Positions 1 to 64,000 of a DNA stretch of 64,000 nt are shown here, one piece after another; the first letter of the stretch is position 1, and each line of letters starts with the position of its first letter. The notes below the pieces were generated by a model. The model made no database searches. It was not told where the DNA came from and was given only the letters and a program-made list of their open reading frames with translations. The stretch is from positions 2,294,001-2,358,000 of the forward strand of contig NC_017586.1 in assembly GCF_000240165.1 (NCBI RefSeq). Direction: 5' to 3'. The position numbers and the translations under genes are program-made. This DNA comes from Streptantibioticus cattleyicolor NRRL 8057 = DSM 46488 (GTDB lineage Bacteria > Actinomycetota > Actinomycetes > Streptomycetales > Streptomycetaceae).

Positions 1-100
1 CCACCGCCGCGCCGCGCTCACCTCGTTCGGTGAAGCCGCGCGCGAACGCCTCGCGGACCGGCTCGAAGCCGTCCGCCACCGTCCCGTGGACGTCCACCAC
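1..100 (-). CDS. Serine hydrolase (class C beta-lactamase-like), N-terminal part only
   Basis: The reverse strand reads V-V-D-V-H-G-T-V-A-D-G-F-E-P-V-R-E-A-F and onward to the window edge without a stop. Seen: this resembles the N-terminus of Streptomyces serine hydrolases of the EstB/beta-lactamase-like family, which open with a V-x-G-T-V-A-x-G-F-E-x-V-R-x-A-F pattern. The Ser-x-x-Lys active site would lie outside the window, so the catalytic class is not confirmed. The start is one of two adjacent GTG codons (98-100 or 95-97). It is divergent from the tricorn protease gene, with about 125 bp between them for both promoters. Confidence 0.5.
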   Translation of the reverse strand, partial: MVDVHGTVADGFEPVREAFARGFTERGERGAAV

Positions 101-225
101 TGCTGCCCGCTCCCGATCCGGCCGTGTACAGGTCTCCTCAATGGTGCACGCCCGCCGGAGCGGCCCCGACCCGGGGTACGGGCGGCGGCCCGCACGAGTT
201 GCCCTCGGCAAATCTGGCCAGAAGC

Positions 226-3200
226 ATGGATTCCGTGACCGAAGGCGCATATCTCCGCTTCCCCCATCTCCACGGCGGCCTGCTCTGCTTCGTCACCGAG
301 GACGACCTGTGGCTGGCGCCGCTGGCCGGGCCCGGTGAGGAGCCGGGGCGGGCCTGGCGGGTCACCGCCGACCGGATCCGGCTGGGGCCGCCGCGCATCT
401 CGCCGGACGGGTCGGCGATCGCGTACACCAGCTGGCGCAGCCTCGATCCGGAGGTGCACCTGGTGCCGGTGGCGGGCGGTCCGGCGCGGCGGCTGACGTA
501 CTGGGGCAGCCCGGACGCCCGGGTGTGTTCGTGGACGCCGGACGGCAGGGTGCTGGCGGTCTCCTCGCACGGGCAGCCGTTCTCGCACTACTCGTGGGCG
601 TACGCGGTCACCCCGGACGGCTCCCCGGGCAAGCGGCTGCCGTGGGGGCGGGTCTCCGACATCGCGGTGGCCGACGTGGCGGGCGAGCACCGTACGTTGA
701 TCCTCAACGGCACGCCGCCGCACGAGCCGGCCGCGTGGAAGCGTTACCGGGGCGGGGCGACGGGCCGGCTGTGGCTGCACGGCGAGCGGTTGCTGCCGGG
801 GCTCCGCGGCCACCTGGACTGCCCGATGTTCGTCGGTGAGCGGATCGCGTTCCTCTCCGACCACGAGGGCGTGGGCAACCTGTACTCGTGCCGGATGGAC
901 GGCTCGGATCTGCGCCGGCACACCGACCACGCGGAGTTCTACGCCCGCAACGCGGCCACCGACGGGCGGCGGGTGGTCTACCAGTGCGCGGGCGAGTTGT
1001 GGCTGGCGGAGGACCTGGCGGATCCGGCGGGGGTGCCGCGGCGGCTGGCGGTGCGGCTGGGCGGGCCGCGCAACGGCCGCCGCCCGTACCAGGTGCCGGC
1101 GGCGGCCAACCTGACCGGGCTGGCGTGCGACGCCACCGGCCGGGCCAGCGCGGTGTGCGTGCGCGGCAGCCTGTACTGGCTCACCCACCGCGACGGCCCG
1201 GCGCGGACCATCGCCGACCAGCCGGGGGCGCGGGTGCGGCTGCCGGTGATGCTGGGCGACACCGGCCGGGTGGCGTTCGTCACCGACGCCGGCGGGGAGG
1301 ACGCGATCGAGATCGCCGAGCTGCCGGGGCGGGCGGCGCTGCGACTGGCGGCCGGGGCCGCCTCCCCGGGCGGCACCACCGAGGCGTCCGAGGAGGCGCC
1401 CCCCACGGGCGCCCCGGACCCCGGCCATCCGGTGCCCGAACCGGTCCGGGGGCGGCCCGGCGGGGAACCGGACAAAGGCGGCGGGGCGGCCGGCGGCGGT
1501 TTCGCCGAGGCGTTCCGGCCGCCGGTGGCCTCCGGCGGCACCCGGCTGGCCCAGGGTGAGCTGGGGCGGGTGCACGAGCTGGTCTCCTCGCCGGACGGCA
1601 CCACGCTGGCGGTGGCGGCGCACGACGGCCGGCTGCTGCTGGTGGCCACCGGCGAGGAGACGACGGTGGCCGGTCCGGGCGAGGACACCGTGGAGATCGC
1701 CGGGGCGCCCGCGGGGACGGTGATCGAGCTGGTGCGGTCGGAGAACGGCCCGGTGCGGGACCTGGCGTTCTCGCCGGATTCGGGGTGGCTGGCCTGGTCC
1801 CATCCCGGGGTGGGGCGTTCGCTGCGGATGATCCGCATCGCGCGGATCAAGAATCCGTCCGATCCGCTGGTCGTCGAGGTGACCAACGGCCGGTTCGAGG
1901 ACGAGCAGCCGGTGTTCACCCGGGACGGGCGGTATCTGGCGTTCCTGTCGTGGCGCGGTTTCGACCCGGTGTACGACGTGCACACCGGTGACCTGTCGTT
2001 CCCGCTGGGCTGCCGGCCGTACCTGGTGCCGTTGAACTCGGCGACCCCGTCGCCGTTCGCGCTGCCGGTGGAGGGGCGGCCGGTGGGGGGCGGGCTGGAC
2101 CCGCTGGAGGGCGGGGGCGGGCCGGTGGTGGTGGAGGCCGAGGGGCTGCCGGAGCGGGTGACCCCGTTCCCGGTGCCGGCGTCGAAGTACTCGGCGCTGT
2201 CGCCGGTGCGCGGCGGGCTGGTGTGGCTGCGCTGGCCGATCTCGGGGGCGCTGGGCGAGACGTTCGCCAACCCGGCGGACCCCTCGCCGCGGCCGACGCT
2301 GGAGTTCTTCGACCTGTCGGTCTCCCGCCGCACCGAGCTGGTGCGCCACATGGACTGGTACGCGGTCAGCGGGGACGGCGGGCGGCTGGTGGTCTACGAC
2401 GACGGGGAGCTGGCGGTGGTGCCGGCCGGCGAGCGGGCGGACGAGGAGTCCACGGTCGTGCTGGACATGCGGCGGATCCTGCACGAGGTGGACCCGGCGG
2501 CGGAGTGGCGGCAGGCGTTCGACGAGGCGGGGCGGATCGTCCGGGACTACTTCTGGTCGCCGGACATGTGCGGCATCGACTGGCCGGCGGTGCTGGACCA
2601 GTACCGGCCGCTGGTGGAACGGGTGGCCGCGCCGGAGGAGTTCGCCGATCTGCTGCGGGAGGTGCTGGGCGAGCTGGGCACCTCGCACGCGTACTGCGCG
2701 GCGGCCAGGCGCAGCGAGGGGCCGGCCCACTACCAGCGGCCGATCGGGCTGCTGGGGTGCAACTTCGAGCAGGATCCGGACGGTTCGTGGGTGGTGGGGC
2801 GGATCCTGCCGGGCGAGTCGTCCGACTCCCGGGCCCGGTCGCCGCTGGCCGGCACCGGGGTGCGGGAGGGTTCGGTGCTCACCCAGGTCGACGGCCGCCC
2901 GGTGGATCCGCACCGCGGGCCGTACCCGTTGCTGGCCGGGGCCGGGGGCACCACGGTGGAGCTGACCTTCACCCGGCCGCGGGACGCGGCGGGCGGCAAC
3001 GGGCATCCGCGCCGGGTGGCCGTGGTGCCGCTGATCGACGACCGGCCGCTGCGCTACCAGGACTGGGTGGCCCGACGGCGGTCGGTGGTACGGGAGTTGA
3101 GCCAGGGGCGCTGCGGCTACCTGCACATCCCGGACATGGGCGGCTCGGGGTGGGCGCAGTTCAACCGGGACCTGCGGCTGGAGGTGACCCGGCCGGCGCT

Positions 3201-3735
3201 CATCGTGGACGTGCGCGGCAACGCCGGCGGCAACATCAGCGAGCTGGTGATCGAGAAGCTGACCCGCACCATCCTGGGGTGGGACCTGACCCGGGACGCC
3301 CAGCCGGTGTCGTACACCGCGAACGCGCCGCGCGGGCCGATCGTGGCGGTGGCCGACGACGCGACCTCCTCGGACGGCGACATGATCATCGCCGCGTTCC
3401 GGCTGCTGGGCCTGGGCCCGGTGATCGGCACCCGGACCTGGGGCGGGGTGGTGGGGATGACCGGGCGGCACCGGCTGATCGACGGGACGGTGATCACGGT
3501 GCCGATGAACGCGGCGTGGTTCGACGAGTACGGCTGGCGGGTGGAGAACGAGGGCGTGGAGCCGGATGTGGAGGCGTCGCGTACGCCGCTGGACTGGGCG
3601 GAGGGGCGTTCGTCGGTGCTGGCGGTGGCGGTGCGCACGGCGCTGGATCTGCTGCGGAGCCGTCCGCCGGCGACCCCGCCGGATCTGTCGGGGCGTCCGG
3701 ACCGGCGGCGTCCGCCGTTGCCGCCGAGGGGCTGA
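226..3735 (+). CDS. Tricorn protease homologue (S41 family peptidase)
   Basis: A 1169-residue cytosolic peptidase of the tricorn type, which degrades oligopeptides released by the proteasome or Clp. Order of parts: N-terminal beta-propeller repeats (x-S-P-D-G motifs, to about residue 720), a helical segment, a PDZ domain (about 845-925) and a C-terminal S41 domain. Visible catalytic elements are His821 in G-T-S-H-A-Y-C, Ser1049 followed by Asp in T-S-S-D-G-D, and Glu1109 in E-N-E-G-V-E-P-D, matching the tricorn His-Ser-Glu arrangement. An in-frame reading exists up to 124, but ATG 226 starts the family-like sequence, so I use it. A Gly/Pro-rich low-complexity insert lies between the propellers at about 380-430. 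It is convergent with the SARP gene, 9 bp apart. Confidence 0.93.
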   Translation: MDSVTEGAYLRFPHLHGGLLCFVTEDDLWLAPLAGPGEEPGRAWRVTADRIRLGPPRISPDGSAIAYTSWRSLDPEVHLVPVAGGPARRLTYWGSPDARVCSWTPDGRVLAVSSHGQPFSHYSWAYAVTPDGSPGKRLPWGRVSDIAVADVAGEHRTLILNGTPPHEPAAWKRYRGGATGRLWLHGERLLPGLRGHLDCPMFVGERIAFLSDHEGVGNLYSCRMDGSDLRRHTDHAEFYARNAATDGRRVVYQCAGELWLAEDLADPAGVPRRLAVRLGGPRNGRRPYQVPAAANLTGLACDATGRASAVCVRGSLYWLTHRDGPARTIADQPGARVRLPVMLGDTGRVAFVTDAGGEDAIEIAELPGRAALRLAAGAASPGGTTEASEEAPPTGAPDPGHPVPEPVRGRPGGEPDKGGGAAGGGFAEAFRPPVASGGTRLAQGELGRVHELVSSPDGTTLAVAAHDGRLLLVATGEETTVAGPGEDTVEIAGAPAGTVIELVRSENGPVRDLAFSPDSGWLAWSHPGVGRSLRMIRIARIKNPSDPLVVEVTNGRFEDEQPVFTRDGRYLAFLSWRGFDPVYDVHTGDLSFPLGCRPYLVPLNSATPSPFALPVEGRPVGGGLDPLEGGGGPVVVEAEGLPERVTPFPVPASKYSALSPVRGGLVWLRWPISGALGETFANPADPSPRPTLEFFDLSVSRRTELVRHMDWYAVSGDGGRLVVYDDGELAVVPAGERADEESTVVLDMRRILHEVDPAAEWRQAFDEAGRIVRDYFWSPDMCGIDWPAVLDQYRPLVERVAAPEEFADLLREVLGELGTSHAYCAAARRSEGPAHYQRPIGLLGCNFEQDPDGSWVVGRILPGESSDSRARSPLAGTGVREGSVLTQVDGRPVDPHRGPYPLLAGAGGTTVELTFTRPRDAAGGNGHPRRVAVVPLIDDRPLRYQDWVARRRSVVRELSQGRCGYLHIPDMGGSGWAQFNRDLRLEVTRPALIVDVRGNAGGNISELVIEKLTRTILGWDLTRDAQPVSYTANAPRGPIVAVADDATSSDGDMIIAAFRLLGLGPVIGTRTWGGVVGMTGRHRLIDGTVITVPMNAAWFDEYGWRVENEGVEPDVEASRTPLDWAEGRSSVLAVAVRTALDLLRSRPPATPPDLSGRPDRRRPPLPPRG

Positions 3736-3744
3736 CGGCGGCGG

Positions 3745-5799
3745 TCACCCCGATCGTCCGGCATGGGCCGCGCGGGCCAGGGCGACGAGGTTGCCGGCCT
3801 CCGACTCCAGCCAGGCGCGGGCCTGTTGGGGGCCGGTGAACGGTTCGAGGCGCCGGTCGCGGGCAGGCGCGGGGGCGGGCAGGCAGCTGCGCACGGCGGT
3901 CGCGGTACGGGCGGCGTACCAGCACAGCAGCCGCAGCCGGGCGGCATGGAGTTCGGCCGGGTCCTCCTCGGCGAGGGCGCGGCCGGCCGCGTAGGGGCGC
4001 AGCAGTCCGGGCAGGCGCAGCCGGCCGGGGGCGTGTTCGACGGCGAGGTGGGCGGCGGTGAGTTGGCGGACCTGGTGGCCGGCCTGCTGGTGCGGCAGTC
4101 CGGCCAGGACGGCGGCGGCGCGGGTGTCGGTCTCGGGCAGGGGCGCGGTGCCCAGCAGCCGGAACAGGCGGCGGGCGGGGGGCGCGAGCTGCCGGTAGGC
4201 GCGGTCGAAGGCGGCGCGGACGGTGCCGGAGGCGAGCAGGGTGGCGCCCTCGCCGGCCCGCAGTTCGGCCGCGTAGGCGCCGAGCGAGGTGAAGCGGCGG
4301 GCGGCGAGGTCGGCGGCGGCCACGCAGAGGGTCAGCGGGAGGTGGCCGCAGAGTTCGGCGACCTCGGCGGCGGCCTCGGGTTCGGCGGCGACTGTCTCCC
4401 GGCCGGCGATGCGGGCCAGCAGTTCGGCCGCGGCGGCCGGGCCGAGCGGGTCGAGGGCGAGCCGGTGGGCGCCGTGGAAGGCGGTGAGTTCGGGCAGTTC
4501 GGTGCGGGCGGTGACGACGACCGCGCAGCCGGGGTCGCCCGGCAGCAGCGGCATGACCTGGGCGGCGTCGGTGGCGTCGTCGAGCACCAGCAGGACCCGG
4601 CGGCCGGCCAGCGCGGCGCGCAGCATCGCCGAGCGGGCGGCGGTGGTCGGCGGCACCGCGTCGAACCCGGCGCCGGTGCCGTGCAGGGCGTCGGCGAGCA
4701 GGTCGCCGGGGTCGCGCGGGGTACCGCAGGCGCCGGCCAGGGTCAGGAAGAGCTGGCCGTCGGGGAAGCGCGGGGCGAGCCGGTGGGCGGCGTGCACGGC
4801 GAGCGCGGTCTTGCCGGTGCCGGGGGCGCCGGTGAGCACCACCACGGGTACGCCGCCGGGGTGCGGTTGCCCGCTGAGCAACTGCGTGGCGCGGTCGACG
4901 AGTTCGTCGCGTCCGGTCAGTTCGGCGCAGGTGGCGGGGAGTTGGCGGGGGGCGGCCCAGTAGGTGCCGGGGGCGCAGGGGCCGGCCGGTAAAGCGGTGA
5001 GGGCGGGGGGCCGGCCGCCGCGGTTGGGGGGCCAGGCGATGTCGACGTCGGCGAGCAGGCAGGCGTGGGCCTCGCGCAGGTCGGGGCCGGGTTCGACGCC
5101 GAGTTCGGCGTAGAGCAGCCGGGCCACCGCGTGGTAGGCGGTGAGCGCCTCGGCGCGCCGTCCGCACCGGTACAGGGCGGTGATCAGCTGGCACCAGGGG
5201 CGTTCCCGCAGCGGGCGTTCGGCGGTGACGGCGCGCAGCCGGGCGAGGGCGGCGGCGGGTTCGCCGAGGACGAGTTCGATGTCGCACAGCCGCTCGGTGA
5301 CCCGCAGGCGTTCGTCCTCCAGGGCCGGGGCCTCGTCGCGCTGGAGGACCTCGCACGGGACGTCCTGGAGGGCGGCGCCGCGCCACAGGTCGAGCGCGGC
5401 GGTGAAGTCCCGGACGGCCTGGGCGAGTTCACCACAGGCGGCGCGGCGTTCCCCGGCGGAGGCGAGGGCGCGGAACCGGTTGAGGTCCACGGCGTCGTCG
5501 GGGACGGTGAGCACGTAGCCGCCAGGGCTGGTGCGTATCAGGGTGTCGGCGCCGGTGGATTCCCGCAGCGCCCGCCGCAGCCGGGCGACGTACGCCTGGA
5601 CGGTGTTGCGCGCTCCGCTCGGGGGTTCCCCGTCCCACACCCGCTTGATTAAACTCTCAACGGTCACCTCCTGGTTGGCCTGGAGGAGCATCAACGCGAG
5701 TACGGTCCGCTGCCGGCCGGCGGCGAGCGTGATCGCACGTCCCGCGTGCCGGATGTCCAAGGGCCCGAGCAGGCCGAAGTACACAGCGTCAGTCGTCAT
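3745..5799 (-). CDS. AfsR/SARP-family regulator with NB-ARC ATPase domain
   Basis: A 684-residue pathway activator of the Streptomyces antibiotic regulatory protein type. Domains: winged-helix OmpR-like DNA-binding domain (about 1-95, with W-D-G-E-P-P-x-x-A-R-N-T-V-Q-x-Y), bacterial transcriptional activation domain (about 100-250), then NB-ARC with Walker A G-A-P-G-T-G-K-T at 324-331 and a Walker B L-L-V-L-D-D. It is shorter than AfsR and lacks a long TPR tail. Start ATG 5799 begins at the winged helix; an in-frame ATG 13 codons upstream adds nothing family-like. Leu50 is encoded by TTA (5650-5652), so translation should depend on the bldA leucyl-tRNA. No biosynthetic cluster is adjacent, so the target is unknown. 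Confidence 0.9.
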   Translation of the reverse strand: MTTDAVYFGLLGPLDIRHAGRAITLAAGRQRTVLALMLLQANQEVTVESLIKRVWDGEPPSGARNTVQAYVARLRRALRESTGADTLIRTSPGGYVLTVPDDAVDLNRFRALASAGERRAACGELAQAVRDFTAALDLWRGAALQDVPCEVLQRDEAPALEDERLRVTERLCDIELVLGEPAAALARLRAVTAERPLRERPWCQLITALYRCGRRAEALTAYHAVARLLYAELGVEPGPDLREAHACLLADVDIAWPPNRGGRPPALTALPAGPCAPGTYWAAPRQLPATCAELTGRDELVDRATQLLSGQPHPGGVPVVVLTGAPGTGKTALAVHAAHRLAPRFPDGQLFLTLAGACGTPRDPGDLLADALHGTGAGFDAVPPTTAARSAMLRAALAGRRVLLVLDDATDAAQVMPLLPGDPGCAVVVTARTELPELTAFHGAHRLALDPLGPAAAAELLARIAGRETVAAEPEAAAEVAELCGHLPLTLCVAAADLAARRFTSLGAYAAELRAGEGATLLASGTVRAAFDRAYRQLAPPARRLFRLLGTAPLPETDTRAAAVLAGLPHQQAGHQVRQLTAAHLAVEHAPGRLRLPGLLRPYAAGRALAEEDPAELHAARLRLLCWYAARTATAVRSCLPAPAPARDRRLEPFTGPQQARAWLESEAGNLVALARAAHAGRSG

Positions 5800-6238
5800 G
5801 TGAGTTCCCCACCGATGAGGTCGGCATCCGGCATCCATCCTGCCTTGTGTGGATGCGGTGAAAACCGCGAGTTTTGCGCCACACCTGGCGGGATATCGCC
5901 GCCTTGACCGTCCCCGCAGGTCACCCAGGGTGTCAGCGTCGCGTCAACGCGCAGTCATCCGCACGTCAGAGACGTACGGCACACTCACTTCCGTGACGAG
6001 CGCCGGGGAATCACACGCACGAAGGGTGGGTCGGCACGCGGCGCGTGGCGTGCCGGCCCCCCTGCGGTGCACGGTTCCGGCGACCGGCCGACGGCAGCAC
6101 TTCCGCGCACGGGCTGCTGCCTCCCTGGCCTGTGGCGGGGTGACGGCCGGCCGGGCCGTGCCACCGGGTGGAGTCCGCTCCGCCTTGCGGGCGGCGTCTC
6201 GTCATCCACTGGGTCACCGGCTGTTGGCCCAGCGGTCA

Positions 6239-6266
6239 CGCTGATTCCGGCAGGGCGGAATCAGCG
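6239..6266. terminator. Perfect 11-bp hairpin in intergenic region
   Basis: The arm CGCTGATTCCG (6239-6249) pairs perfectly with CGGAATCAGCG (6256-6266) across a 6-nt loop. No T-run follows directly, but a second GC-rich hairpin and seven T's follow within 70 bp. A transcription terminator is the simplest reading; an operator is possible. Confidence 0.5.
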
Positions 6267-6327
6267 GGCAGGGGAAAGGGAGAGGGGCGCGCCCGTGGGG
6301 GGACGCGCCCTTCTCCGCCCCCTTTTT

Positions 6328-6387
6328 TTGTGTTCGCTCGCCTCCGGGCGCTCTGCCCTTTTGTGTTCGCTCGCCTCCGGGCGCTCT
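6328..6387. repeat. Tandem direct repeat, 27 nt, two copies
   Basis: Two identical 27-nt copies at 6328-6354 and 6361-6387 (containing TTCGCTCGCCTCCGGGCGCT), 33 nt apart start to start, just after a T-run. Each unit has a small internal GC inverted repeat. Probably replication slippage in noncoding DNA. Confidence 0.8.
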
Positions 6388-6494
6388 TCTCCGATGCCGA
6401 CACTCCTCAGGACTGCGCTCGCTCCTTCGTCGCTCCCTTGCCTTCGTCGCTTTCGGCATCGGCGCGCCCTTCGGCTCGCTCACCCGGCCGGGGA

Positions 6495-6570
6495 CGGGGG
6501 CACCGGACAGCGGACGCGAGCAGCGGGCGCGAGGCGGCCGGAGGCGGGGGCACCGGACAGCGGACGCGAG
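6495..6570. repeat. Direct repeat, 26 nt, two copies
   Basis: Two identical 26-nt copies at 6495-6520 and 6545-6570 (containing CACCGGACAGCGGACGCGAG), 50 nt apart start to start, downstream of the small gene at 6627-6830. No coding meaning seen. Confidence 0.75.
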
Positions 6571-6626
6571 GCGGCCGGGGACAGGGGCCGCACAACGGGA
6601 CCGAGCTGAACCCGGGGGCCGGGGGC

Positions 6627-6830
6627 TCACATGTCGAGGTCGTCCTGGATGTCGTCGAAGGTCTGCTGGGGGTTGTCGACCCGGTCGCGGGCCTCGCCCT
6701 CGGCGCGCCGGCCGCGTTCTCCGGCGTCCTGGGCGTCGTCGCGCCCCCGCGACTTCCCTTGCTCCGCGCGGCGCTTCGCCTCGTCCTTGAGCTGTTGTGC
6801 CTTGTCCTTGAACTGGTCCTGGATGCCCAT
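6627..6830 (-). CDS. Small charged soluble protein (CsbD-like composition)
   Basis: 67 residues beginning M-G-I-Q-D-Q-F-K-D-K-A-Q-Q-L-K-D-E-A-K-R, almost entirely charged or polar, predicted helical or disordered, with no membrane segment or cysteine. The composition and the repeated K-D-x-A/E-A-x-R pattern recall CsbD-like or other stress-associated small proteins of actinobacteria, but no diagnostic motif is present. ATG 6830 is chosen because AGGAGT stands 6 nt upstream; a longer in-frame reading lacks a ribosome binding site. Function unknown. Confidence 0.7.
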   Translation of the reverse strand: MGIQDQFKDKAQQLKDEAKRRAEQGKSRGRDDAQDAGERGRRAEGEARDRVDNPQQTFDDIQDDLDM

Positions 6831-6940
6831 GATCACTCCTGGTCGGTGTGGGGGGAACGGGCCGCGTCCAGCGAAACACGTCCCCACCCACCCCGCATCC
6901 CGGAGCGTCACCGTCCGTCACGCCGGGCGATTCCCGCTGG

Positions 6941-7840
6941 TCAGCGGCGTGCGGCTGAGCGGGTGGCGGACTCGCGGAGCCGTTCGTCGGCGAGTCCTCC
7001 GGCGCCGACCAGGCCGCGCCGAGTGCCGGCGGTGGCCCGGAACCGGGGCTCGACGCGCCGTACCTCGCGCGGTCCGACGACGCCGATCAGGGACGGCAGG
7101 TAGCCGCGTACCGCCTGCATGCCGCGCAGCCACCACTGGGCGTACACATGGGCGGAGCGGCGCTGGACGCCGTCGGCGATGCGGGCGACGGCCGGCTCCA
7201 GCGGGTAGGTGCGGTTGGCCGGCCAGGGCAGCCGGGAGCGCAGTTCGCGCAGGACGTCGTCCTGGTCGGCGCCGCGCACCATGTCGGTGTCGGTCCAACT
7301 GAGGTAGGCGACGCCCACCTTGACGCCACGGTGGCCGACCTCGGCGCGCAGGCTGTGCGCGAACGCCTCGACGCCGGCCTTGCTGGCGCAGTAGGCGGCC
7401 ATCATCGGGGCCGGGGTGAGCGCGGCGAGCGAGGCGATCTGGAGGTAGTAGCCGCGCGAGCGGATCAGGGCGGGCAGGAAGGCGCGGGCGGTGGCGACGC
7501 TGCCCAGCAGGTTGACCTCGATGACCCGGTCGAAGGCGGCCGGGTCGGCGTCGGTGAAGGGGCCGCCGGTGGCGATGCCGGCGTTGGCCACCACCACGTC
7601 GATACGCCCGTAGCGGTCGGCGATCTCCTCGGCGACCCGGGTCATCGCCGCCCCGTCGGTGACGTCGGCGGTCCAGTAGCCGGCGTCCAACTCGTCAGCG
7701 ACCTTGGCGAGTTCGTCGGGTTCGAGGCCGACCAGGGCGAGTTGGGCGCCGCGCCGGCGCAGGTGGCGGGCGAGCAGGGCGCCCACGCCGCGGGCGGCGC
7801 CGGTGACCACGGCGACCTGTCCGTGCAACGTACCGTTCAT
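6941..7840 (-). CDS. Short-chain dehydrogenase/reductase (SDR)
   Basis: A 299-residue classical SDR. The cofactor motif T-G-A-A-R-G-V-G lies at about 14-21, N-A-G-I in the N-x-G position, and catalytic Y-C-A-S-K near 155. Third gene of an operon with the hydrolase and the monooxygenase: its ATG overlaps the hydrolase stop in an ATGA (7837-7840), so translation is coupled. In such operons the SDR usually oxidises or reduces an alcohol/ketone next to the Baeyer-Villiger step; that role is inferred. The long C-terminal tail (about 250-299) extends beyond the core SDR fold. Confidence 0.9.
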   Translation of the reverse strand: MNGTLHGQVAVVTGAARGVGALLARHLRRRGAQLALVGLEPDELAKVADELDAGYWTADVTDGAAMTRVAEEIADRYGRIDVVVANAGIATGGPFTDADPAAFDRVIEVNLLGSVATARAFLPALIRSRGYYLQIASLAALTPAPMMAAYCASKAGVEAFAHSLRAEVGHRGVKVGVAYLSWTDTDMVRGADQDDVLRELRSRLPWPANRTYPLEPAVARIADGVQRRSAHVYAQWWLRGMQAVRGYLPSLIGVVGPREVRRVEPRFRATAGTRRGLVGAGGLADERLRESATRSAARR

Positions 7841-8778
7841 GCCATTTCGCCCTCCTTGACCGGCTCGGGCCGCCGGATGAGATGGTCGTCCGCGAGGCGG
7901 CGGATCGCGTCGGCGACCGCGTCGGGGTCCTCGATGGGGGTCATGTGGCCGAGGCCGGGGAGTTCGGTCAGGCCCACGCAGTCGGGCAGCCGGGCGGCGA
8001 GGGCGCGGGCGTGCACCGGCGGGGTGAGCTTGTCGGCGGTGCCGACGAGGACGGCGGTGGGGGCGCGCAGCGCGGCCACCCCCGTGTCCAGGTCGAGCCG
8101 GGCGAGTACGCGCCCCCAGCCGGAGCGCGGCGCGGGCCGGCAGGCGTGCACGATGCGGGCGGTGGCGGCGACCTGCTCGTCGGTGGCGGCCGGGCTGATC
8201 ACCCCGTACCGCAACGCGGCCCGGGTCAGCCGGGTCTGCGGGCCGAGCGGGAGGGCGGACTCCAGCAGGAAGCGGTGGAAGGCGTCGCGGACCCGGCGGT
8301 TGCGGACGCCCGGCGGCAGCACCAGCGCCTCGGTCAGCAGCCGTCCGCTGCCGGTGCTGGCCAGCAGGACGGCGGCGGTACGGTCCCGTACGGCGGGCCG
8401 GTCGGCGGCGGCCATCAGGGTCATGCCGCCCATGGAGTGGCCGGCCAGCACGGCCCGTTCGCCGTCGGGCAGGGCGTCGGTCACGACGGCGGTCAGGTCG
8501 TCGGCGAGGGCGGCGGTGGTGTAGCCGCCGCGTTGCGGCAGCGCGGAACGGCCGTGGCCACGCTGGTCGTAGGTGATCACCCGGAACGAGCCGGACAACC
8601 CCCGGATCACCGGCGCCCAGAAGTACGTCGAGCAGGTCCAGCCGTGGCTGAGGACCACGGCGGGGGCGCCGGCCGGGCCGTGCTCCTCGTAGTACAGCCG
8701 GGTGCCGTCGGCGGAGACCACGCTGTGGGTACGGCGCGGGGTGGGCGGTACGTAGCGGCCGGAGCGCAGCGCGGTCAC
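7837..8778 (-). CDS. Alpha/beta-fold hydrolase (esterase/lactonase type)
   Basis: A 313-residue alpha/beta hydrolase. It shows the oxyanion-hole H-G-W, the nucleophile elbow G-H-S-M-G-G, a D-K acid segment (V-G-T-A-D-K-L-T-P-P) and a late G-L-G-H-M-T-P histidine. Start GTG 8776-8778 overlaps the monooxygenase stop as GTGA; its stop overlaps the SDR ATG. Between a Baeyer-Villiger-type monooxygenase and an SDR, the likely job is hydrolysis of the ester or lactone made by the oxygenase. That is inference from gene order; the substrate is unknown. Confidence 0.88.
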   Translation of the reverse strand: MTALRSGRYVPPTPRRTHSVVSADGTRLYYEEHGPAGAPAVVLSHGWTCSTYFWAPVIRGLSGSFRVITYDQRGHGRSALPQRGGYTTAALADDLTAVVTDALPDGERAVLAGHSMGGMTLMAAADRPAVRDRTAAVLLASTGSGRLLTEALVLPPGVRNRRVRDAFHRFLLESALPLGPQTRLTRAALRYGVISPAATDEQVAATARIVHACRPAPRSGWGRVLARLDLDTGVAALRAPTAVLVGTADKLTPPVHARALAARLPDCVGLTELPGLGHMTPIEDPDAVADAIRRLADDHLIRRPEPVKEGEMA

Positions 8779-10289
8779 GCGGTCACCTCCGCGGCGGCCG
8801 TTGCGGCGGCGGGGCCGGCGGGGCGGGGTACGAGGTCGTACTCGGCGAGGTCGACGCGGGCGGTGGCGCGGCGGAACTCGGCGGTGGTGCCCGGCCATAC
8901 CGTGGTGTTGCGGCCGTTGACGTCCAGGTACCAGCTCACGCAGCCGCCGGTGTTCCACACGGTGCGGGCGAGCCGGCGCTGGAGCCCGGCGTTCCAGGCG
9001 CGGACGGCGGCGGGCTTGGCCACCAGGGCGGCGGCGCCGGTGCGGTCCAGGGTGCGCAGGTAGTCGGCGATGTACGCCAGGGTTGACTCGATCATCAGGA
9101 TCATCGAGCTGTTGGCGAGGCCGGTGTTGGGGCCGATGACCATCAGCAGGTTGGGGAAGCCGTCCACGGTGCTGCCGCGCAGCGCCGCCATGCCGTCCTT
9201 CCAGTGCTCGGCCAGGGTGCGCCCGTCGGCGCCGGTGATGCGTTCGCCGATCGGCATGTCGGTGACGTGGAACCCGGTGCCGAAGACGATGGCGTCCACC
9301 TCGCGTTCGGTGCCGTCCGCGGTGACCACCGTGGAGCCGCGGACCTCGCGCAGCGCGCCGGCGACCACTTCGGCGTTGGGGGCGGCCAGCGCCGGGTAGT
9401 AGTCGTTGGAGAGCAGGATGCGCTTGCAGCCGATGGTGTAGTCCGGGATGAGCTTGGCCCGCAGCACCGGGTCCTTGACGGCCTTGCGCAGATGGGCCTT
9501 GGCGAGCTGCTCGGTGGCCTTCATCAGCTGGGGCCGCTTGACGAAGGCCCCGACCTGGAACTCCCGGATCAGCCAGAGCAGTCCGCGGCGGGCCTTGGCG
9601 GTGGCCGGGACGGTGTCGTGCAGCCACCGCTCGACGGCGTTGATCCCGCGGTCCATCCTCGGCAGCACCCACGGCGGGGTGCGCTGGATGACGGTGAGCC
9701 GGGCCACCTTCGGCTGGACGGCGGGGACGATCTGGATGGCGGAGGCGCCGGTGCCCACCATGGCGACCCGCTTGCCCGCCAGGTCGTAGTCGTGGTCCCA
9801 GCGGGCGGAGTGGAAGACCTTGCCGGGGAAGCCGTCGAGCCCCGGTATCTCGGGTATGCGCGGGTCGGACAGGGGCCCGGTCGCCGAGACGAGCACGTCG
9901 GCGGTGAGCTCCTCGCGGGCGGTGCGTATCTCCCAGCGCGCCCGCTCCCCGTCCCACCGGGCGGCCAGCACCTCGGAGTCGAACCTGATGTGCGGGCGCA
10001 GGCCGAAGGTGTCGGTGACCCGTTCCAGGTAGGCGCGGATGTGCGGCTGGCCGGAGAAGGTGCGGGGCCATTCGGCGTTGGGGGCGAAGGAGAACGAGTA
10101 CAGGTGCGACGGCACGTCGCACGCGCAACCGGGATAACTGTTGTCCCGCCAGGTGCCGCCCACCGAGCCGGCCCGCTCCAGGATGACGAAGTCCGTGATC
10201 CCTTCCCGCCGCAGCCGCACGCCCATGCCCAGCCCGCCGAACCCGGTGCCGATCACCGCTACGCGGACGTGTTGGCGCTCGTCGCCCAT
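8775..10289 (-). CDS. Baeyer-Villiger-type flavin monooxygenase (class B)
   Basis: A 504-residue FAD/NADPH monooxygenase. The N-terminal FAD motif is V-I-G-T-G-F-G-G-L-G. The segment F-P-G-K-V-F-H-S-A-R-W matches the F-x-G-x-x-x-H-x-x-x-W fingerprint of Baeyer-Villiger and related class B monooxygenases. A second Rossmann motif (V-G-T-G-A-S-A) precedes the NADPH domain, and N-S-Y-P-G-C-A-C-D is typical of the family. It would insert oxygen next to a ketone to give an ester or lactone. ATG 10289 is preceded by GGAGGAGAG; the in-frame upstream reading runs through the operator palindrome. First gene of a three-gene coupled operon. Confidence 0.92.
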   Translation of the reverse strand: MGDERQHVRVAVIGTGFGGLGMGVRLRREGITDFVILERAGSVGGTWRDNSYPGCACDVPSHLYSFSFAPNAEWPRTFSGQPHIRAYLERVTDTFGLRPHIRFDSEVLAARWDGERARWEIRTAREELTADVLVSATGPLSDPRIPEIPGLDGFPGKVFHSARWDHDYDLAGKRVAMVGTGASAIQIVPAVQPKVARLTVIQRTPPWVLPRMDRGINAVERWLHDTVPATAKARRGLLWLIREFQVGAFVKRPQLMKATEQLAKAHLRKAVKDPVLRAKLIPDYTIGCKRILLSNDYYPALAAPNAEVVAGALREVRGSTVVTADGTEREVDAIVFGTGFHVTDMPIGERITGADGRTLAEHWKDGMAALRGSTVDGFPNLLMVIGPNTGLANSSMILMIESTLAYIADYLRTLDRTGAAALVAKPAAVRAWNAGLQRRLARTVWNTGGCVSWYLDVNGRNTTVWPGTTAEFRRATARVDLAEYDLVPRPAGPAAATAAAEVTA

Positions 10290-10300
10290 GCGCTCTCCTC

Positions 10301-10330
10301 CAATCGTGCCAGCGATTACTGGCACGATTG
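10301..10330. promoter_or_regulatory. Perfect 12-bp inverted repeat, likely repressor operator of the monooxygenase operon
   Basis: CAATCGTGCCAG (10301-10312) and CTGGCACGATTG (10319-10330) are perfect inverted copies around CGATTA, directly upstream of the monooxygenase ribosome binding site. Size and position fit a TetR- or GntR-type operator. No regulator gene is adjacent. Confidence 0.8.
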
Positions 10331-10620
10331 CGAGCGTAAGCCAACCGCGTTACCGGCGGTAGGGGTCAGCCCCCACTTCCCGCTCCGCGCGGGGCGGTCA
10401 GCCATGACGTGGTGGCCGGATCCGCCGGATTCGGGTGCTCGGAAGCACCCCTTCGCCCCTGGCGGGTGGCTGCCCCCTCACGGGGCGGGGGGACGTGTAC
10501 CCGGCGCCCTCCGAGGCCGGGGTTGCCGCCCCGCCGGCCCCTGCCCGGTGGGGGGTTGGGGTGGGTTTTGGTTTGGTTCGGCACCGGGTGGGTTCGCCTA
10601 CTGCCGGTACGGGGTCGGGG
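10331..10620. other. Intergenic DNA, no gene seen
   Basis: About 290 bp of GC-rich DNA between the monooxygenase promoter and repeat copy A. Open frames cross it on both strands, but none has family-like sequence or a ribosome binding site. Confidence 0.6.
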
Positions 10621-10627
10621 GCGCGCC

Positions 10628-10720
10628 GGGGGTGACTCCTCGCTCCAGGTTTCGCTGTCGGCTTTCGGCCGCCCCGCTGGGTCGCTGCGGGGACACCCCC
10701 GGCACACCCCCTTCTGTCCG
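10628..10720 (-). repeat. Dispersed intergenic repeat, copy A (core only, inverted)
   Basis: On the reverse strand this copy has the two conserved blocks GTGTCCCCGCAGCGACCCAG and GAGCGAGGAGTCACCCC separated by a variable spacer. It faces copy B head to head. Between them a palindromic spacer has GGGTGAGA (10750-10757) and TCTCACCC (10787-10794). Confidence 0.8.
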
Positions 10721-10790
10721 GTTGGCGGGTGCCTCTCTTCGCGGAGGGAGGGTGAGATAGGAGGTTGGGGTCACCCCGATCTCCTTTCTC

Positions 10791-11062
10791 ACCCACCCCG
10801 TGCCGCAGCGCGGAACGCAACAGAACGGGGGCGTGCAGGGGTGTCCCCGCAGCGACCCAGCGGACCGGCCGAGAGCCGAAGACGATGCGTGGAGCGAGGA
10901 GTCACCCCGGAGGGCCCCCGGAAACCCAGGCAGACAGTGCGCACCCCGCACTATGCGATGACAGCCACGGGTGGGCGGGGGGAAACAATCCGTGACGCCA
11001 GCCACGACGAAACGGAAACGGGCGCACCCCGAGGAAGTGATGGCTCACCGCCAGCGCGAGCG
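10791..11062 (+). repeat. Dispersed intergenic repeat, copy B (full length, about 270 bp)
   Basis: Conserved blocks in order: GTGCCGCAGCGCGGAA, GTGTCCCCGCAGCGACCCAG, GAGCGAGGAGTCACCCC, a GGCCCCCGGAAACCCA block, ACAGCCACGGGTGGGCGGGG, GCCACGACGAAACGGAAACG, and a right end reading GAGGAAGTGATGGC then CGCCAGCGCGAGCG. The right end overlaps the 3' end of the broken ATPase gene. Confidence 0.85.
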
Positions 11063-11577
11063 AACCCGTACAGGGCTGATCTCCGTCCATACGACCTTTC
11101 CAACGCCATCACGTGCCATCACATCCCACTCGTCGGCAAGCGCAGCCACCAGCAGCAGCCCCCGTCCGTCGGACGAAGCCGCATCAGGCGTACGCAACTC
11201 GGGGCGTTTCATGGACGCGTCGTGGACCTCGATCCGGATGCCCGTGCCCGTTCGCAGAAAGCGGGTTTGATCTGACGTCCCGCCGCGACGTGCGCGTGGC
11301 GAACGGAATTGGTGAGCAGCTCCGACAGGACCAGGATCGCGGCTTCCGCGATGTCCTCAAGTCCCCAGTCGGCCAGGACCTCACCCAGCTCAGCGCGCGC
11401 CCGTGCGACTGAGCGCGGGTGCCGGGGCCAGCGTCGGCACGTGATTCGCCCTGTCGGCACCGGATCGGAGCCGAGACGGTCCACATCCCTGTTGCTCACG
11501 TTTCGCACGTCGTTGGTCACAAGACACACCCCGGGTCGGTCGTCGATGAACTGCCGCCGCAGCCAGGCTGACGACAT
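11045..11577 (-). pseudogene. Anti-sigma-type ATP-binding protein (HATPase), frameshifted
   Basis: The 5' part encodes R-R-W-P-R-H-P-R-S-V-A-R-A-R and E-L-L-T-N-S-V-R-H-A, the opening and N-box of Streptomyces RsbW-like ATP-binding regulators. The rest (T-G-T-G-I-R-I-E-V-H-D-A-S, then D-G-R-G-L-L-L-V and A-L-A-D-E-W-D-V) is in the next frame and ends at the stop 11045-11047. The break is at about 11268-11271: one extra base there (GAA for the Glu after R-Q-I) would restore one frame. The first frame stops early after R-S-T-T-R-P. Either a real pseudogene or a sequencing error. The 5' end is uncertain (ATG 11577 or GTG 11520). Such proteins usually bind ATP and sequester sigma factors. Confidence 0.75.
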
Positions 11578-11580
11578 GAC

Positions 11581-11620
11581 GGGGCTCCGGCTTTCACACA
11601 TGAGTGAAAGCCGGAGCCCC
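11581..11620 (-). terminator. Perfect 17-bp terminator hairpin of the XRE-type gene
   Basis: Arms at 11581-11597 and 11604-11620 are perfectly complementary around a 6-nt loop, and lie 11 bp after the stop of the gene at 11631. It separates that gene from the broken ATPase gene. Confidence 0.9.
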
Positions 11621-11630
11621 GAGCGAATGG

Positions 11631-12725
11631 CTACAACCCGACCCAGGCGGCCAGATGGTCAAGGGTGTCCGGAGTGCGTCGGGACAGACGGATCAGGCTC
11701 CTGATCGTTTCGCGAGCCCCTGGGTGGTACCGGGTCTGCTGCGGCGCAAGCCTACGAGCGGTGATCAGGGAATCCAACGCCGCTGCCGGATACTCGGTCT
11801 CCATCTGCGCGCGCGCCTTGTCCACGTGGAAGTGCGCGGCACGGGAGGTGGCCCAGCTCGTGGGGATCTCCACCTCAGCGGCGCGGGTAAGAGCCTCCCC
11901 GAAGTCGCGCATTTCGATGCTCGCGGAGACTCCGTGCACCAATACGTTGGTCGGCCCGAAGGACAACCACAGCACGTTATTGGCTTCGCCGGTTCGCTTG
12001 GCGTACTGCCTGGCCTCTGCCAGGTGACTGGTCACGAGCCCCGCGTCCTGGGCACGGGCAGCGATTATCGAAGCGCCCAGATGGAGCTGCCCGGCGACGG
12101 CGAAACGCTCACGGGCGGCGGGGGCCCGGTCCGCAAGCCCCTGTCCGGAGGCGATGAGCCGCTGACCGATCGTGTAGGCACCTTCTCGGAAATACACCAG
12201 AGCACGCATGTATTGCCGCACCGCAGCCAGTAGCGGATCCGATGCCCGCTCGGCAGCCCAGCCCATCCGGTCGAGGGCCACGGTGGACAGATCGTAGTAC
12301 CCCAGCTTCACGGCCACATCGTGTGCGGTGCGGAACGTACTCTCCAACGCGGCCCACAGTTCGGAGGAACCTGCCAGGTGCGCTGCGGTGGTGATCTCGG
12401 CGATCGTGCCGGGGAGTTCCAACGCGGCGTCACGGAGCTTGGTGGCACGGACCAGAGAGCACAGCCGCTCGGCGGCATGGATGAGTTCGGCCGCCGAGCG
12501 AGGACGGATGCCCAGGTCGGCGCCCAAGTCGTAGAGGTCGAGCGCCTCGCGGATGGGACGGATCAGCTCAGCGAGACGATCTTGCTGAAGTTCCGAAACG
12601 TACGGTAAGGCTGGCTCGCTTGCGATGGTGAGCGATCCGGACGCCTGTGTGTTCGTCGCCGAGGAAAGGCATTGCCACTCCGTTCCGTGACTTCCTGGTT
12701 GAGACGCTACTCGGCGAACCGCCAC
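11631..12725 (-). pseudogene. XRE-family regulator lacking its N-terminal HTH domain
   Basis: From about residue 35 on (S-E-L-Q-Q-D-R-L-A-E-L-I-R-P-I-R-E-A-L) the protein matches the remembered C-terminal helical-repeat region of the roughly 400-residue Streptomyces XRE regulators. No Cro/C1 helix-turn-helix can be seen. The preceding 34 codons are unlike the family and run toward the divergent flavoprotein promoter. Intact versions usually sit divergently next to exactly such a flavoprotein gene, so an internal deletion of the HTH part is likely. Without it, DNA binding is improbable. A strong terminator follows. The start given is only the first ATG of the open frame. Confidence 0.7.
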
Positions 12726-12800
12726 CGGAATGCCGGATCACAGCCTGCCTTACGGCGAAGCCGGTTGCGGGTGGCGATCCGCACGCGGTGGACTGCGCCC

Positions 12801-13352
12801 ATGACCACGAAACGTGTGCTGTATCTGCTTGGCAGCGCGGCTCCTCCCGTGCTCGATGTCGGGGGTGTCGTCGAGCGGGCTCAGGCGGCGGGCTGGGACG
12901 TGTGCCTGGGGTTGACGCCTACGGCAGCTCGCTGGCTCGCCGGGGAACTTGCCAGCTTGGAGGCGCGCACGGGGCACCCGGTGCGGAGCACGTACAAGCT
13001 CCCGCACGAGGCGGACGTGTGGCCGGCCGCCGATGTGGCCGTCGTGGCGCCGGCCACGTTCAACACGATCAACCAGTGGGCGTTGGGGATCACCGAGAAG
13101 TTCGTCGTGGGCTTCGCCGCCGAGGCCATCGGCAAGAAAATCCCCTTGGTGACCATGCCCTGCGTCAACGCCGCCTTCGCGGAGCACACGCAGTTCGCCC
13201 GCAGTCTCGACACCCTCCGCGCCATGGGCGTCCGGGTCCTCCACGGCCCGGACGGGTTCGTCCCCAACAAGCCCGGCGAAGGCCGCCCCGACCTGTACCC
13301 ATGGCACCTCGCCCTGGAAGCCGCGGACCACGCCGCCCGAAACACCCCGTAG
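12801..13352 (+). CDS. Flavoprotein (HFCD/Dfp-like fold)
   Basis: A 183-residue flavin-binding protein. L-Y-L-L-G-S-A-A-P at 6-14, V-A-P-A-T-F-N-T-I-N-Q-W-A-L-G at about 84-98 and M-P-C-V-N at about 117 are the P-A-T-x-N-x-x and cofactor-loop features of the homo-oligomeric flavin-containing Cys decarboxylase (HFCD) superfamily (CoaC, EpiD). The exact reaction is not evident. ATG 12801 is chosen because the family sequence begins there. Divergent from the truncated XRE regulator, its usual partner; copy C of the dispersed repeat begins about 30 bp downstream. Confidence 0.8.
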   Translation: MTTKRVLYLLGSAAPPVLDVGGVVERAQAAGWDVCLGLTPTAARWLAGELASLEARTGHPVRSTYKLPHEADVWPAADVAVVAPATFNTINQWALGITEKFVVGFAAEAIGKKIPLVTMPCVNAAFAEHTQFARSLDTLRAMGVRVLHGPDGFVPNKPGEGRPDLYPWHLALEAADHAARNTP

Positions 13353-13382
13353 CCACCACCCAGGGCCACCCCGGCCCCCCAC

Positions 13383-13617
13383 CCACCCCCGTGCCGCAGC
13401 GCGGAACGCAACAGAACGGGGGCGCGCAGGGGTGTCCCCGCAGCGACCCAGCAACCCGAGTGCAACTGTGGCGGATACGCGGAGCGAGGAGTCACCCCGG
13501 GAACCCAGGAAGACATTGCGCACCCCGCGCTATGCGAATACAGCCACGGGTGGGCAGGGGAAACAACTCAACGCAAGCCACGACGAGAGCGGAACCGGGC
13601 GCACCCCGAGGAGTTCG
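13383..13617 (+). repeat. Dispersed intergenic repeat, copy C
   Basis: Same block order as copy B, beginning GTGCCGCAGCGCGGAACGCA at 13391, with GTGTCCCCGCAGCGACCCAG, GAGCGAGGAGTCACCCC and ACAGCCACGGGTGGGCAGGG. Small internal deletions and a diverged right end (GAGGAGTTCGGGG). It fills most of the 364-bp gap between the flavoprotein and CYTH genes. Confidence 0.85.
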
Positions 13618-13716
13618 GGGCTGACGTCGGCTGGGAAATGTACCGGGGTCACCGGAGGGGTTTCGAAGCGGTGATCTCCGATGCCGAGCGGTCGGTGTGA
13701 CGGGAGGGGAGCCGGG

Positions 13717-14274
13717 ATGGCGATCGAGGCCGAGTTGAAGGTGGTCGTGCGGCAACCCGCCGAGGTGATGGCGGCGCTGGACGAGCGGGCTCGCGGTGTG
13801 GTCGAGGTCTACCAGGACACGTATTACGACGTGCCGGACGGCAGTCTCATGGCCGGTGATCGCGAACTCCGCGTCCGCACCGTCCACGGGCCCGAGAAAA
13901 CCCGTTCCATCCTCACCTACAAAGAGCCCCGCGTCGACGATGCCTCGGGTTCGAAACCGGAGCACGAGACGGAGGTGAGCAACCCCGCTGCGGTGCACGC
14001 CATGTTCCGCGCACTCGGGTATGAACCGCGTATCGCATTCGAAAAGCATTGCCGCAACTACCGATTCACGGCCGCAGGACGCGAAATGCTGGCCACACTC
14101 GTGCGCGTGCCCGAACTTGACGGCACCTTCCTGGAGGTGGAGACACAGGCCGACCCCGACGATCTCGACGCAGCCTTGACGGCTGTACGGGCGATCCTGA
14201 CGGACTTGGGCATCACTGACCAAGACCTCACCACCCAGCAGTACACCGACGCGGTGGCCGCCCAGCGACGATAG
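13717..14274 (+). CDS. CYTH domain protein (class IV adenylate cyclase / triphosphatase type)
   Basis: A 185-residue single-domain CYTH protein. The signature E-x-E-x-K appears as E-A-E-L-K at residues 4-8, followed by Y-x-D-T-Y-Y-D and the acidic/basic strands of the triphosphate tunnel (R-E-L-R-V-R, L-T-Y-K, E-T-E-V, K-H-C-R-N-Y, E-V-E-T). Members hydrolyse triphosphates (thiamine triphosphate, inorganic tripolyphosphate) or make cAMP. The C-terminal Y-T-D-A-V is typical of CyaB/ThTPase-like members, and sequence alone does not separate these activities. ATG 13717 follows a GGGAGGGGAG ribosome binding site. Confidence 0.85.
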   Translation: MAIEAELKVVVRQPAEVMAALDERARGVVEVYQDTYYDVPDGSLMAGDRELRVRTVHGPEKTRSILTYKEPRVDDASGSKPEHETEVSNPAAVHAMFRALGYEPRIAFEKHCRNYRFTAAGREMLATLVRVPELDGTFLEVETQADPDDLDAALTAVRAILTDLGITDQDLTTQQYTDAVAAQRR

Positions 14275-14312
14275 CGGCCCCGCCAAGATCACGGCCACCC
14301 GGAACTCCCCCT

Positions 14313-14584
14313 ACCCACCCCCGTGCCGCAGCGCGGAATGATGCGGAACGGGGGCGTGCAGGGGTGTCCCCGCAGCGACCCAGTAACCGGAGCGCAACTG
14401 TGGCGGATACGGAGAGCGAGGAGTCACCCCGGAGGGCCCCCGGAAACCCAAGAAGACAGTGCGCACCCCGCGGCTGGACGAACACAGCCACGGGTGGGCG
14501 GGGGGAAACAGCTGTGACACCAGCCACGACGAAACGGAAACGGGCGAACCCCGAGGACGTAATGGCTGACCGCCAGCGCGAGCG
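14313..14584 (+). repeat. Dispersed intergenic repeat, copy D (full length)
   Basis: Nearly collinear with copy B: GTGCCGCAGCGCGGAA at 14323, GTGTCCCCGCAGCGACCCAG, GAGCGAGGAGTCACCCC, the GGCCCCCGGAAACCCA block, ACAGCCACGGGTGGGCGGGG, CCACGACGAAACGGAAACG, and a right end with ATGGCTGACCGCCAGCGCG. It starts about 40 bp after the CYTH gene. Confidence 0.85.
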
Positions 14585-14589
14585 GGACG

Positions 14590-14660
14590 TCAGGGGCGCA
14601 ACGCGGCGATCGCCGCGTCGATCGCCGACAGGGCCGCGGCCCTGTCGAGCCCCGCCCTCG
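14590..14660 (-). pseudogene. Possible 3' remnant of a reverse-strand gene
   Basis: The reverse strand reads L-D-R-A-A-A-L-S-A-I-D-A-A-I-A-A-L-R-P-stop, ending at 14590-14592 right beside repeat copy D. It looks like the last helix of a real protein (many MerR-type regulators end this way) cut off at the point where the truncated SDR begins. Too short to identify. Confidence 0.3.
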
Positions 14661-14663
14661 ACA

Positions 14664-15368
14664 CGCGGCATCGGCTTCGAGACGGCCCGCGAATTCCTCG
14701 CCGAGGGAGCGTCCGTCGCGATCACCGGCCGCTCCCGGGAACGACTCGACGAGGCCGCCCGGCAATTGGACGGCCCGCTGCTGACCGTCGTCAGCGACGC
14801 CGGCGACGTACCCGGCCAAGCGGCACTCGCCTCACGGCTTCAAGCGGAGTGGCCGAAGCTCGACATCCTGATGAGCAACGCTGCCGACATCACCCATCTC
14901 CCGATCGAGGAATGGACCGAGGAGGCATTCGACAGGCTGCTCGCGACCAACCTCAAATCCCCGTTCTTCCTGATCAAGTCCCTGCTGCCGCTCTTCTCGC
15001 GGCAATCCTCGATCATCCTCGTCGGTTCGGTCTCCGCGTTCATCGGACACGAGAACGCGACGGTATACGGTGCGGCCAAGGCCGGCCTGCTGTCCTATGC
15101 CCGCGGCCTGACCTACGAGTTGAAGGGCCGGGGCATCCGCGTCAACGGACTGAGCCCGGGGCCGACCGTCACCAACGCCTTCAAGCCGCTCGGCCCCGAG
15201 CGCCAAGCCGCCGTCTACGAGGGACTCCGGCGGACCGTTCCCCTCCACCGCCTGGGCACCGCCACCGAGTTGGCGAAGGCGGCCGTCTACCTCGCCTCCG
15301 ACGAATCCGCCTACACCGCCGGCACCGTGCTGCGCGTCGACGGTGGCATCGGAGAACTCGCGTGCTAG
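14664..15368 (+). pseudogene. SDR oxidoreductase missing its N-terminal strand and first glycine motif
   Basis: From R-G-I-G-F-E-T-A-R-E-F-L onward this is a normal SDR (S-N-A-A-D in the N-A-G position, Y-G-A-A-K catalytic motif, N-G-L-S-P-G-P, V-D-G-G at the end). The first 15 or so residues, including the first strand and T-G-G of the T-G-x-x-x-G-I-G cofactor motif, are absent. Upstream in-frame sequence is repeat copy D and another gene's remnant. The frame stays open upstream to 14364, so a fusion could be made, but it would lack a normal cofactor site. Most likely a deletion product. Confidence 0.7.
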
Positions 15369-15474
15369 GGTCCGTCCCCGATTCGACAGCAGGCAGGCCG
15401 GTGAAGACGGATCCTGGTTGGTGTGCGGTCCCGTCGCCCACGGCCCCGCGGGCGTCAGCCCATCTCGTGCCGGT

Positions 15475-16398
15475 TCACAGGGCGATCATGATTTTTCCGT
15501 GAACATGCCTCTCGGCCTGCGTCGTCACGGCTTCGCGGATCCGCTCGACCGGGAAGGTCGCCGCGATCGGCACCGTGATCTCGCCGGAATGGATCGCGTC
15601 GGCGATCCGTTCCAGGGAGCCCGGAGCCGCGTCGAGGGCGCCCACCTTGCGCACACCGGGCGGCGGGGCGGGGCCGTCGGCCACGACGGTGACCCGCTCG
15701 GGCGCCACGCCGAGCTTGAGCGCGGTCTCCGCCGCCTCCCTTCCGAACAGGTCGGTTGCGGCGGTGATCCCCTCGGGCGCCAGGGCCCGCACCCGGTCCG
15801 CCAGGCCAGGGCCGTACGCCACGGGTTCGGCGCCGAGCCCGCGCAGGAAGTCGAACGTGCGCTCGGAGGCGGTGCCGAGCACCCGGACGCCCGCGAGCTT
15901 CGCCAGCTGCACGGCGAAGACGCCCACGCCACCCGCGGCCCCGCCGATCAGGACGGTGTCCCCGGCACGGAGCCCGATCGCGGCGAGCGCGGCGGAGGCC
16001 GTCAGACCGGACACCGGAAGTGTGGCCGCCACCTCGTCGCCGACGCCCTCCGGGGTGGGCCACAGCGTTGCCGGGGGTGTCGTTCTGACCAGCACGAAAT
16101 CGGCGACGGACCGGCCGATCGCGGCCCCGTACACCCGGTCACCGGCCGCGAACCCCGTGGCTTCGGCGCCCACCTCGTCCACCACTCCGGCGAAGTCGCT
16201 GCCGAACCCGGCCGGCAAGGTGATGCCGAACCGCGCCGCCATGTCGGGCTGCGTGGTGATCTGCCAATCCATCGGATTCAGCCCGGCGGCGGTGACCCGG
16301 ACGCGAACCTCGTCCGGCGCCGCGTGCGGCTCGGGTATCTCCTCCAGTTCGAGTACTTCGGGACCGCCGAATCGCCGGTAACGCACAGCTCTACTCAT
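15475..16398 (-). CDS. NADP-dependent quinone-oxidoreductase-like protein (zinc-independent MDR)
   Basis: A 307-residue medium-chain dehydrogenase/reductase. N-terminal R-Y-R-R-F-G-G-P-E-V-L-E, A-A-G-L-N-P-M-D, and the cofactor motif G-G-A-A-G-G-V-G at about 152-159 are typical of quinone reductase-like MDRs; zinc ligands are absent. It probably reduces quinones or enones with NADPH. ATG 16398 begins the family sequence. It diverges from a TetR gene with two palindromic operators between them, so it is probably that repressor's target. Confidence 0.9.
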   Translation of the reverse strand: MSRAVRYRRFGGPEVLELEEIPEPHAAPDEVRVRVTAAGLNPMDWQITTQPDMAARFGITLPAGFGSDFAGVVDEVGAEATGFAAGDRVYGAAIGRSVADFVLVRTTPPATLWPTPEGVGDEVAATLPVSGLTASAALAAIGLRAGDTVLIGGAAGGVGVFAVQLAKLAGVRVLGTASERTFDFLRGLGAEPVAYGPGLADRVRALAPEGITAATDLFGREAAETALKLGVAPERVTVVADGPAPPPGVRKVGALDAAPGSLERIADAIHSGEITVPIAATFPVERIREAVTTQAERHVHGKIMIAL

Positions 16399-16422
16399 CG
16401 AGGACCTCTCCCGGCCAGTGAT

Positions 16423-16467
16423 GGGACTTGGTCTCATGACCCTACACCAGTGATGGGACCAAGTCCC
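16423..16467. promoter_or_regulatory. Two TetR-type operators between divergent MDR and TetR genes
   Basis: GGGACTTGGTCTC (16423-16435, one mismatch from palindromic) and GGGACCAAGTCCC (16455-16467, perfect, 5-bp arms with a 3-nt centre) are 32 bp apart. The second directly precedes a TACACT -10-like box of the TetR gene, allowing autoregulation and control of the MDR gene. Confidence 0.75.
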
Positions 16468-16480
16468 GTACACTGCTCCC

Positions 16481-17050
16481 ATGGCTCGCTGGCAACCCGA
16501 CGCACCAGGACGACTCGCCGACGCCGCCCTCGACCTCTTCGAGGAGCACGGCTACGAGGACACGACCGTGATCGAGATCGCGGAGCGCGCGGGGCTCACC
16601 AAGAGCACGTTCTTCCGCTACTTCCCGGACAAGCGAGAGGTGCTCTTCGGCAGGGGCACGGTGACCGGTCTGCTCGTCGAAGGGATCGCCTCGGCGCCGC
16701 CGGGGGCCGGGCCGCTCGACACGGTGGCGGACGCCCTCGACGCGCTCGGCCGGACGTTCTTCACCGACGACCGCCGCGAGTTCAGCGGCCGACGCCAGGC
16801 CGTACTCAACGCCCACACGGAACTGCGTGAACGCGAAGCCCTGAAACGGATCGACCTCACCGCCTCGATGATCGAGGCCCTCGAACGCCGCGGAGTCCCG
16901 AGCCTGACCGCACGCGTGGCCGCGCAACTGGGCGCGCTCGTCTGGGAGATCGCCTACGACCAGTGGCTCGACCCCGACAACAGCGAGGGCTTCGGCCCGC
17001 TGGCACGGCAAGCGCTCGCCGCGGTACGCGCGGCCGAAGCCGAGTGTTAG
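16481..17050 (+). CDS. TetR-family repressor
   Basis: A 189-residue TetR regulator. The helix-turn-helix is at about 25-50 (T-T-V-I-E-I-A-E-R-A-G-L-T-K-S-T-F-F-R-Y-F). The ligand domain keeps an acidic start (F-S-G-R-R-Q) and W-E-I-A-Y-D-Q-W near the end. A TACACT box ends only 6 nt before the ATG, so the mRNA is probably leaderless. It is divergent from the quinone-oxidoreductase gene, with paired palindromes between them. Confidence 0.92.
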   Translation: MARWQPDAPGRLADAALDLFEEHGYEDTTVIEIAERAGLTKSTFFRYFPDKREVLFGRGTVTGLLVEGIASAPPGAGPLDTVADALDALGRTFFTDDRREFSGRRQAVLNAHTELREREALKRIDLTASMIEALERRGVPSLTARVAAQLGALVWEIAYDQWLDPDNSEGFGPLARQALAAVRAAEAEC

Positions 17051-17076
17051 GGCCCGCGTTCGAAGGTCCTTCTCCC

Positions 17077-17241
17077 CCACCCCCGTGCCGCAGCGCGGAA
17101 CGAGGCCGGACGGGGGCGTGCAGGGGTGTCCCCGCAGCGACCCAGTAGCCGGGATACGGGGAGCGAGGAGTCACCCCGGAGGGCCCCGGAAACCCAGGAA
17201 GACAGTGCGCCCCCCGAGGAAGTAATGGCCGGCGCGAGCGA
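17077..17241 (+). repeat. Dispersed intergenic repeat, copy E (internally deleted)
   Basis: GTGCCGCAGCGCGGAA at 17085, GTGTCCCCGCAGCGACCCAG, GAGCGAGGAGTCACCCC and the GGAAACCCAGGAAGACAGTG block, then a jump to the right end GAGGAAGTAATGGC. The ACAGCCACGGGTGGG block is missing. It lies between the TetR and MerR genes. Confidence 0.85.
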
Positions 17242-17275
17242 CGGGGCCGAAGCGCAGGGGATCTAGGGTGGGGGC

Positions 17276-18028
17276 GTGGGGAACGAATACCGGATGGCCG
17301 ACCTGGCCCGCGCCGCCGACATCAGCGTCCGCACCCTGCGCTTCTACCGCGAGCGCGGACTCCTGCCGCCCCCGCGCCGGGAGGGCCGCATCGCCTGGTA
17401 CTCCGAGGCCCACCTCGCCCGGCTCCGCACGATCGCCGCGCTGCTGGAGCGCGGCCACACCCTCGGCGGCATCGCCGACCTCATCGCCGCCTGGGAGAAC
17501 GGCCGTGACGTCGGCGAACTCCTCGGCTTGGAGGGCGCGTTGGCCACCCCGTGGTCGGAGGAGACCCCGGTCCGGCTGAGCCCGGAGGAGCTGGCCGACT
17601 CCTTCGGCGCCGAGGTCACCCCGGAGAACCTCGCCGCCGCGCTGGAGATCGGCTACATCGCGGTGGACGGCGAGACCGTCGTCCACGTCAGCCGCCGGCT
17701 GCTGGACGCCTCCGCGGCGCTGGTCCGCGAGGGCGTTCCGCTGGCCGCCGTCCTGGACGCCGGGCGCCAGGTGCGCGAGCACGTGGAGGCGCTGGCCGAT
17801 CTGTTCACGGTGCTGGTGCGGGAGCACGTGGTGGACCGGGTGGCCCCCGGCGGCCCGGCGTTGTCGGCCGGTGAGGCGTCTCGGCTCACCGAGTCGCTGG
17901 ACCGGCTGCGTCCGCTGGCCAAGGCCGTGGTGGACGCGGAGTTGTCGATGGCGATGGACCGCCGGGTGCGCGCGGAGCTGGACGCGTGGCTCCAGCGGGG
18001 CGGCACCGCGGACGGGGCTACCGCGTAG
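17276..18028 (+). CDS. MerR-family regulator
   Basis: A 250-residue regulator with an N-terminal MerR helix-turn-helix (M-A-D-L-A-R-A-A-D-I-S-V-R-T-L-R-F-Y-R-E-R-G-L-L) and the second wing R-I-A-W-Y-S-E. The C-terminal part (about 90-250) is long and helical, with no cysteine metal site, like the large Streptomyces MerR proteins that sense organic ligands. A TAGGGT box at 17264-17269 ends 6 nt before GTG 17276, so a leaderless transcript is likely. It follows repeat copy E directly. Confidence 0.88.
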   Translation: MGNEYRMADLARAADISVRTLRFYRERGLLPPPRREGRIAWYSEAHLARLRTIAALLERGHTLGGIADLIAAWENGRDVGELLGLEGALATPWSEETPVRLSPEELADSFGAEVTPENLAAALEIGYIAVDGETVVHVSRRLLDASAALVREGVPLAAVLDAGRQVREHVEALADLFTVLVREHVVDRVAPGGPALSAGEASRLTESLDRLRPLAKAVVDAELSMAMDRRVRAELDAWLQRGGTADGATA

Positions 18029-18047
18029 CGGGGCCTGGGCCGTGCCG

Positions 18048-18755
18048 TCAAAATCTCGCCTGCCCCGCGGGGTCTGGCACGCGCGCTCGCTGCGTTGTCG
18101 GTCGTCGGCGCAGCCCGCTGCGCTCTCCTCCCTCCGCCTTGCGATCACACGCTCCCCCAGAGCTTCGCCTGGGGGTACCCCCGACGCCGCGGGGCACCGC
18201 CCGCCGGGCGGCCGGCGACCTTTTGACGACGCGGCCCAGCTCCTTGTGCAGGACGCGGCAGGGGCGCCCGGCCTGCCGGTCGGCGCGGCGGTCGATCACC
18301 CGGTAGCCGCGGTGGGTCCAGAACCCCAGGGCGTGGTCGTTGCCGTCGAGTACCGCGAGGCGTACCCCGTCCCGGCCGGCCGCGCGCAGCCGGTCCTCGA
18401 CGAGCCCGGCGGCCCGGCCGCCGTACCCCCGGCCGTGCAGGTCGCCGTGGACGACCAGCAGGCCGATCCACGGGTACGGGTCGAACGGGTCGGGGTGCTC
18501 ATGGAGGAGGCAGACCAGGCCGGACAGCGGCGGGGTGGCGTCCTCGTCGGCGCGCACCAGCAGCACCTCGGCGGAGGGCTGGGCGAACTCGGCGACCAGC
18601 CCGGCCTCGACCTGTTCGGGGCGGATGGCGTCGGGGTCGGGGAAGTCGCCGGTGAGCCGGTGGAACGCGGCGTTGGAGGCGTGCAGCGCGGTGATCCCGG
18701 CGAGCGCCCCGGCCGGGAGCGCGCCGTCCACCGGTACGAGGGGTTCCAGTCGCAT
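18048..18755 (-). CDS. GNAT acetyltransferase with a repeat-derived C-terminal tail
   Basis: A 235-residue protein. Residues 1 to about 165 form a GNAT acetyltransferase (I-G-L-L-V-V-H, acetyl-CoA loop H-G-R-G-Y-G-G-R-A, then G-F-W-T-H-R-G-Y). The last 60 or so residues are Arg/Gly-rich, unlike the family, and coincide with a noncoding repeat at 18060-18230. The original stop seems lost or the reading frame runs into the repeat. ATG 18755 matches the family start. Substrate unknown. Confidence 0.82.
   Translation of the reverse strand: MRLEPLVPVDGALPAGALAGITALHASNAAFHRLTGDFPDPDAIRPEQVEAGLVAEFAQPSAEVLLVRADEDATPPLSGLVCLLHEHPDPFDPYPWIGLLVVHGDLHGRGYGGRAAGLVEDRLRAAGRDGVRLAVLDGNDHALGFWTHRGYRVIDRRADRQAGRPCRVLHKELGRVVKRSPAARRAVPRGVGGTPRRSSGGACDRKAEGGERSGLRRRPTTQRARVPDPAGQARF
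18060..18230. repeat. Streptomyces-type intergenic repeat with hairpin
   Basis: GC-rich DNA with CTCCCCCAGAG/CTGGGGGTACCCCC inverted repeats (about 18150-18182) and a GCGCGCTCGCTGCG block. From memory, sequence with CTTCGCCTGGGGGTACCCCC recurs widely between genes in Streptomyces genomes; I cannot verify copy number here. It is read through by the GNAT frame. Confidence 0.5.
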
Positions 18756-18819
18756 CGGCGTACCGTAGACCGCCCGGAACACCGGCCGCACCCGTCTTTT
18801 CAGTGCCGCCGTTCCGGGG

Positions 18820-20016
18820 TCACAGCGCGGCCCGGTCGCCGGTGTCCACGCTCGCGGTGGCGTCGGCGGCGCGGCGGGCGTCGGCGGCGACCTGGGCGGC
18901 GGTGAGGGCGTAGCCGGTGTCGGAGTCGGCGGTGGAGCGGGCGAAGACGACGCCGTAGACCCGGCCGTCGGTGGTCAGCAGCGGGCCGCCGGAGTTGCCG
19001 TGGCGGACGTCGGAGCGGAGCTGGTAGATGTCCCGGTCGGTGCTGTTGTCACCGTAGATGTCCTGGCCGCGGGCGGTGATGCGGCCGGCGACGGTGGCGG
19101 CGCGCAGGTCGAGTCCGCCGTTCTCGGGGTAGCCGGCGACGACGGCGGGGCCGCCGCGTGGGGCCTGGCCGGCGAAGCTCAGCGGGGGCGCGGGCAGGCC
19201 GGGCACGTCGAGGACGGCGACATCGGTGCCGGGGTCGAAGAGGACGACGCGGGCGGCGTACCGGGGGCCGACGCCGCCGATCTGGACTGTCGGGTGGCGT
19301 ACGGCGGCAACCACGTGGGCGTTGGTCATGACGTGTTCGGAGGCGTAGACGAAGCCGCTGCCCTCCTGGCCGCGCAGGCCGTCGGAGGTGTCGGCGACGC
19401 CCTGGACCTTGACCACGCTGCCGCGGGCGGCGGCGGTGGCGGCGTGGGTGACGGCGTCGCCGGAGGGGGCGGGGACGTTGGCGGTGGGTTCGTTCTCGAA
19501 GGGGTTGAAGACCCGGGGGAACCCGGCGCCGGAGAGGGCGTCGTCGGCGCGGTTGAACCAGGCGGGGGTCTGCGCGGGCACCGCGCGGTCGACGGCGCCG
19601 AGCACCGCGGAGGAACGGATCTGCTGGGCGAGCGCGGGCAGCGGCGCGGTGACCAGGACGCCGGCCATCAGCCAGGTCACCGCCAGCAGCGCGGCGGCGC
19701 CGGCCGCGGCGCCGCCGACCCCGTCCACCCAGCGCACCGGCCCCCAGCTGAGCCCCTGCCGGACCTTCCAGGCCAGCTTCTCGGCGAGCCCGTGGCCGAT
19801 CGCGGCGGGCACCAGCACCCCGAGGAGCGCCACCACCGTGGCGGTCACCGTGCCGGGGGTGACCAGGCGCAGCACGTACGGCAGCAGCCAGACGCCGACC
19901 ACCGCGCCGCCGAGGAAGCCGGCGAACAGGATGACGCTCGCCACCAGGCCCCGCCGGTAGCCGGCGATGGCGTATCCGATCGTGGCGATGACCAGCACCA
20001 GATCCAACAGGTTCAT
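18820..20016 (-). CDS. MarP-like membrane-anchored serine protease (CvpA + trypsin-like)
   Basis: A 398-residue protein. Four N-terminal hydrophobic helices (to about 125) form a CvpA/colicin V production-like membrane domain, followed by an extracytoplasmic trypsin-like domain. The catalytic triad is visible: His234 in T-N-A-H-V-V, Asp265 in G-T-D-V-A-V-L, Ser342 in G-N-S-G-G-P. Architecture and motifs match MarP of mycobacteria, a protease linked to acid and oxidative stress. ATG 20016 starts the first transmembrane helix; upstream in-frame sequence is not membrane-like. Confidence 0.9.
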   Translation of the reverse strand: MNLLDLVLVIATIGYAIAGYRRGLVASVILFAGFLGGAVVGVWLLPYVLRLVTPGTVTATVVALLGVLVPAAIGHGLAEKLAWKVRQGLSWGPVRWVDGVGGAAAGAAALLAVTWLMAGVLVTAPLPALAQQIRSSAVLGAVDRAVPAQTPAWFNRADDALSGAGFPRVFNPFENEPTANVPAPSGDAVTHAATAAARGSVVKVQGVADTSDGLRGQEGSGFVYASEHVMTNAHVVAAVRHPTVQIGGVGPRYAARVVLFDPGTDVAVLDVPGLPAPPLSFAGQAPRGGPAVVAGYPENGGLDLRAATVAGRITARGQDIYGDNSTDRDIYQLRSDVRHGNSGGPLLTTDGRVYGVVFARSTADSDTGYALTAAQVAADARRAADATASVDTGDRAAL

Positions 20017-20170
20017 ATGGGAGAAAACGTCGGCGGGCCACCTGGTGGTTCCATCCGGCGGCGCGGGGTGACCGACGCGACGGCCGCCGGGGGCGGCGCC
20101 GGCGCTCGGCTCGCGGGGGCGGGCGGCCGTTCCTAGAGTCGGAGATATCGGGAGATACCGGAGGTGCGCC

Positions 20171-20437
20171 ATGACGGAGCAGGGCGGCGGCCGGGCCGAG
20201 CAGCAGATCCTGGACCAAATCGGCGCGATGGTGGCCGACGAGCGGACGCTGCGGGAGCAGGCGGCCGACGGGACGATCGACGGTGAGACCGAGCGCCGCC
20301 GGCTGCGGGAGCTGGAACGCGCCCTCGACCAGTGCTGGGATCTGCTGCGGCAGCGCCGGGCCAGGGCGGACGCGGGCGACGATCCGGGGTGGGCCCGGGT
20401 GCGTCCGGCCGACCAGGTCGAGGGGTACGAGTCGTGA
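20171..20437 (+). CDS. DUF2630 family protein
   Basis: 88 residues with the DUF2630 pattern: an N-terminal I-L-D-Q-I, charged helices, L-R-E-L-E-R-A-L-D-Q-C-W-D-L-L-R-Q-R-R-A, then P and V-E-G-Y-E-S at the end. A small actinobacterial protein of unknown function, probably a helical hairpin. Its stop overlaps the GTG start of the next gene (GTGA), so the two are translationally coupled. Confidence 0.85.
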   Translation: MTEQGGGRAEQQILDQIGAMVADERTLREQAADGTIDGETERRRLRELERALDQCWDLLRQRRARADAGDDPGWARVRPADQVEGYES

Positions 20438-20736
20438 ACCCGGTGGTCACCGACGTTCCGGCGGCCCACCGTTTCGAGGCCCGGGTCGGCGGTGACCTGG
20501 CGGGTTTCGCGTCCTACCTCCGTTCCGCCGGGCTGATCGCGTTCGTCCACACCGAGGTGGATCCGGCGTACGAGGGGCGGGGCGTCGGGTCGGCGCTGGT
20601 CCGTGGCGGGCTGGACACCGCGCGGGCGGCGGGGCTGCGGGTGGTGCCGGTCTGCCCGTTCGTCGCCTCGTGGATCGAGGGCCACCCCGGGTACCGGGAG
20701 CTGGTGTACGAGAACCGCAGCCGGGTGACCGACTGA
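20434..20736 (+). CDS. Small GNAT-like N-acetyltransferase (YjdJ type)
   Basis: 100 residues. A short GNAT domain of the Gcn5-related, YjdJ-like class: F-E-A-R-V-G-G-D-L-A-G-F, I-A-F-V-H-T-E-V, Y-E-G-R-G-V-G-S-A-L-V (acetyl-CoA loop), and C-P-F-V-A-S-W-I-E-x-H-P-x-Y. GTG 20434-20436 is inside the DUF2630 stop overlap. Cellular substrate unknown. Confidence 0.88.
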   Translation: MNPVVTDVPAAHRFEARVGGDLAGFASYLRSAGLIAFVHTEVDPAYEGRGVGSALVRGGLDTARAAGLRVVPVCPFVASWIEGHPGYRELVYENRSRVTD

Positions 20737-20776
20737 CACCCCGGTCGCCGGCGCCGTGCTACGGAGGGATCCGGCC

Positions 20777-21292
20777 ATGTCGTTCCTACCCCGTGGGCCC
20801 GTGGTGGTGCGGGAGGCGGAGGCCGAGGTGACGGGGGCGGCGCCGGTCGCCGTCCGGCTGCTGGCCGACGCGAGCGCCACCGGGGGCGCGCTCAGCACCC
20901 AGCGGGTGACCCTGGGCCCGGGCGCCGAGGGCGCGGTGCCGCACTACCACCGGGGTTCGGCGGAGCTGTTCTTCGTGCTGGACGGGGCGTTGCGGGTGCT
21001 CACCGGCGAGGAGGTGGTGGCGGCGGGCCCCGGTGACGTGCTGGTGGTGCCGCCGCGGACGGCGCACGCGTTCGCGGCGGCGCCGGACGCCGGGGCGGAC
21101 GTGCTGGTGGTGCTCGCCCCGGGCGTCGAGCGGTTCGGGTACTTCCGGCTGCTCGCCCAGGTCGCCGACGGCCGGGCGACCCGGGCCGAGCTGCTGGCGA
21201 GCCAGGACCGGTTCGACAACTACTTCCTGCACAGCGACGTGTGGCGGGCGGACCGGGAACGGTGCGGTGTCAGTTCCGGAAGAGGGCGTTGA
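20777..21292 (+). CDS. Cupin-domain protein
   Basis: 171 residues with one cupin barrel: P-H-Y-H-R-G-S-A-E-L-F-F-V-L-D-G (motif 1, two His and one Glu) and P-G-D-V-L-V-V-P-P-R-T-A-H-A-F (motif 2 His). These metal-binding residues are intact, so a metal-dependent enzyme or sensor is plausible, but the substrate is unknown. GGAGG precedes ATG 20777. Its 3' end overlaps the convergent isocitrate-lyase-family gene by 23 bp. Confidence 0.85.
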   Translation: MSFLPRGPVVVREAEAEVTGAAPVAVRLLADASATGGALSTQRVTLGPGAEGAVPHYHRGSAELFFVLDGALRVLTGEEVVAAGPGDVLVVPPRTAHAFAAAPDAGADVLVVLAPGVERFGYFRLLAQVADGRATRAELLASQDRFDNYFLHSDVWRADRERCGVSSGRGR

Positions 21293-22127
21293 GCTCCGGG
21301 TAGGCGAGCGCGTCGGCGACCGTGCCGCACGTGCCGTCCGTCAGCAGTTCGCGGACGGCGCGGCGGGTGAGGGCGTACACGGCCTCGGGGATGGCGCCGC
21401 CGATGCTGACGCGGGCGGCGCCGGCCGCGGCCAGTTCCGGCACGGACGGGTCGCCGGGGCCGGAGAGCACGTTGAGCGGGGCGTCGATGGCGTCGGCGAG
21501 GCGGCGTACCGTGGCCGGGTCGGTGGTGCCGGGGACGAAGATCCCGTCGGCGCCGGCGGCCAGGTAGGCGCGGGCGCGTTCGACGGTGGCGTCGAGGCGG
21601 CCGGCGGGGTCGCCGACGCGGCGCAGCATGACGTCGCAGCGTGCGTTGACGTACAGCGGGACGCCGGCGGCGTCGGCGGCCTGGCGGGCGGCGGTGATGC
21701 GTTCGGCCTGTTCGGCCACCGGCCGCAGGGGGTCGGCCGGGTCGCGGCGGGAGTCCTCGATGTTGACGCCGACGCCGCCGGCGGCGAGCACCGCGCGGAC
21801 GGTCGCGGCCACCCCGGCCGGATCGGCGCCGTAGCCGTCCTCGATGTCCACCGTGACCGGCACCGAGACGACGGCGGTGATCCTGGCCACCACGTCGGCC
21901 ACCAGGGCGGGGTCGACGTGGCCGCCGTCGGCCGCGCCGAGCGCCCAGGCGACGCCGGAGCTGGTGGTGGCGATCGCCGTGGCGCCGGCGTCCTCGATGA
22001 TCCGGGCGCTGCCGGCGTCCCAGGCGTTGGGGAGCGCCAGCACGGAGCCGCCGGTGTGCAGGGAGTGGAAGAGGCGCGCGCGGTCGGCGAGGCCGGGGGG
22101 AACGGTGAGGGTGGAGGCATCGGTCAT
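21270..22127 (-). CDS. Isocitrate lyase / PEP mutase family protein
   Basis: A 285-residue TIM-barrel protein. Motifs: P-N-A-W-D-A-G-S-A-R (substrate loop), D-I-E-D-G-Y-G (metal-binding Asp/Glu) and G-V-N-I-E-D-S. The catalytic K-K-C-G-H loop of true isocitrate lyase is absent, so it more likely belongs to the carboxyvinyl/phosphonomutase or oxaloacetate-decarboxylase-like members. It faces the thioredoxin gene divergently. Confidence 0.88.
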   Translation of the reverse strand: MTDASTLTVPPGLADRARLFHSLHTGGSVLALPNAWDAGSARIIEDAGATAIATTSSGVAWALGAADGGHVDPALVADVVARITAVVSVPVTVDIEDGYGADPAGVAATVRAVLAAGGVGVNIEDSRRDPADPLRPVAEQAERITAARQAADAAGVPLYVNARCDVMLRRVGDPAGRLDATVERARAYLAAGADGIFVPGTTDPATVRRLADAIDAPLNVLSGPGDPSVPELAAAGAARVSIGGAIPEAVYALTRRAVRELLTDGTCGTVADALAYPELNALFRN

Positions 22128-22198
22128 GTGGGCAGTCCATCACTTGCACACCGCACCGGTCCGGAGGTTTTACGACAAGGCCGTTCCGGGTCGGCGGT

Positions 22199-22224
22199 GG
22201 AATAGCCGGGGGCCGCGCCGTGTT
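22199..22224 (+). promoter_or_regulatory. SigR-type promoter of the thioredoxin gene
   Basis: GGAAT (22199-22203), exactly 18 nt, then GTT (22222-22224): the Streptomyces SigR (thiol-oxidative stress sigma) consensus. It lies about 85 bp upstream of the thioredoxin start. Confidence 0.8.
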
Positions 22225-22310
22225 GGGGGGTTTGACGCGGGTTCGGGCGATCTGGTCCGGGCCCGCCGGCCGACCGGCCCCCATGACGACCCGGAGGAAG
22301 AGGTACAGGT

Positions 22311-22673
22311 ATGAGCACGGTGGAGCTCACCAAGGAGAACTTCGACGAGGTCGTCTCGGGGAACGACTTCGTGCTGATCGATTTCTGGGCGTCCTGGTGC
22401 GGGCCGTGCCGGCAGTTCGGGCCGGTCTTCGAGAAGGCGTCGGAGCGCCACCCCGATCTGGTCTTCGCCAAGGTGAATACCGAGGCGCAGCGGGAGCTGG
22501 CGGCGGCGTTCGAGATCACCTCGATCCCCACGCTGATGGTCATCCGCGACCGGATCGCCGTCTACGGCCAGCCCGGCGCGCTCCCGGAGGCGGCGCTGGA
22601 GGACATCATCGGGCAGGCCCGCGGGCTGGACATGGACGAGGTGCGCGCCTCGGTGGCCGAACAGTCGCGGTAG
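22311..22673 (+). CDS. trxA: Thioredoxin
   Basis: A 120-residue thioredoxin with the F-W-A-S-W-C-G-P-C active site (Cys30, Cys33), Asp24 and the cis-proline loop I-T-S-I-P-T. It reduces cytosolic disulfides with thioredoxin reductase; no trxB is in the window. GGAGG stands before ATG 22311. The upstream SigR-type promoter implies induction by disulfide stress. It could be a trxC-like paralogue rather than the trxBA-encoded one. A GC hairpin follows. Confidence 0.93.
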   Translation: MSTVELTKENFDEVVSGNDFVLIDFWASWCGPCRQFGPVFEKASERHPDLVFAKVNTEAQRELAAAFEITSIPTLMVIRDRIAVYGQPGALPEAALEDIIGQARGLDMDEVRASVAEQSR

Positions 22674-22693
22674 CGGCGGCGGTTCACGGCGAC

Positions 22694-22725
22694 GGCGGCC
22701 CCTCGGGCGGGTGCAAGGGGCCGCC
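22694..22725 (+). terminator. Terminator-like hairpin after thioredoxin
   Basis: GGCGGCCCC (22694-22702) pairs with GGGGCCGCC (22717-22725) 20 bp after the thioredoxin stop. No T-run, as usual for Streptomyces. Confidence 0.65.
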
Positions 22726-22805
22726 ATGAAGGGCGGGTTTCGGCCAGATCGGACCGGCCCGTCCGGCGGTAACGGACCGGTGGCGCGGGCGGGTTGGGGC
22801 GGGGG

Positions 22806-23399
22806 CTACTCGGTGCCGGCGGACGGGTGGTGGGCGGCGGTGAGGAGTTCCTCGGCCACCTGGAGGAACGCCCGGCGCTTGTCGTCCGGGGTGTCGTCGC
22901 CGGTCATCCACTCCATCGCGGCGAAGGCGCCGAAGTGCACGGTGAACAGGGCGCTCATGCCGCGTGCGCGGTCCTCCAGCGGTCCGCCGGCGTCGGTGAC
23001 CAGCTCGGTGAGGGCGGTGATGCGCTCGCGGAAGCTCTGGCCGATGCTGAGTTCGCGCAGGGTGGGCTGGTTCTCGTGGGCGAACCGGAAGAGCGGGGAG
23101 GCGGTCTGGAGGGCGGCGCTGTAGCGGCGCAGCAGTTCCAGCCGGGTGTCGAGGTCGGACGGCTGAGTGCGCCCCCAGGCGATCAGCTCGTCCAGCGGCC
23201 GGCCGAACTCCTGGAACAGGCCGATGACGATGTCTTCCTTGGTCTTGAAGTGGTAGTACAGCGCGGCCTTGGTGACGTCCAGCTTCTCGGCGATCTCGCG
23301 CAGCGAGGTCTTCTCGTAGCCGCGCTCCAGGAAGAGCTCCAGAGCGACGTCCTGAATGCGCTGCCGGGTGTCACCCCTGCGCGCCTGATGTGTGCCCAT
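22806..23399 (-). CDS. TetR-family regulator
   Basis: A 197-residue TetR regulator with helix-turn-helix at about 28-53 (T-S-L-R-E-I-A-E-K-L-D-V-T-K-A-A-L-Y-Y-H-F). The ligand domain ends W-M-T-G-D-D-T-P-D-D-K-R. It does not show the GBL-receptor features of the next two TetR genes. It is divergent from the pseudo-receptor gene across a 520-bp gap holding palindromic sites, so it may take part in regulating the GBL cluster. Confidence 0.88.
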   Translation of the reverse strand: MGTHQARRGDTRQRIQDVALELFLERGYEKTSLREIAEKLDVTKAALYYHFKTKEDIVIGLFQEFGRPLDELIAWGRTQPSDLDTRLELLRRYSAALQTASPLFRFAHENQPTLRELSIGQSFRERITALTELVTDAGGPLEDRARGMSALFTVHFGAFAAMEWMTGDDTPDDKRRAFLQVAEELLTAAHHPSAGTE

Positions 23400-23459
23400 G
23401 ACCGCTCTCCCGCACTCGTTCCTGGTCGTCCGTCTTTCACTCTACTGAGCTAGTCTGGC

Positions 23460-23559
23460 GGCAAGTAAGGACGAGTTGAAGATCGCCTCCCCCCTCCCAC
23501 CTGGTACTTCCCGTAGGTCATTTCCCTGACGCCTACACACAAACCTACTTGCCGGTTTG
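23460..23559. promoter_or_regulatory. Candidate operator pair upstream of the TetR gene
   Basis: GGCAAGTAAGG (23460-23470) recurs inverted and nearly exact as CCTACTTGCC (23544-23553). The latter is nested in CAAACC-N8-GGTTTG (23540-23559), a palindrome resembling ARE half-sites. The ligand regulator is unknown. Confidence 0.5.
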
Positions 23560-23782
23560 GGAGAAGTCCGTGGTCAGGGCATGCGTCCCGGGCGGCCCGT
23601 CGGCCGTCGTAACCGGAATCCGGCCCGCCCGCCCGGGCCGCCGATGACCGAACGCCCGGTATCCCCCCGGCCACCAGCGCCCATCGACGCCGCGTGGAGC
23701 CGTGCGAGCATCCCATCGGCCCCGCCCCGCCGCGTACCCGGATGGTGCCCGACGCGCCGGGCACTGGACTAGACCTGACCCG

Positions 23783-23812
23783 ATATCAACCGACAGCCTT
23801 GTTTGTTTTCGG
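23783..23812 (+). promoter_or_regulatory. ARE-like operator upstream of the second GBL-receptor homologue
   Basis: CAACCGACAGCC followed by TTGTTTGTTTTCGG resembles the autoregulatory elements bound by ArpA/ScbR-type receptors. It sits about 110 bp upstream of ATG 23923. Confidence 0.6.
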
Positions 23813-23922
23813 CGCCGAGAGTGCAATGATGTCGTTCAACGCCCGGCCCGTCAGGGATGCCGGGAGTTACCCGTTCGCCAGAGCTTGCGCCCGTATGTAA
23901 CGGAAAGGACAGGTGCCGGCCG

Positions 23923-24825
23923 ATGCAGGTGCGTGCCGCGCAGACTCGCCGGGCCCTCTTGGTGGCCGCCGCGAAACTCATCGACGACCGCGGTATGAAG
24001 GGCACCGGCCTGCTCGACATCAGCCGGGCGGCCGGCGTGAGCAAGGGGGCGCTGTACTTCCACTTCGCCTCCAAGGACGACCTGGTCACCGCGTTGCGGG
24101 CGGAGGCACGGGATGTCGTGCTGACGCTCGCCGAGGAGCACATCGAGGGCCCCGCGCCGACCCTGGTCGGCACCGCCCGGTTCACCGGGGCGATGTCGGC
24201 CCGGATGCGGGAGGACCCGGTGCTGCGGGCCGGGCTGCGGCTGGAGTCGGAGAGCGCCGCGGAGAGTTCCCGGGCCGCCGACGAACCCGGTTCCGGTTCC
24301 TGCGCCCCCCGGCTGCGCGAGGCGTGGCTGACGGTGCTGCGCGGGCAGTTGGCCAAGGACGCCGAGGACGGACGGCTGCGTCCGGAGGTCGCCGACCGGG
24401 ACGTGGCCAACCTGGTCGCTGCGGTGACCGCGGGCCTGGAGGCGCTCGGCCGCGAGGACGAGACCTGGTGGACCCAGGAGGTCACCAGCGGGATATGGCG
24501 GCTGCTGATGATGCTCGCCGCGCCGCGCGACGCCGATGCCGACGCCGCCGAGTGGGACGTCGACCCGGCCGCCACGGCATCCGCCGCCGAGTCGGACACC
24601 ACGGCGGAGCCGACGCCCGGCGGGGACGTGACGTCCACCACCGGTGCGACTGCGGAACCGTCAATTCCGGCCAGTGCGGCACCCTTTGACGGGATGCCGG
24701 AGTTCCTTCGCGCCCCGGCGGCGGAGCACGCCCCGGTGCCCGGGCAGCGCGCGCACCGGCCGGACGTCTTCGAGGGGGCCTTGCGGGCGGGGGCACTGCG
24801 CGAGGGCGCGGTGCGCGAGGGATGA
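23923..24825 (+). CDS. GBL-receptor-like TetR regulator (pseudo-receptor type) with long tail
   Basis: A 300-residue protein. The first 210 or so residues are an ArpA/ScbR-type TetR regulator (H-T-H with D-I-S-R-A-A-G-V-S-K-G-A-L-Y-F-H-F-A-S-K; ligand domain with W-W-T-Q-E-V). The remaining 90 are low-complexity (Ala/Asp/Thr, then Glu/Arg), unusual for the family. ScbR2-type pseudo-receptors lie near AfsA/ScbR pairs and respond to antibiotics rather than butyrolactones; that role is inferred from position. ATG 23923 starts the HTH. It is convergent with the ScbR-like gene. Confidence 0.85.
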   Translation: MQVRAAQTRRALLVAAAKLIDDRGMKGTGLLDISRAAGVSKGALYFHFASKDDLVTALRAEARDVVLTLAEEHIEGPAPTLVGTARFTGAMSARMREDPVLRAGLRLESESAAESSRAADEPGSGSCAPRLREAWLTVLRGQLAKDAEDGRLRPEVADRDVANLVAAVTAGLEALGREDETWWTQEVTSGIWRLLMMLAAPRDADADAAEWDVDPAATASAAESDTTAEPTPGGDVTSTTGATAEPSIPASAAPFDGMPEFLRAPAAEHAPVPGQRAHRPDVFEGALRAGALREGAVREG

Positions 24826-24936
24826 GGCCGCGAGCTTCCGGCGCCGGATGACGGCCGGCTCCGGAGCACGGCCCGGGCCCGAGGGGGGCCTGGGGTGGGA
24901 ACGGCCCGAGGGGGCCGACGGGGGAAACGGGGGGTC

Positions 24937-25015
24937 GGCCACGTGGGTCGCGCCTGATGGGATGGGTGCGGCCGGTGCGGTGGGCGCCGCGCCGCATTGC
25001 GTGACCCACGTGGCC
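24937..25015. repeat. 13-bp perfect inverted repeat with 53-nt loop
   Basis: GGCCACGTGGGTC (24937-24949) and GACCCACGTGGCC (25003-25015) are exact inverted copies in the gap between convergent TetR genes. Each arm contains the palindrome CCACGTGG. A long-stem RNA hairpin or spaced operators are possible. Confidence 0.75.
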
Positions 25016-25021
25016 CTGCCC

Positions 25022-25067
25022 GCCCGCACCGTCGCGTGAACGGGTGGTATCACCCGACGGTGCGGGC
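25022..25067. terminator. 13-bp hairpin terminating the ScbR-like gene
   Basis: GCCCGCACCGTCG (25022-25034) pairs perfectly with CGACGGTGCGGGC (25055-25067) around 20 nt, about 35 bp after the stop of the gene at 25103. Probably a terminator serving the convergent pair. Confidence 0.75.
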
Positions 25068-25102
25068 CGGGCGCCGACCGCCGCGCCGGGCGGACGACGC
25101 CG

Positions 25103-25900
25103 CTACGGCAGCGCCCTGGCCCGCGCGACCGGGCCGGAGCGCCGCGGTTCCCGGACCGGCGGCCGGGTGTCCAACGCCTCGGTGGCCAGCACGTCGGCCT
25201 CCAGCGCTTCGTGGTCCAGCGTCCCGTGGTCCAACACCTCGTCCAGCGCCGGGAAGGCGGGGCCGGCGAGCGGACGGGCGGAGTAGGCGGCGGTGCCGCG
25301 TTCCGGGTCGGCCACCAGGTGCGGCAGCAGCCCGGGGATGGCCAGCGCGGGCAGGAGGTACTTCCACAACGCGGCCACCCGGTGCGGAAGATCCCGCCGC
25401 TTTCCGTAGACATGGGACAGAAGCTGTATTCCGGTGAAAGCGCCGACGATGAGATCGGTCACTTCGTCCGGATCGGCGCTCGCCAGCAACTCCCCTTTTT
25501 CCGCGGCCTGCCGCAGCAGGTGGCGAATGACCTCGCCCGGGCCCTGATAGGGCGTTATGCCGGGGCGCCGGTAGGACGCCTGCTCCACGCTGAGCCGCAC
25601 GGCCGCCCGGGCCACCGCGTCATGGCGCAGCCGGTGCGCGTAGTCCATGGTCAGGTCGATGGTGGACTGGAGTCTCACCTTGTGCTGCGGCGGCACCAGC
25701 GCTTCGGCCTGGGCGGCCACCACGGCGTCGGCGATGGCCTCCTTGGAAGGGAAATGGAAGTAGAGCGCGCCCCGGGTGACCCCGCTTCTGGCAAGGATCT
25801 CGGTGGTGCTGGCTCCTTCGTAGCCGAGTTCGTCGAATACCGCTGCCGCCGCCTCCACGATCACGCGGCGGGTCCTGAGCGCCCTTGCCTGACGCGCCAT
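25103..25900 (-). CDS. scbR: Gamma-butyrolactone receptor, ScbR/ArpA-like TetR repressor
   Basis: A 265-residue TetR repressor. H-T-H T-E-I-L-A-R-S-G-V-T-R-G-A-L-Y-F-H-F at about 30-50; ligand domain with R-L-S-V-E-Q-A-S-Y-R and W-K-Y-L-L-P-A, as in ArpA/ScbR proteins that release DNA on binding GBLs. The tail past about 215 is longer than usual. Start ATG 25900 follows AGGAG-like sequence. Divergent from afsA with ARE-like operators between them, the canonical scbR-scbA layout, so it should repress itself and afsA until butyrolactone accumulates. Confidence 0.88.
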   Translation of the reverse strand: MARQARALRTRRVIVEAAAAVFDELGYEGASTTEILARSGVTRGALYFHFPSKEAIADAVVAAQAEALVPPQHKVRLQSTIDLTMDYAHRLRHDAVARAAVRLSVEQASYRRPGITPYQGPGEVIRHLLRQAAEKGELLASADPDEVTDLIVGAFTGIQLLSHVYGKRRDLPHRVAALWKYLLPALAIPGLLPHLVADPERGTAAYSARPLAGPAFPALDEVLDHGTLDHEALEADVLATEALDTRPPVREPRRSGPVARARALP

Positions 25901-25930
25901 TGCTTCTCCTGAACCCTGAGCTGGTCAGCT

Positions 25931-26008
25931 CTTTGAAAACCCTTGCTCCCACGACCCTTTGAAAACCAAACCGGCTTGTCTGTACCTTAACGACAAGCGG
26001 GTTCGCTG
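25931..26008. promoter_or_regulatory. ARE-like operators between scbR-like and afsA-like genes
   Basis: GAAAACCAAACCGGCTTGTC (from 25961) and an oppositely oriented TTAACGACAAGCGGGTTCGC (25987-26006) share inverted ACAAGC(C)GG(T) half-sites. A direct repeat CTTTGAAAACC occurs at 25931-25941 and 25957-25967. Position and half-sites fit receptor binding to both divergent promoters. Confidence 0.65.
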
Positions 26009-26077
26009 ATCTTCCTGTCCGCCTCGGGATCAACGACCGTGCTGGTTGCCCTGCCGCCGTAGAGACAGGTATCTCGC

Positions 26078-27091
26078 ATGCAGTCGTCGAGTGTCACCGC
26101 ACCGCGTGTCTCCCCCCCGGCTCACGACCGTATCCGTGACATCGCTCCGTCGGCGTCCCTGGTGGCCGGGCTCCCGCGGCTCACCACCTGCGTGCCCCGC
26201 GAATACGTTCACCGTGCAGCGATCAACGAGGTCTTCCTCACCGGCTGGGAAACCGATGGGGCTGACGGTTTCATTGTCGGCGCCCAGTGGCCAAGGAGCC
26301 ACGCCTTGTTCGCGCCGCGTTTCGGCCAACAAGATCCGCTGCTCATCGCCGAAACGATTCGGCAGGCGGGTTCGCTGCTCGCCCACGCCGAGTACGGTGT
26401 TCCGCTCGGCCATCAATTCCTTATGTGGGCGCTGTCGTTCAGCGCCGAACCCGGCGGACTCACGGCCGAACCGGTACCCACCGAACCGGTGCTGCGGATC
26501 ACCTGCGCACCGGTCGTCCGCGGCGGTCAACTCGCCGCCATGCGCTATCACGCGACCGTGTGGCGTGGTGACGTGTGCGTCGCAAAGGGGCACGCCGCGT
26601 ACAGCTGCACCTCGCCGGCGGTGTACCGGCGGCTGCGCGGCGGCCGGAGCTTCCCCCGCCACCTGGCGCTGCCCGCCCCGGTCGATCCCCGGGTCGTCGG
26701 CCGTACCGGCGTCCAGCACGTCGTGCTCGGCGTGCCCGGCCCCCGCCACCTGCCGCCGGGCACCCGGGCCTTCCCGCACGCCCGGCGGTGGCTGCTGCGC
26801 ACCGACACCGCCCACCCGACGCTCTTCGACCACCCGGTGGACCACGTACCGGGCATGGTCCTCCTGGAGGCGGCGCGGCAGGCCGCCCACGCCGTCAGCC
26901 ACCCCGCCCCGGTACTGATCACCGAGGCGTCCGCCGCCTTCACCCGGTACGCGGAGTTCGACCCGCCGTGCTGGATCGAAGCGGAACCAGGTGTACCGGA
27001 CACGGACGGCACCACCGCCGTGGCGGTCACCGGTACCCAGCAGGGGGAAACCGTCTTCACCGCGACCGTGCGCACCACGCGAGCGCGCTGA
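26078..27091 (+). CDS. afsA: AfsA-family gamma-butyrolactone biosynthesis protein
   Basis: A 337-residue protein with two tandem AfsA hotdog repeats. The first is about residues 40-170 (V-H-R-A-A-I-N-E-V-F-L-T-G-W, L-L-I-A-E-T-I-R-Q-A) and the second about 210-335 (H-P-T-L-F-D-H-P-V-D-H-V-P-G-M-V-L-L-E-A-A-R-Q-A). AfsA condenses a beta-ketoacyl-ACP with dihydroxyacetone phosphate in GBL synthesis. It is divergent from the ScbR-like gene and followed 62 bp later by an NAD-dependent dehydratase/reductase that may act in the same pathway. Confidence 0.93.
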   Translation: MQSSSVTAPRVSPPAHDRIRDIAPSASLVAGLPRLTTCVPREYVHRAAINEVFLTGWETDGADGFIVGAQWPRSHALFAPRFGQQDPLLIAETIRQAGSLLAHAEYGVPLGHQFLMWALSFSAEPGGLTAEPVPTEPVLRITCAPVVRGGQLAAMRYHATVWRGDVCVAKGHAAYSCTSPAVYRRLRGGRSFPRHLALPAPVDPRVVGRTGVQHVVLGVPGPRHLPPGTRAFPHARRWLLRTDTAHPTLFDHPVDHVPGMVLLEAARQAAHAVSHPAPVLITEASAAFTRYAEFDPPCWIEAEPGVPDTDGTTAVAVTGTQQGETVFTATVRTTRAR

Positions 27092-27153
27092 CCGCCCACC
27101 ACCGTCCGTCCCGCCCACGCCGTCCCGACCGGACCCGACCAGAACGGGGAATC

Positions 27154-28053
27154 ATGCCCGGCACCATCGTGATCACCGGAGCCAGCGGCTTCATCGGAAG
27201 CCGGGTCGCCGCCCACGCCCGGCACCTGCCCGAACAGCGGCTGCGCCTGGTGGCCCACCGCAAGCCCGTCGACGACGGCAGCCGTGCGCCGGCCGGGCCG
27301 GTGGAGACCGTGCCCGGCGACCTGTCCGACCCCGCGTCGCTGCGCGGGCTGTGCGAGGGCGCCGAGGTGCTGATCCACTGCGCCTCGCAGATCGGCGGCC
27401 CGGCCGAGCTGTGCCGGGCGGTCAACACCCTGGGCACCGAGGCACTGCTGGCCGAGGCGCGCCGCGGCGGGGTGCGCCGGGTGGTCTACCTGAGCACCGC
27501 CGCGGTCTACGGGCGCGGCCCGTTCCGCGCCGCCCGCCCCGAGGAACTGGCCATCGCCCCGGTGTCGGAGACCTCCCGTACCCGGGCGGCGGCCGAGGAA
27601 GCCGTCCTGTCGGCCGGCGGCACCGTACTGCGCCCGCACATCGTCCACGGCCCCGGCGACCGCTGGGTGGCGCCCCGGATGGCCGAACTGGTCAAGGCGG
27701 TCGACGGCCAGGTGGACGGCTGGCAGGCCCGGATGTCGGTGATCGACGCCGACACCCTGGCCCGCGCGCTGCTGGCCACCGCGCTCGCCCCCGCCGAGCG
27801 GCTGACCGCCCCGGTCTACCACGCCGCCCACCCCGAGCCGGAGCCGGTCGGCACCGTCCTGCGGGCGTTCGCCGAGGCGGCCTCGGTGCCGTGGCCGCAC
27901 GAACGGATCGACTACGCGGAAGCGGCCCGCCGCCTCGCGGCCCAGGGACGCTCCACGCACGACCTCGACATGGTCGTCACCGACCACTGGTTCGCCGCCG
28001 ACGCCCTCTGGCGCGACCTCGCCCTCCCCCCGGGCCCCGGTTTCACCCCCTGA
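27154..28053 (+). CDS. NAD-dependent epimerase/dehydratase, probable GBL-pathway reductase
   Basis: A 299-residue extended SDR. T-G-A-S-G-F-I-G at 8-15 (NAD-binding), H-C-A-S-Q-I-G-G, and S-T-A-A-V-Y-G near 113. The catalytic lysine position is altered (Y-G-R-G-P then S-R-T-R-A), so activity is not certain. ATG 27154 follows an AACGGGGAA-rich leader and starts the cofactor motif. Several GBL clusters carry such reductases (BarS-type), so reduction of the 6-keto intermediate is a reasonable guess from position only. Confidence 0.82.
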   Translation: MPGTIVITGASGFIGSRVAAHARHLPEQRLRLVAHRKPVDDGSRAPAGPVETVPGDLSDPASLRGLCEGAEVLIHCASQIGGPAELCRAVNTLGTEALLAEARRGGVRRVVYLSTAAVYGRGPFRAARPEELAIAPVSETSRTRAAAEEAVLSAGGTVLRPHIVHGPGDRWVAPRMAELVKAVDGQVDGWQARMSVIDADTLARALLATALAPAERLTAPVYHAAHPEPEPVGTVLRAFAEAASVPWPHERIDYAEAARRLAAQGRSTHDLDMVVTDHWFAADALWRDLALPPGPGFTP

Positions 28054-28342
28054 CCCCCGCCCCGGCACCGGCTCGTGCCGGGCTCCGCCGAGCGGCCCGG
28101 TCCGGCGCTCGCTGTCCGCGCCCCGCCCCCGGCACCGGGCCGGACGTGGCCGCCCGGTCCCGGTTCCGGGGCGACCCCGGCCACCGACTCCCCCGCCGAC
28201 GGCCCGCCAGGGCCTCCCCGGCGCCCCCACCAACCCCTGCCCTCCCGCCACCCCCGCCGGTACCGTGGAGGCGTCGCCGATCACCGACGCGTCGGCCGGA
28301 AAGGATTGTGGCGCCGCGTGAAATGCGATAAAGCCACCATGG

Positions 28343-28520
28343 CCGCGAGCCGCGAGCCGCGAGCCGCGAGCCGCGAGCCGCGAGCCGCGAGCCGCGAGCC
28401 GCGAGCCGCGAGCCGCGAGCCGCGAGCCGCGAGCCGCGAGCCGCGAGCCGCGAGCCGCGAGCCGCGAGCCGCGAGCCGCGAGCCGCGAGCCGCGAGCCGC
28501 GAGCCGCGAGCCGCGAGCCG
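28343..28520. repeat. Heptanucleotide tandem array, 25 perfect units
   Basis: CCGCGAG is repeated without error 25 times (28343-28517) plus CCG. Because seven is not a multiple of three, all frames stay open through it, giving REPRAAS- or LAARGSR-type periodic reading frames that are not real genes. It is 46 bp upstream of the gene at 28567. The remaining gap (28054-28342) shows no gene. Confidence 0.95.
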
Positions 28521-28566
28521 GGCGGGTGGGGCGTGTTGGTGAGCGGACGGGGGGAAGTCGTTCGGG

Positions 28567-30291
28567 GTGGCCGTGAGCGGTAGTGCGGGACGGCCGCCGC
28601 GGGTGCCGGTGGGCGCGGAGGCCCGGCGGTGGGGCACGTTCCGGGGCGGTCGGACGCTGGTGGTGGCCGCACGTACGGTGACCTCTACGGTACGGGTGCT
28701 GGAGACGCTGCCGGAGTTGCTGCGCGGGGACGCCCGGGTCACCGTGCTGTTCGCGTACGACCCCACCTCCGCGTTCAGCTCCGGGGTGCTCGATCTGCTG
28801 CGGGACGCGGGGTGCCGGGTGGTGCCGTGGGAGCAGCTCGGTGAGGTGGCGCCCGATCTGATCCTGTCGGCCAGCGAGAACATCGACGTACCCGAGGACC
28901 GCTGCCCGGTCCTCGTCCTGCCGCACGGGGTGGGCTTCCAGAAGCGCGTCCCCGACTCGCGCGCGCCGCGCACCCGGCTGTCCGGGATGGTGCCGGACGC
29001 GCTGCTGGAGGCGGGGCGGGCGTGGCTGGCCGTCTCCCATCCGGACCAGGAGGAGCAGCTGCTGGCCACGCATCCCAAGGTGTCCGGGCGCACCCTGCTG
29101 GTCGGCGATCCGTGTTTCGACCAGCTCGCCGCCGCGCTGCCGGACGCCGAGGCGTACCGGCGGGCGCTGGGCGTTGCCGACGGCCTCCGGCTGGTGGTGG
29201 TCAGCTCGACCTGGGGTCCGACGTCGTTGCTGGGCCGGCTGCCGGAGTTGCCGGGGCGGCTGCTGGCGGCGTTGCCGTACGACGAGTACCGGGTGGCGGC
29301 GGTCGTCCACCCCAACGTGTGGGCGTGGCATGGGGGTTGGCAGGTGCGGGCGCTCCAGGGGGACGCGCTCGCGGCCGGGCTGCTGCTGATGTCGCCGGTG
29401 CACGCGTGGCGGGCGGCGCTGGTGGCGGCGGACGTGGTGGTGGGCGACCACGGTTCGGTCACGCTGTACGGGGCGGCGCTGGGCAAGCCGGTGCTGCTGG
29501 CGGCGTTCGGCGAGGACGCGGTGGCGGGCACCGCGGCCGACGCGTTGCGGCGGACGGCCCCCGCCCTGGATCCCGGTGGCGACCTGTTCCGGCAGGTCGA
29601 GGAGGCCGTCGCGGACCACCCGCCGGAACGTTACGCCGCCGTCGCGGCGCGCGCGTCGGCCGTGCCGGGCCAGGCCCTGGTCCGGTTGCGCGCCGCGGTG
29701 TACGAGCTGCTGGGGCTGGACGAGCCGGCGGTGCCGCCGCCGTCACCGGGGCTGCCCGTGCCGGAGTCCGCGCCGGCCGTCGTCACGTCGTGGATCACCG
29801 AGTCGACCGCGCGGCGCCGGGACGGGCAGTGGACGGTCACCGTACGCCGGCGTCCCGCGGCCGTACGGCCCGGCGGTGAGGACCGCGACGACGCGGAAGG
29901 GCCCTTCCGCCATCTGGTGTGCGACACGGCGGAGCCGGACCGGCGGCTCACCGAGAGCGCGTCGGTGCTCTTCCACCGCCGCCCGGAGCGCACCGCGGTC
30001 GCCGCGCTCGGCCGGATCCGGGAGACCCTGGAGCGTTTCCCCGGCTGCCGGCTGGCCGTGGCGGCGGTGGCCGGCGGTGGCTGCCTGGCCGGGCTGCGGG
30101 ACGGCCGGGTCGTGGAGGCCGTCCCCACCGGCCCGGCCGCCGACCCCGGGCTGCCGGCCGCGGTGGTCTACACCGCGCTGCGGGCCGGGATCCCGCTGGA
30201 CGACGCGCTGGTCGGGCTGCGGGTGGGCGGGGCGCGGGAGGTGGACGTGGCGTTGCGGACGCGCCCGGCGGCCGGTCAGTCGCCGGGGTAG
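28567..30291 (+). CDS. CDP-glycerol-glycerophosphotransferase-like protein (GT-B fold), function unknown
   Basis: A 574-residue protein. Residues about 30-390 have GT-B features: V-L-P-H-G-V-G-F-Q-K, V-G-D-P-C-F-D, V-V-V-S-S-T-W-G-P-T-S-L-L, A-A-D-V-V-V-G-D-H-G-S-V-T-L-Y and A-L-G-K-P-V-L-L-A, resembling CDP-glycerol glycerophosphotransferases or polysaccharide synthases. The last 170 or so residues form an extra domain I cannot name. GTG 28567 or GTG 28573 could be the start. It lies just after the 25-unit heptamer array and overlaps the convergent NB-ARC gene by 16 bp. Confidence 0.75.
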   Translation: MAVSGSAGRPPRVPVGAEARRWGTFRGGRTLVVAARTVTSTVRVLETLPELLRGDARVTVLFAYDPTSAFSSGVLDLLRDAGCRVVPWEQLGEVAPDLILSASENIDVPEDRCPVLVLPHGVGFQKRVPDSRAPRTRLSGMVPDALLEAGRAWLAVSHPDQEEQLLATHPKVSGRTLLVGDPCFDQLAAALPDAEAYRRALGVADGLRLVVVSSTWGPTSLLGRLPELPGRLLAALPYDEYRVAAVVHPNVWAWHGGWQVRALQGDALAAGLLLMSPVHAWRAALVAADVVVGDHGSVTLYGAALGKPVLLAAFGEDAVAGTAADALRRTAPALDPGGDLFRQVEEAVADHPPERYAAVAARASAVPGQALVRLRAAVYELLGLDEPAVPPPSPGLPVPESAPAVVTSWITESTARRRDGQWTVTVRRRPAAVRPGGEDRDDAEGPFRHLVCDTAEPDRRLTESASVLFHRRPERTAVAALGRIRETLERFPGCRLAVAAVAGGGCLAGLRDGRVVEAVPTGPAADPGLPAAVVYTALRAGIPLDDALVGLRVGGAREVDVALRTRPAAGQSPG

Positions 30292-32453
30292 TCGTCGCCG
30301 GTCAGCCGGTCGAGCCGGGCGCGCAGGGCGGGGGCCTGGGGGCTGCCGCCCTCGTGGAGGATCTCGTGGGCGCGGCGGAGCGCGGCGAGCAGGGTCCGCC
30401 GGTCGCCGCCGGTGCGTTCGAGGAGGTCGGCCAGGGCGGTGAGGGCCTGCGCCTCGTAGTGGGTGGCGCGCTGTTCGCGCAGGGTGCGGGCGGCCTCGTC
30501 GAGGGCGCGGACGGCTTCGGCGGTCTCGCCGAGGTGGTCGTGGGCGGTCCCGATGGCGGCGGTGACCCGGGCCGCCATCCGCAGGTCGTCGCGGGCCAGG
30601 AGGCCGTCGCGGGCGGCGCGCAGGGTCTCCAGGGCGGTACGCGGGTCGCCGCCGGCGTCCTGCGCGCAGCCCAGGAAGTAACGGGCGATGGCGGCGCCGC
30701 GGGCCTGGCCGGCGCGGAGGTTGAGCTCCAGCGATTCCCGGTACGCGTCGACGGCCTTCGCGGGGTCGAAGCGGTCCCAGTAGCGTCCGGTGAACTCCCG
30801 TACCGAGGCGGCCAGTTCGGTGTTCCCGGCAGCGTCGGCGCAGGCGGTGGCGGTGCGGAGTTCGGCGCGGGCCCGGTCGTACTCGGCGAGGTCCATCAGC
30901 GGGCGGGAGAGCATGCTGCGCAGCCGGGCCTCGGCGGCCGGGGCGACGTCCTCGGCGGCGGCCCGGGCGCCCAGTTCGAGCGATTCGCGCCAGTCGCCGA
31001 GGTGGCGGTGGTGCAGGAAGAGCACGGTGAACGCCTCGGCGAGCTGCCACGTCACGGTGTGCAGTCCGTGGCGTGCCGTGGCCCGCAGCACCGCGAGGAT
31101 GTTGGCGCGTTCCGCCTCCAGCCAGTCGAGCGGCGCCGGTCCGCCGGGCTCGGCGAACGGGTCGGGGGCGTCGCGCAGCAGGCCGTCGAGGTCGGCGACG
31201 CGCAGCCGGTCGGCCCGTACCGCCCGGTCGGCGAGGGCGGTGAGCGCCAGGTAGTGGGTGGCCACCCGGGCGGTCAGTTCCCGCTCGGCTTCGGGCGGCT
31301 CGTGCCGGCGGGCCTGCTCGCGGGCGTGCAGGCGGACGAGGTCGTGGAAGCGGTAGCGGCGGTCCGGGGTGGTCTCCAGCAGGCCGGCCTGGTGCACGGT
31401 GGCGAGCAGGGTCCCGGTGTCGTCCGGGGCCAGTCCGGCCGCCGCGGCGGCGGTGCCCAGATCGAAGGTGCGTCCGGGCAGCGAGCCCAGCAGCCGGTAC
31501 AGGCGGGCGGCGTCGGCGGGCAGTTGCGCGTACGCGGTGGTCAGTACGGCGGACACCGAGTGGTCCCCGGGTAGCGACATGGCGGCCAACCTCCGGCGTT
31601 CGTCGGCGAGTTCGGCGGCGAGCGCGGTCGCGGTCAGGTGTGGCTCGGTCAGCAGCCGGGCGGCCACCACGTGCAGCGCCACCGGCAGGCCGGCGCACAG
31701 TTCCACCAGCCGTTCCAGGGCGGGGCGTTCGGCCTCGACGGCGTCGGGGCCGAGGCCGAGGCGGTCGGCGAGCACCCGCAGGCCGCTGTCGGGGTCGAGC
31801 GGCTCGACGGGCAGCGGCCGGGCGCCGTCCAGTGCGATCAGTTCGCCCAGCGTGCCGTGGCTGGTGACCAGGACGGCGCTGCCGGGTCCGGCCGGGATCA
31901 GCGCCCTGACCTGGGCGGGCTGGTCGACGTCGTCGAGGACGACCAGCAGCCGCCGGCCCCGGGAGCGCTGCCGGTACAGCTCGCTGCGGCCGGCCAGCGA
32001 GTCCGGCATGCAGGCGTCGCTGACGCCCAGCCCGGTCAGGAACGCGCGCAGCGCTTCGGAGACGTCGCCGCCGGCGCGGTCGCGCAGTTCGGCGAAGTCG
32101 GCGAAGAGCTGTCCGTCCGGGAAACGGTCGCGGGCCTCGTGGGCCCAGCGGCGGGCCGTCGCGGTCTTGCCGACCCCGGGCAGGCCACGCAGTACGCCCA
32201 CCCCGACCAGGCCGGCCGCGCCGAGCCCGGCGGACCAGTGGTCCAGCGCGGCCAGGTCGGCGCGGCGGTTGACGAACCGGACGGTCAGCGGCGGCACCTG
32301 GTCGGGTCTGGCCCGGGGCCCGGGTGCGGGCGGCGGCTGGACGACGAAGGTGATCCCGCCGTGGATCTGGCCGGCCTGCACGTTGGGTCCGTGGACGACG
32401 TTGCCGGACTGCTCGTTGCGGGTGGGCGGAACGCCGTCGTGGCCGCCGGTCAT
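30276..32453 (-). CDS. NLR-like NB-ARC ATPase with N-terminal amyloid-signalling-like motif and TPR-like repeats
   Basis: A 725-residue protein. Residues 15-37 (S-G-N-V-V-H-G-P-N-V-Q-A-G-Q-I-H-G-G-I-T-F) form a short Gly/His/Gln-rich motif like bacterial amyloid-signalling sequences. NB-ARC follows: Walker A G-L-P-G-V-G-K-T at 90-97, Walker B L-L-V-V-L-D-D-V-D, a G-L-P-V-A-L-H GLPL-type motif, and a winged-helix segment. From about 430 on there are helical TPR-like repeats. No DNA-binding domain is present, unlike the SARP at 3.7 kb. ATG 32453 overlaps the upstream stop in ATGA, so it is coupled to the small gene before it, which carries a similar motif. Likely a sensor that oligomerises and templates the effector; this is inferred. 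Confidence 0.85.
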   Translation of the reverse strand: MTGGHDGVPPTRNEQSGNVVHGPNVQAGQIHGGITFVVQPPPAPGPRARPDQVPPLTVRFVNRRADLAALDHWSAGLGAAGLVGVGVLRGLPGVGKTATARRWAHEARDRFPDGQLFADFAELRDRAGGDVSEALRAFLTGLGVSDACMPDSLAGRSELYRQRSRGRRLLVVLDDVDQPAQVRALIPAGPGSAVLVTSHGTLGELIALDGARPLPVEPLDPDSGLRVLADRLGLGPDAVEAERPALERLVELCAGLPVALHVVAARLLTEPHLTATALAAELADERRRLAAMSLPGDHSVSAVLTTAYAQLPADAARLYRLLGSLPGRTFDLGTAAAAAGLAPDDTGTLLATVHQAGLLETTPDRRYRFHDLVRLHAREQARRHEPPEAERELTARVATHYLALTALADRAVRADRLRVADLDGLLRDAPDPFAEPGGPAPLDWLEAERANILAVLRATARHGLHTVTWQLAEAFTVLFLHHRHLGDWRESLELGARAAAEDVAPAAEARLRSMLSRPLMDLAEYDRARAELRTATACADAAGNTELAASVREFTGRYWDRFDPAKAVDAYRESLELNLRAGQARGAAIARYFLGCAQDAGGDPRTALETLRAARDGLLARDDLRMAARVTAAIGTAHDHLGETAEAVRALDEAARTLREQRATHYEAQALTALADLLERTGGDRRTLLAALRRAHEILHEGGSPQAPALRARLDRLTGDDYPGD

Positions 32454-32893
32454 CGGGCGTCCCGGCGGCCGGAGTCGGGCGGGGTGGTGCCGTGGAAGGT
32501 GAGGCCGGTGAAGTTCTGCCCCTGGATGACCGGGCCTTCGAAGACGCCGCCGTTGACGACGTTGTGCACGGTGGCGGAGGGTGGGCTGGCCCCGTACGGT
32601 TCGAGTTCGGCCAGGAGCCGGCGCAGTTCGTCGGCGGCGGCGGGGTCGGCCTGGAGCGCCCGGCGCAGCCGCAGCCGCCATTCGGCCTGGATGTCGGCGG
32701 CGGTGGCCTCGTCGGCGTCTTCCTCGGCGGCCATGAGTTCGGCCCGGGAGGTGTCCAGTTCCTCCTCCGCCGCCGTGGTGTCCCCGCCGCGCGCGAAGAA
32801 CCCGGCCACCCGTTTCTTCGCCTGCCCCCAGGCATCCGTCACCATCAGACCCACCAGCGTCGACGCCGCCAGCGTCGCCAACTCGGCATCCAC
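32450..32893 (-). CDS. Putative membrane-active effector (Bell-like) with C-terminal amyloid-signalling-like motif
   Basis: 147 residues. An N-terminal hydrophobic/amphipathic helix (L-A-A-S-T-L-V-G-L-M-V-T-D-A-W, about 7-22) and charged helices to about residue 100 resemble the bacterial Bell domains described as counterparts of HeLo/MLKL cell-death domains. A flexible linker leads to residues 109-133, V-H-N-V-V-N-G-G-V-F-E-G-P-V-I-Q-G-Q-N-F-T-G, which align with the partner's motif (shared V..GP.[IV]Q and .G..TF). GTG 32893 follows a GCGAGGGGG site and is where family-like sequence starts; a longer frame runs back into tRNA-Ala. The ATGA overlap links it to the NB-ARC gene. Confidence 0.75.
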   Translation of the reverse strand: MDAELATLAASTLVGLMVTDAWGQAKKRVAGFFARGGDTTAAEEELDTSRAELMAAEEDADEATAADIQAEWRLRLRRALQADPAAADELRRLLAELEPYGASPPSATVHNVVNGGVFEGPVIQGQNFTGLTFHGTTPPDSGRRDAR

Positions 32894-33040
32894 GCGACCC
32901 CCTCGCCCCGCAGCCCCGCGACGACCCGTCGGCCGCCGCTCACGCCTGCTCACGGTAGAGAGTCCGACGGTGCGTTGGGTAGGCCCCGCCACGGCGTGGC
33001 GCGGATTCGCCGGGGTGGGGTGCGGGTGGCCGGGAACGAG

Positions 33041-33076
33041 AAATCCCGCCCGATCGGAAGTGATCGGACGGGATCT
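33041..33076 (-). terminator. Terminator after tRNA-Ala
   Basis: A 15-bp stem (33041-33055 with 33062-33076, including two G-T pairs) around a 6-nt loop, 10 bp past the tRNA 3' end, followed on the reverse strand by TTTCTCGTT. Confidence 0.85.
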
Positions 33077-33086
33077 TCTGATGCGG

Positions 33087-33160
33087 TGGACCTGAGGGGA
33101 TTTGAACCCCTGACCCCCTCGATGCGAACGAGGTGCGCTACCGGACTGCGCTACAGGCCC
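33087..33160 (-). tRNA. tRNA-Ala (anticodon CGC)
   Basis: 74 nt on the reverse strand from GGGCCTG to CAGGTCC-A. The anticodon stem CCTCG/CGAGG encloses the loop TTCGCAT, giving anticodon CGC for the Ala codon GCG. The T arm has GGGG-TTCAAAT-CCCC. CCA is not encoded. Confidence 0.96.
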
Positions 33161-33235
33161 TTGCAACGAGGAAAACTCTAGCATCTTCGCGGGGGTGGTC
33201 GTGACCGTCCCATGATCACGAAGGGGCGGGGCGGG

Positions 33236-34312
33236 TCACTCGTTGGCGGCGCGGGGGCGGTCGTGGGCGGGGGGTTCGGGGTCGGGGGCGGCCTTGGCGT
33301 ACTGGTCGAACAGCGGGGTGCGGCCCCGGCGCGGGACGGGGCGGGGGCCGGGGCGCTCGGGTCCGTCGGCGGACGGGGACGCGGAGGTGCCGGAGCGGGC
33401 GGCGCTCCAGGTGTCCGGGTCGCCGAGGTCCACGCTGCCGGGGGTGCGCGGGGCCACCGGGGCGGTGACGTAGGTGGGCAGCGGCACCGGGACCGGTTCC
33501 CAGCCGTCGTCCGGGGTGGCCGTCGCGTGCTGCTGGTCGACCCATTCGGCGTGGTCGGTCTGCTCGACCAGCGCGCGGCGGTCGGCGGTGCGCGGAGACG
33601 GCTCGGCGGGCGGACGCGGGCGTTCCCGCTCCCGTTCCGGGGCGGGCACCGGGGCCGGGGCGGGCGGGGGCGCGGCGGCCTCGACGGGCTCGGGGCGCTC
33701 CAGGCGTTCCGGGCGCTCCCGGGGGCGTTCACGCAGCCGGCGGGCGGCCTCGGCGGCGCGCCGCTGGTCCATGGTGAACTCGAACCGGCGGCGTTCGGCG
33801 CGGCGCAGATGGGCGATGTAGAGGCTGAGCAGCACCCCGGGCACGGCGGGCGCCCACAGGTAGGCCATGCCGCCGACCCCGGCGACCACCGCGCCGGCGG
33901 TGAAGGCCAGGAAGAGCACGGTGGTGGTGCGGCGGCGGCGGGCGAGCAGCCGGGCGCGGGCGGCGGCGACCGCGGCGGCCGGACGGGGCGGCCGGACGCC
34001 CCGCGGCACCGGCTGGATCTCGGTGGCGGGCAGCGCCTGGGCGCGTACGTCGGCGGCGTGGGCGACGGTGTCGGCCTCGGCGGCGCGGTCGGCCCCGGCG
34101 GGGGCGTCGCCGTCGGCCGTGCGTGGCAGGCCGCGGGTCCTGGCGTACCGGCGTTCCATGGCCGCCCGGCCGGACAGCAGCCGGATGGCGGTGCTGAAGC
34201 GTTCCGTCGGACGCGCTTCGTTGAGCTCGTCCTGCCTACGGAGCCACATCGGCACCAAGTAGGCAGCCCAGGCCCCGACGATGACTGCGTAGATGAGGCC
34301 GCTGCTGCTCAC
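33236..34312 (-). CDS. sepX: Divisome protein SepX/GlpR
   Basis: A 358-residue membrane protein. An N-terminal transmembrane helix (G-L-I-Y-A-V-I-V-G-A-W-A-A-Y-L-V-P) is followed by M-W-L-R-R-Q-D-E-L-N-E-A-R-P-T-E-R-F-S, the signature of the Streptomyces SepX/GlpR family. Two further helices lie at about 155-200, then a Pro/Arg/Glu-rich disordered tail. SepX stabilises FtsZ rings with DynB-like proteins, and the gene is a standard neighbour of glp and galU, as here. GTG 34312 gives the conserved V-S-S-S-G-L-I-Y start. Confidence 0.88.
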   Translation of the reverse strand: MSSSGLIYAVIVGAWAAYLVPMWLRRQDELNEARPTERFSTAIRLLSGRAAMERRYARTRGLPRTADGDAPAGADRAAEADTVAHAADVRAQALPATEIQPVPRGVRPPRPAAAVAAARARLLARRRRTTTVLFLAFTAGAVVAGVGGMAYLWAPAVPGVLLSLYIAHLRRAERRRFEFTMDQRRAAEAARRLRERPRERPERLERPEPVEAAAPPPAPAPVPAPERERERPRPPAEPSPRTADRRALVEQTDHAEWVDQQHATATPDDGWEPVPVPLPTYVTAPVAPRTPGSVDLGDPDTWSAARSGTSASPSADGPERPGPRPVPRRGRTPLFDQYAKAAPDPEPPAHDRPRAANE

Positions 34313-34465
34313 GCCCAACACCGTAGGGGCCGCGGGGACGGGCCAACAGCAATTCGGCGCGGTGTGTCGCACGATCTGGCTGATATGCCGAACTTTTCTT
34401 CCGATAGTGGCGCCGTCAGGGCGGGGAATGCGCTCATTCAACCTGCAATAAATCGAACGTGTATT

Positions 34466-35053
34466 TCATTTATGGGGTACGTCGGGCCGGGGGCGGCCGC
34501 GGTGCCAACGGGTGACCATGCCCTCGGGGACCTCGTCGGCGGTGAGGGCGAAGACCAGATGGTCCCGCCAGGCGCCGTCGATGTGGAGATACCGCGGGCG
34601 CAGCCCCTCTTCCCGGAAGCCGAGCTTTTCCACCACGCGGCGGCTGGGCGCGTTCTCCGGGCGGATGCACACCTCGACGCGGTGCAGGCCGACGTTGCGG
34701 AAGCAGTGGTCGACGGCGAGGGCGACGGCGGTGGGCATGACGCCGCGGCCGGCCACCGCCTGGTCGACCCAGTAGCCGATGTGGGCGGAGCACATCGAGC
34801 CCCAGGTGATCCCGGCGACCGTCAACTGCCCGGCGAGGCGCCCCTCGTACTCCACGACGAACGGCAACATCCGCCCGGCGTGGGCCTCGTGGCGCAGGTG
34901 GCGGACCATCTGCCGGTAGGTGGGGCGCTGCACCATGTGGCCGGGGGGCGCGGGCGGCACGGTGGCCTCCCAGGGGCGCAGCCATTCGCGGTTGCGCCGG
35001 TTGACCTCACGCCAGGCGCGCTGGTCCCGCATCCGGATCGGACGCAGGGTCAC
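34466..35053 (-). CDS. RimJ/RimL-type GNAT acetyltransferase
   Basis: A 195-residue protein. T-L-R-P-I-R-M-R-D start, I-G-Y-W-V-D, acetyl-CoA loop A-V-A-G-R-G-V-M-P-T-A, then N-x-x-S-x-R-V-V-E-K-L-G-F-R-E-E-G, all typical of RimJ-like N-terminal amino-acid acetyltransferases. GTG 35053 is the first obvious start. The family usually has about 12 more residues upstream (A-E-L-A-D-G-A is in frame), so a start overlapping the mogA end is possible. It is part of the conserved sepX-glp-galU block. Confidence 0.88.
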   Translation of the reverse strand: MTLRPIRMRDQRAWREVNRRNREWLRPWEATVPPAPPGHMVQRPTYRQMVRHLRHEAHAGRMLPFVVEYEGRLAGQLTVAGITWGSMCSAHIGYWVDQAVAGRGVMPTAVALAVDHCFRNVGLHRVEVCIRPENAPSRRVVEKLGFREEGLRPRYLHIDGAWRDHLVFALTADEVPEGMVTRWHRGRPRPDVPHK

Positions 35054-35088
35054 CGCGCCGTCGGCGAGTTCGGCGGGCCAGAAACCGT

Positions 35089-35604
35089 TCAGCTCGGTCT
35101 CCCGGGTGTGGTGGGGTGATCACCGCCGCGCAGCTGGTCGACGGCGTGCGTCAGCAGCGGGGCGAGCACCGCGAGGCCGTCGCGTACGCCACCGGTCGAG
35201 CCGGGGAGGTTCACCACCAGGGTGCGCCCGGCGACGCCGGCGATGCCACGGGAGAGGACGGCGGTGGGCACCTTGTCCCGGCCGGCGGCGCGTATCGCTT
35301 CGGCGATACCGGGGATCTCGTAGTCGACCACGGCACGGGTGACCTCGGGGGTGAGGTCGGTGGGGGTGAGCCCGGTGCCGCCGGTGGTGACCACGACGTC
35401 GTACCCGGCGGCGACGGCCTCCCGCAGCGCGCTGCCCACCGGCGCCCCGTCCGGCACGACCCGGGGGCCGTCGACCGTGAAGCCCAGCTCGCACAGCGCG
35501 GCGACGATCAGCGGACCGCCGCGGTCGGCGTAGACCCCGGCGGCGGCCCGGTTGGACGCGGTGACCGCGAGCGCCCGGTATCCGGGGGCGTCCTCGGGGC
35601 TCAT
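35089..35604 (-). CDS. mogA: Molybdenum cofactor protein MogA/MoaB
   Basis: A 171-residue protein with the molybdopterin-binding fold: T-A-S-N-R-A-A-A-G at the start, [16 protein letters not shown] and the loop L-P-G-S-T-G-G-V. It adenylylates molybdopterin or binds it before metal insertion. ATG 35602-35604 overlaps the moaC stop (ATGA). Confidence 0.92.
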
Positions 35605-36083
35605 GGACGGCTCCAGTCGCCGGACTTGCCGCCGGTCTTGGACTCCACGCGGATGTCGCTGATCACGGCGGCCTTGTCGACCGCCTTGACCATGTCGACC
35701 ACGGTGAGGGCGGCGACCGAGACGGCGGTGAGGGCCTCCATCTCGACGCCGGTGCGGTCGGTGGTGCGCACGGTGGCGGCGAGGTGGACGGCGTCGTCGG
35801 CGACGGTGAGGTCGACGGTGACGCCGGAGAGGGCGAGCGGGTGGCACAGCGGGATCAGCTCGGGGGTCCGCTTGGCGCCCATGATGCCGGCGATCCGGGC
35901 GGTGGCGAGGGCGTCGCCCTTGGGGACGCCCTCGCCGCGCAGCAGTTCCACGACGCGGGGTGAGACGAGCACCCGGCCGGTGGCCCGGGCGGTGCGCGCG
36001 GTGACGTCCTTGGCCGTGACGTCCACCATGCGGGCCGCGCCGGCCTCGTCGAGGTGGGTCAGGTGTTCCTGGGGGCTGCTCAT
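35601..36083 (-). CDS. moaC: Cyclic pyranopterin monophosphate synthase MoaC
   Basis: A 160-residue enzyme converting the MoaA product to cPMP. Conserved segments: H-L-D[10 protein letters not shown], K-G-D[14 protein letters not shown], [26 protein letters not shown]. Start ATG 36083 has AGGAG 5 nt upstream. It is coupled to mogA by a 4-bp overlap. Confidence 0.95.
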
Positions 36084-36171
36084 GGCTCTCCTGGTCAGGT
36101 CCTGTCGCAGTCGCAACGGTACCGGCAGGTACGGACACCCCCGCGCGCGGACCGCGTACCCGACCGGTCCG

Positions 36172-37593
36172 TCAGCCCAGCGGCAGCACCTCCACCGGCT
36201 CGCCCGCGGCCACCTCCGTGACGTCCTCGGGGACCACGATGAGCGCGTTGGCGTGGGCGAGCGCCTTGACCAGGTGGGAGCCGGCGCCGCCGACCGGGGT
36301 GACCTGGTCGCCGTCGTAGTGTCCGCGCAGGAACTGGCGGCGGCCCCGGGGCGAGTGGGCGATGGGCTCGGCGCAGCGCGCGGTGACCGCTTCGCGGCGC
36401 ACCGGCTCCAGCCCCATCAGGGTGCGGATGGCGGGGCGGACGAACAGTTCGAAGGAGACGTAGGAGCTGACCGGGTTGCCGGGGAGGGCGAACAGCGGGG
36501 TGCGGTCGGCGCCAACGAGGCCGAAACCCTGCGGTTTGCCGGGCTGCATGGCGAGTTTGCGGAACTCCATGGTGCCGGTGCGGGGGCGCTCGTCCGGGGT
36601 GGCGGAGGGCTCGGCGGCCCGGTCCGCGTTCTTCGCCGGCTCCTCGTCCTCGTCGTCGGAGTCGCCCCACTGCGTCGCCTCGACCGACGAGAGCGCCTCC
36701 TTGACCACGTCGTAGGCGCCGACGCTGACGCCGCCGCTGGTGACCACGATGTCGGCGCGGATGAGCTGGTCCTCGACGGTGGAGCGCAGCGTCGCGGGGT
36801 CGTCGGCGATGGCGCCCACCCGGTAGGCGATGGCGCCGGCCTCGCGGGCGGCGGCGGCCAGCGCGAAGCTGTTGGCGTCGTGGATCCGGCCGGGCCCGAG
36901 GGCTTCTCCGGGCTGGACGAGTTCGCTGCCGGTGGAGATGACGACGACCCGCGGCCGGGGCCGTACCAGGACGCGGCTGCGGCCGATGGCGGCGAGCAGG
37001 GCGATCTGCGGCGGGCCGAGCCGGGTGCCGGCGGCGAGCGCGAGTTCGCCGGCGGGTACGTCGCTGCCGCGCTGCCGTACGTGGGCGCCGGTGTCCGCCG
37101 GGCGGTAGACGTGGACCTGGCCGGTGGCGCCGGCCGGGTCGGCGCTGTGCGCGCGCATGGCGGTGACCGGGCCGGCGCCGAGGCCGCCGTCGGTCCACTC
37201 GACGGGGACGACGGCCTGGGCGCCGGGCGGCAGCGGGGCGCCGGTCATGATCCGGGCGGCCTCGCCGGGGCCGACGGCCGGCAGGTCGCCGTCGCCCGCC
37301 GCCACGTCGCCGATCACCTTGAGCACCACCGGGTCGTCGGCGGTGGCGTGGGCGACGTCGGCGGTGCGTACCGCGTAGCCGTCCATCGAGCTGTTGTCGA
37401 ACGGGGGCAGCGCGACCGGGACGGTGACGTCCTCGACCAGGACGCAGCCCTGGGCGTCCAGCAGTTGGAGTTCGATCGGCTCCAGCGGCGTGAGGTGGCG
37501 CAGGACGTCGGCGAGGTGTTCGTCGACCGACCGGACACGGTCCTCGTCGGCCGGGCGGCCGGGCGCGCCCGCGGCGTTGTCAGGGCTGCTCAC
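36172..37593 (-). CDS. glp: Gephyrin-like molybdotransferase Glp (MoeA family)
   Basis: A 473-residue MoeA-like protein. [40 protein letters not shown] and L-P-G-N-P-V-S-S mark the molybdate-insertion domain. An acidic insert ([10 protein letters not shown]) at about 305-335 is unusual for MoeA but typical of actinobacterial Glp, which also links to cell division through GlpR/SepX. GTG 37593 overlaps the galU stop as GTGA. Confidence 0.92.
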
Positions 37594-38501
37594 GGTTGCA
37601 TTTCCTCCGTGACGTAACGGCGAAGCCAGGACCTGAAGTCGGGCCCCAGGTCTTCGCGTTCGCAGGCGAGTCGTACGATCGCACGAAGATAGTCGGCGCG
37701 GTCGCCGGTGTCATAGCGCCGCCCCGAGAAGAGCACCCCGTGCACCGGACCGCCGGGCACCTCGGAGTCGGCGAGCACCCGCAGGGCGTCGGTGAGCTGG
37801 ATCTCGCCGCCGCGTCCGGGCGGGGTCTGGCGGAGCACGTCGAAGACGCCGGGGTCGAGGACGTAGCGGCCGATCACCGCGTAGGCGGAGGGGGCGTCGG
37901 CGGCGCTGGGCTTCTCCACCAGATCGGTCACCCGCACCACGTCCCCGTCGCCGGGCAGCTCCTCGACGGCCGCGCAGCCGTACAGGTGGATCTGGGCCGG
38001 ATCGACCTCCATCAGCGCGACGACACTGCCGCCGTAACGTTCCTGTGCGTCGATCATGCGCTGGAGCAGCGGATCGCGGGGGTCGATCAGGTCGTCGCCG
38101 AGGAGGACGGCGAACGGCTGGTCGGCCACGTGCGGCTCGGCGCAGAGCACGGCGTGGCCGAGGCCCTTGGGCGCGCCCTGGCGGACGTAGTGCACGGTGG
38201 CCAGGTCGGTGGACTCCTGCACCCGGGCGAGCCGGGAGTCGTCGCCCTTGCGGGTGAGCGCCTCCTCCAGCTCGTAGTTGCGGTCGAAGTGGTCCTCCAG
38301 CGGGCGCTTGTTGCGGCCGGTGACCATCAGGACGTCGGTCAGCTTGGCTGCCACGGCCTCCTCGACGACGTACTGGATCGCCGGCTTGTCCACGACCGGC
38401 AGCATCTCCTTGGGGGTCGCCTTGGTGGCCGGCAGGAACCGGGTGCCGAGACCGGCGGCGGGGATGACAGCCTTGCTGATCCGGGGGCGCGCGAGTGTCA
38501 T
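37590..38501 (-). CDS. galU: UTP-glucose-1-phosphate uridylyltransferase
   Basis: A 303-residue nucleotidyltransferase making UDP-glucose. A-V-I-P-A-A-G-L-G-T-R-F-L-P-A-T-K start, K-P-x-I-Q-Y-V-V-E-E-A, G-L-G-H-A-V-L and L-L-G-D-D are GalU signatures. Start ATG 38501 begins the family sequence. First gene of the galU-glp-(moaC-mogA-GNAT-sepX) block; divergent from the 5-FTHF cyclo-ligase gene. Confidence 0.95.
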   Translation of the reverse strand: MTLARPRISKAVIPAAGLGTRFLPATKATPKEMLPVVDKPAIQYVVEEAVAAKLTDVLMVTGRNKRPLEDHFDRNYELEEALTRKGDDSRLARVQESTDLATVHYVRQGAPKGLGHAVLCAEPHVADQPFAVLLGDDLIDPRDPLLQRMIDAQERYGGSVVALMEVDPAQIHLYGCAAVEELPGDGDVVRVTDLVEKPSAADAPSAYAVIGRYVLDPGVFDVLRQTPPGRGGEIQLTDALRVLADSEVPGGPVHGVLFSGRRYDTGDRADYLRAIVRLACEREDLGPDFRSWLRRYVTEEMQP

Positions 38502-38594
38502 GTGCGCACGATAACCGCTGGCCGGGTGATCAACACCAAAAATCCGGCCGATATCCACAGGTAGCGGACGTGGGGAAAGGGACGGCGAGCGGTC

Positions 38595-39224
38595 GTGGAC
38601 TCGAGCGTGGACGGTGCCGGAACACCGGGTGGCGGCGGCCCGGCGGCGGACAAGGGGGCGCTGCGCGCGCAGCTGCTGCGGCGCCGGCGCGCGCTGTCGG
38701 CGCGGGAACGTTCCGCCGCCGAGCGGGCACTGGCCGCGCGGGCGCTGACCCTGCCGGAGATCGCCACGGCCGGCACGGTGGCGGCCTACGTCTCGGTGGG
38801 CGGCGAGCCCGGTACCCGGCAGCTGCTGGAGACGCTGCGGGAACGCGGGACGCGGGTACTGCTGCCGGTACTGCTCGGCGACAACGACCTGGACTGGGCG
38901 GTGTACGAGGGCCCCGGGTCGCTGCTGCCGGCCGGACGCGGACTGCTGGAGCCGGCGCAGCCGCCGCTCGGCCCGGACGCGGTGCTCGCGGCCGACGTGG
39001 TGCTGCTGCCGGGGCTGGCGGTGGACGCGGGCGGGATGCGGCTCGGCCGCGGCGGGGGCAGCTACGACCGGGTGCTGGAACGGCTGGAGCGGGCCGGGGC
39101 GGAGCCGTTGCTGGTGGTGCTGCTCTACGCGCACGAGGTGGTCGAGCGGCTGCCGGCCGAGGCGCACGACCGTCCGGTGCACGCCGTGGTGACGCCGGAG
39201 GGGGCCGGACGGTTCACCGTCTGA
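38595..39224 (+). CDS. 5-formyltetrahydrofolate cyclo-ligase
   Basis: A 209-residue enzyme (MTHFS/YgfA family) that converts 5-formyl-THF to methenyl-THF with ATP. Seen: L-R-R-R-R-A-L-S at the N-terminal part, Y-V-S-V-G-G-E-P-G-T, and the end motif L-P-G-L-A-V-D-x-x-G-x-R-L-G-R-G-G-G-S-Y-D-R, which is diagnostic. GTG 38595 follows a GGCGAGCG region. It is divergent from galU, as in many actinobacteria. Confidence 0.93.
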   Translation: MDSSVDGAGTPGGGGPAADKGALRAQLLRRRRALSARERSAAERALAARALTLPEIATAGTVAAYVSVGGEPGTRQLLETLRERGTRVLLPVLLGDNDLDWAVYEGPGSLLPAGRGLLEPAQPPLGPDAVLAADVVLLPGLAVDAGGMRLGRGGGSYDRVLERLERAGAEPLLVVLLYAHEVVERLPAEAHDRPVHAVVTPEGAGRFTV

Positions 39225-39255
39225 CCCCCTCCGCGACCGCACCGCGCGCCCTGCC

Positions 39256-41985
39256 CTACGGCGTCAGCGTCAGCTTGTCCTGGGCGGCCTTGTCCACCGC
39301 GCCGCCGCTGTAGGCCCAGGGCAGCAGCTGCCCGTCGACCCACATCGCGGTCTGGTCGGAGTAGTGGGCGTCGTAGGCGTGGCCGGAGGCGCCGGTGAGG
39401 TTGATCCAGCGGGACTTGTCGAAGTCGTCGAGGCTGACGATCATCCGCATCGACGGCACCCAGACGACGTCGTAGCCGGCCGCCGCGTTCCAGCCGGTGG
39501 CGTTCACCGCGGCCTCACCGCCGCCGAGTTGCCAGGGGCCGCGGTTGAGCAGCCACTTGACGATGGCCGGGCCCTGGGTGCCCAGGGTCTGGTTGCGCAG
39601 CGTCATCTTGTGCAGCCGGCCCCAGCTCCAGGTGTTGATGTCCTTGCCGAGCTTGGAGGTCAGCTCCCAGCGGGCGTCCTTCATGGCCTTGGCGAGCAGC
39701 TGGTCGCGGTCGGTGCCGTTCTTGGCGCCGGTGGTGGAGGTGTTCCACCACGGGTTGGTGGCGTCCGGCAGGATCGCGCGGACCACCTCGAACCAGCGGT
39801 CGCCGCCGTCCGGCTGCGCCTCGGCGGGGTCGCGCTGACCGCATTCGGTGACCAGCTTGGGGGTGCCCAGGTCGTCCACCGGGCCGGAGCCGCCGGCGGG
39901 CGGTACGCGCAGGCACTGGCCCTTGGGGCGGACCTCCTTGGGCAGCTTGTTGCCGAAGGCGAGTTTGAGGACGTTGCGCCACACGGCGTTGAAGTAGGCC
40001 GCCGCCGCGGAGTCGCCGTCCTGGTTGAAGTCCCAGCCCTCCAGCAGCTGCTGGGCCTGGCGGACGTAGGGGTCGGAGATGTCGACCTTGAGCAGGTAGG
40101 GCACGAGCAGCTTGGCGATCTCGCTGCTGTCGTCCATCTGCATGGACTGCATGTCGTCCATGGAGATCTTGCCGCCACCGGCGATCTTGGAGGCGATCAG
40201 GTCGTTGATGCGCTGGCTGCGGGTGCCGTAGCCCCAGTCGTCGGTGAGCAGGTAGGGGTACTTCTTGTCGGTGACGGCCTGGTTGGCGGTGACGATGTAG
40301 CCGCGCTTGGGGTTGTACTCCCAAGGGAGCGCGGCGGCCGGGATGTAGCCGGTCCAGCGGTAGTCGGGGTCCCAGCCGGGCACCGGGTAGCGGCCGTCGT
40401 CGGGGATGCCGCCGGTGACCTTGTGGCGGACCGGGATCATGCCGGGCGCCTGGTAGCCGATGTTGTTCCTGGTGTCGGCGTAGACGAGGTTCTGCGCGGG
40501 CACCGCGAAGTCCTGGGCGGCCTTGCGGAAGTGGGTGAAGTCGGTGGCCCGGTCGAGCTCGAAGACGGCCTCCATCGTCTTCCCCGGGGTCAGCGCGGTC
40601 CAGCGCAGCGCCACCGCGTAGCCGTCGCGGCGGTCGGGGGCGGTCTGGCCGACGGGGGCGTTCTGGCCCACCTCGGCCATCTCGTCGCTGCGGTCGGAGA
40701 TCAGCGGCATGCCGTCCCTGGTCTCCCGCACGGTGATCACCCGGCTGCTGCCGCCGGCCACCTTGATGGTCTCCTGCCGGGTCCGGAACGGCACCTGCTT
40801 GCCGTCGTACAGGTAGCTGTCGGCGGTGACCTTCTCCAGGTACAGGTCGGTGACGTCGGCGCCCATGTTGGTCATGCCCCAGGCGATGTCCTGGTTGTGG
40901 CCGATGACCACGCCGGGCATGCCGGAGAAGGTGTAGCCGGAGACGTCGTAGGGGCAGGCGGCGTTCACGGTGCGGCAGTGCAGCCCCATCTGGTACCACA
41001 GCGACGGCATCTGGGGCGCCAGGTGCGGGTCGTTGGCGAGCATCGGCTTGCCGGTGGTGGTGTACGTGCCGGAAACCACCCAGGAGTTGGAGCCGATGCC
41101 GTTGCCGGAGGGGCCGAGGAGCGCGGGCAGCTGGTCGATGGTGCGGCTGAGCGCGGACAGCTGCGCGTTCGGGTAGCGCTGCGAGGTGGTCTGGCCGCCC
41201 CCGGTGGCGGTGCGGCCGGCCGGCACGTACTCGGAGCCGTCCGGGGTGACCGAACCGCCGCCGGTGATCGGGCGGTTGCGGCCGTACGGGTACTCGGGGT
41301 ACAGCTGCGCTATCTGGGCCGGGGTCAACCGGCTGGTCATCAGGGCGCGGTCGATCTCGTCCTTGATGTTGCTCCGCAGGTCCCAGGCCATCGCCTTGAG
41401 CCAGGAGATCGAGTCGACCGGGGTCCACCGCTCCGGGGTGTAGCTGTGCGTCAGCCCCAGCACCGCGTACTCCACCGACAGGGCGGATCCGTGGTGGCCG
41501 GACAGGTAGGCGTTGACGCCGTCGGAGTAGGCCCGCAGGTACGCCTTGGCGGTGGGGGACAGCTGGGTGTCCCATTCCTGCTGGGCGACGCGGCGCCAGC
41601 CGAGGGTGCGGATGAACGCGTCGTTCTCCACCTGCCCGGAACCGAACATCTCGGACAACCGGCCCGCCGTCAGGTGGCGGCGCACGTCCATCTCCCAGAA
41701 GCGGTCCTGGGCCTGGACGTAGCCCTGGGCGCGGAAGAGGTCGGCGGCGTCGTCCGCGTAGATCTGCGGAATCCCGTGGTCGTCACGTTTGACCTGGACC
41801 GGCGCGGTGAGCCCGTTGAGCTTCAGGGTGCCGGTGGTCACCGGGAACGAGGCTCGGACCGTACTGACGCTCCAGTACGACCCGTAGCCGATGCCTGCCA
41901 CGAGCAGGAGCACCACGAGGATCACGACGAGTCGTGCGCGGCGGCCCTTCTTCTTCGCGGGCGGGCCGGAGGGGTTGGCGGGCAT
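39256..41985 (-). CDS. Penicillin acylase family protein, membrane-anchored
   Basis: A 909-residue Ntn hydrolase. A basic N-terminus (K-K-K-G-R-R-A-R) and one transmembrane helix at about 17-38 are followed by the alpha subunit (D-D-H-G-I-P-Q-I-Y-A), a linker, and the beta subunit beginning at S-N-S-W-V-V-S-G, where Ser would become the N-terminal nucleophile after self-cleavage. The large C-terminal domain and H-L-A-P-Q-M-P-S-L-W-Y match acylases of penicillin, cephalosporin or homoserine-lactone type; the substrate is unknown. ATG 41985 has AAGGA upstream. Confidence 0.9.
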   Translation of the reverse strand: MPANPSGPPAKKKGRRARLVVILVVLLLVAGIGYGSYWSVSTVRASFPVTTGTLKLNGLTAPVQVKRDDHGIPQIYADDAADLFRAQGYVQAQDRFWEMDVRRHLTAGRLSEMFGSGQVENDAFIRTLGWRRVAQQEWDTQLSPTAKAYLRAYSDGVNAYLSGHHGSALSVEYAVLGLTHSYTPERWTPVDSISWLKAMAWDLRSNIKDEIDRALMTSRLTPAQIAQLYPEYPYGRNRPITGGGSVTPDGSEYVPAGRTATGGGQTTSQRYPNAQLSALSRTIDQLPALLGPSGNGIGSNSWVVSGTYTTTGKPMLANDPHLAPQMPSLWYQMGLHCRTVNAACPYDVSGYTFSGMPGVVIGHNQDIAWGMTNMGADVTDLYLEKVTADSYLYDGKQVPFRTRQETIKVAGGSSRVITVRETRDGMPLISDRSDEMAEVGQNAPVGQTAPDRRDGYAVALRWTALTPGKTMEAVFELDRATDFTHFRKAAQDFAVPAQNLVYADTRNNIGYQAPGMIPVRHKVTGGIPDDGRYPVPGWDPDYRWTGYIPAAALPWEYNPKRGYIVTANQAVTDKKYPYLLTDDWGYGTRSQRINDLIASKIAGGGKISMDDMQSMQMDDSSEIAKLLVPYLLKVDISDPYVRQAQQLLEGWDFNQDGDSAAAAYFNAVWRNVLKLAFGNKLPKEVRPKGQCLRVPPAGGSGPVDDLGTPKLVTECGQRDPAEAQPDGGDRWFEVVRAILPDATNPWWNTSTTGAKNGTDRDQLLAKAMKDARWELTSKLGKDINTWSWGRLHKMTLRNQTLGTQGPAIVKWLLNRGPWQLGGGEAAVNATGWNAAAGYDVVWVPSMRMIVSLDDFDKSRWINLTGASGHAYDAHYSDQTAMWVDGQLLPWAYSGGAVDKAAQDKLTLTP

Positions 41986-42068
41986 CGCTGTCCTTCGCGG
42001 GGCAGGGTGGACCGAAGTGCTGGCAGCAACCATATGGGCAGCCACGGACCACGGGGGACGCGGACCCC

Positions 42069-42094
42069 GGAATTTCAAGTACAGGTAAAATGTT
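42069..42094 (+). promoter_or_regulatory. SigR-type promoter of the antiporter gene
   Basis: GGAAT (42069-42073), 18 nt, GTT (42092-42094), 55 bp upstream of the proposed CTG start. It matches the SigR consensus exactly. Confidence 0.7.
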
Positions 42095-42149
42095 AGGCAG
42101 GGAAACGAACTCCCGTTCCGGCCCGCCCCCTTAACGGAAGGACCGCGCA

Positions 42150-43655
42150 CTGTCTGTCGACCGCCTCAACCAGATCCTGCTGGTCTCCGCAGCGGTACTG
42201 CTGGTCGCCGTAGCGGCGGTCAGGGTGTCGTCCCGAAGCGGCCTGCCGAGCCTGCTGATCTATCTCGGCCTCGGTGTCGTGATGGGTCAGGACGGCATCG
42301 GGGTGCGGTTCAACGACGCCCAGCTGACACAGGTGTTGGGGTACGCGGCGCTGGTGGTGATCCTCGCCGAGGGCGGTCTGGGCACCAAGTGGAAAGAGAT
42401 CAGACCGGCGGTGCCGGCCGCGGTGGCGCTCTCCACCGCGGGGGTGGCGATCAGCGTCGGGGTCACCGCCGCCGCCGCGCACTACCTGACGGGTCTCGAC
42501 TGGCGGCCGTCGCTCATCATCGGCGCGGTGGTCTCCTCCACGGACGCCGCCGCGGTCTTCTCGGTGCTGCGCAAGGTGCCGCTGCCGGCCCGGCTCAACG
42601 GCGTCCTGGAGGCCGAGTCCGGCTTCAACGACGCCCCGGTGGTGATCCTGGTCGTCGCCTTCAGCTCGGCCGGCCCGGTGGACCACTGGTACGTGCTGAT
42701 CGCCACGATCGCCGCGGAGCTGGCCATCGGCGCGGCGGTGGGCCTGGCCGTCGGCAAGCTGGGCGCGCTCGCGCTGCGCCATGTCGCGCTGCCCGCCTCC
42801 GGTCTGTATCCGATAGCGGTGATGGCGCTGGCGGTGCTGGCGTACGCCGGGGGCGCGCTGGCGCACGGCAGCGGCTTCCTCGCGGTCTACCTGGCGTCGC
42901 TGGTGCTGGGCAACGCCGCGCTGCCGCACCGGCCGGCCACCCGTGGCTTCGCCGAGGGGGTGGCGTGGCTGGCCCAGATCGGCATGTTCGTGCTGCTGGG
43001 GCTGCTGGTCAACCCGCGTGAGCTGGGCGAGGACCTGATCCCGGCGATCGTCATCGGGGTGGCGCTGACGCTGGTGGCCCGGCCGCTGTCGGTGACGGCG
43101 ACGCTGGCGCCGCTGCGGATCCGGTGGCGGGAGCAGGTGCTGCTGTCCTGGGCCGGGCTGCGCGGGGCGGTGCCGATCGTGCTGGCCACCATCCCGGTGG
43201 TGCACCAGGTGGCGGACAGCCACCGGATCTTCAACATCGTCTTCGTGCTGGTGATCGTCTCCACCCTGGTGCAGGGGCCCACCCTGCCCTGGCTCGCCAC
43301 CCGGCTGCGGCTGGGCACCCCGGAGGCCGCCGCCGACCTGGGCATAGAGTCCGCGCCGCTGGAACGGCTGCGCGGGCACCTGCTGTCGGTGTCGATACCG
43401 GAGCGCTCCCGGATGCACGGCGTGGAGGTGGGCGAGCTGCGGCTGCCGTCCGGCTCCGGGGTGACCCTGGTGGTGCGGGAGGGCAAGAGCTTCGTCCCCG
43501 GGCCGGAGACCGTGCTGCGGCGCGGTGACGAGCTGCTGGTGGTCGCCACCGACCAGGTCCGCGACGCGGCGGAACGGCGGCTGCGGGCGGTCGGCAGCGG
43601 CGGCAAGCTGGCCGGCTGGCTGGGCACCCCGGCGGAGGACCGGCGGCGGACGTGA
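42150..43655 (+). CDS. Cation/proton antiporter (CPA family, NhaP2-like, TrkA-C domain)
   Basis: A 501-residue protein with about 12 membrane helices and a C-terminal RCK/TrkA-C domain (about 400-485: L-S-V-S-I-P-E-R-S, G-V-T-L-V-V-R-E-G). S-S-T-D-A-A-A-V-F, G-F-N-D-A-P and the S-W-A-G-L-R-G-A-V-P-I-V-L-A motif are those of K+/H+ or Na+/H+ antiporters. A stop at 42132-42134 leaves CTG 42150 as the only start that includes the first helix (V-D-R-L-N-Q-I-L-L-V-S-A-A-V-L-L-V); GGAAGGACC stands 6 nt before it. GTG 42225 would remove that helix. Confidence 0.88.
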   Translation: MSVDRLNQILLVSAAVLLVAVAAVRVSSRSGLPSLLIYLGLGVVMGQDGIGVRFNDAQLTQVLGYAALVVILAEGGLGTKWKEIRPAVPAAVALSTAGVAISVGVTAAAAHYLTGLDWRPSLIIGAVVSSTDAAAVFSVLRKVPLPARLNGVLEAESGFNDAPVVILVVAFSSAGPVDHWYVLIATIAAELAIGAAVGLAVGKLGALALRHVALPASGLYPIAVMALAVLAYAGGALAHGSGFLAVYLASLVLGNAALPHRPATRGFAEGVAWLAQIGMFVLLGLLVNPRELGEDLIPAIVIGVALTLVARPLSVTATLAPLRIRWREQVLLSWAGLRGAVPIVLATIPVVHQVADSHRIFNIVFVLVIVSTLVQGPTLPWLATRLRLGTPEAAADLGIESAPLERLRGHLLSVSIPERSRMHGVEVGELRLPSGSGVTLVVREGKSFVPGPETVLRRGDELLVVATDQVRDAAERRLRAVGSGGKLAGWLGTPAEDRRRT

Positions 43656-43711
43656 CGGCGGTTTCCGGCCAGATCCCCCGATCGCGTGGCCGGATCCGCA
43701 CCCGCCCGCCG

Positions 43712-43759
43712 GGTGACCCGGGTCACCGGGGCTGACCACGGATTCTTTACCGTTACTAT
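43712..43759 (+). promoter_or_regulatory. Perfect 16-bp palindrome upstream of a promoter for the MFS gene
   Basis: GGTGACCCGGGTCACC (43712-43727) lies 4 bp before CTGACC (43732-43737), which with TACTAT (43754-43759) at 16-bp spacing forms a plausible promoter. The gene starts at 43954, giving a leader of about 190 nt. Confidence 0.55.
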
Positions 43760-43953
43760 GGTCGGACGTTGTAAACCCCCAACTCTGCCTGACGCAGAGC
43801 TGGCGCGACCGTACGGCGGCCAGGGCCCCCGAGCCACCTCGCTCGGCGCGGGCCCGGTATCTACCGCGGGCACTGCGCGAGAGGACAGCTCTCGGCGCAT
43901 CGCGCGTGGCACCACCACCCGATGCGCTACCAGGCGGCAGAAAGGCCCAGGCC

Positions 43954-45270
43954 GTGGCGTCCACGGTCACCGAGAACGAGCACGCGCGACCCGAACCGCC
44001 GGACCCCGCAGCGGGGCGGGGCGCCCAGCGGCGCCCCGAGGCCCGACCGCCCGGTGACGCCTCGCGGCGTCCCGGGTACGGGCAGCTCCTGCGCTCCCCG
44101 GGCGCCTGGACGTTCCTGCTCCCCGGCTTCGTCGCCCGTCAGCCGTTCGCGATGCTCACCATCGGCATCGTGCTGCTGGTGGAACACACCTCCGGCTCGT
44201 ACGGCACGGCCGGCGCGGTCTCCGCGGTCACCGGTGTGTCGATGGCGCTCTTCGCACCGCAGAGCGGCAAGCTGGCCGACCGCTTCGGGCAGAGCGCGGT
44301 GCTGCTGCCGGGCGTGCTGGTGCACGCCGCCTCGGTGGCGCTGCTGATCGCCCTGGCGCTGGGGCACGCCCCGCTGTGGGCGCTGCTGGCCGCCGCGGTG
44401 CCCTCGGGCGCCTCGGTGCCGCAGGTCGGGCCGATGGTGCGGGCCCGCTGGGCGGACCGGCTGGGCGGCACCCCGCTGATGGCGACGGCCGCCGCGTTCG
44501 AGTCGGTGACGGACGAGTTCACCTTCGTGATCGGACCGGTGCTGGCGACCGCGCTGTGCACCTCGGTGCACCCGGCCGCCGGGCTGGTCGCCGAGGCGGG
44601 GCTGACGCTCCTGGGCGGCCTGTTCTTCGCCGCGCAGCGCCGTACCGCGCCCAAGCCCGGCCCGCGCGTCGCCGGGGAACGCGGCACCCGCGTCTCGGCG
44701 CTGTCGGTACCGGGGGTACGGGTGCTGGCCGGCGCGTTCCTGGGCATCGGCGCGGTCTTCGGCGGCATGCAGGTGTCGCTGACCGCGTTCACCCAGTCGA
44801 TAGGCGAGCCGGGCATCAACGGGCTGCTGTACGGCACGTTCGCGGCCGGGAACATGCTCACCGGGGTGGTGTGCGGCGCGATCGCCTGGAAGTCGACGCC
44901 GCAGCGCCGGCTGCTGACCGCCTACCCGCTGCTGGCGCTGGCGTGCACCCCGCTGTGGGCGCTGCACTCGGTGCCGCTGCTGGGTGGTGCGGGGCTGCTG
45001 GTCGGGCTGTGCATCGCGCCGTCGCTGATCACCGGTTACACCCTGGTGGAGACGCTGGTGCCGGCCTCGGCGCGCACGGAGGCGTTCACCTGGCTGACCG
45101 GTGCGGTGGGGCTGGGGCAGGCCGCGGCCTCCACGGTGGCCGGTCAGCTCGCGGACCACCTCGGCCCGAGCACCGGTTTCCTGGTGCCGCTGGCCGGTAC
45201 CGCGGTGGCCGCGCTGGTGCTGGTGGCGCTGCGCGGACGGCTGGCGGCGCGGGCGTCGGTCCAGGGGTGA
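43954..45270 (+). CDS. MFS transporter
   Basis: A 438-residue transporter with about 12 hydrophobic segments. L-A-D-R-F-G-Q-S follows helix 2 as the MFS A-motif, and Q-V-G-P-M-V-R-A-R-W-A-D-R lies in the central region. A 50-residue Pro/Arg-rich N-terminus precedes the first helix. GTG 43954 is preceded by AAAGG; longer readings enter unconserved sequence. Substrate unknown. A palindrome upstream suggests regulated expression. Confidence 0.88.
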   Translation: MASTVTENEHARPEPPDPAAGRGAQRRPEARPPGDASRRPGYGQLLRSPGAWTFLLPGFVARQPFAMLTIGIVLLVEHTSGSYGTAGAVSAVTGVSMALFAPQSGKLADRFGQSAVLLPGVLVHAASVALLIALALGHAPLWALLAAAVPSGASVPQVGPMVRARWADRLGGTPLMATAAAFESVTDEFTFVIGPVLATALCTSVHPAAGLVAEAGLTLLGGLFFAAQRRTAPKPGPRVAGERGTRVSALSVPGVRVLAGAFLGIGAVFGGMQVSLTAFTQSIGEPGINGLLYGTFAAGNMLTGVVCGAIAWKSTPQRRLLTAYPLLALACTPLWALHSVPLLGGAGLLVGLCIAPSLITGYTLVETLVPASARTEAFTWLTGAVGLGQAAASTVAGQLADHLGPSTGFLVPLAGTAVAALVLVALRGRLAARASVQG

Positions 45271-45319
45271 GCGTGCGCCGGGCGGGCGAGTGATGCGGCT
45301 CTCGGTGGACTGACGGGCG

Positions 45320-45345
45320 GGAATGCTGCACTATGGAGCGTCGTT
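45320..45345 (+). promoter_or_regulatory. SigR-type promoter of the FmdB/Ruc-like gene
   Basis: GGAAT (45320-45324), exactly 18 nt, GTT (45343-45345). The -10 GTT overlaps the first bases of the CIRCE element. Confidence 0.75.
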
Positions 45346-45370
45346 AGCACTCATCGAGTGAGAGTGCCAG
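45344..45370. promoter_or_regulatory. CIRCE element (HrcA operator)
   Basis: TTAGCACTC (45344-45352), nine bases, GAGTGCCAG (45362-45370): seven of nine bases of the second arm match the CIRCE consensus GAGTGCTAA. It overlaps the transcription start region of the downstream gene, so HrcA should repress it until heat shock. Confidence 0.85.
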
Positions 45371-45379
45371 GAGGAGCAA

Positions 45380-45694
45380 GTGCCGACCTACCAGTACCAG
45401 TGCACCGAGTGCGGCGAGGGCCTCGAGGCGGTGCAGAAGTTCAGCGACGACGCGCTCACCGAGTGCCCGAGCTGCCAGGGCCGCCTGCGCAAGGTCTTCT
45501 CCGCGGTGGGTGTCGTCTTCAAGGGTTCCGGCTTCTACCGGACCGACAGCCGCGGTTCCTCGTCCAGCAGCAGCCCGGCCGCCAAGTCCGGCTCCTCGAA
45601 CGGCTCGGACGCCAAGTCCTCGTCCTCGTCGGGCTCGTCGTCCTCCGGGTCGTCGGGCTCGTCGTCGGCCGCGAGCACCAGCTCCGCCGCCTGA
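45380..45694 (+). CDS. FmdB/Ruc-like zinc ribbon protein with Ser-rich disordered tail
   Basis: 104 residues. M-P-T-Y-Q-Y-Q-C-T-E-C-G-E and C-P-S-C give a four-Cys zinc ribbon (FmdB family). From about residue 52 the sequence is almost only Ser, Gly, Ala and Lys and should be disordered. This is the architecture of the mycobacterial redox-regulated chaperone Ruc, whose gene is HrcA-controlled. Here a CIRCE element and a SigR promoter lie upstream, matching a heat- and thiol-stress role. Chaperone function is inferred. GTG 45380 has GGAGGAGC before it. Confidence 0.85.
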   Translation: MPTYQYQCTECGEGLEAVQKFSDDALTECPSCQGRLRKVFSAVGVVFKGSGFYRTDSRGSSSSSSPAAKSGSSNGSDAKSSSSSGSSSSGSSGSSSAASTSSAA

Positions 45695-45755
45695 CGCCCA
45701 AGGGTGCCGCTGCCGGCCCCCTGGCGCCGCGGGCGTGCCCCGTTAGGGTGTGGCC

Positions 45756-46688
45756 ATGGCGGACAGCAGCGGCAACGTAGGTGACGGCGGCGCGGACCTC
45801 GGCGGGGTCCCCCACGGGGGGCCCGGCGACGGTTTCGCCCATCAGGCCGGGATCGGGGTCATCGGCGGCTCCGGTTTCTACGCGTTCCTCGACGACGTGA
45901 CGGAGATCACGGTCGAGACGCCGTACGGCCCGCCGAGCGATTCGCTCTTCCTCGGTGAGGTGGCCGGCCGCCGGGTGGCCTTCCTCCCCCGGCACGGCCG
46001 CAAGCACCACCTGCCGCCGCACCGCATCAACTACCGCGCCAACCTGTGGGCGCTGCGGTCGGTCGGCGTGCGCCAGGTGCTCGGCCCCTGCGCGGTGGGC
46101 GGGCTGCGCCCGGAGTACGGGCCGGGCACGCTGCTCGTCCCGGACCAGATCGTGGACCGCACCAAGTCCCGCGTCCAGACCTACTACGACGGCGAGGCGC
46201 TGCCGGACGGCACCGTGCCCAACGTCGTCCACGTGGCCTTCGCCGACCCCTACTGCCCGGTGGGGCGGCGGACGGCGGTGGCCACCGCCCGGGCCGGCGG
46301 CTGGCCCGCGGTGGACGGCGGCACGCTGGTGGTCGTGGAGGGGCCGCGCTTCTCCACCCGCGCCGAATCCCGCTGGCACGCGGCGCAGGGCTGGTCGGTG
46401 GTGGGCATGACCGGTCACCCCGAAGCGGTCCTCGCCCGTGAACTCGGCCTGTGCTACACCTCCTTGACGCTCGTCACCGATCTGGACGCCGGTGCCGAGA
46501 CCGGCGAGGGCGTCTCCCACGACGAGGTCCTCGCCGTCTTCGCGGCCAACGTCGACCGGCTGCGCACCGTGCTCTTCGACGTCGTCGCCGCGCTCCCCGC
46601 CACCGAGGCCCGCGACTGCCTGTGCGCGCACGCCCTCGACGGCCTCGACACCGGGCTGGACGCCCTGGTGGACCACCCGACGAGGTGA
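45756..46688 (+). CDS. mtnP: S-methyl-5'-thioadenosine phosphorylase
   Basis: A 310-residue purine phosphorylase. I-G-V-I-G-G-S-G-F-Y, R-H-G-R-K-H-H-L-P-P-H-R-I-N-Y-R-A-N, E-G-P-R-F-S-T-R-A-E-S and G-M-T-G-H-P-E-A identify the MTAP/PNP2 family. It cleaves methylthioadenosine in methionine salvage. A TAGGGT box at 45744-45749 ends 6 nt before ATG 45756, suggesting a leaderless mRNA. A hairpin follows the stop. Confidence 0.93.
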   Translation: MADSSGNVGDGGADLGGVPHGGPGDGFAHQAGIGVIGGSGFYAFLDDVTEITVETPYGPPSDSLFLGEVAGRRVAFLPRHGRKHHLPPHRINYRANLWALRSVGVRQVLGPCAVGGLRPEYGPGTLLVPDQIVDRTKSRVQTYYDGEALPDGTVPNVVHVAFADPYCPVGRRTAVATARAGGWPAVDGGTLVVVEGPRFSTRAESRWHAAQGWSVVGMTGHPEAVLARELGLCYTSLTLVTDLDAGAETGEGVSHDEVLAVFAANVDRLRTVLFDVVAALPATEARDCLCAHALDGLDTGLDALVDHPTR

Positions 46689-46693
46689 CGGAG

Positions 46694-46724
46694 TTGTCCA
46701 CAGCCTGTGGGTCGTCCACAGGCT
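46694..46724. terminator. Terminator hairpin containing DnaA-box-like sequences
   Basis: AGCCTGTGG (46702-46710) pairs perfectly with CCACAGGCT (46716-46724), 14 bp after the mtnP stop. TTGTCCACA (46694-46702) equals the preferred Streptomyces DnaA box and TCGTCCACA (46712-46720) is a one-mismatch copy. Confidence 0.7.
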
Positions 46725-46902
46725 TGCCCGCGATCGCGGAAACCACGGCATCGTAGGGGGCGTCCGTCCGGTCCGCCGGGCGGATCGGCCCGGGAACGCC
46801 CGGCCGGGTGGCGCCGTCCGACGCGGTGGTGCGGACGGGCCCCGGCACGGCCGGGAACGCCCGGGCCGCGGCATCCGACATCCGACGGAAGCGGTGGTCG
46901 TC

Positions 46903-47190
46903 ATGGCTCGCCAGTTGTTTCCCGCCCAGCCCGCACGCCGTTTCGAGCGTGCCCTGCCGCCGTGCCAGGGGGTGCCGGAGCTGCCCCCGATCCGGGTGGC
47001 CGGCGGCGGTCCCGCGCACGCCCGGCGGTTCGTCCGCCGAAGGCGCCGGTCCCGCACGGCCGGTCTGGCGCTGACGGCCGCGGCGCTCGCCGCCGCGGCG
47101 ACGGCGGCGACCACGGGTGGCGGCGCCTGCGCGGCCGGTGCCGCTCCCCCGCCGAGGCCGGGCGCGGGGTGTGCCGAGCCGCCGCGCTGA
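46903..47190 (+). CDS. Small membrane protein, possibly a decayed SAF/FlgA-like protein
   Basis: 95 residues: an Arg/Pro-rich N-terminal half, then R-R-R-R-R-S-R and one hydrophobic segment (T-A-G-L-A-L-T-A-A-A-L-A-A-A, about 62-80), then a short Gly/Pro tail. Between mtnP and mscL many Streptomyces carry a SAF-domain (CpaB/RcpC-like) protein with this basic start and helix. Here the SAF domain is absent, so it may be a truncated relative. Function unknown. Confidence 0.5.
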   Translation: MARQLFPAQPARRFERALPPCQGVPELPPIRVAGGGPAHARRFVRRRRRSRTAGLALTAAALAAAATAATTGGGACAAGAAPPPRPGAGCAEPPR

Positions 47191-47286
47191 GCCGCTGCCC
47201 CCCCTTCCTCGTTCACCCGTGCGCACGGCCGATTGGACAGCCCCCGCCCGGGGTCCTCTAGGTTGCGGAGCCGTTCTGTCATCGGC

Positions 47287-47853
47287 ATGAGTGAGGTCGG
47301 CGCCTTGAGCGACACGGCGAGTGAGAAGAAGCAGGGGCTGCTCAGCGGCTTCAAACAGTTCATGATGCGCGGCAACGTGGTCGATCTGGCCGTCGCGGTG
47401 GTCATCGGCGCGGCGTTCACCAACATCGTGAACTCCGTGGTCAACGGGGTGATCAACCCGGTGGTCGGCGCCTTCGGCACCAAGGACCTGGCGGGCTACA
47501 CGCTGTGCATCAAGGCCCCGTGCACGGTGGACGCCACGGGCAAGGTGACGCAGGGGGTGGCCGTGGCGTGGGGCTCGGTGCTGGGCGCCGTGCTCAACTT
47601 CCTGATCACCGCGGCCGTCGTCTACTTCCTGATGGTGGTCCCGATGTCCCGCTTCCTCGCCCGGCGCACGGCCAAGCTCGCCCAGGACAAGGAGCCCGAA
47701 CCGGCCGAGGAGACCCCCGACATCGTGCTCCTGCGGGAGATCCGCGACGCCCTCCGCGCCCAGTCCCCCGGGGCCTCCGTGGTCGCGCAGCGCTCCCGGT
47801 CCGACGCGGGATCGGGCCCGGGCCCGGGCTCCGGCTCCGGCGAGGAGGCGTAG
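47287..47853 (+). CDS. mscL: Large-conductance mechanosensitive channel MscL
   Basis: A 188-residue channel. G-F-K-Q-F-M-M-R-G-N-V-V-D-L-A-V-A-V-V-I-G-A-A-F is the conserved N-terminal helix and TM1, with Asn in the pore-lining V-V-N segment, and TM2 is F-L-I-T-A-A-V-V-Y-F-L-M-V. It releases solutes on hypo-osmotic shock. ATG 47287 is used; TTG 47305 would give a more usual length at the N-terminus. The C-terminal tail (about 150-188) is Pro/Gly/Ser-rich and longer than in E. coli. Confidence 0.93.
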   Translation: MSEVGALSDTASEKKQGLLSGFKQFMMRGNVVDLAVAVVIGAAFTNIVNSVVNGVINPVVGAFGTKDLAGYTLCIKAPCTVDATGKVTQGVAVAWGSVLGAVLNFLITAAVVYFLMVVPMSRFLARRTAKLAQDKEPEPAEETPDIVLLREIRDALRAQSPGASVVAQRSRSDAGSGPGPGSGSGEEA

Positions 47854-47866
47854 CCGGGCGGCGGCC

Positions 47867-48028
47867 TCAGAGGTGGTGAGGGGGCTTCTCGTCCAGGAAG
47901 CGTGCCAGGTCGGCGGCGGAGGAGACGGTCGCGGGGCGGTCGCCCCAGCCCCGGTCGGTGTCGTCCGGCGACGGCTGGTCCAGGGGGTCGTCGAAGACGA
48001 GGCCGGTCGGCTCGGGAGGCGTGCTCAT
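47867..48028 (-). CDS. Small acidic protein, unknown function
   Basis: 53 residues (M-S-T-P-P-E-P-T-G-L-V-F-D-D-P-L-D ... D-L-A-R-F-L-D-E-K-P), acidic, no membrane segment. GC-biased third positions and a clean start/stop between mscL and hrdD support a real gene. No family is recognised. Confidence 0.6.
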   Translation of the reverse strand: MSTPPEPTGLVFDDPLDQPSPDDTDRGWGDRPATVSSAADLARFLDEKPPHHL

Positions 48029-48183
48029 GCCTCAAGCGTACGGCCGCGCCGGGCCGCCTCCCGCGCCGGTGCGGGATGCGCGAGCCCCGGCGTGCTCAGG
48101 GCTCGCCGGGGCTTCGGGGCAGGGGACGGTGAGGGGTGGCGGATCGGGGGGCAAGGCGGCTCCTTGGTGCGAGGAGGACGGGG

Positions 48184-49164
48184 TCAGGCGGCCTCGTAGG
48201 CGAGACCGGTGTCGCGCGCCATGCGCTTGAGCTCGACCAGGGCGTGCTTCTCGATCTGGCGGATGCGTTCCCGGGTGAGGCCGTGCTGCTTGCCGACCTC
48301 GGTGAGGGTGCGTTCCTTGCCGTCCTCCATGCCGTAGCGGGCACGGATGATGGAGGCGGTGCGGCCGTCGAGGCGGCCGATCAGCTCCTCCAGCTCCTCG
48401 CGGCGCAGCATCACCAGCACCGAGTCCTCCGGTGAGGCCGCCGAGGTGTCCTCGACCAGGTCGCCGAACTGGGTCTCGCCCTCGTCGTCCACCGCCATGT
48501 TGAGACTGACCGGGTCGCGGGCCCAGTCGAGGACGTCGACGACGCGCTCGGGGCTGGCGCCGAGTTCGGCGGCGATCTCCGCGGGCTCCGGGTCGCGTCC
48601 GTGCTCGCGGTTGAACTCGCGCTGCACCCGGCGGATGCGGCCCAGCTCCTCCACGAGGTGCACCGGCAGGCGGATGGTGCGCGACTGGTCGGCTATCGAC
48701 CGGGTGATCGCCTGGCGGATCCACCAGGTCGCGTAGGTGGAGAACTTGAAGCCCTTGGTGTAGTCGAACTTCTCCACCGCCCGGACCAGACCCGCGTTGC
48801 CCTCCTGGATCAGGTCGAGCAGCGGCAGGCCGCTGCGCGGGTAGCGCCGGGCGACGGCCACCACCAGGCGCAGGTTGGAGCGGATGAAGACGTCCTTGGC
48901 GCGCTCACCGGCGTCCACCAGGGCGCGCAGCTCCTCCTCGGTGGCCCCCTCGGCGCTCTTCCCCTCGTCCAGGAGGTGCTGGGCGTAGACCCCGGCCTCG
49001 ATGACCCGGGAGAGCTCGACCTCCTGCGCCGCGTCGAGGAGCGGGGTCCGCGCGATCTCGTCGAGGTACATGCCGACCAGATCGCGGTCGGCCACCTCGC
49101 CGCCGGTGGCGCGAACGCTGCTGGGCCCGTCGGACTGACGGCGGGCGACGGCACGGGTTGCCAT
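48184..49164 (-). CDS. hrdD: Group 2 RNA polymerase sigma factor HrdD
   Basis: A 326-residue sigma-70 protein. Region 1.2/2 D-L-V-G-M-Y-L-D-E-I-A-R-T-P-L-L, region 2.3-2.4 F-S-T-Y-A-T-W-W-I-R-Q-A-I-T-R-S-I-A-D-Q-S-R-T-I-R-L-P-V-H, region 4.2 T-L-T-E-V-G-K-Q-H-G-L-T-R-E-R-I-R-Q-I-E. It lacks the long N-terminal extension of HrdB and opens like HrdD, a nonessential principal-like factor. A SigR-type promoter upstream fits the known SigR control of hrdD. HrdA/HrdC assignment is less likely. Confidence 0.85.
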   Translation of the reverse strand: MATRAVARRQSDGPSSVRATGGEVADRDLVGMYLDEIARTPLLDAAQEVELSRVIEAGVYAQHLLDEGKSAEGATEEELRALVDAGERAKDVFIRSNLRLVVAVARRYPRSGLPLLDLIQEGNAGLVRAVEKFDYTKGFKFSTYATWWIRQAITRSIADQSRTIRLPVHLVEELGRIRRVQREFNREHGRDPEPAEIAAELGASPERVVDVLDWARDPVSLNMAVDDEGETQFGDLVEDTSAASPEDSVLVMLRREELEELIGRLDGRTASIIRARYGMEDGKERTLTEVGKQHGLTRERIRQIEKHALVELKRMARDTGLAYEAA

Positions 49165-49294
49165 GCGTGCTCCCTCTGCGTGATGCGGTCACGTTCCTGT
49201 CGGGAGGCTGTCGCTCCCGGCCTGGACATCCGGTGTGTCCCGGACGGTGTCCCTCCCTCCGGCTCACTCCACGGGTGCCCACTCACCGGGAAAC

Positions 49295-49320
49295 AACGAC
49301 TGCAATCGGGACAGAATTCC
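49295..49320 (-). promoter_or_regulatory. SigR-type promoter of hrdD
   Basis: On the reverse strand GGAAT (49320-49316), 18 nt, GTT (49297-49295), about 130 bp upstream of the hrdD start. The rest of the 345-bp gap to the MarR gene shows no gene. Confidence 0.8.
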
Positions 49321-49509
49321 CAAGTGGATCAACGAATTCGGCGATCATGCGGTACCCTGCGGGCCGCGCCGCGTCGGCCCCGTTCGGCCCGCGGACGTCG
49401 ACCGTGGTATCCGCGCAGCTCAGAGGCGGTGCGACCCTGGTCGTCAAGGCTCCGGGGCGGGGGCCGCCACTGCTTCGGCGGCGCGTCCGCGTCCTCGATG
49501 AGATCTCCG

Positions 49510-50001
49510 TCACCGCAGCCAGGGCAGGTCGGGGCGGCCCTGCGGGGCGAGCCCTTCGGCGATCGTGCGCATGATCTCGCCGAGTTGTCCGACCTGTTCC
49601 TCGGTGAGCCGGTCGAACACGGCGGTGCGCACCGCCTCGACGTGGCCGGGGGCGGCCGTCCGGAGGGCCTTGAAGCCCTGCTCGGTGAGGACGGCCATCT
49701 GGCCGCGCCGGTCGGTGGCGCAGTCCTCGCGGCGTACCCAGCCGTCCTTCTCCAGGCGGGAGATCGCGTGCGAGAGGCGGCTGCGGGTGATCTTGGACCG
49801 TTCGGCGAGTTCGGTCATGCGCATCCGGCGGCCGGGGGTCTCGGAGAGCCACACCAGGAGGCTGTAGTAGGTGTGCGGCATGCCGGAGTCCCGTTGGAGC
49901 TGCCGGTCGATGTGGTCGGAGAGCAGTTGGGTGGCGGCCATGTAGGCACGCCAGGTCTTCTGCTGCCGCTCGTCCAGCCAACGAGGTTCCGTCGTCGCCA
50001 T
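49510..50001 (-). CDS. MarR-family regulator
   Basis: A 163-residue MarR protein. The winged helix contains R-M-R-M-T-E-L-A-E-R-S-K-I-T-R-S-R-L-S-H-A-I-S-R-L-E-K-D-G-W-V and the wing R-E-D-C-A-T-D-R-R-G-Q. One Cys in the wing could act as a redox sensor. It is in the same orientation as, and downstream of, an EmrB-type drug transporter gene (112 bp), a common repressor-pump pairing. Confidence 0.92.
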   Translation of the reverse strand: MATTEPRWLDERQQKTWRAYMAATQLLSDHIDRQLQRDSGMPHTYYSLLVWLSETPGRRMRMTELAERSKITRSRLSHAISRLEKDGWVRREDCATDRRGQMAVLTEQGFKALRTAAPGHVEAVRTAVFDRLTEEQVGQLGEIMRTIAEGLAPQGRPDLPWLR

Positions 50002-50113
50002 ATGCCAAGACTACGGCTGCTTGAACCTTCAAAAACGAGCCGGGTCCCGCCCCCACCGGGGACGGGACCCGAACCTCAGCAGCCTCAGCGACCTCGACGG
50101 CCTCGGCGAGGCG

Positions 50114-51658
50114 TCAGTGCGCGATCACCGGGATCGGCACCTCGATCTCCTCGTCCTGCGTCCCGCCGGACGCCAGCGGGGCGGAGCCGCCCTGGTGACC
50201 GGCGTTGAGCAGCGCGAAGGCGATCGCGGAGGAGACCACCAGGATGCCCAGCGCCCACCAGATCGCCGTCGAGTAGCCGTGCACCATGGCGTCGAGCTTG
50301 AGCCGCGCGACCGCCTGCGGGGTGCGCACCCCGGCCACGTGGGCGGTGGCGTAGGCGGTGGTGGCGCTGGCCGCGATGGTGTTCAGCAGCGCGGTGCCGA
50401 TCGAACCGCCCACCTGCTGCGAGGTGTTGACCATCGCCGAGGCGACACCGGCGTCCCGGGGCTGCACCCCGTAGGTCGCCAGGCTCATCGCGGGCATGAA
50501 CGCGGTGCCCATGCCGAGCCCGAGCAGGACCAGGCCGGGCAGGACCACCGAGGCGTAGGCGCTGTCCACCGAGATCTGGGAGAGGATCAGCATGCCGAGC
50601 GCCGCCACCAGGAAGCCGGGGGCCATCAGGAAGCGCGGCGGGACGCGGGTCATCAGCCGGGTGCCGATCTGGGTGGACCCGGTGATCATGCCGGCCACCA
50701 TCGGCAGGAAGGCGAGGCCGGTGGTGATCGGGGAGTAACCCTTGACGATCTGCAGGTAGTAGGTGAGGAAGAGGAAGAGGCCGAACATGGCGATCACGGC
50801 CAGGCCCAGCGAGAGGTAGACGCCCGCCCGGTTCCGTTCGGTGACCACGCGCAGCGGCAGCAGCGGGGCCTTGACGAACGACTCGACGACGACGAACGCG
50901 ACGAGCAGCACGGCGGCGCCGACGAACAGGCCGATGGTCACCCCGGCGGACCAGCCGTCGCTCTCGGCGCGGGTGAAGCCGTAGACGAGGGCGACCAGGC
51001 CGGCGGTGGCGAGCAGGACGCCGGGGATGTCGAGCCGGCTGGGGTTGCGGCTGCCGACGGGCTCGTTGACGTTGGCGGCCGCGCCGAGGGCGGCGATCAC
51101 GGCGAAGAAGATGTTGACGAAGAGCGCCCAGCGCCAGTTGAGGTACTCGGTGAGCACCCCGCCGAGGATCAGGCCGAGGGCGGCACCGCCACCGGCGATG
51201 GCGCCGAAGACACCGAACGCCTTGGCGCGCTCCTTGGCCTCGGTGAACGTCACGGCGAGCAGGGAGAGCGCGGCCGGGGCCAGCAGCGCGCCGAAGACAC
51301 CCTGCAGGGCCCGGGCGCCGAGCAGCATGCCGGTGTTGACCGCGGCGCCGCCGAGCGCGGAGGCCCCGGCGAAGCCGATCAGGCCGACGATGAAGGCACG
51401 CTTGCGTCCGGCGAGGTCGGATATCCGGCCGCCGAACAGCAGCAGTCCGCCGAAGGCAAGGGTGTAGGCGGTGATGACCCACTGCCGGTTGCCGTCGGAT
51501 ATGCCGAGGTCGTGCTGGGCGGAGGGGAGCGCGATGTTCACGATCGTGCCATCGAGGACGACCATCAACTGCGCGATGGCGATGAAGACCAGCGCTTTCC
51601 AGCGCTTGGGGTCGAGCCCCGCGGCGGGGGCGGCGGTCGGGGAGGGCCGAGCAGGCAT
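50114..51658 (-). CDS. MFS drug transporter (EmrB/QacA, DHA2 type)
   Basis: A 514-residue exporter with about 14 membrane helices. V-V-L-D-G-T-I-V-N-I-A-L-P is motif D1 of DHA2 pumps, G-R-I-S-D-L-A-G-R-K-R-A-F is motif A, and A-I-A-G-G-G-A-A-L-G-L-I-L-G-G-V is motif C of proton antiporters. ATG 51658 is preceded by AGGTGG; an in-frame GTG four codons upstream is an alternative. Probably exports a toxic compound under MarR control. Confidence 0.9.
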   Translation of the reverse strand: MPARPSPTAAPAAGLDPKRWKALVFIAIAQLMVVLDGTIVNIALPSAQHDLGISDGNRQWVITAYTLAFGGLLLFGGRISDLAGRKRAFIVGLIGFAGASALGGAAVNTGMLLGARALQGVFGALLAPAALSLLAVTFTEAKERAKAFGVFGAIAGGGAALGLILGGVLTEYLNWRWALFVNIFFAVIAALGAAANVNEPVGSRNPSRLDIPGVLLATAGLVALVYGFTRAESDGWSAGVTIGLFVGAAVLLVAFVVVESFVKAPLLPLRVVTERNRAGVYLSLGLAVIAMFGLFLFLTYYLQIVKGYSPITTGLAFLPMVAGMITGSTQIGTRLMTRVPPRFLMAPGFLVAALGMLILSQISVDSAYASVVLPGLVLLGLGMGTAFMPAMSLATYGVQPRDAGVASAMVNTSQQVGGSIGTALLNTIAASATTAYATAHVAGVRTPQAVARLKLDAMVHGYSTAIWWALGILVVSSAIAFALLNAGHQGGSAPLASGGTQDEEIEVPIPVIAH

Positions 51659-51885
51659 GAAGAGGTCCACCTAGTGATGCGGAGGGCAGGAGGGGATTAC
51701 TTTGGGACGTTTGGTGATGCTATGCGGGATCAGTCGGGAACGCCCCTGATTTTCGGGGCGTTGCCGGTGCCGGGCGGGCGTCGTCAGCGCCGTCGGCGAC
51801 AGCGCTGCCCGCTCCCGGCGGTGCCGTCGGGCATGGGCAGGGGTAGTGGTGAAGGCAAAGGTGAGTGTGGCGTGCGGGTGTGAAC

Positions 51886-52560
51886 TCAGGATTTCTTCTG
51901 GAGGTCTTCCAGCGTCGCGGGGGAGCCGGTCAGGACGGATCGCGCGGGTGCGCGCAGGCCGTCGAGGAACAACTGCAGGTGCCGGTGGAGGAACTGGTCG
52001 AGTTCGCAGCGTCCGGTGCCCGGCAGCGGGCGGCTGAGCTGCGAGAGGGCGACCATCAGGTCACCCACGCCCACATCCGGGCGGAGCCGGCCGGAGGAGC
52101 GGGCGCGGTCCACCAGCGCGTCGACGGCCGCGGCCAAGTGGTCGCGGGCGGCGTCCAGTTCGGGGTCGCCGTCGTCGAAGGCACCGGTGAGCAAGGTACA
52201 CAGGGCGCCGACCCGTTCCTCGGCCGCGTCGTGCACGAAACGGCAGAGGGCATCGAAGACGTCCGCCTCCTCGGCCAGTACGGCTTCGGCGCGTTCGGCC
52301 GTCCGGTACAGCACCGAGAGCGTCACGGTGCGGACCAGTTCGCGGCGGTCGGCGAAGTTCCGGTAGAGGGTGGCGTTGCCGACCCCGGCCCGGCGGGCCA
52401 CCTCGTCCAGCGGGATGTCGGCTCCCTGCTCGACGAGTGCCTCGCGGGCGGCGGCGACGATCCGCTCCCGGTTGCGTGACGCGTCCGCCCGCAGCCGCGG
52501 TTCCCTGGAGCGGGTGCCGCCGACGGCCACGGCGCCCACCCGCTCGACGACCTTGCCCAT
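51886..52560 (-). CDS. TetR-family regulator
   Basis: A 224-residue TetR regulator. H-T-H at about 50-75 (I-P-L-D-E-V-A-R-R-A-G-V-G-N-A-T-L-Y-R-N-F), with C-terminal V-D-R-A-R-S-S-G-R-L-R-P-D typical of the SbtR-like group. ATG 52560 follows a GGGAGG site and opens the family sequence. It lies between the drug pump and the DUF3533-like membrane protein; either could be its target. Confidence 0.9.
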   Translation of the reverse strand: MGKVVERVGAVAVGGTRSREPRLRADASRNRERIVAAAREALVEQGADIPLDEVARRAGVGNATLYRNFADRRELVRTVTLSVLYRTAERAEAVLAEEADVFDALCRFVHDAAEERVGALCTLLTGAFDDGDPELDAARDHLAAAVDALVDRARSSGRLRPDVGVGDLMVALSQLSRPLPGTGRCELDQFLHRHLQLFLDGLRAPARSVLTGSPATLEDLQKKS

Positions 52561-52686
52561 CACGACCTCCCTTCCCCGAAGAACCACCGACCGCGCGGAC
52601 GCGCCGGAACGCCGCCCGCGGAACCGGAAAACTTCTCCCCGCTTCCCCGGACACCTGGTGAAACGGGGAAGCCCTCCCCGGATATT

Positions 52687-53862
52687 TCAGCGCCGGCTGT
52701 GACGTGCGCCACGCGACCGGGGCCAGGCCGGGGCGGGCGCCGGGAGGACGCCCCGGCCGCGCAGCAGGAGGGCGCCGAGGAAGGCGGCGAGGACACCGCC
52801 GACCGTCCAGGCGGTCAGCACCCACCACGCGAGGCTCGTGCCGTGGCCGTGGAAGTAGGCGGTGTCGCGCACCAGCGTGGTGGCCGCCCCGGTGGGCAGC
52901 GCCTGGCCGATCGCGCTCCAGAACGGCGGCAGCAGCGGCGACGGGTAGACGCCGCCCGCGCTGGGGTTGCCCAGGATCACGAAGACCAGCAGGGCCAGCG
53001 CGATCCCGACCACCTGCCCGAAGACCACCTGCAACCCCATGCCCACGGCCGCCGCCGCCAGCACCGTGAGCGCCCCGATCCCCCACAGCTCGAAGAAGTG
53101 TCCGCCCAGCGCGTCGAAGACCGGGTCCACCACGATCACCCCGGCCAGCCCCGAGACGGCGGCGTACACCGCGAGGGCGCCCAGCCGGATGGTGACCCGG
53201 TGCAGGTTGGCCGGGCGCGTCCCGTAGGACATCCCGAGCGCGGCGGCGCCCAGGTATCCGCCCACGACCAACCCGATGACCAGGTAGAACGAGCTGAGGC
53301 CGCGCCCGTCGGCGGGGTTGGGCGGCCGGATGTCGACGATGCGCACGGCGCGTCCCTCGGCCCGTTCGGCCTGCTGGGCGATCTGGGCCGCGGTCTGCGC
53401 CACGGAGGGGCCGCCCGCGGAGGCCACGACGAGCTGGTCGGTGGGGGTGGCGGCGCCGGAGGGCGGGGTGACGAGGAAGGCGGCGTCCACCGTACGCCGC
53501 AGCACCTGCCGGCGGGCGGTGGCCGCGTCCGGTGCCGGGGTCGCCCGCACCGGGTCCCCCGGCAGCGCGTTGAGCCTCGCCACCACCTGCCCGGACACCT
53601 GGGCCGGGGCGACCACGGCCACCGGGATCCGGCGCGGGGTGGGCGAGTGGAAGGCGCCCAGGTACGAGACGACGAAGCCCAGCTCGACGAGGAACACCCC
53701 GAGCAGCAGGAACGCGGCGCGGAACGAGACGGCATCCTGCAACTCGCCGAGGAACCCGCCCCGGGCGGCACTGGACCCGTCCATCGCCCCGGACCCGTCG
53801 GCGCCGCCCGGCGGGGTGCCCTCGGGCTGCGGCGGGCCTTCCGGCGCGTTGCGTTCCGGCAC
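52687..53862 (-). CDS. DUF3533/YhgE-like membrane protein (ABC-2-type permease fold)
   Basis: A 391-residue protein with one helix near 45-68, a large extracytoplasmic domain (P-V-A-V-V-A-P-A-Q-V-S and V-D-A-A-F-L-V-T-P-P), then about five helices. This N-anchor/loop/C-membrane layout is that of the DUF3533 and Pip/YhgE ABC-2-like families, which act in export or phage binding. No ABC ATPase gene is adjacent. It may be regulated by the neighbouring TetR protein. Confidence 0.8.
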   Translation of the reverse strand: MPERNAPEGPPQPEGTPPGGADGSGAMDGSSAARGGFLGELQDAVSFRAAFLLLGVFLVELGFVVSYLGAFHSPTPRRIPVAVVAPAQVSGQVVARLNALPGDPVRATPAPDAATARRQVLRRTVDAAFLVTPPSGAATPTDQLVVASAGGPSVAQTAAQIAQQAERAEGRAVRIVDIRPPNPADGRGLSSFYLVIGLVVGGYLGAAALGMSYGTRPANLHRVTIRLGALAVYAAVSGLAGVIVVDPVFDALGGHFFELWGIGALTVLAAAAVGMGLQVVFGQVVGIALALLVFVILGNPSAGGVYPSPLLPPFWSAIGQALPTGAATTLVRDTAYFHGHGTSLAWWVLTAWTVGGVLAAFLGALLLRGRGVLPAPAPAWPRSRGARHSRR

Positions 53863-53890
53863 GGTGGCGTCCCTTCTGGAGCGGGCGGGG

Positions 53891-54442
53891 TCAGGTCGCG
53901 GGCGGGGCGGGGGCTTCCTCGGGTTCGTGGGGCTGCCACTTGTGCACCACGACGCGGCGGTTGATCACGGCGGCGGTGACGGCGGCGGTCACCGTGAAGG
54001 CGGTGGCCAGTTGCCAGGTGCGGTTGAAGACGTTGCCCATGGAGTGGTCGAAGGAGCAGCGGCCGGGGCCGGCGATGCCCAGGCCGGCGGCGGCGCAACC
54101 GAGCACCGCGGGGTACTCGAAGCCGCCGGTCTGGAGGAAGAACCCGGCGGGCGCGTGGACCGCCGCGGCGGTCGCCATCGCCCCGGCCGCCATGGCGCCG
54201 CCGACCGGGGTCGCCAGCCCCAGCGCGAGCAGCGTGCCGCCGCCGGCCTCGCCGACGCCCGCCAGCACCGCACTGCGCCGGCCGGGGCGGAACCCCATGC
54301 CTTCCATCTGCGTGGCGGTGCTCTCCAGGCCACCGCCGCCGAACCAGCCGAAGAGCTTCTGGGCGCCGTGCGCGAAGAGCACCCCGCCCACCCCCAGACG
54401 CACGGCGAGCAGACCCAGGTCCTTGCGGCAGAGCAGGGACAT
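53891..54442 (-). CDS. DoxX family membrane protein
   Basis: A 183-residue membrane protein with four helices. L-A-V-R-L-G-V-G-G-V-L-F-A-H-G-A-Q-K-L-F-G-W-F-G-G is the DoxX signature. DoxX-like proteins may handle quinols or thiol stress in mycobacteria; the role here is unknown. ATG 54442 has GGAGGAACC before it. It is in the same orientation as the DUF3533-like gene, 28 bp upstream. Confidence 0.9.
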   Translation of the reverse strand: MSLLCRKDLGLLAVRLGVGGVLFAHGAQKLFGWFGGGGLESTATQMEGMGFRPGRRSAVLAGVGEAGGGTLLALGLATPVGGAMAAGAMATAAAVHAPAGFFLQTGGFEYPAVLGCAAAGLGIAGPGRCSFDHSMGNVFNRTWQLATAFTVTAAVTAAVINRRVVVHKWQPHEPEEAPAPPAT

Positions 54443-54658
54443 GACGGTTCCTCCTGGCTGCGGTGCGGACGAGCTGCGGTGCCGGACGGGACCGCGGTGC
54501 TGCGGTGCCGCCCTGTCGCCAGTGTCGGCACCCCGGGTACCCCGCGCCGCCCCGGTTACGCCGTACGGGGCCGTACCCCCGCCGCCACGGGTCCGCGTAC
54601 CCTGCCGTACCCGCGGGTAACCAGTTAGCGCATCCGCGGACCCCAGGGAGGGACGTCC

Positions 54659-56452
54659 ATGACCACCCCGACGCCACCGGCACCCCGGCCGGACACGCTG
54701 CGCATCGCCAACTGCTCCGGTTTCTACGGCGACCGGCTCGCCGCGGCCCGGGAGATGGTGGAGGGCGGCCCGATCGACGTGCTCACCGGCGACTACCTCG
54801 CCGAACTCACCATGCTGCTGCTGTGGAAGGCCCGGCGGCGCGACCCCGGGGCCGGGTACGCGGTGTCGTTCCTGGCGCAGATGAACGACGTGCTCGCCAC
54901 CTGCCTGCGGCGCGGCATCAAGGTGGTGGTCAACGCGGGCGGGCTCGACCCGGCCGGGCTCGCGCGCCGGCTGCGCGAACTAGCCGGGCTCGCCGGGCTC
55001 GACCCGGTCGTCGCCCATGTCGAGGGCGACGACCTGCTGCCCCGGCTGGCCGCCCTCCAGGCGGACGGGGAGACCTTCGCCCACCTCGGCACCGGGCAGC
55101 CGCTCGCCGCCGCCGGGGTCGAACCGGTCACCGCCAACGCCTACCTCGGCGGCTGGGGCATCGCGCGGGCGCTGCGGGCCGGCGCCGACGTGGTGATCTG
55201 CGGCCGGGTCGCCGACGCGGCGCTGGTGACCGGGCCGGCCGCGTGGGCGTTCGACTGGGCCCTGGACGACTGGGACCGGCTCGCCGGGGCGGTCACCGCC
55301 GGCCACGTCATCGAATGCGGCGCCCAGGCCACCGGCGGCAACTACGCCTTCTTCACCGAGATACCCGACCCCGTCCACCCCGGCTTCCCGATCGCCGAGA
55401 TCTCCGCCGACGGCTCGTGCGTGATCACCAAGCACCCGGGCACCGCGGGCGTGGTCACCACCGGCACGGTCACCGCGCAACTGCTGTACGAGATCGCGCA
55501 GCCCGCCTACCTCAACCCCGACGTGATCGCCCGCTTCGACACCGTCCGCCTCACCCAGGAGGGCCCGGACCGGGTACGGATCAGCGGCGCCCGGGGCGAG
55601 CCGGCGCCGAGGACGCTCAAGGTGTGCCTCAACTACCGTGGCGGCCACCGCAATTCCGCCACCTTCGTGCTGACCGGCCTGGACATCCCGGCCAAGGCCG
55701 AGTTCGCCCTGGCCTCGGTACGGGACGCGGTGGGCGGCGACGAACGCTTCCGGCGCGTGGACACCCGCCTGGAGCCCGGCGCCCCGGGCACCGCGCGGCT
55801 CACCGTCACCTGGCTCGACCCGGACCCGGAGAAGGTCGGGCGCGCCCTGTTCACCGCGCTCGCCGGGACGGGGCTCGCCGGATACCCCGGCCTGTACCTG
55901 GAGCACGCCTCGCCGAAGCCCACCGAGTACGGCGTCCACTGGCCCGCGCTGGTGGACGCCGGGGCGGTCACGCAGGAGGTGGTGCTGGCGGACGGGACAC
56001 GGCTGCCGGTGCCCCGTCCGCCGGCCGGCGGCCCGTACCGCGCCTCCCACCTGCGGCGCGCCCCGCGGGCCGGGACGACGCCCGTCCCGGCCGGTCCGCT
56101 CGTCCGGGTGCCGCTGGGCCGGCTCGTCGGCGCCCGCTCCGGCGACAAGGGCGGGGACGCCAACGTCGGGCTGTGGGCCCGGGACGACGCCGGGTACGCC
56201 TGGCTGCGTTCCTGGCTCACCACCGAACGGCTGCGTCAACTGCTGCCGGAAGCGGTTGACTTGGAGGTCAGCCGCTACGAGCTGGCCAACCTGCGGGCGG
56301 TCAACTTTGTGGTGCACGGTCTGCTCGGCGACGGCGTGGCCGCCTCCACCCGGCCGGATCCGCAGGCCAAGGCGCTGGGCGAGGAGTTGCGCGGACGCGA
56401 GGTGGAGGTGCCGGCGGCGCTGCTGGAGCCGGTGGCCGCGCCACGCGGCTGA
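54659..56452 (+). CDS. Acyclic terpene utilization AtuA family protein (DUF1446)
   Basis: A 597-residue protein. I-A-N-C-S-G-F-Y-G-D-R at the N-terminus, G-D-Y-L-A-E-L-T-M, A-N-A-Y-L-G-G-W-G-I and E-C-G-A-Q-A-T-G-G-N-Y are AtuA/DUF1446 hallmarks. The C-terminal domain (about 470-590, S-G-D-K-G-G-D-A-N-V) is the AtuA-associated DUF4387-like part, fused here. Some members act in citronellol/geraniol breakdown, but the exact step is undefined. ATG 54659 follows GGGAGGGACG. Confidence 0.88.
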   Translation: MTTPTPPAPRPDTLRIANCSGFYGDRLAAAREMVEGGPIDVLTGDYLAELTMLLLWKARRRDPGAGYAVSFLAQMNDVLATCLRRGIKVVVNAGGLDPAGLARRLRELAGLAGLDPVVAHVEGDDLLPRLAALQADGETFAHLGTGQPLAAAGVEPVTANAYLGGWGIARALRAGADVVICGRVADAALVTGPAAWAFDWALDDWDRLAGAVTAGHVIECGAQATGGNYAFFTEIPDPVHPGFPIAEISADGSCVITKHPGTAGVVTTGTVTAQLLYEIAQPAYLNPDVIARFDTVRLTQEGPDRVRISGARGEPAPRTLKVCLNYRGGHRNSATFVLTGLDIPAKAEFALASVRDAVGGDERFRRVDTRLEPGAPGTARLTVTWLDPDPEKVGRALFTALAGTGLAGYPGLYLEHASPKPTEYGVHWPALVDAGAVTQEVVLADGTRLPVPRPPAGGPYRASHLRRAPRAGTTPVPAGPLVRVPLGRLVGARSGDKGGDANVGLWARDDAGYAWLRSWLTTERLRQLLPEAVDLEVSRYELANLRAVNFVVHGLLGDGVAASTRPDPQAKALGEELRGREVEVPAALLEPVAAPRG

Positions 56453-56591
56453 CCTGCGAACCGCGGCCCGCGGTGTGCTGATGCCCACACCTTCGCCACT
56501 TCGCCGATCTTCCACAGGTCCCCTGCGTACTGTGGTGATCGCCCGCCCGCGCCGGGCGGGCACCTGAAGTGTCGAGCGAAACGGAACGACC

Positions 56592-56765
56592 GTGGACAAC
56601 GCCATACTGCACAAGGCGATCTTCCTGCTGCGTGACTGCCACGAGCCCGAGCAGCAGGTCGTCGAAAGCCTCAAGGACTACTTCCCGGCGCTCTCCCTGA
56701 GCGAGCGCGAGCGGTACACCGGCGAGGCGTGGGACCTGGTCCACGGGACGCATCCGGCGGTCTGA
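56592..56765 (+). CDS. Small conserved-looking protein, unknown function
   Basis: 57 residues (M-D-N-A-I-L-H-K-A-I-F-L-L-R-D-C-H-E-P-E-Q-Q-V-V-E), mostly helical with one Cys. GTG 56592, GC-biased third positions and a regular helical pattern suggest a real gene. It lies alone between the AtuA-like and NADH dehydrogenase genes. Family not recognised. Confidence 0.65.
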   Translation: MDNAILHKAIFLLRDCHEPEQQVVESLKDYFPALSLSERERYTGEAWDLVHGTHPAV

Positions 56766-56977
56766 GGCGCGCCCGGCACGCCCGGGACGCGGCCCGGAAG
56801 GGACCGGAGGGGACGGCGGCACACTCGTCCGCCCCTCCTCCAGCCCCCTCCAACGGGCGCCGTCGCCCCCGTTACCCAAGGATGGTCTGGGCAGGAGTTC
56901 CTTCAGCGGCGCGCGGCGGACCGCACGTACGCGCGCGTGCGCCGCGGGCAACTCGCATCCGAGAAGGGACGGACACC

Positions 56978-58339
56978 GTGGCACGACCCAGGATTCTCGT
57001 TGTGGGCGCCGGCTTCGCCGGGGTCGAATGCGTACGCCGCCTGGAGCGCAAGCTGGTACCGGGCGAGGCGGAGATCGCGCTGGTCACGCCCTTCGCCTAT
57101 CAGCTCTACCTGCCGTTGCTGCCGCAGGTGGCGGCCGGTGTGCTCTCCCCGCAGTCGGTCGCCGTCTCGCTGCGGCGCAGCGCCAAGCACCGTACCCGGA
57201 TCGTCCCCGGCGGGGTGGTCGGGGTGGACACCAAGGCCAAGATCGCCGTCGTCCGCAAGATCACCGATGAGCTGGACTACGAACGTTACGACCACCTCGT
57301 CCTCGCCCCCGGCAGCATCACCCGTACCTTCGACATCCCCGGCCTGGTCGAACACGCGCGCGGGATGAAGACCCTCGCCGAGGCCGCCTACATCCGCGAC
57401 CACGTGATCGCCCAGCTCGACCTGGCCGACGCCAGCCAGGACCCGGCGGAACGCGAGTCGCGCCTCCAGTTCGTGGTGGTCGGCGGCGGCTACGCGGGCA
57501 CCGAGACGGCGGCCTGCCTGCAACGGCTGACCACCGCCGCGGTCAAGCGCTACCCGCGGCTGGACCCCCGGCTGATCCGCTGGCACCTGATCGACATCGC
57601 CCCCAAGCTCATGCCGGAACTGGGCGAACGCCTCGGCCAGAAGGCGCTGGAGATCCTGCGCGACCGCGGCATCGAGGTCTCGCTGGGCGTCTCGATCGCG
57701 GAGGCCGGTCCGGACAAGGTGACCTTCACCGACGGCCGCGTACTCCCCTGCCGCACCCTGATCTGGACCGCCGGCGTCGCCGCCAGCCCGCTCATCGGCA
57801 CCCTGGGCGCCGAAACGGTCAAGGGACGCCTGGTGGTCACCCCCGAGATGTCGGTGCCGGGGCTGGACGGCGTCTTCGCGCTCGGCGACTCGGCCGCGGT
57901 GCCGGACCTGTCCAAGGGCGACAGCGCCATCTGCCCGCCCACCGCGCAGCACGCCCACCGCCAGGGCAAGGCCCTCGCCGACAACCTCATCCGCAAACTG
58001 CGCGGCCAGCCGCTCCAGCCCTACGTCCACAAGGACCTCGGCCTCGTGGTCGACCTCGGCGGCAGCGACGCCGTCTCCAAACCCCTCGGCGTCGAACTGC
58101 GCGGCCTCCCCGCCCAGGCCGTCGCCCGCGGCTACCACCTGATGGCCCTGCGCACCAACGTCGCCAAGACCCGCGTCCTCACCAACTGGACCCTCAACGC
58201 CGCCGCCGGCGACGACTTCGTCCGCATCGGCTTCCTCGCCCGCAAACCCGCCACGCTGCGCGACTTCGAGTACACGGACGCGTACTTGTCGCCGGAGCAG
58301 GTACGGGAGCATACGGAGTCGTTGGTGGCGAAGGGGTGA
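56978..58339 (+). CDS. ndh: Type II NADH dehydrogenase
   Basis: A 453-residue NAD(P)/FAD-dependent oxidoreductase. I-L-V-V-G-A-G-F-A-G-V-E (FAD site), F-V-V-V-G-G-G-Y-A-G-T-E-T-A (NADH site), and A-L-G-D-S-A-A-V near the end mark NDH-2. C-P-P-T-A-Q-H-A-H-R-Q-G is the quinone/FAD-proximal loop. It feeds electrons to menaquinone without proton pumping. GTG 56978 starts the family sequence, with GAAGGGAC before it. It ends about 135 bp before tRNA-Arg. Confidence 0.9.
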   Translation: MARPRILVVGAGFAGVECVRRLERKLVPGEAEIALVTPFAYQLYLPLLPQVAAGVLSPQSVAVSLRRSAKHRTRIVPGGVVGVDTKAKIAVVRKITDELDYERYDHLVLAPGSITRTFDIPGLVEHARGMKTLAEAAYIRDHVIAQLDLADASQDPAERESRLQFVVVGGGYAGTETAACLQRLTTAAVKRYPRLDPRLIRWHLIDIAPKLMPELGERLGQKALEILRDRGIEVSLGVSIAEAGPDKVTFTDGRVLPCRTLIWTAGVAASPLIGTLGAETVKGRLVVTPEMSVPGLDGVFALGDSAAVPDLSKGDSAICPPTAQHAHRQGKALADNLIRKLRGQPLQPYVHKDLGLVVDLGGSDAVSKPLGVELRGLPAQAVARGYHLMALRTNVAKTRVLTNWTLNAAAGDDFVRIGFLARKPATLRDFEYTDAYLSPEQVREHTESLVAKG

Positions 58340-58475
58340 GTTTCGGGGGCCGGGCGCTTGGACGCCCGGCCCGTGGGTTGCCCCCTCCCCCGGCCTCCCG
58401 CCCCCACCCCCTCCCCGTCCGCTAGGCTGTCCCCGGAACTTCCCGGGACCGGAACTCCCGGGGGCCACCACGCCT

Positions 58476-58548
58476 GCCTCCATAGCTCAGGGGATAGAGC
58501 ACCGCTCTCCTAAAGCGGGTGTCGCTGGTTCGAATCCAGCTGGGGGCA
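58476..58548 (+). tRNA. tRNA-Arg (anticodon CCT)
   Basis: 73 nt from GCCTCCA to TGGGGGC-A. The anticodon stem CCGCT/AGCGG encloses CTCCTAA, anticodon CCT for Arg AGG. The T arm is GCTGG-TTCGAAT-CCAGC. CCA is not encoded. Such tRNA genes are frequent integration sites of actinomycete elements. Confidence 0.96.
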
Positions 58549-58575
58549 CAGCGCCACCAGGCGGTTAGCGCACGG

Positions 58576-58610
58576 AAGCCCTGGTCAGAGCCAGCCTCTG
58601 GCCAGGGCTT
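58576..58610 (+). terminator. Terminator after tRNA-Arg
   Basis: A 15-bp stem (58576-58590 with 58596-58610, one G-T pair) around CCAGC, 27 bp past the tRNA. The following gap to 58957 has no gene but contains two CTCCCAAAT repeats. Confidence 0.85.
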
Positions 58611-58957
58611 CACTGTTGGGTACACGGTGGAACCACTTCGCCTACACCCTCCCTACGGCCTCGGTACGAGTGATCGTCTCCCAAATCCCTCCCAAATGAT
58701 CATGAGGTTGGCGCAGGTCAGCACCCAGGCATGAGCGGACCGGAGACCGACGCAGGGGGGCCGACCGATACATAGCCCCGGCCCGCTCATGGGGTGTCGA
58801 ACCTGCCATCACTCGCGCACGGAGCGTGGCGACGATGTCCAGGATGCAGGATGGACCGCCGGTTTCCCCTGGCATTTGACCGGAAGATTCTTACGGTGAA
58901 TTCCCAGGCCAAGCGCTGCCAGGATGTCCCGGGTCGGCTACGTGGTTGGAGCACCCA
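58611..58957. other. Intergenic DNA downstream of tRNA-Arg with short direct repeats
   Basis: CTCCCAAAT occurs at 58678-58686 and 58689-58697 (11-bp period), then lower-GC DNA than the flanks with no convincing gene. Such spaced repeats next to a tRNA can be integrase arm sites; no integrase gene is present. Confidence 0.45.
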
Positions 58958-59848
58958 ATGGCGAAGAGCGCGCCGGAACGGGCACTTAAGGCGGTTTTCG
59001 AGCGACACAGAGCGAACCTCAACCCGGCACTGTACGGCGTGGAAGACGCACACGGCCGCGGCCGACGCGCCGCCGGGCTCGGGTGCAGCCAGGAAATGAT
59101 CGACGCGATCCTCCACTGGTCCGCCGGCACCTATGAGCGCCTGGAGAACAACCGCTTCCACTCAGCACCGCCCGAGCAACTGCTCCGCCAGGTTGCCCAG
59201 TTGCTCGGATTCGATGACGACGAGTGGCGCCTGCTCTGGTACGTCACCCAGCGAACCGGCGCCCCCTCCCGCGCCGAGCCCCCGAGCGACCCGCCGCCCC
59301 TCTACCCGCAGCGGGAAGCCGCGCGGCGCGCCATCGACCGGTGGCAGCGCGCCGTCGACCAAGTCCGGGCATCGGCCTACGTGACCGACTGGCGCTGGAA
59401 CGTCCTGGTGTTCAACCAGGAGTGGGCGAGGTCGTTCCCACGGTGCGTCGTACCACGCAACATTCTGAGATGGATGCTGCTCGCGGCGGAAGCCCGGGAG
59501 GTACTCGGAGACTGGGAGTCCTGCTGGCTGCCCGCCATCGTCCCCCAGCTCCTGGTCGCCCGCGCCAAACACCCCGACGACCCGGTGCTGGCGTCCATTG
59601 AGTACGACGTGCTCGCCGACCCGCTGCTCGCGGCGGCGCTCCACGAGTTCGGCCCCGTCTACGCCCACCCGAGCGGGGCCGTCCGGCCCGTCAACCACCC
59701 GGAAGACGGCCCCGGTTGGGTGGAGATGTGCCCATCGTCCCTCTCCTCCCCGGAGGCACAGCTGATGATCGTGATCTACAGCACCGAGCACCCGCTGTCG
59801 CCGTCGCGGAGCACCCAGACCCCCGAGGGGGACTCGACACCCCACTGA
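58958..59848 (+). CDS. MmyB-like transcriptional regulator (XRE HTH + ligand-binding domain)
   Basis: A 296-residue protein. Residues about 30-95 form an XRE-type helical domain (C-S-Q-E-M-I-D-A-I-L-H-W-S-A-G-T-Y-E-R-L-E-N-N-R). About 120-270 is the MmyB/MLTR-type sensor (A-Y-V-T-D-W-R-W-N-V-L-V-F-N-Q-E-W and N-I-L-R-W-M-L-L). Streptomyces proteins of this type often flank genes they control. ATG 58958 has GGAG 8 nt upstream. It lies 19 bp before the type III PKS gene in the same orientation, so it probably regulates that operon. Confidence 0.82.
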   Translation: MAKSAPERALKAVFERHRANLNPALYGVEDAHGRGRRAAGLGCSQEMIDAILHWSAGTYERLENNRFHSAPPEQLLRQVAQLLGFDDDEWRLLWYVTQRTGAPSRAEPPSDPPPLYPQREAARRAIDRWQRAVDQVRASAYVTDWRWNVLVFNQEWARSFPRCVVPRNILRWMLLAAEAREVLGDWESCWLPAIVPQLLVARAKHPDDPVLASIEYDVLADPLLAAALHEFGPVYAHPSGAVRPVNHPEDGPGWVEMCPSSLSSPEAQLMIVIYSTEHPLSPSRSTQTPEGDSTPH

Positions 59849-59867
59849 CCCCACCAGAGAGGCGACC

Positions 59868-60899
59868 ATGCACGCACACGTGACCCCACCGACCGTCCGC
59901 CTCGCAGACCACGCGATCACCATCGACGACCTGCGGAACGACCACCGCACCCACCTACCCGACCACCCCAAACTCCTGGCGCTGCTTCGCTACCTCGGCC
60001 AGACCGGCGTCGAAACGCTGTACTGGAGCCGTCCGATCGAGGAGGCGGCAGCCCCGGTCGGAGTTGAGGCCCGCACGCAGGCCGCGAACGCGGACGCCCG
60101 GCGCATGGCCGCCGAGGCGGCCACCGAGGCGATCGCCTCGGCCGGCCTCAGCCCCGGCGACATCGACGCCGTCATCACCAGCCACACCGTCTGGGCGCTA
60201 CCCACGCTCGACGTCACCCTCGTCGGCGACGTCGGACTGCGGCCGGACGTCGCTCGGATCCCCATGGCCACCGTGGCGTGCGCCGGCGGCGTCCAGGGGC
60301 TCGTCCGGGCCACCGACCTCGTCCGCGCGCGGCCCGGCACTCGGGTCCTGGTCGTCGTGTCCGAGGTCCTGTCGACGAGCTACCACCGCAGCGAGACGAC
60401 CCCTCAGCACGCCATCTACAAGGCGTTGTTCAGCGACTCGGCCGCCGCCTGCGTCGTCTCCGCCGATCCGCTCGCCCCGGGCTTCGCCATCGAGGAGACG
60501 TGGGAGTGGGTGATGCCGGACAGCGACGACCGGTACTGGGGACGGCTGGACGCCGCCGGCTTCCACTTCGAGAGCACGAAGATGGCACCGGCGGCGCCCC
60601 GGGACTCCATGCCGGACCTGGTGAAGTGGCTGGATGGATGGCGCCCGTCGTGGGTGGTCATCCACCCCGGAGGGCCGGGGATCATCGAGGACGTCGCCCG
60701 GGCCCTCGACCTCGACCCGGCGGTTGCGGCCCGCCACGCCTACGCGTCCCTGACCGAGAACGGCAACCTCGGTGGCGCCGGCGTCCTGGACGTGCTACGC
60801 CGCACCCACTCCACCCCGCCGCCAGCCGGTGCTGACGGTCTCATGGTCGGTTTCGGGCCCGGCTTCACGGTGACGGCCCTGCGCGGCACCTGGCGGTGA
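59868..60899 (+). CDS. Type III polyketide synthase-like protein (divergent)
   Basis: A 343-residue thiolase-fold enzyme. Cys138 in V-A-C-A-G-G, His266 in V-I-H-P-G-G-P-G-I-I and Asn300 in G-N-L-G-G-A-G-V-L-D form the Cys-His-Asn triad in chalcone-synthase-like spacing. G-F-G-P-G-F-T-V near the C-terminus is the type III PKS cofactor-loop motif. Compared with RppA, several loop residues differ and the N-terminus is short, so starter and product are unknown. It lies just after a regulator gene in an accessory region. Confidence 0.8.
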   Translation: MHAHVTPPTVRLADHAITIDDLRNDHRTHLPDHPKLLALLRYLGQTGVETLYWSRPIEEAAAPVGVEARTQAANADARRMAAEAATEAIASAGLSPGDIDAVITSHTVWALPTLDVTLVGDVGLRPDVARIPMATVACAGGVQGLVRATDLVRARPGTRVLVVVSEVLSTSYHRSETTPQHAIYKALFSDSAAACVVSADPLAPGFAIEETWEWVMPDSDDRYWGRLDAAGFHFESTKMAPAAPRDSMPDLVKWLDGWRPSWVVIHPGGPGIIEDVARALDLDPAVAARHAYASLTENGNLGGAGVLDVLRRTHSTPPPAGADGLMVGFGPGFTVTALRGTWR

Positions 60900-61077
60900 C
60901 ACTGCCCGCGACCGCGAAGGCCGGCACCAATCGGTGTCGGCCTTCGGTGGTGTCGTCCCCGAGCAGCCAGGCAGCGGGACACCATCGACAGTAGGCGGTG
61001 GCACCGACAAGGGGACTCCTCCGTACGGGAGATCACCCCTATTGCCTCACTCTGCTGGAGCCGAGGAGACTGGCCCG

Positions 61078-61375
61078 ATGGCTACTGCTGACCGCATCCG
61101 GGACGCCGCCGAGCCTCTCGCGCACGCTCTCGTCGCCGTGCAGGACCTCGGCGTCCGGGTGCCGCCTGTAGACGTGCTGATCGCGTACCACTACCACGGC
61201 TGCGTGGTCCGTGTCGCCGACCGCAGCAGCGCCCACCGCCCCGCCGTCGAGGACGCGTTCCGCGCCGCGTTCGAGGCAGCCGGGTGGGGAGTTGGCCGTG
61301 CACGCCGGCAGCGGCCTGACCATGCAGCACCCAGGCGAGCGCACCCGGCTGTCGTACGACGGCGGTCGCGCGTAA
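61078..61375 (+). pseudogene. Small conserved-looking protein gene broken by a one-base insertion
   Basis: The first frame reads M-A-T-A-D-R-I-R-D-A ... F-R-A-A-F-E-A-A-G-W and then becomes Arg-rich; the next frame continues naturally as L-A-V-H-A-G-S-G-L-T-M-Q-H-P-G-E-R-T-R-L and stops at 61373-61375. Removing one G from the GGGG run at 61286-61289 joins the two. Function unknown. Could be a sequencing error. Confidence 0.6.
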
Positions 61376-61496
61376 GGGAAACCCCAGGCTCAACACACAT
61401 GCGTGACGGGCCGCCCAGTGCGAACTGGTGTCTTCTCTCCGGCAGTTCTCGCATTCGCCACCCGAGCCGTGCTGGCACGCAGCTACGCTCACCGGC

Positions 61497-61967
61497 ATGG
61501 TGATGCCCAATTCCCGGGTCATGATCGGCGCAGCTCAGGCGGCGTGGGACCAGGTGAGCGGTCTTCGCTCGGTAGACGATCCGAGCGGGGCGCATGAGGT
61601 GCCGGAGCTGAGCGAGCGCATCGCGGCGGCCACGGCAGGCGGCGCACTGCAACAGATCGGCGCCGGCCAGCCCGGCGGTGAACAGTTCAGCGAGCGGTTC
61701 ATCGAGACGTTGATGCGCAAGATCGTTCAGCGGTGGGACGCGATTGTGGAGGCATCCGACCTGCCGATGGTGCGCCAGGTCGTGACGTGCGCTTTCGCGG
61801 GACACAACGCGGTGGCCTGGCGGGGTCAGGCCGGGCCGGTCCCCGATAGCGAGATGTGGGCGATGACGTGCGCGCTCACGGAGATCGCTGGCTTCGTGGA
61901 CCGGGTGGACGGGCCGGGAGCGTGTGAGCGGGTGCTGCTGGACGGGCTCGCCAGCGGCCTCGAATGA
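61497..61967 (+). CDS. Hypothetical protein
   Basis: 156 residues, mostly helical and soluble, with a W-R-G-Q-A-G segment and one short hydrophobic stretch. GC-biased third positions indicate coding, and ATG 61497 is 6 nt after a TACGCT -10-like box (possible leaderless mRNA). An upstream in-frame ATG at 61428 is not supported by a ribosome binding site. No family recognised; it sits between the broken small gene and a Pycsar-effector-like gene. Confidence 0.65.
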   Translation: MVMPNSRVMIGAAQAAWDQVSGLRSVDDPSGAHEVPELSERIAAATAGGALQQIGAGQPGGEQFSERFIETLMRKIVQRWDAIVEASDLPMVRQVVTCAFAGHNAVAWRGQAGPVPDSEMWAMTCALTEIAGFVDRVDGPGACERVLLDGLASGLE

Positions 61968-62066
61968 ACCGGCCCCTCTATCGGGCCACGCCCGAGGCAC
62001 CCCCTCAGCCAACCCCGCACGGCGCCCCCGTGCCGCCACCCGGCCCGACTCCCGCAGGAGCCCCTG

Positions 62067-62513
62067 ATGACCACCACCCCGACCCGGCCCGACATCGACA
62101 CCGCCCTGGCCGGCCTCCGCACCGAACTCGGCCGCACCGACACCAAGGCGGGCTTGCTGCTCGCCCTCACCGGAGCCGCCCTGGCCGCCCTCGTCCCGGC
62201 CGCGGCCACCACGCACCTGCACACGCCGGCCCTGGCCACCGGCAGCGCAGCCGCCGCCGCGCTCCTGGCCGCCACCGCGCGCCTGCTCCTCGCGGTGCGC
62301 CCGAACTTGGCCGGCCCCGGCTGGCCCACCTGGCCGCCCCTGGCGGACGCTGAACTCGGCCGCCGCGTCGCCGCCGGGCCGCCGCTGGCCGAGGTGCGCG
62401 TCCTCGCTGCCACCGCCACCGCGAAAATGCGTCATATCCGCAGCGCCGTGCACTGGATCCTGGCCAGCCTGACCCTGCTCGCCACCACCGCTGTCCTCAC
62501 CGCCGCGTCCTGA
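62067..62513 (+). CDS. Pycsar-effector-like membrane protein (DUF5706 type)
   Basis: 148 residues. L-R-T-E-L-G-R-T-D-T-K-A-G-L-L-L-A-L at about 17-34 carries the D-x-K-A-x-L-L motif of Pycsar effector transmembrane proteins. Three to four hydrophobic segments follow (about 29-46, 53-76, 128-146). Such proteins are thought to permeabilise membranes on binding cUMP or cCMP made by a PycC cyclase. No PycC is next to it here, so it may be an orphan with another role. It is followed by a strong bidirectional terminator. Confidence 0.65.
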   Translation: MTTTPTRPDIDTALAGLRTELGRTDTKAGLLLALTGAALAALVPAAATTHLHTPALATGSAAAAALLAATARLLLAVRPNLAGPGWPTWPPLADAELGRRVAAGPPLAEVRVLAATATAKMRHIRSAVHWILASLTLLATTAVLTAAS

Positions 62514-62533
62514 CCGGCCGCCGGGTCGGACTT

Positions 62534-62640
62534 TCGACCGCGCCGACGCCGCGCGCCTGCTGTCGCTGCACGGCACGGCCCTGGCTGCCGGGGACGAGCA
62601 GGTGCTCGGCCTGACCGCCGATCTGCGCACGACGGTCTGA
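62534..62640 (+). pseudogene. Possible gene remnant after the Pycsar-like gene
   Basis: Reads F-D-R-A-D-A-A-R-L-L-S-L-H-G-T-A-L-A-A-G-D-E-Q-V-L-G-L-T-stop, helical and plausibly coding, but there is no start codon before it in frame and it overlaps the end of the preceding gene. Probably the 3' end of a lost gene. Confidence 0.3.
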
Positions 62641-62694
62641 CCAGCCGCACGGCGGAGACCTCGCGGCCCCCGCGTCCCACCGGGGCCGCCCGGT

Positions 62695-62722
62695 GCAGCG
62701 GCCCCGCGACCGGGGCCGCTGC
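62695..62722. terminator. Bidirectional terminator hairpin
   Basis: GCAGCGGCCCC (62695-62705) and GGGGCCGCTGC (62712-62722) form a perfect 11-bp stem between the convergent Pycsar-like region and the dioxygenase gene. Confidence 0.85.
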
Positions 62723-62728
62723 GTGATG

Positions 62729-63457
62729 TCAGTTCGGCTGGTCGTTGCCCCGGTACAGGTGCGTGCCGGCCACGACGATCTGCCGGTCCAGGTCAGGATG
62801 GGCGTCCAGTTCATCGGCTGCGCGGTACCCGAGGACCACGCTGGTGCGGGTGGTGGAGCCGGTGTTGGGACCGGCGGTGTGGAAGGCGGTGCCGTCGAAG
62901 ATGAAGATGCCGCCGGCGGGGACGGGCACGGGGACGGCCTGGTCGGTGAGGTCGGCGAGTTCGGGGTGCTCGTCCATCCAGGTGCCGCCGCCGTCGGGCT
63001 GGGGGACGCCGACGTAGGGGGCGCGGTGCGATCCGGGGACGATCCACGTGCAGCCGGTCTGCACGGTGGCCTCCTCCAGGTAGACGACGGCGGTGAGCAG
63101 GCCGCGGGTGGGCTGGAGGATGTCGCGGTGCAGCCGGTCCTTCTGGGCGCCGGGGGCGTTCAGGGAGCCCTGGTTGTGCCTGTTGAGGACGTAGACGAGG
63201 TTGGGGCCGAGGAGCGTGGTCAGCGGTCCGGTGAGGGCGGGGTGGGCGACGAGGCGGTGCATCAGGGCCGGGTCGTGCTGGTAGAGGCGGTAGACCTTGG
63301 TCTGCCCGGCGGGCAGGCGGGCGGCGCGGGCGCGGACCATCTCGGCGACGTCGTCGAGGAGGTCGCGGGGCAGGCCGGGGTCGGGCAGGCGCAGGTAGCC
63401 GAGGTCGCGGTAGTGGCGGGCCTGTTGCTCGGTCAGTGCTGGGTGGTGGGTGAGCAC
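62729..63457 (-). CDS. Phytanoyl-CoA dioxygenase (PhyH) family protein
   Basis: A 242-residue Fe(II)/2-oxoglutarate dioxygenase. H-R-D-I supplies the H-x-D iron ligands and F-H-T-A-G the distal His, with G-S-H-R in the preceding loop. PhyH enzymes hydroxylate or halogenate in primary and secondary metabolism. GTG 63457 has GGAG before it and overlaps the upstream gene's stop by 25 bp, implying one operon. With the neighbouring nucleotidyltransferase it may belong to a specialised-metabolite or sugar-modifying locus cut by the window edge. Confidence 0.85.
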   Translation of the reverse strand: MLTHHPALTEQQARHYRDLGYLRLPDPGLPRDLLDDVAEMVRARAARLPAGQTKVYRLYQHDPALMHRLVAHPALTGPLTTLLGPNLVYVLNRHNQGSLNAPGAQKDRLHRDILQPTRGLLTAVVYLEEATVQTGCTWIVPGSHRAPYVGVPQPDGGGTWMDEHPELADLTDQAVPVPVPAGGIFIFDGTAFHTAGPNTGSTTRTSVVLGYRAADELDAHPDLDRQIVVAGTHLYRGNDQPN

Positions 63458-64000
63458 GGCTGGTCTCCGTTCGAGGTGCGGCCGAAAGCGGTCAGGCGGT
63501 CGGGGGTGCCGAGGTCGGGGGCCGGGGTGCGGATGTCGTAGGCGCCGACGGGATGGCCCTGGCTGATCGCCCAGGGCATGAACTGCCGGTACAGGTCCGC
63601 CTCGGCGGGGCGGGCGAGACGCCGCGCGTACTCCTCGAACTGGGCCCGGAACAGGGTGGGGGTGAGGATGACGGCGCCGGTGCTGGTGGCCTGCCGTAGG
63701 CCCTGGCGGCTGTGTGCGGGCAGCGTGGCGTCCACGCCCTCCAGCGCGTGGACGACGAACTCGCCGTCGGGGTCGAGGAAGAGCCGGCCGGCGTTCTGCG
63801 CGGAGTGGCCGGGAGCGGTGGTCACGGTCCACGTCACCGCTGCCCGGCGGGAGCGGTGCTCGGCGACGGCGGAGGGCAGCAGGGCGGTGGGGAAGAGGGT
63901 GTCTGCGGGCACTACTACCCCGACCGGGGTATCGGGCAGGTCGGCCAGGGCCGCGTAGGCGGCGCCGGCGGTTCCGAGCGGATGGTCCTCGCGGTGAAGG
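63433..64000 (-). CDS. Nucleotidyltransferase-like protein, C-terminal part only
   Basis: The frame is open from the window edge. E-D-H-P-L-G-T-A-G-A-A-Y near the edge matches the P-L-G-T-A-G loop of sugar-phosphate nucleotidyltransferases, and V-V-V-P-A-D-T-L-F the following strand. The remainder (about 160 residues, with W-T-V-T-T-A-P and L-Y-R-Q-F-M-P-W-A-I) fits the end of such an enzyme. The N-terminal G-G-x-G-T-R-L motif lies outside. It overlaps the dioxygenase start by 25 bp. Confidence 0.65.
   Translation of the reverse strand, partial: LHREDHPLGTAGAAYAALADLPDTPVGVVVPADTLFPTALLPSAVAEHRSRRAAVTWTVTTAPGHSAQNAGRLFLDPDGEFVVHALEGVDATLPAHSRQGLRQATSTGAVILTPTLFRAQFEEYARRLARPAEADLYRQFMPWAISQGHPVGAYDIRTPAPDLGTPDRLTAFGRTSNGDQPCSPTTQH

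Follow-up and report, generated by a model that had tools for sequence, protein, structure and literature searches.

How can signals from two different stresses be brought to bear on a single chaperone gene? The question is raised by the region in front of an fmdB/ruc-type gene in the window (the whole 64,000-nucleotide stretch of DNA analysed here), for which a SigR promoter overlapping a CIRCE element had been predicted, with thiol stress acting through SigR and heat through HrcA at one promoter. In Mycobacterium tuberculosis, HrcA has been reported to repress ruc and SigH to induce it in heat stress, and the SigH and HrcA sites overlap, suggesting competition between the two (Becker et al., 2020, PMC7448276). 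An hrcA mutant contains abundant Ruc at 37 C, and heat raises the level of Ruc further (PMC7448276). The SigH dependence of Rv0991c (ruc) has also been described elsewhere (Sharp et al., 2016, PMC4803200). The assignment of thiol stress to SigR and of heat to HrcA in the original prediction is a simplification, since mycobacterial SigH acts in heat stress too.

The gene and its product

The gene (45380..45694, + strand) starts with GTG and encodes 104 aa. Matches of its product to TIGR02605 (FmdB, 2.4e-21) and PF09723 (8.1e-16) bear out the four-Cys, Ruc-like zinc ribbon that had been expected, which is N-terminal (CxxC...CxxC; criterion ~50 aa). The tail is Ser-rich and hydrophilic as judged by eye, a Ruc tail being defined for this purpose as hydrophilic, 7-61 residues long and with no predicted structure. 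There is a single match to the fmdB family in the own genome at E <= 0.001. By analogy, the product may act like Ruc, a redox-activated chaperone. The gene is followed downstream by an MTA phosphorylase gene, mscL and, on the opposite strand, a sigma-70 family gene (48184-49164), which we take to be hrdD.

A SigR-type box that shares bases with CIRCE

A GGAAT-N18-GTT overlapping a CIRCE element upstream of the zinc-ribbon gene is indeed found at 45320-45370. The SigR-type -35, GGAAT (45320..45324, + strand), is separated by a spacer of 18 nt from the SigR-type -10, GTT (45343..45345, + strand), which agrees with the SigR consensus GGAAT-N18-19-GTT (PMC9205884). The two T's of this GTT are also the first two bases of CIRCE, TTAGCACTC-N9-GAGTGCCAG (45344..45370, no strand assigned), a candidate HrcA site made up of TTAGCACTC (45344-45352), the nine bases ATCGAGTGA (45353-45361) and GAGTGCCAG (45362-45370). 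The element has 0 mismatches over the 15 fixed positions searched, and departs from an inverted repeat of the TTAGCACTC-N9-GAGTGCTAA type in its final three bases, which are CAG, not TAA. A search of the window for TTAGCACTC-N9-GAGTGC with <=2 mismatches gave two matches, one place read from either strand, where the expectation is 0.08 per window. CIRCE probably lies near the start site of fmdB.

The ribosome-binding site AGGAGG (45369..45374, + strand), identified from its sequence, overlaps the last two CIRCE bases, and 9 bases separate the end of CIRCE from the GTG start codon. The original prediction was wrong in placing CIRCE 10 bp before the ribosome-binding site.

Conservation within the family

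The fmdB gene is present in 198/200 genomes of the family. Ninety upstream regions were read, namely that of the own genome, those of the 29 best-scoring loci and 60 picked by hand among the matches listed, with the own genus (g1) represented by the own genome only. Parsing covered 89 of them; the other, L095, was missed by the start-codon pattern and has both CIRCE and GGAAT-N18-GTT. The CIRCE core is perfect in 89/89. In the same register as here, GGAAT-N18-GTT is found in 62 of the 89, GAAAT-N18-GTT in 19 and neither in 8, so that the GGAAT/GTT spacing, chosen beforehand as the refutation test, is exact in 62/89. All 19 GAAAT loci belong to genus g6, in which 7 further loci keep GGAAT; an alternative reading of GAAAT is GGAAA-N19, which differs at one position from the consensus GGAAT-N18-19-GTT (PMC9205884). 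The box-less loci comprise six from genera g2 and g5, outside which the GTT is present in 82/83 orthologues, together with L073 and L099. As the box is absent in 8/89 and reads GAAAT in 19/89, SigR input is not universal.

Among the best 80 of 590 named stretches, which are mostly from Streptomyces and partly from the same genomes as the family set, GGAAT-N18-GTT is exact in 73/80; the deviants include one locus with N19 (L276), three with GAAAT and one with AGAAT, and the Yinghuangia locus L230 is without a SigR box. A pattern search of 61 family genomes matched in 48, and the reversed-pattern control in 0/61. Matched strings ending in GTTAGCACTC, as at fmdB, occur in 45/61 genomes and 14/17 genera (strings counted by hand), and three genomes (G005, G021, G028) have pattern matches only outside fmdB. 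All three g13 genomes searched contain a second, similar GGAAT-N18-GTT, followed by GCACTC 8 bases on, at another place (G012:C1:319212, G025:C22:536471 and G034:C6:97308).

A column profile of 83 loci (80 distinct upstreams, with the six g2/g5 loci left out) shows conservation concentrated in four islands, TGGACT, GGAAT, CA..AT and TCGTTA+CIRCE, the spacers between them carrying less information. Information at GGAAT is 1.21-2.0 bits, and 0.18-1.39 bits in the preceding 8 columns. This comparison of upstream sequences indicates that a SigH/HrcA-type overlap has been retained across much of a large family of antibiotic producers. The combination of a SigR box and CIRCE before a Ruc-type gene, as predicted, is conserved in the family, with M. 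tuberculosis ruc as its precedent (PMC7448276, PMC4803200).

A candidate vegetative promoter nested with the SigR boxes

Interleaved with the SigR boxes is TGGACT-N17-CACTAT (45306-45334), which resembles a vegetative promoter. TGGACT (45306..45311, + strand) is a candidate HrdB-type -35, with columns that are 95-99% conserved between more variable flanks, and CACTAT (45329..45334, + strand; family consensus CAnnAT) is a candidate HrdB-type -10. The pattern TGGAC-N18/19-[CT]A..[AT]T, which was written after inspecting the sequences, is present in 87/89 family orthologues. Within 19 nt before the CIRCE core, [CT]A..AT is found in 89/89, and the A, A and T of CAnnAT are invariant in 80 distinct rows. 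HrdB promoters are described as having a conserved -11 A and -7 T (PMC6344877), and the spacing of A and T in CACTAT fits these positions, which themselves presuppose a start site. The vegetative start would then lie near 45341, three bases before CIRCE. CACTAT has C where a -10 usually has T.

Taken as a footprint, these bases suggest that fmdB may have two nested promoters, a vegetative (HrdB-type) one and that of SigR. The SigR box of the one-promoter view holds up, but the view itself was incomplete, as the second, vegetative-type promoter suggested by the footprint is the more widespread of the two in the family.

Orthologues in other families

The fmdB gene was found in 291/296 of the class set, and 84 orthologues from 20 other families, the better-scoring among the matches listed, were read. 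CIRCE is present within 1 mismatch (GCAGTC accepted) in 75/84 and absent in 9, and the counts that follow rest on the 75 CIRCE-bearing orthologues. In two f16 loci, L187 and L189, CIRCE lies 171 and 103 bases upstream of fmdB, respectively, and the leader of L187 contains repeated units such as CGGACCTGGCCAAAGGACCAAGGCC.

In 17/75 orthologues, from 5/19 other families, CIRCE comes after a vegetative-type promoter with the same pattern, against 0.09 in shuffles, an expectation that, like the others from shuffles, ignores the relatedness of the genomes. The pattern is found in f17 (10/10), f13 (3/5), f33 (2/4), f32 (1/1) and f12 (1/1). It was not found in f15 (0/18), f4 (0/8), f14 (0/7), f16 (0/6) or f22 (0/5), and across the 75 orthologues it is absent from 14 of the 19 other families. 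No SigR box was found before CIRCE in any of the 10 f17 orthologues.

In 12/75, GGAA[TC]-N18-GTT is adjacent to CIRCE or overlaps it (shuffles 0.13; reversed control 0), a count that rests on an overlap rule widened after the sequences had been seen; under the first rule, by which the site must overlap the 27-bp CIRCE, the count was 4/75 (shuffles 0.09). These SigR-type boxes are found in f4 (8/8), f15 (2/18) and f16 (2/6), and, counted from the CIRCE core, they start at -29, -27, -33 or +6. Family f4 looks like the mycobacterial family, to judge from its protein (MPTYSY). In four of its loci the box starts at -29, compared with -27 here, in two it is likewise at -27, and in two it falls within the loop of CIRCE; the vegetative TGGAC pattern is conserved here but was not found in f4. 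In the two loci with the box in the loop, L200 and L201, the GGAAT is inside the loop (+6) and the GTT downstream of the operator, an order opposite to that in Streptomyces, and HrcA would therefore cover the -35. A missing SigR as the cause of box-less orthologues was rejected, as SigR-family sigma factors above cut-off were found in 34/34 genomes tried, 28/34 of them without a box at fmdB.

It is conceivable, if rather doubtful, that in actinobacteria an old HrcA-gated vegetative ruc promoter acquired a SigR/SigH promoter on more than one occasion, in different registers, with box starts that now lie 27, 29 or 33 bases upstream of the CIRCE core or within its loop. Independent gain of the box in several families is not asserted, because two f4 loci share the -27 register, and gain, loss and sliding are inseparable without a species tree. 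If such repeated acquisition is true, natural variants exist that differ in the promoter element covered by HrcA, and the placement of the box, not its presence, decides whether the heat and thiol inputs add up, compete or gate each other. The differing registers in other families could serve as ready-made variants for how the position of an operator sets its logic.

Proposed mechanism and alternative explanations

The region upstream of fmdB is probably the control region of a ruc orthologue in a relative of Streptomyces, with two nested promoters gated by HrcA/CIRCE. HrdB and SigR would use their respective boxes, and HrcA would block both. The vegetative promoter TGGACT-N17-CACTAT would initiate near 45341, as above, and the SigR promoter GGAAT-N18-GTT would have its start within the left arm of CIRCE. 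By occupying CIRCE, HrcA would cover the SigR -10 and both start regions, and so could block both promoters. Heat, or a shortage of free chaperonin, would lead to loss of HrcA activity, allowing the vegetative promoter to fire. Thiol oxidation would free SigR from RsrA, and SigR-polymerase would compete for or add to the same site. The output would be a zinc-ribbon protein that is a chaperone once oxidised, by analogy with its mycobacterial relative. With HrcA positioned over the starts of both promoters, heat and thiol stress would both feed one Ruc gene.

An HrcA-repressed vegetative promoter, TGGACT-N17-CACTAT, might alternatively explain everything, with GGAAT...GTT arising as a side effect of other constraints. 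In the family, the vegetative elements are found more widely than the SigR boxes (87/89, with the -10 in 89/89), a similar promoter recurs before CIRCE in other families, including all ten f17 orthologues, where no SigR box accompanies it, and both T's of the GTT are CIRCE bases regardless. We consider this explanation unlikely, however, as it offers no reason for keeping a GGAAT in the vegetative spacer, yet conservation reaches 97-100% at four of the five GGAAT positions (80 distinct upstreams). Likewise, 95-99% conservation is seen at the G of GTT and at the TC before it, which are not part of CIRCE. In L247, from the best 80 of 590 named loci, one extra base before CIRCE shifts the GTT and leaves N18 intact, and the same box recurs beside CIRCE elsewhere at other registers.

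A single HrcA-repressed SigR promoter, with CACTAT and TGGACT not forming a promoter at all, is more improbable still. It would accord with the perfect SigR spacing, with CACTAT being a poor -10 and with the inputs described in M. tuberculosis, which are SigH and HrcA (PMC7448276). TGGACT and CA..AT, however, match the SigR boxes in strength of conservation, and both occur in the six g2/g5 loci, which have no SigR box. L073 and L099, which lack the box as well, carry TACTAT and TACCAT as -10, though TGGACT is lost. In addition, M. tuberculosis ruc has a second start 19 nt upstream (PMC7448276). SigR acting alone is thus weakened by the interleaved vegetative footprint. Finally, a functionless chance adjacency of SigR box and CIRCE is hardly credible, for although GGAAT-N18-GTT is found 62 times in the genome, random placement gives 0.001 expected overlaps on the gene strand where 1 is seen, and the string is retained at the fmdB register in the 45/61 family genomes and 14/17 genera noted above.

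Two nested promoters under HrcA, if correct, would provide a concrete model for one operator gating two sigma factors.

Regulators and sites in the own genome

A SigR-type sigma factor is encoded at C2:4369368 (356 bits, family cut-off 251.55) and RsrA at C2:4370006 (96.3 bits, cut-off 62.5), the two matches being 80 bases apart, and HrcA is also encoded (339 bits, cut-off 197.2). A GGAAT-N18-GTT begins 321 bp before the sigR match, as expected if sigR is autoregulated.

The genome has five perfect GCACTC-N9-GAGTGC cores, which precede only hrcA-dnaJ, groEL2, groES-groEL1 (two copies) and fmdB, the groE and dnaJ genes being recognised by eye in the translations. Allowing 1 mismatch gives 20 places, compared with 16 for the reversed pattern; so close to the control level, only perfect CIRCE cores are informative, and the counts speak neither for nor against additional weak HrcA sites. 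These matches indicate that the HrcA regulon of Streptomyces relatives gains a further member, a Ruc-type protein. Among the four loci with perfect CIRCE, a SigR-type box was found at fmdB only (130 bp examined around CIRCE). On both strands of the genome there are 62 GGAAT-N18-GTT sites, compared with 5 for the reversed pattern. Six of the 62 are one repeated sequence, the 26-mer GGAATGGCCCCCCTTCTCCCGAAGTT, whose six identical copies (e.g. G000 C2:800518) inflate motif counts and are probably, at a guess, in rRNA operons.

Comparison with known systems

The architecture is already known in kind from M. tuberculosis ruc (Rv0991c), where, like here, a SigR-orthologue box and an HrcA site overlap just upstream of the same type of gene. 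Two start sites have been reported there; those proposed here are predictions from sequence. Streptomyces HrcA is reported to control groES/EL1 and groEL2 (PMC2687793), and the promoters of these genes thus share their repressor with fmdB, as well as having the same CIRCE core in the own genome. There, groES has two perfect CIRCE copies and groEL2 one perfect copy and one with 1 mismatch, and, unlike at fmdB, no SigR-type box was found at either within the 130 bp examined. At M. tuberculosis clpB a heat-shock repressor site overlaps a SigH promoter, as at fmdB, but the repressor is HspR rather than HrcA acting at CIRCE (PMC4803200).

Among titles and the starts of abstracts, with few subscription journals covered, we found no paper on a SigR/CIRCE overlap in Streptomyces. 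The available text of PMC3489674, PMC10012870 and PMC2631018 contains nothing on the fmdB promoter, and the S. coelicolor orthologue was not found via SCO numbers near hrdD (SCO3202) in the available text of PMC3902916, PMC9205884, PMC4921905 and PMC6344877. What is new here is the presence and conservation of the architecture in this family, together with the putative interleaved vegetative promoter.

Other SigR-type boxes in the window

The window contains 5 GGAAT-N18-GTT boxes, against 0.29 expected. One (22199-22224, + strand) is situated ~87 bp upstream of a thioredoxin gene (22311-22673; TIGR01068), and is likely to be its SigR promoter. Another (49295-49320, - strand) is found ~131 bp upstream of the ATG of the sigma-70 family gene at 48184-49164. 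A reported SigR target is hrdD (PMC9205884), at which one ChIP-chip study found no SigR binding, as told in PMC3902916. A further box (42069-42094, + strand) lies ~131 bp upstream of a Na+/H+ exchanger ORF (42225-43655).
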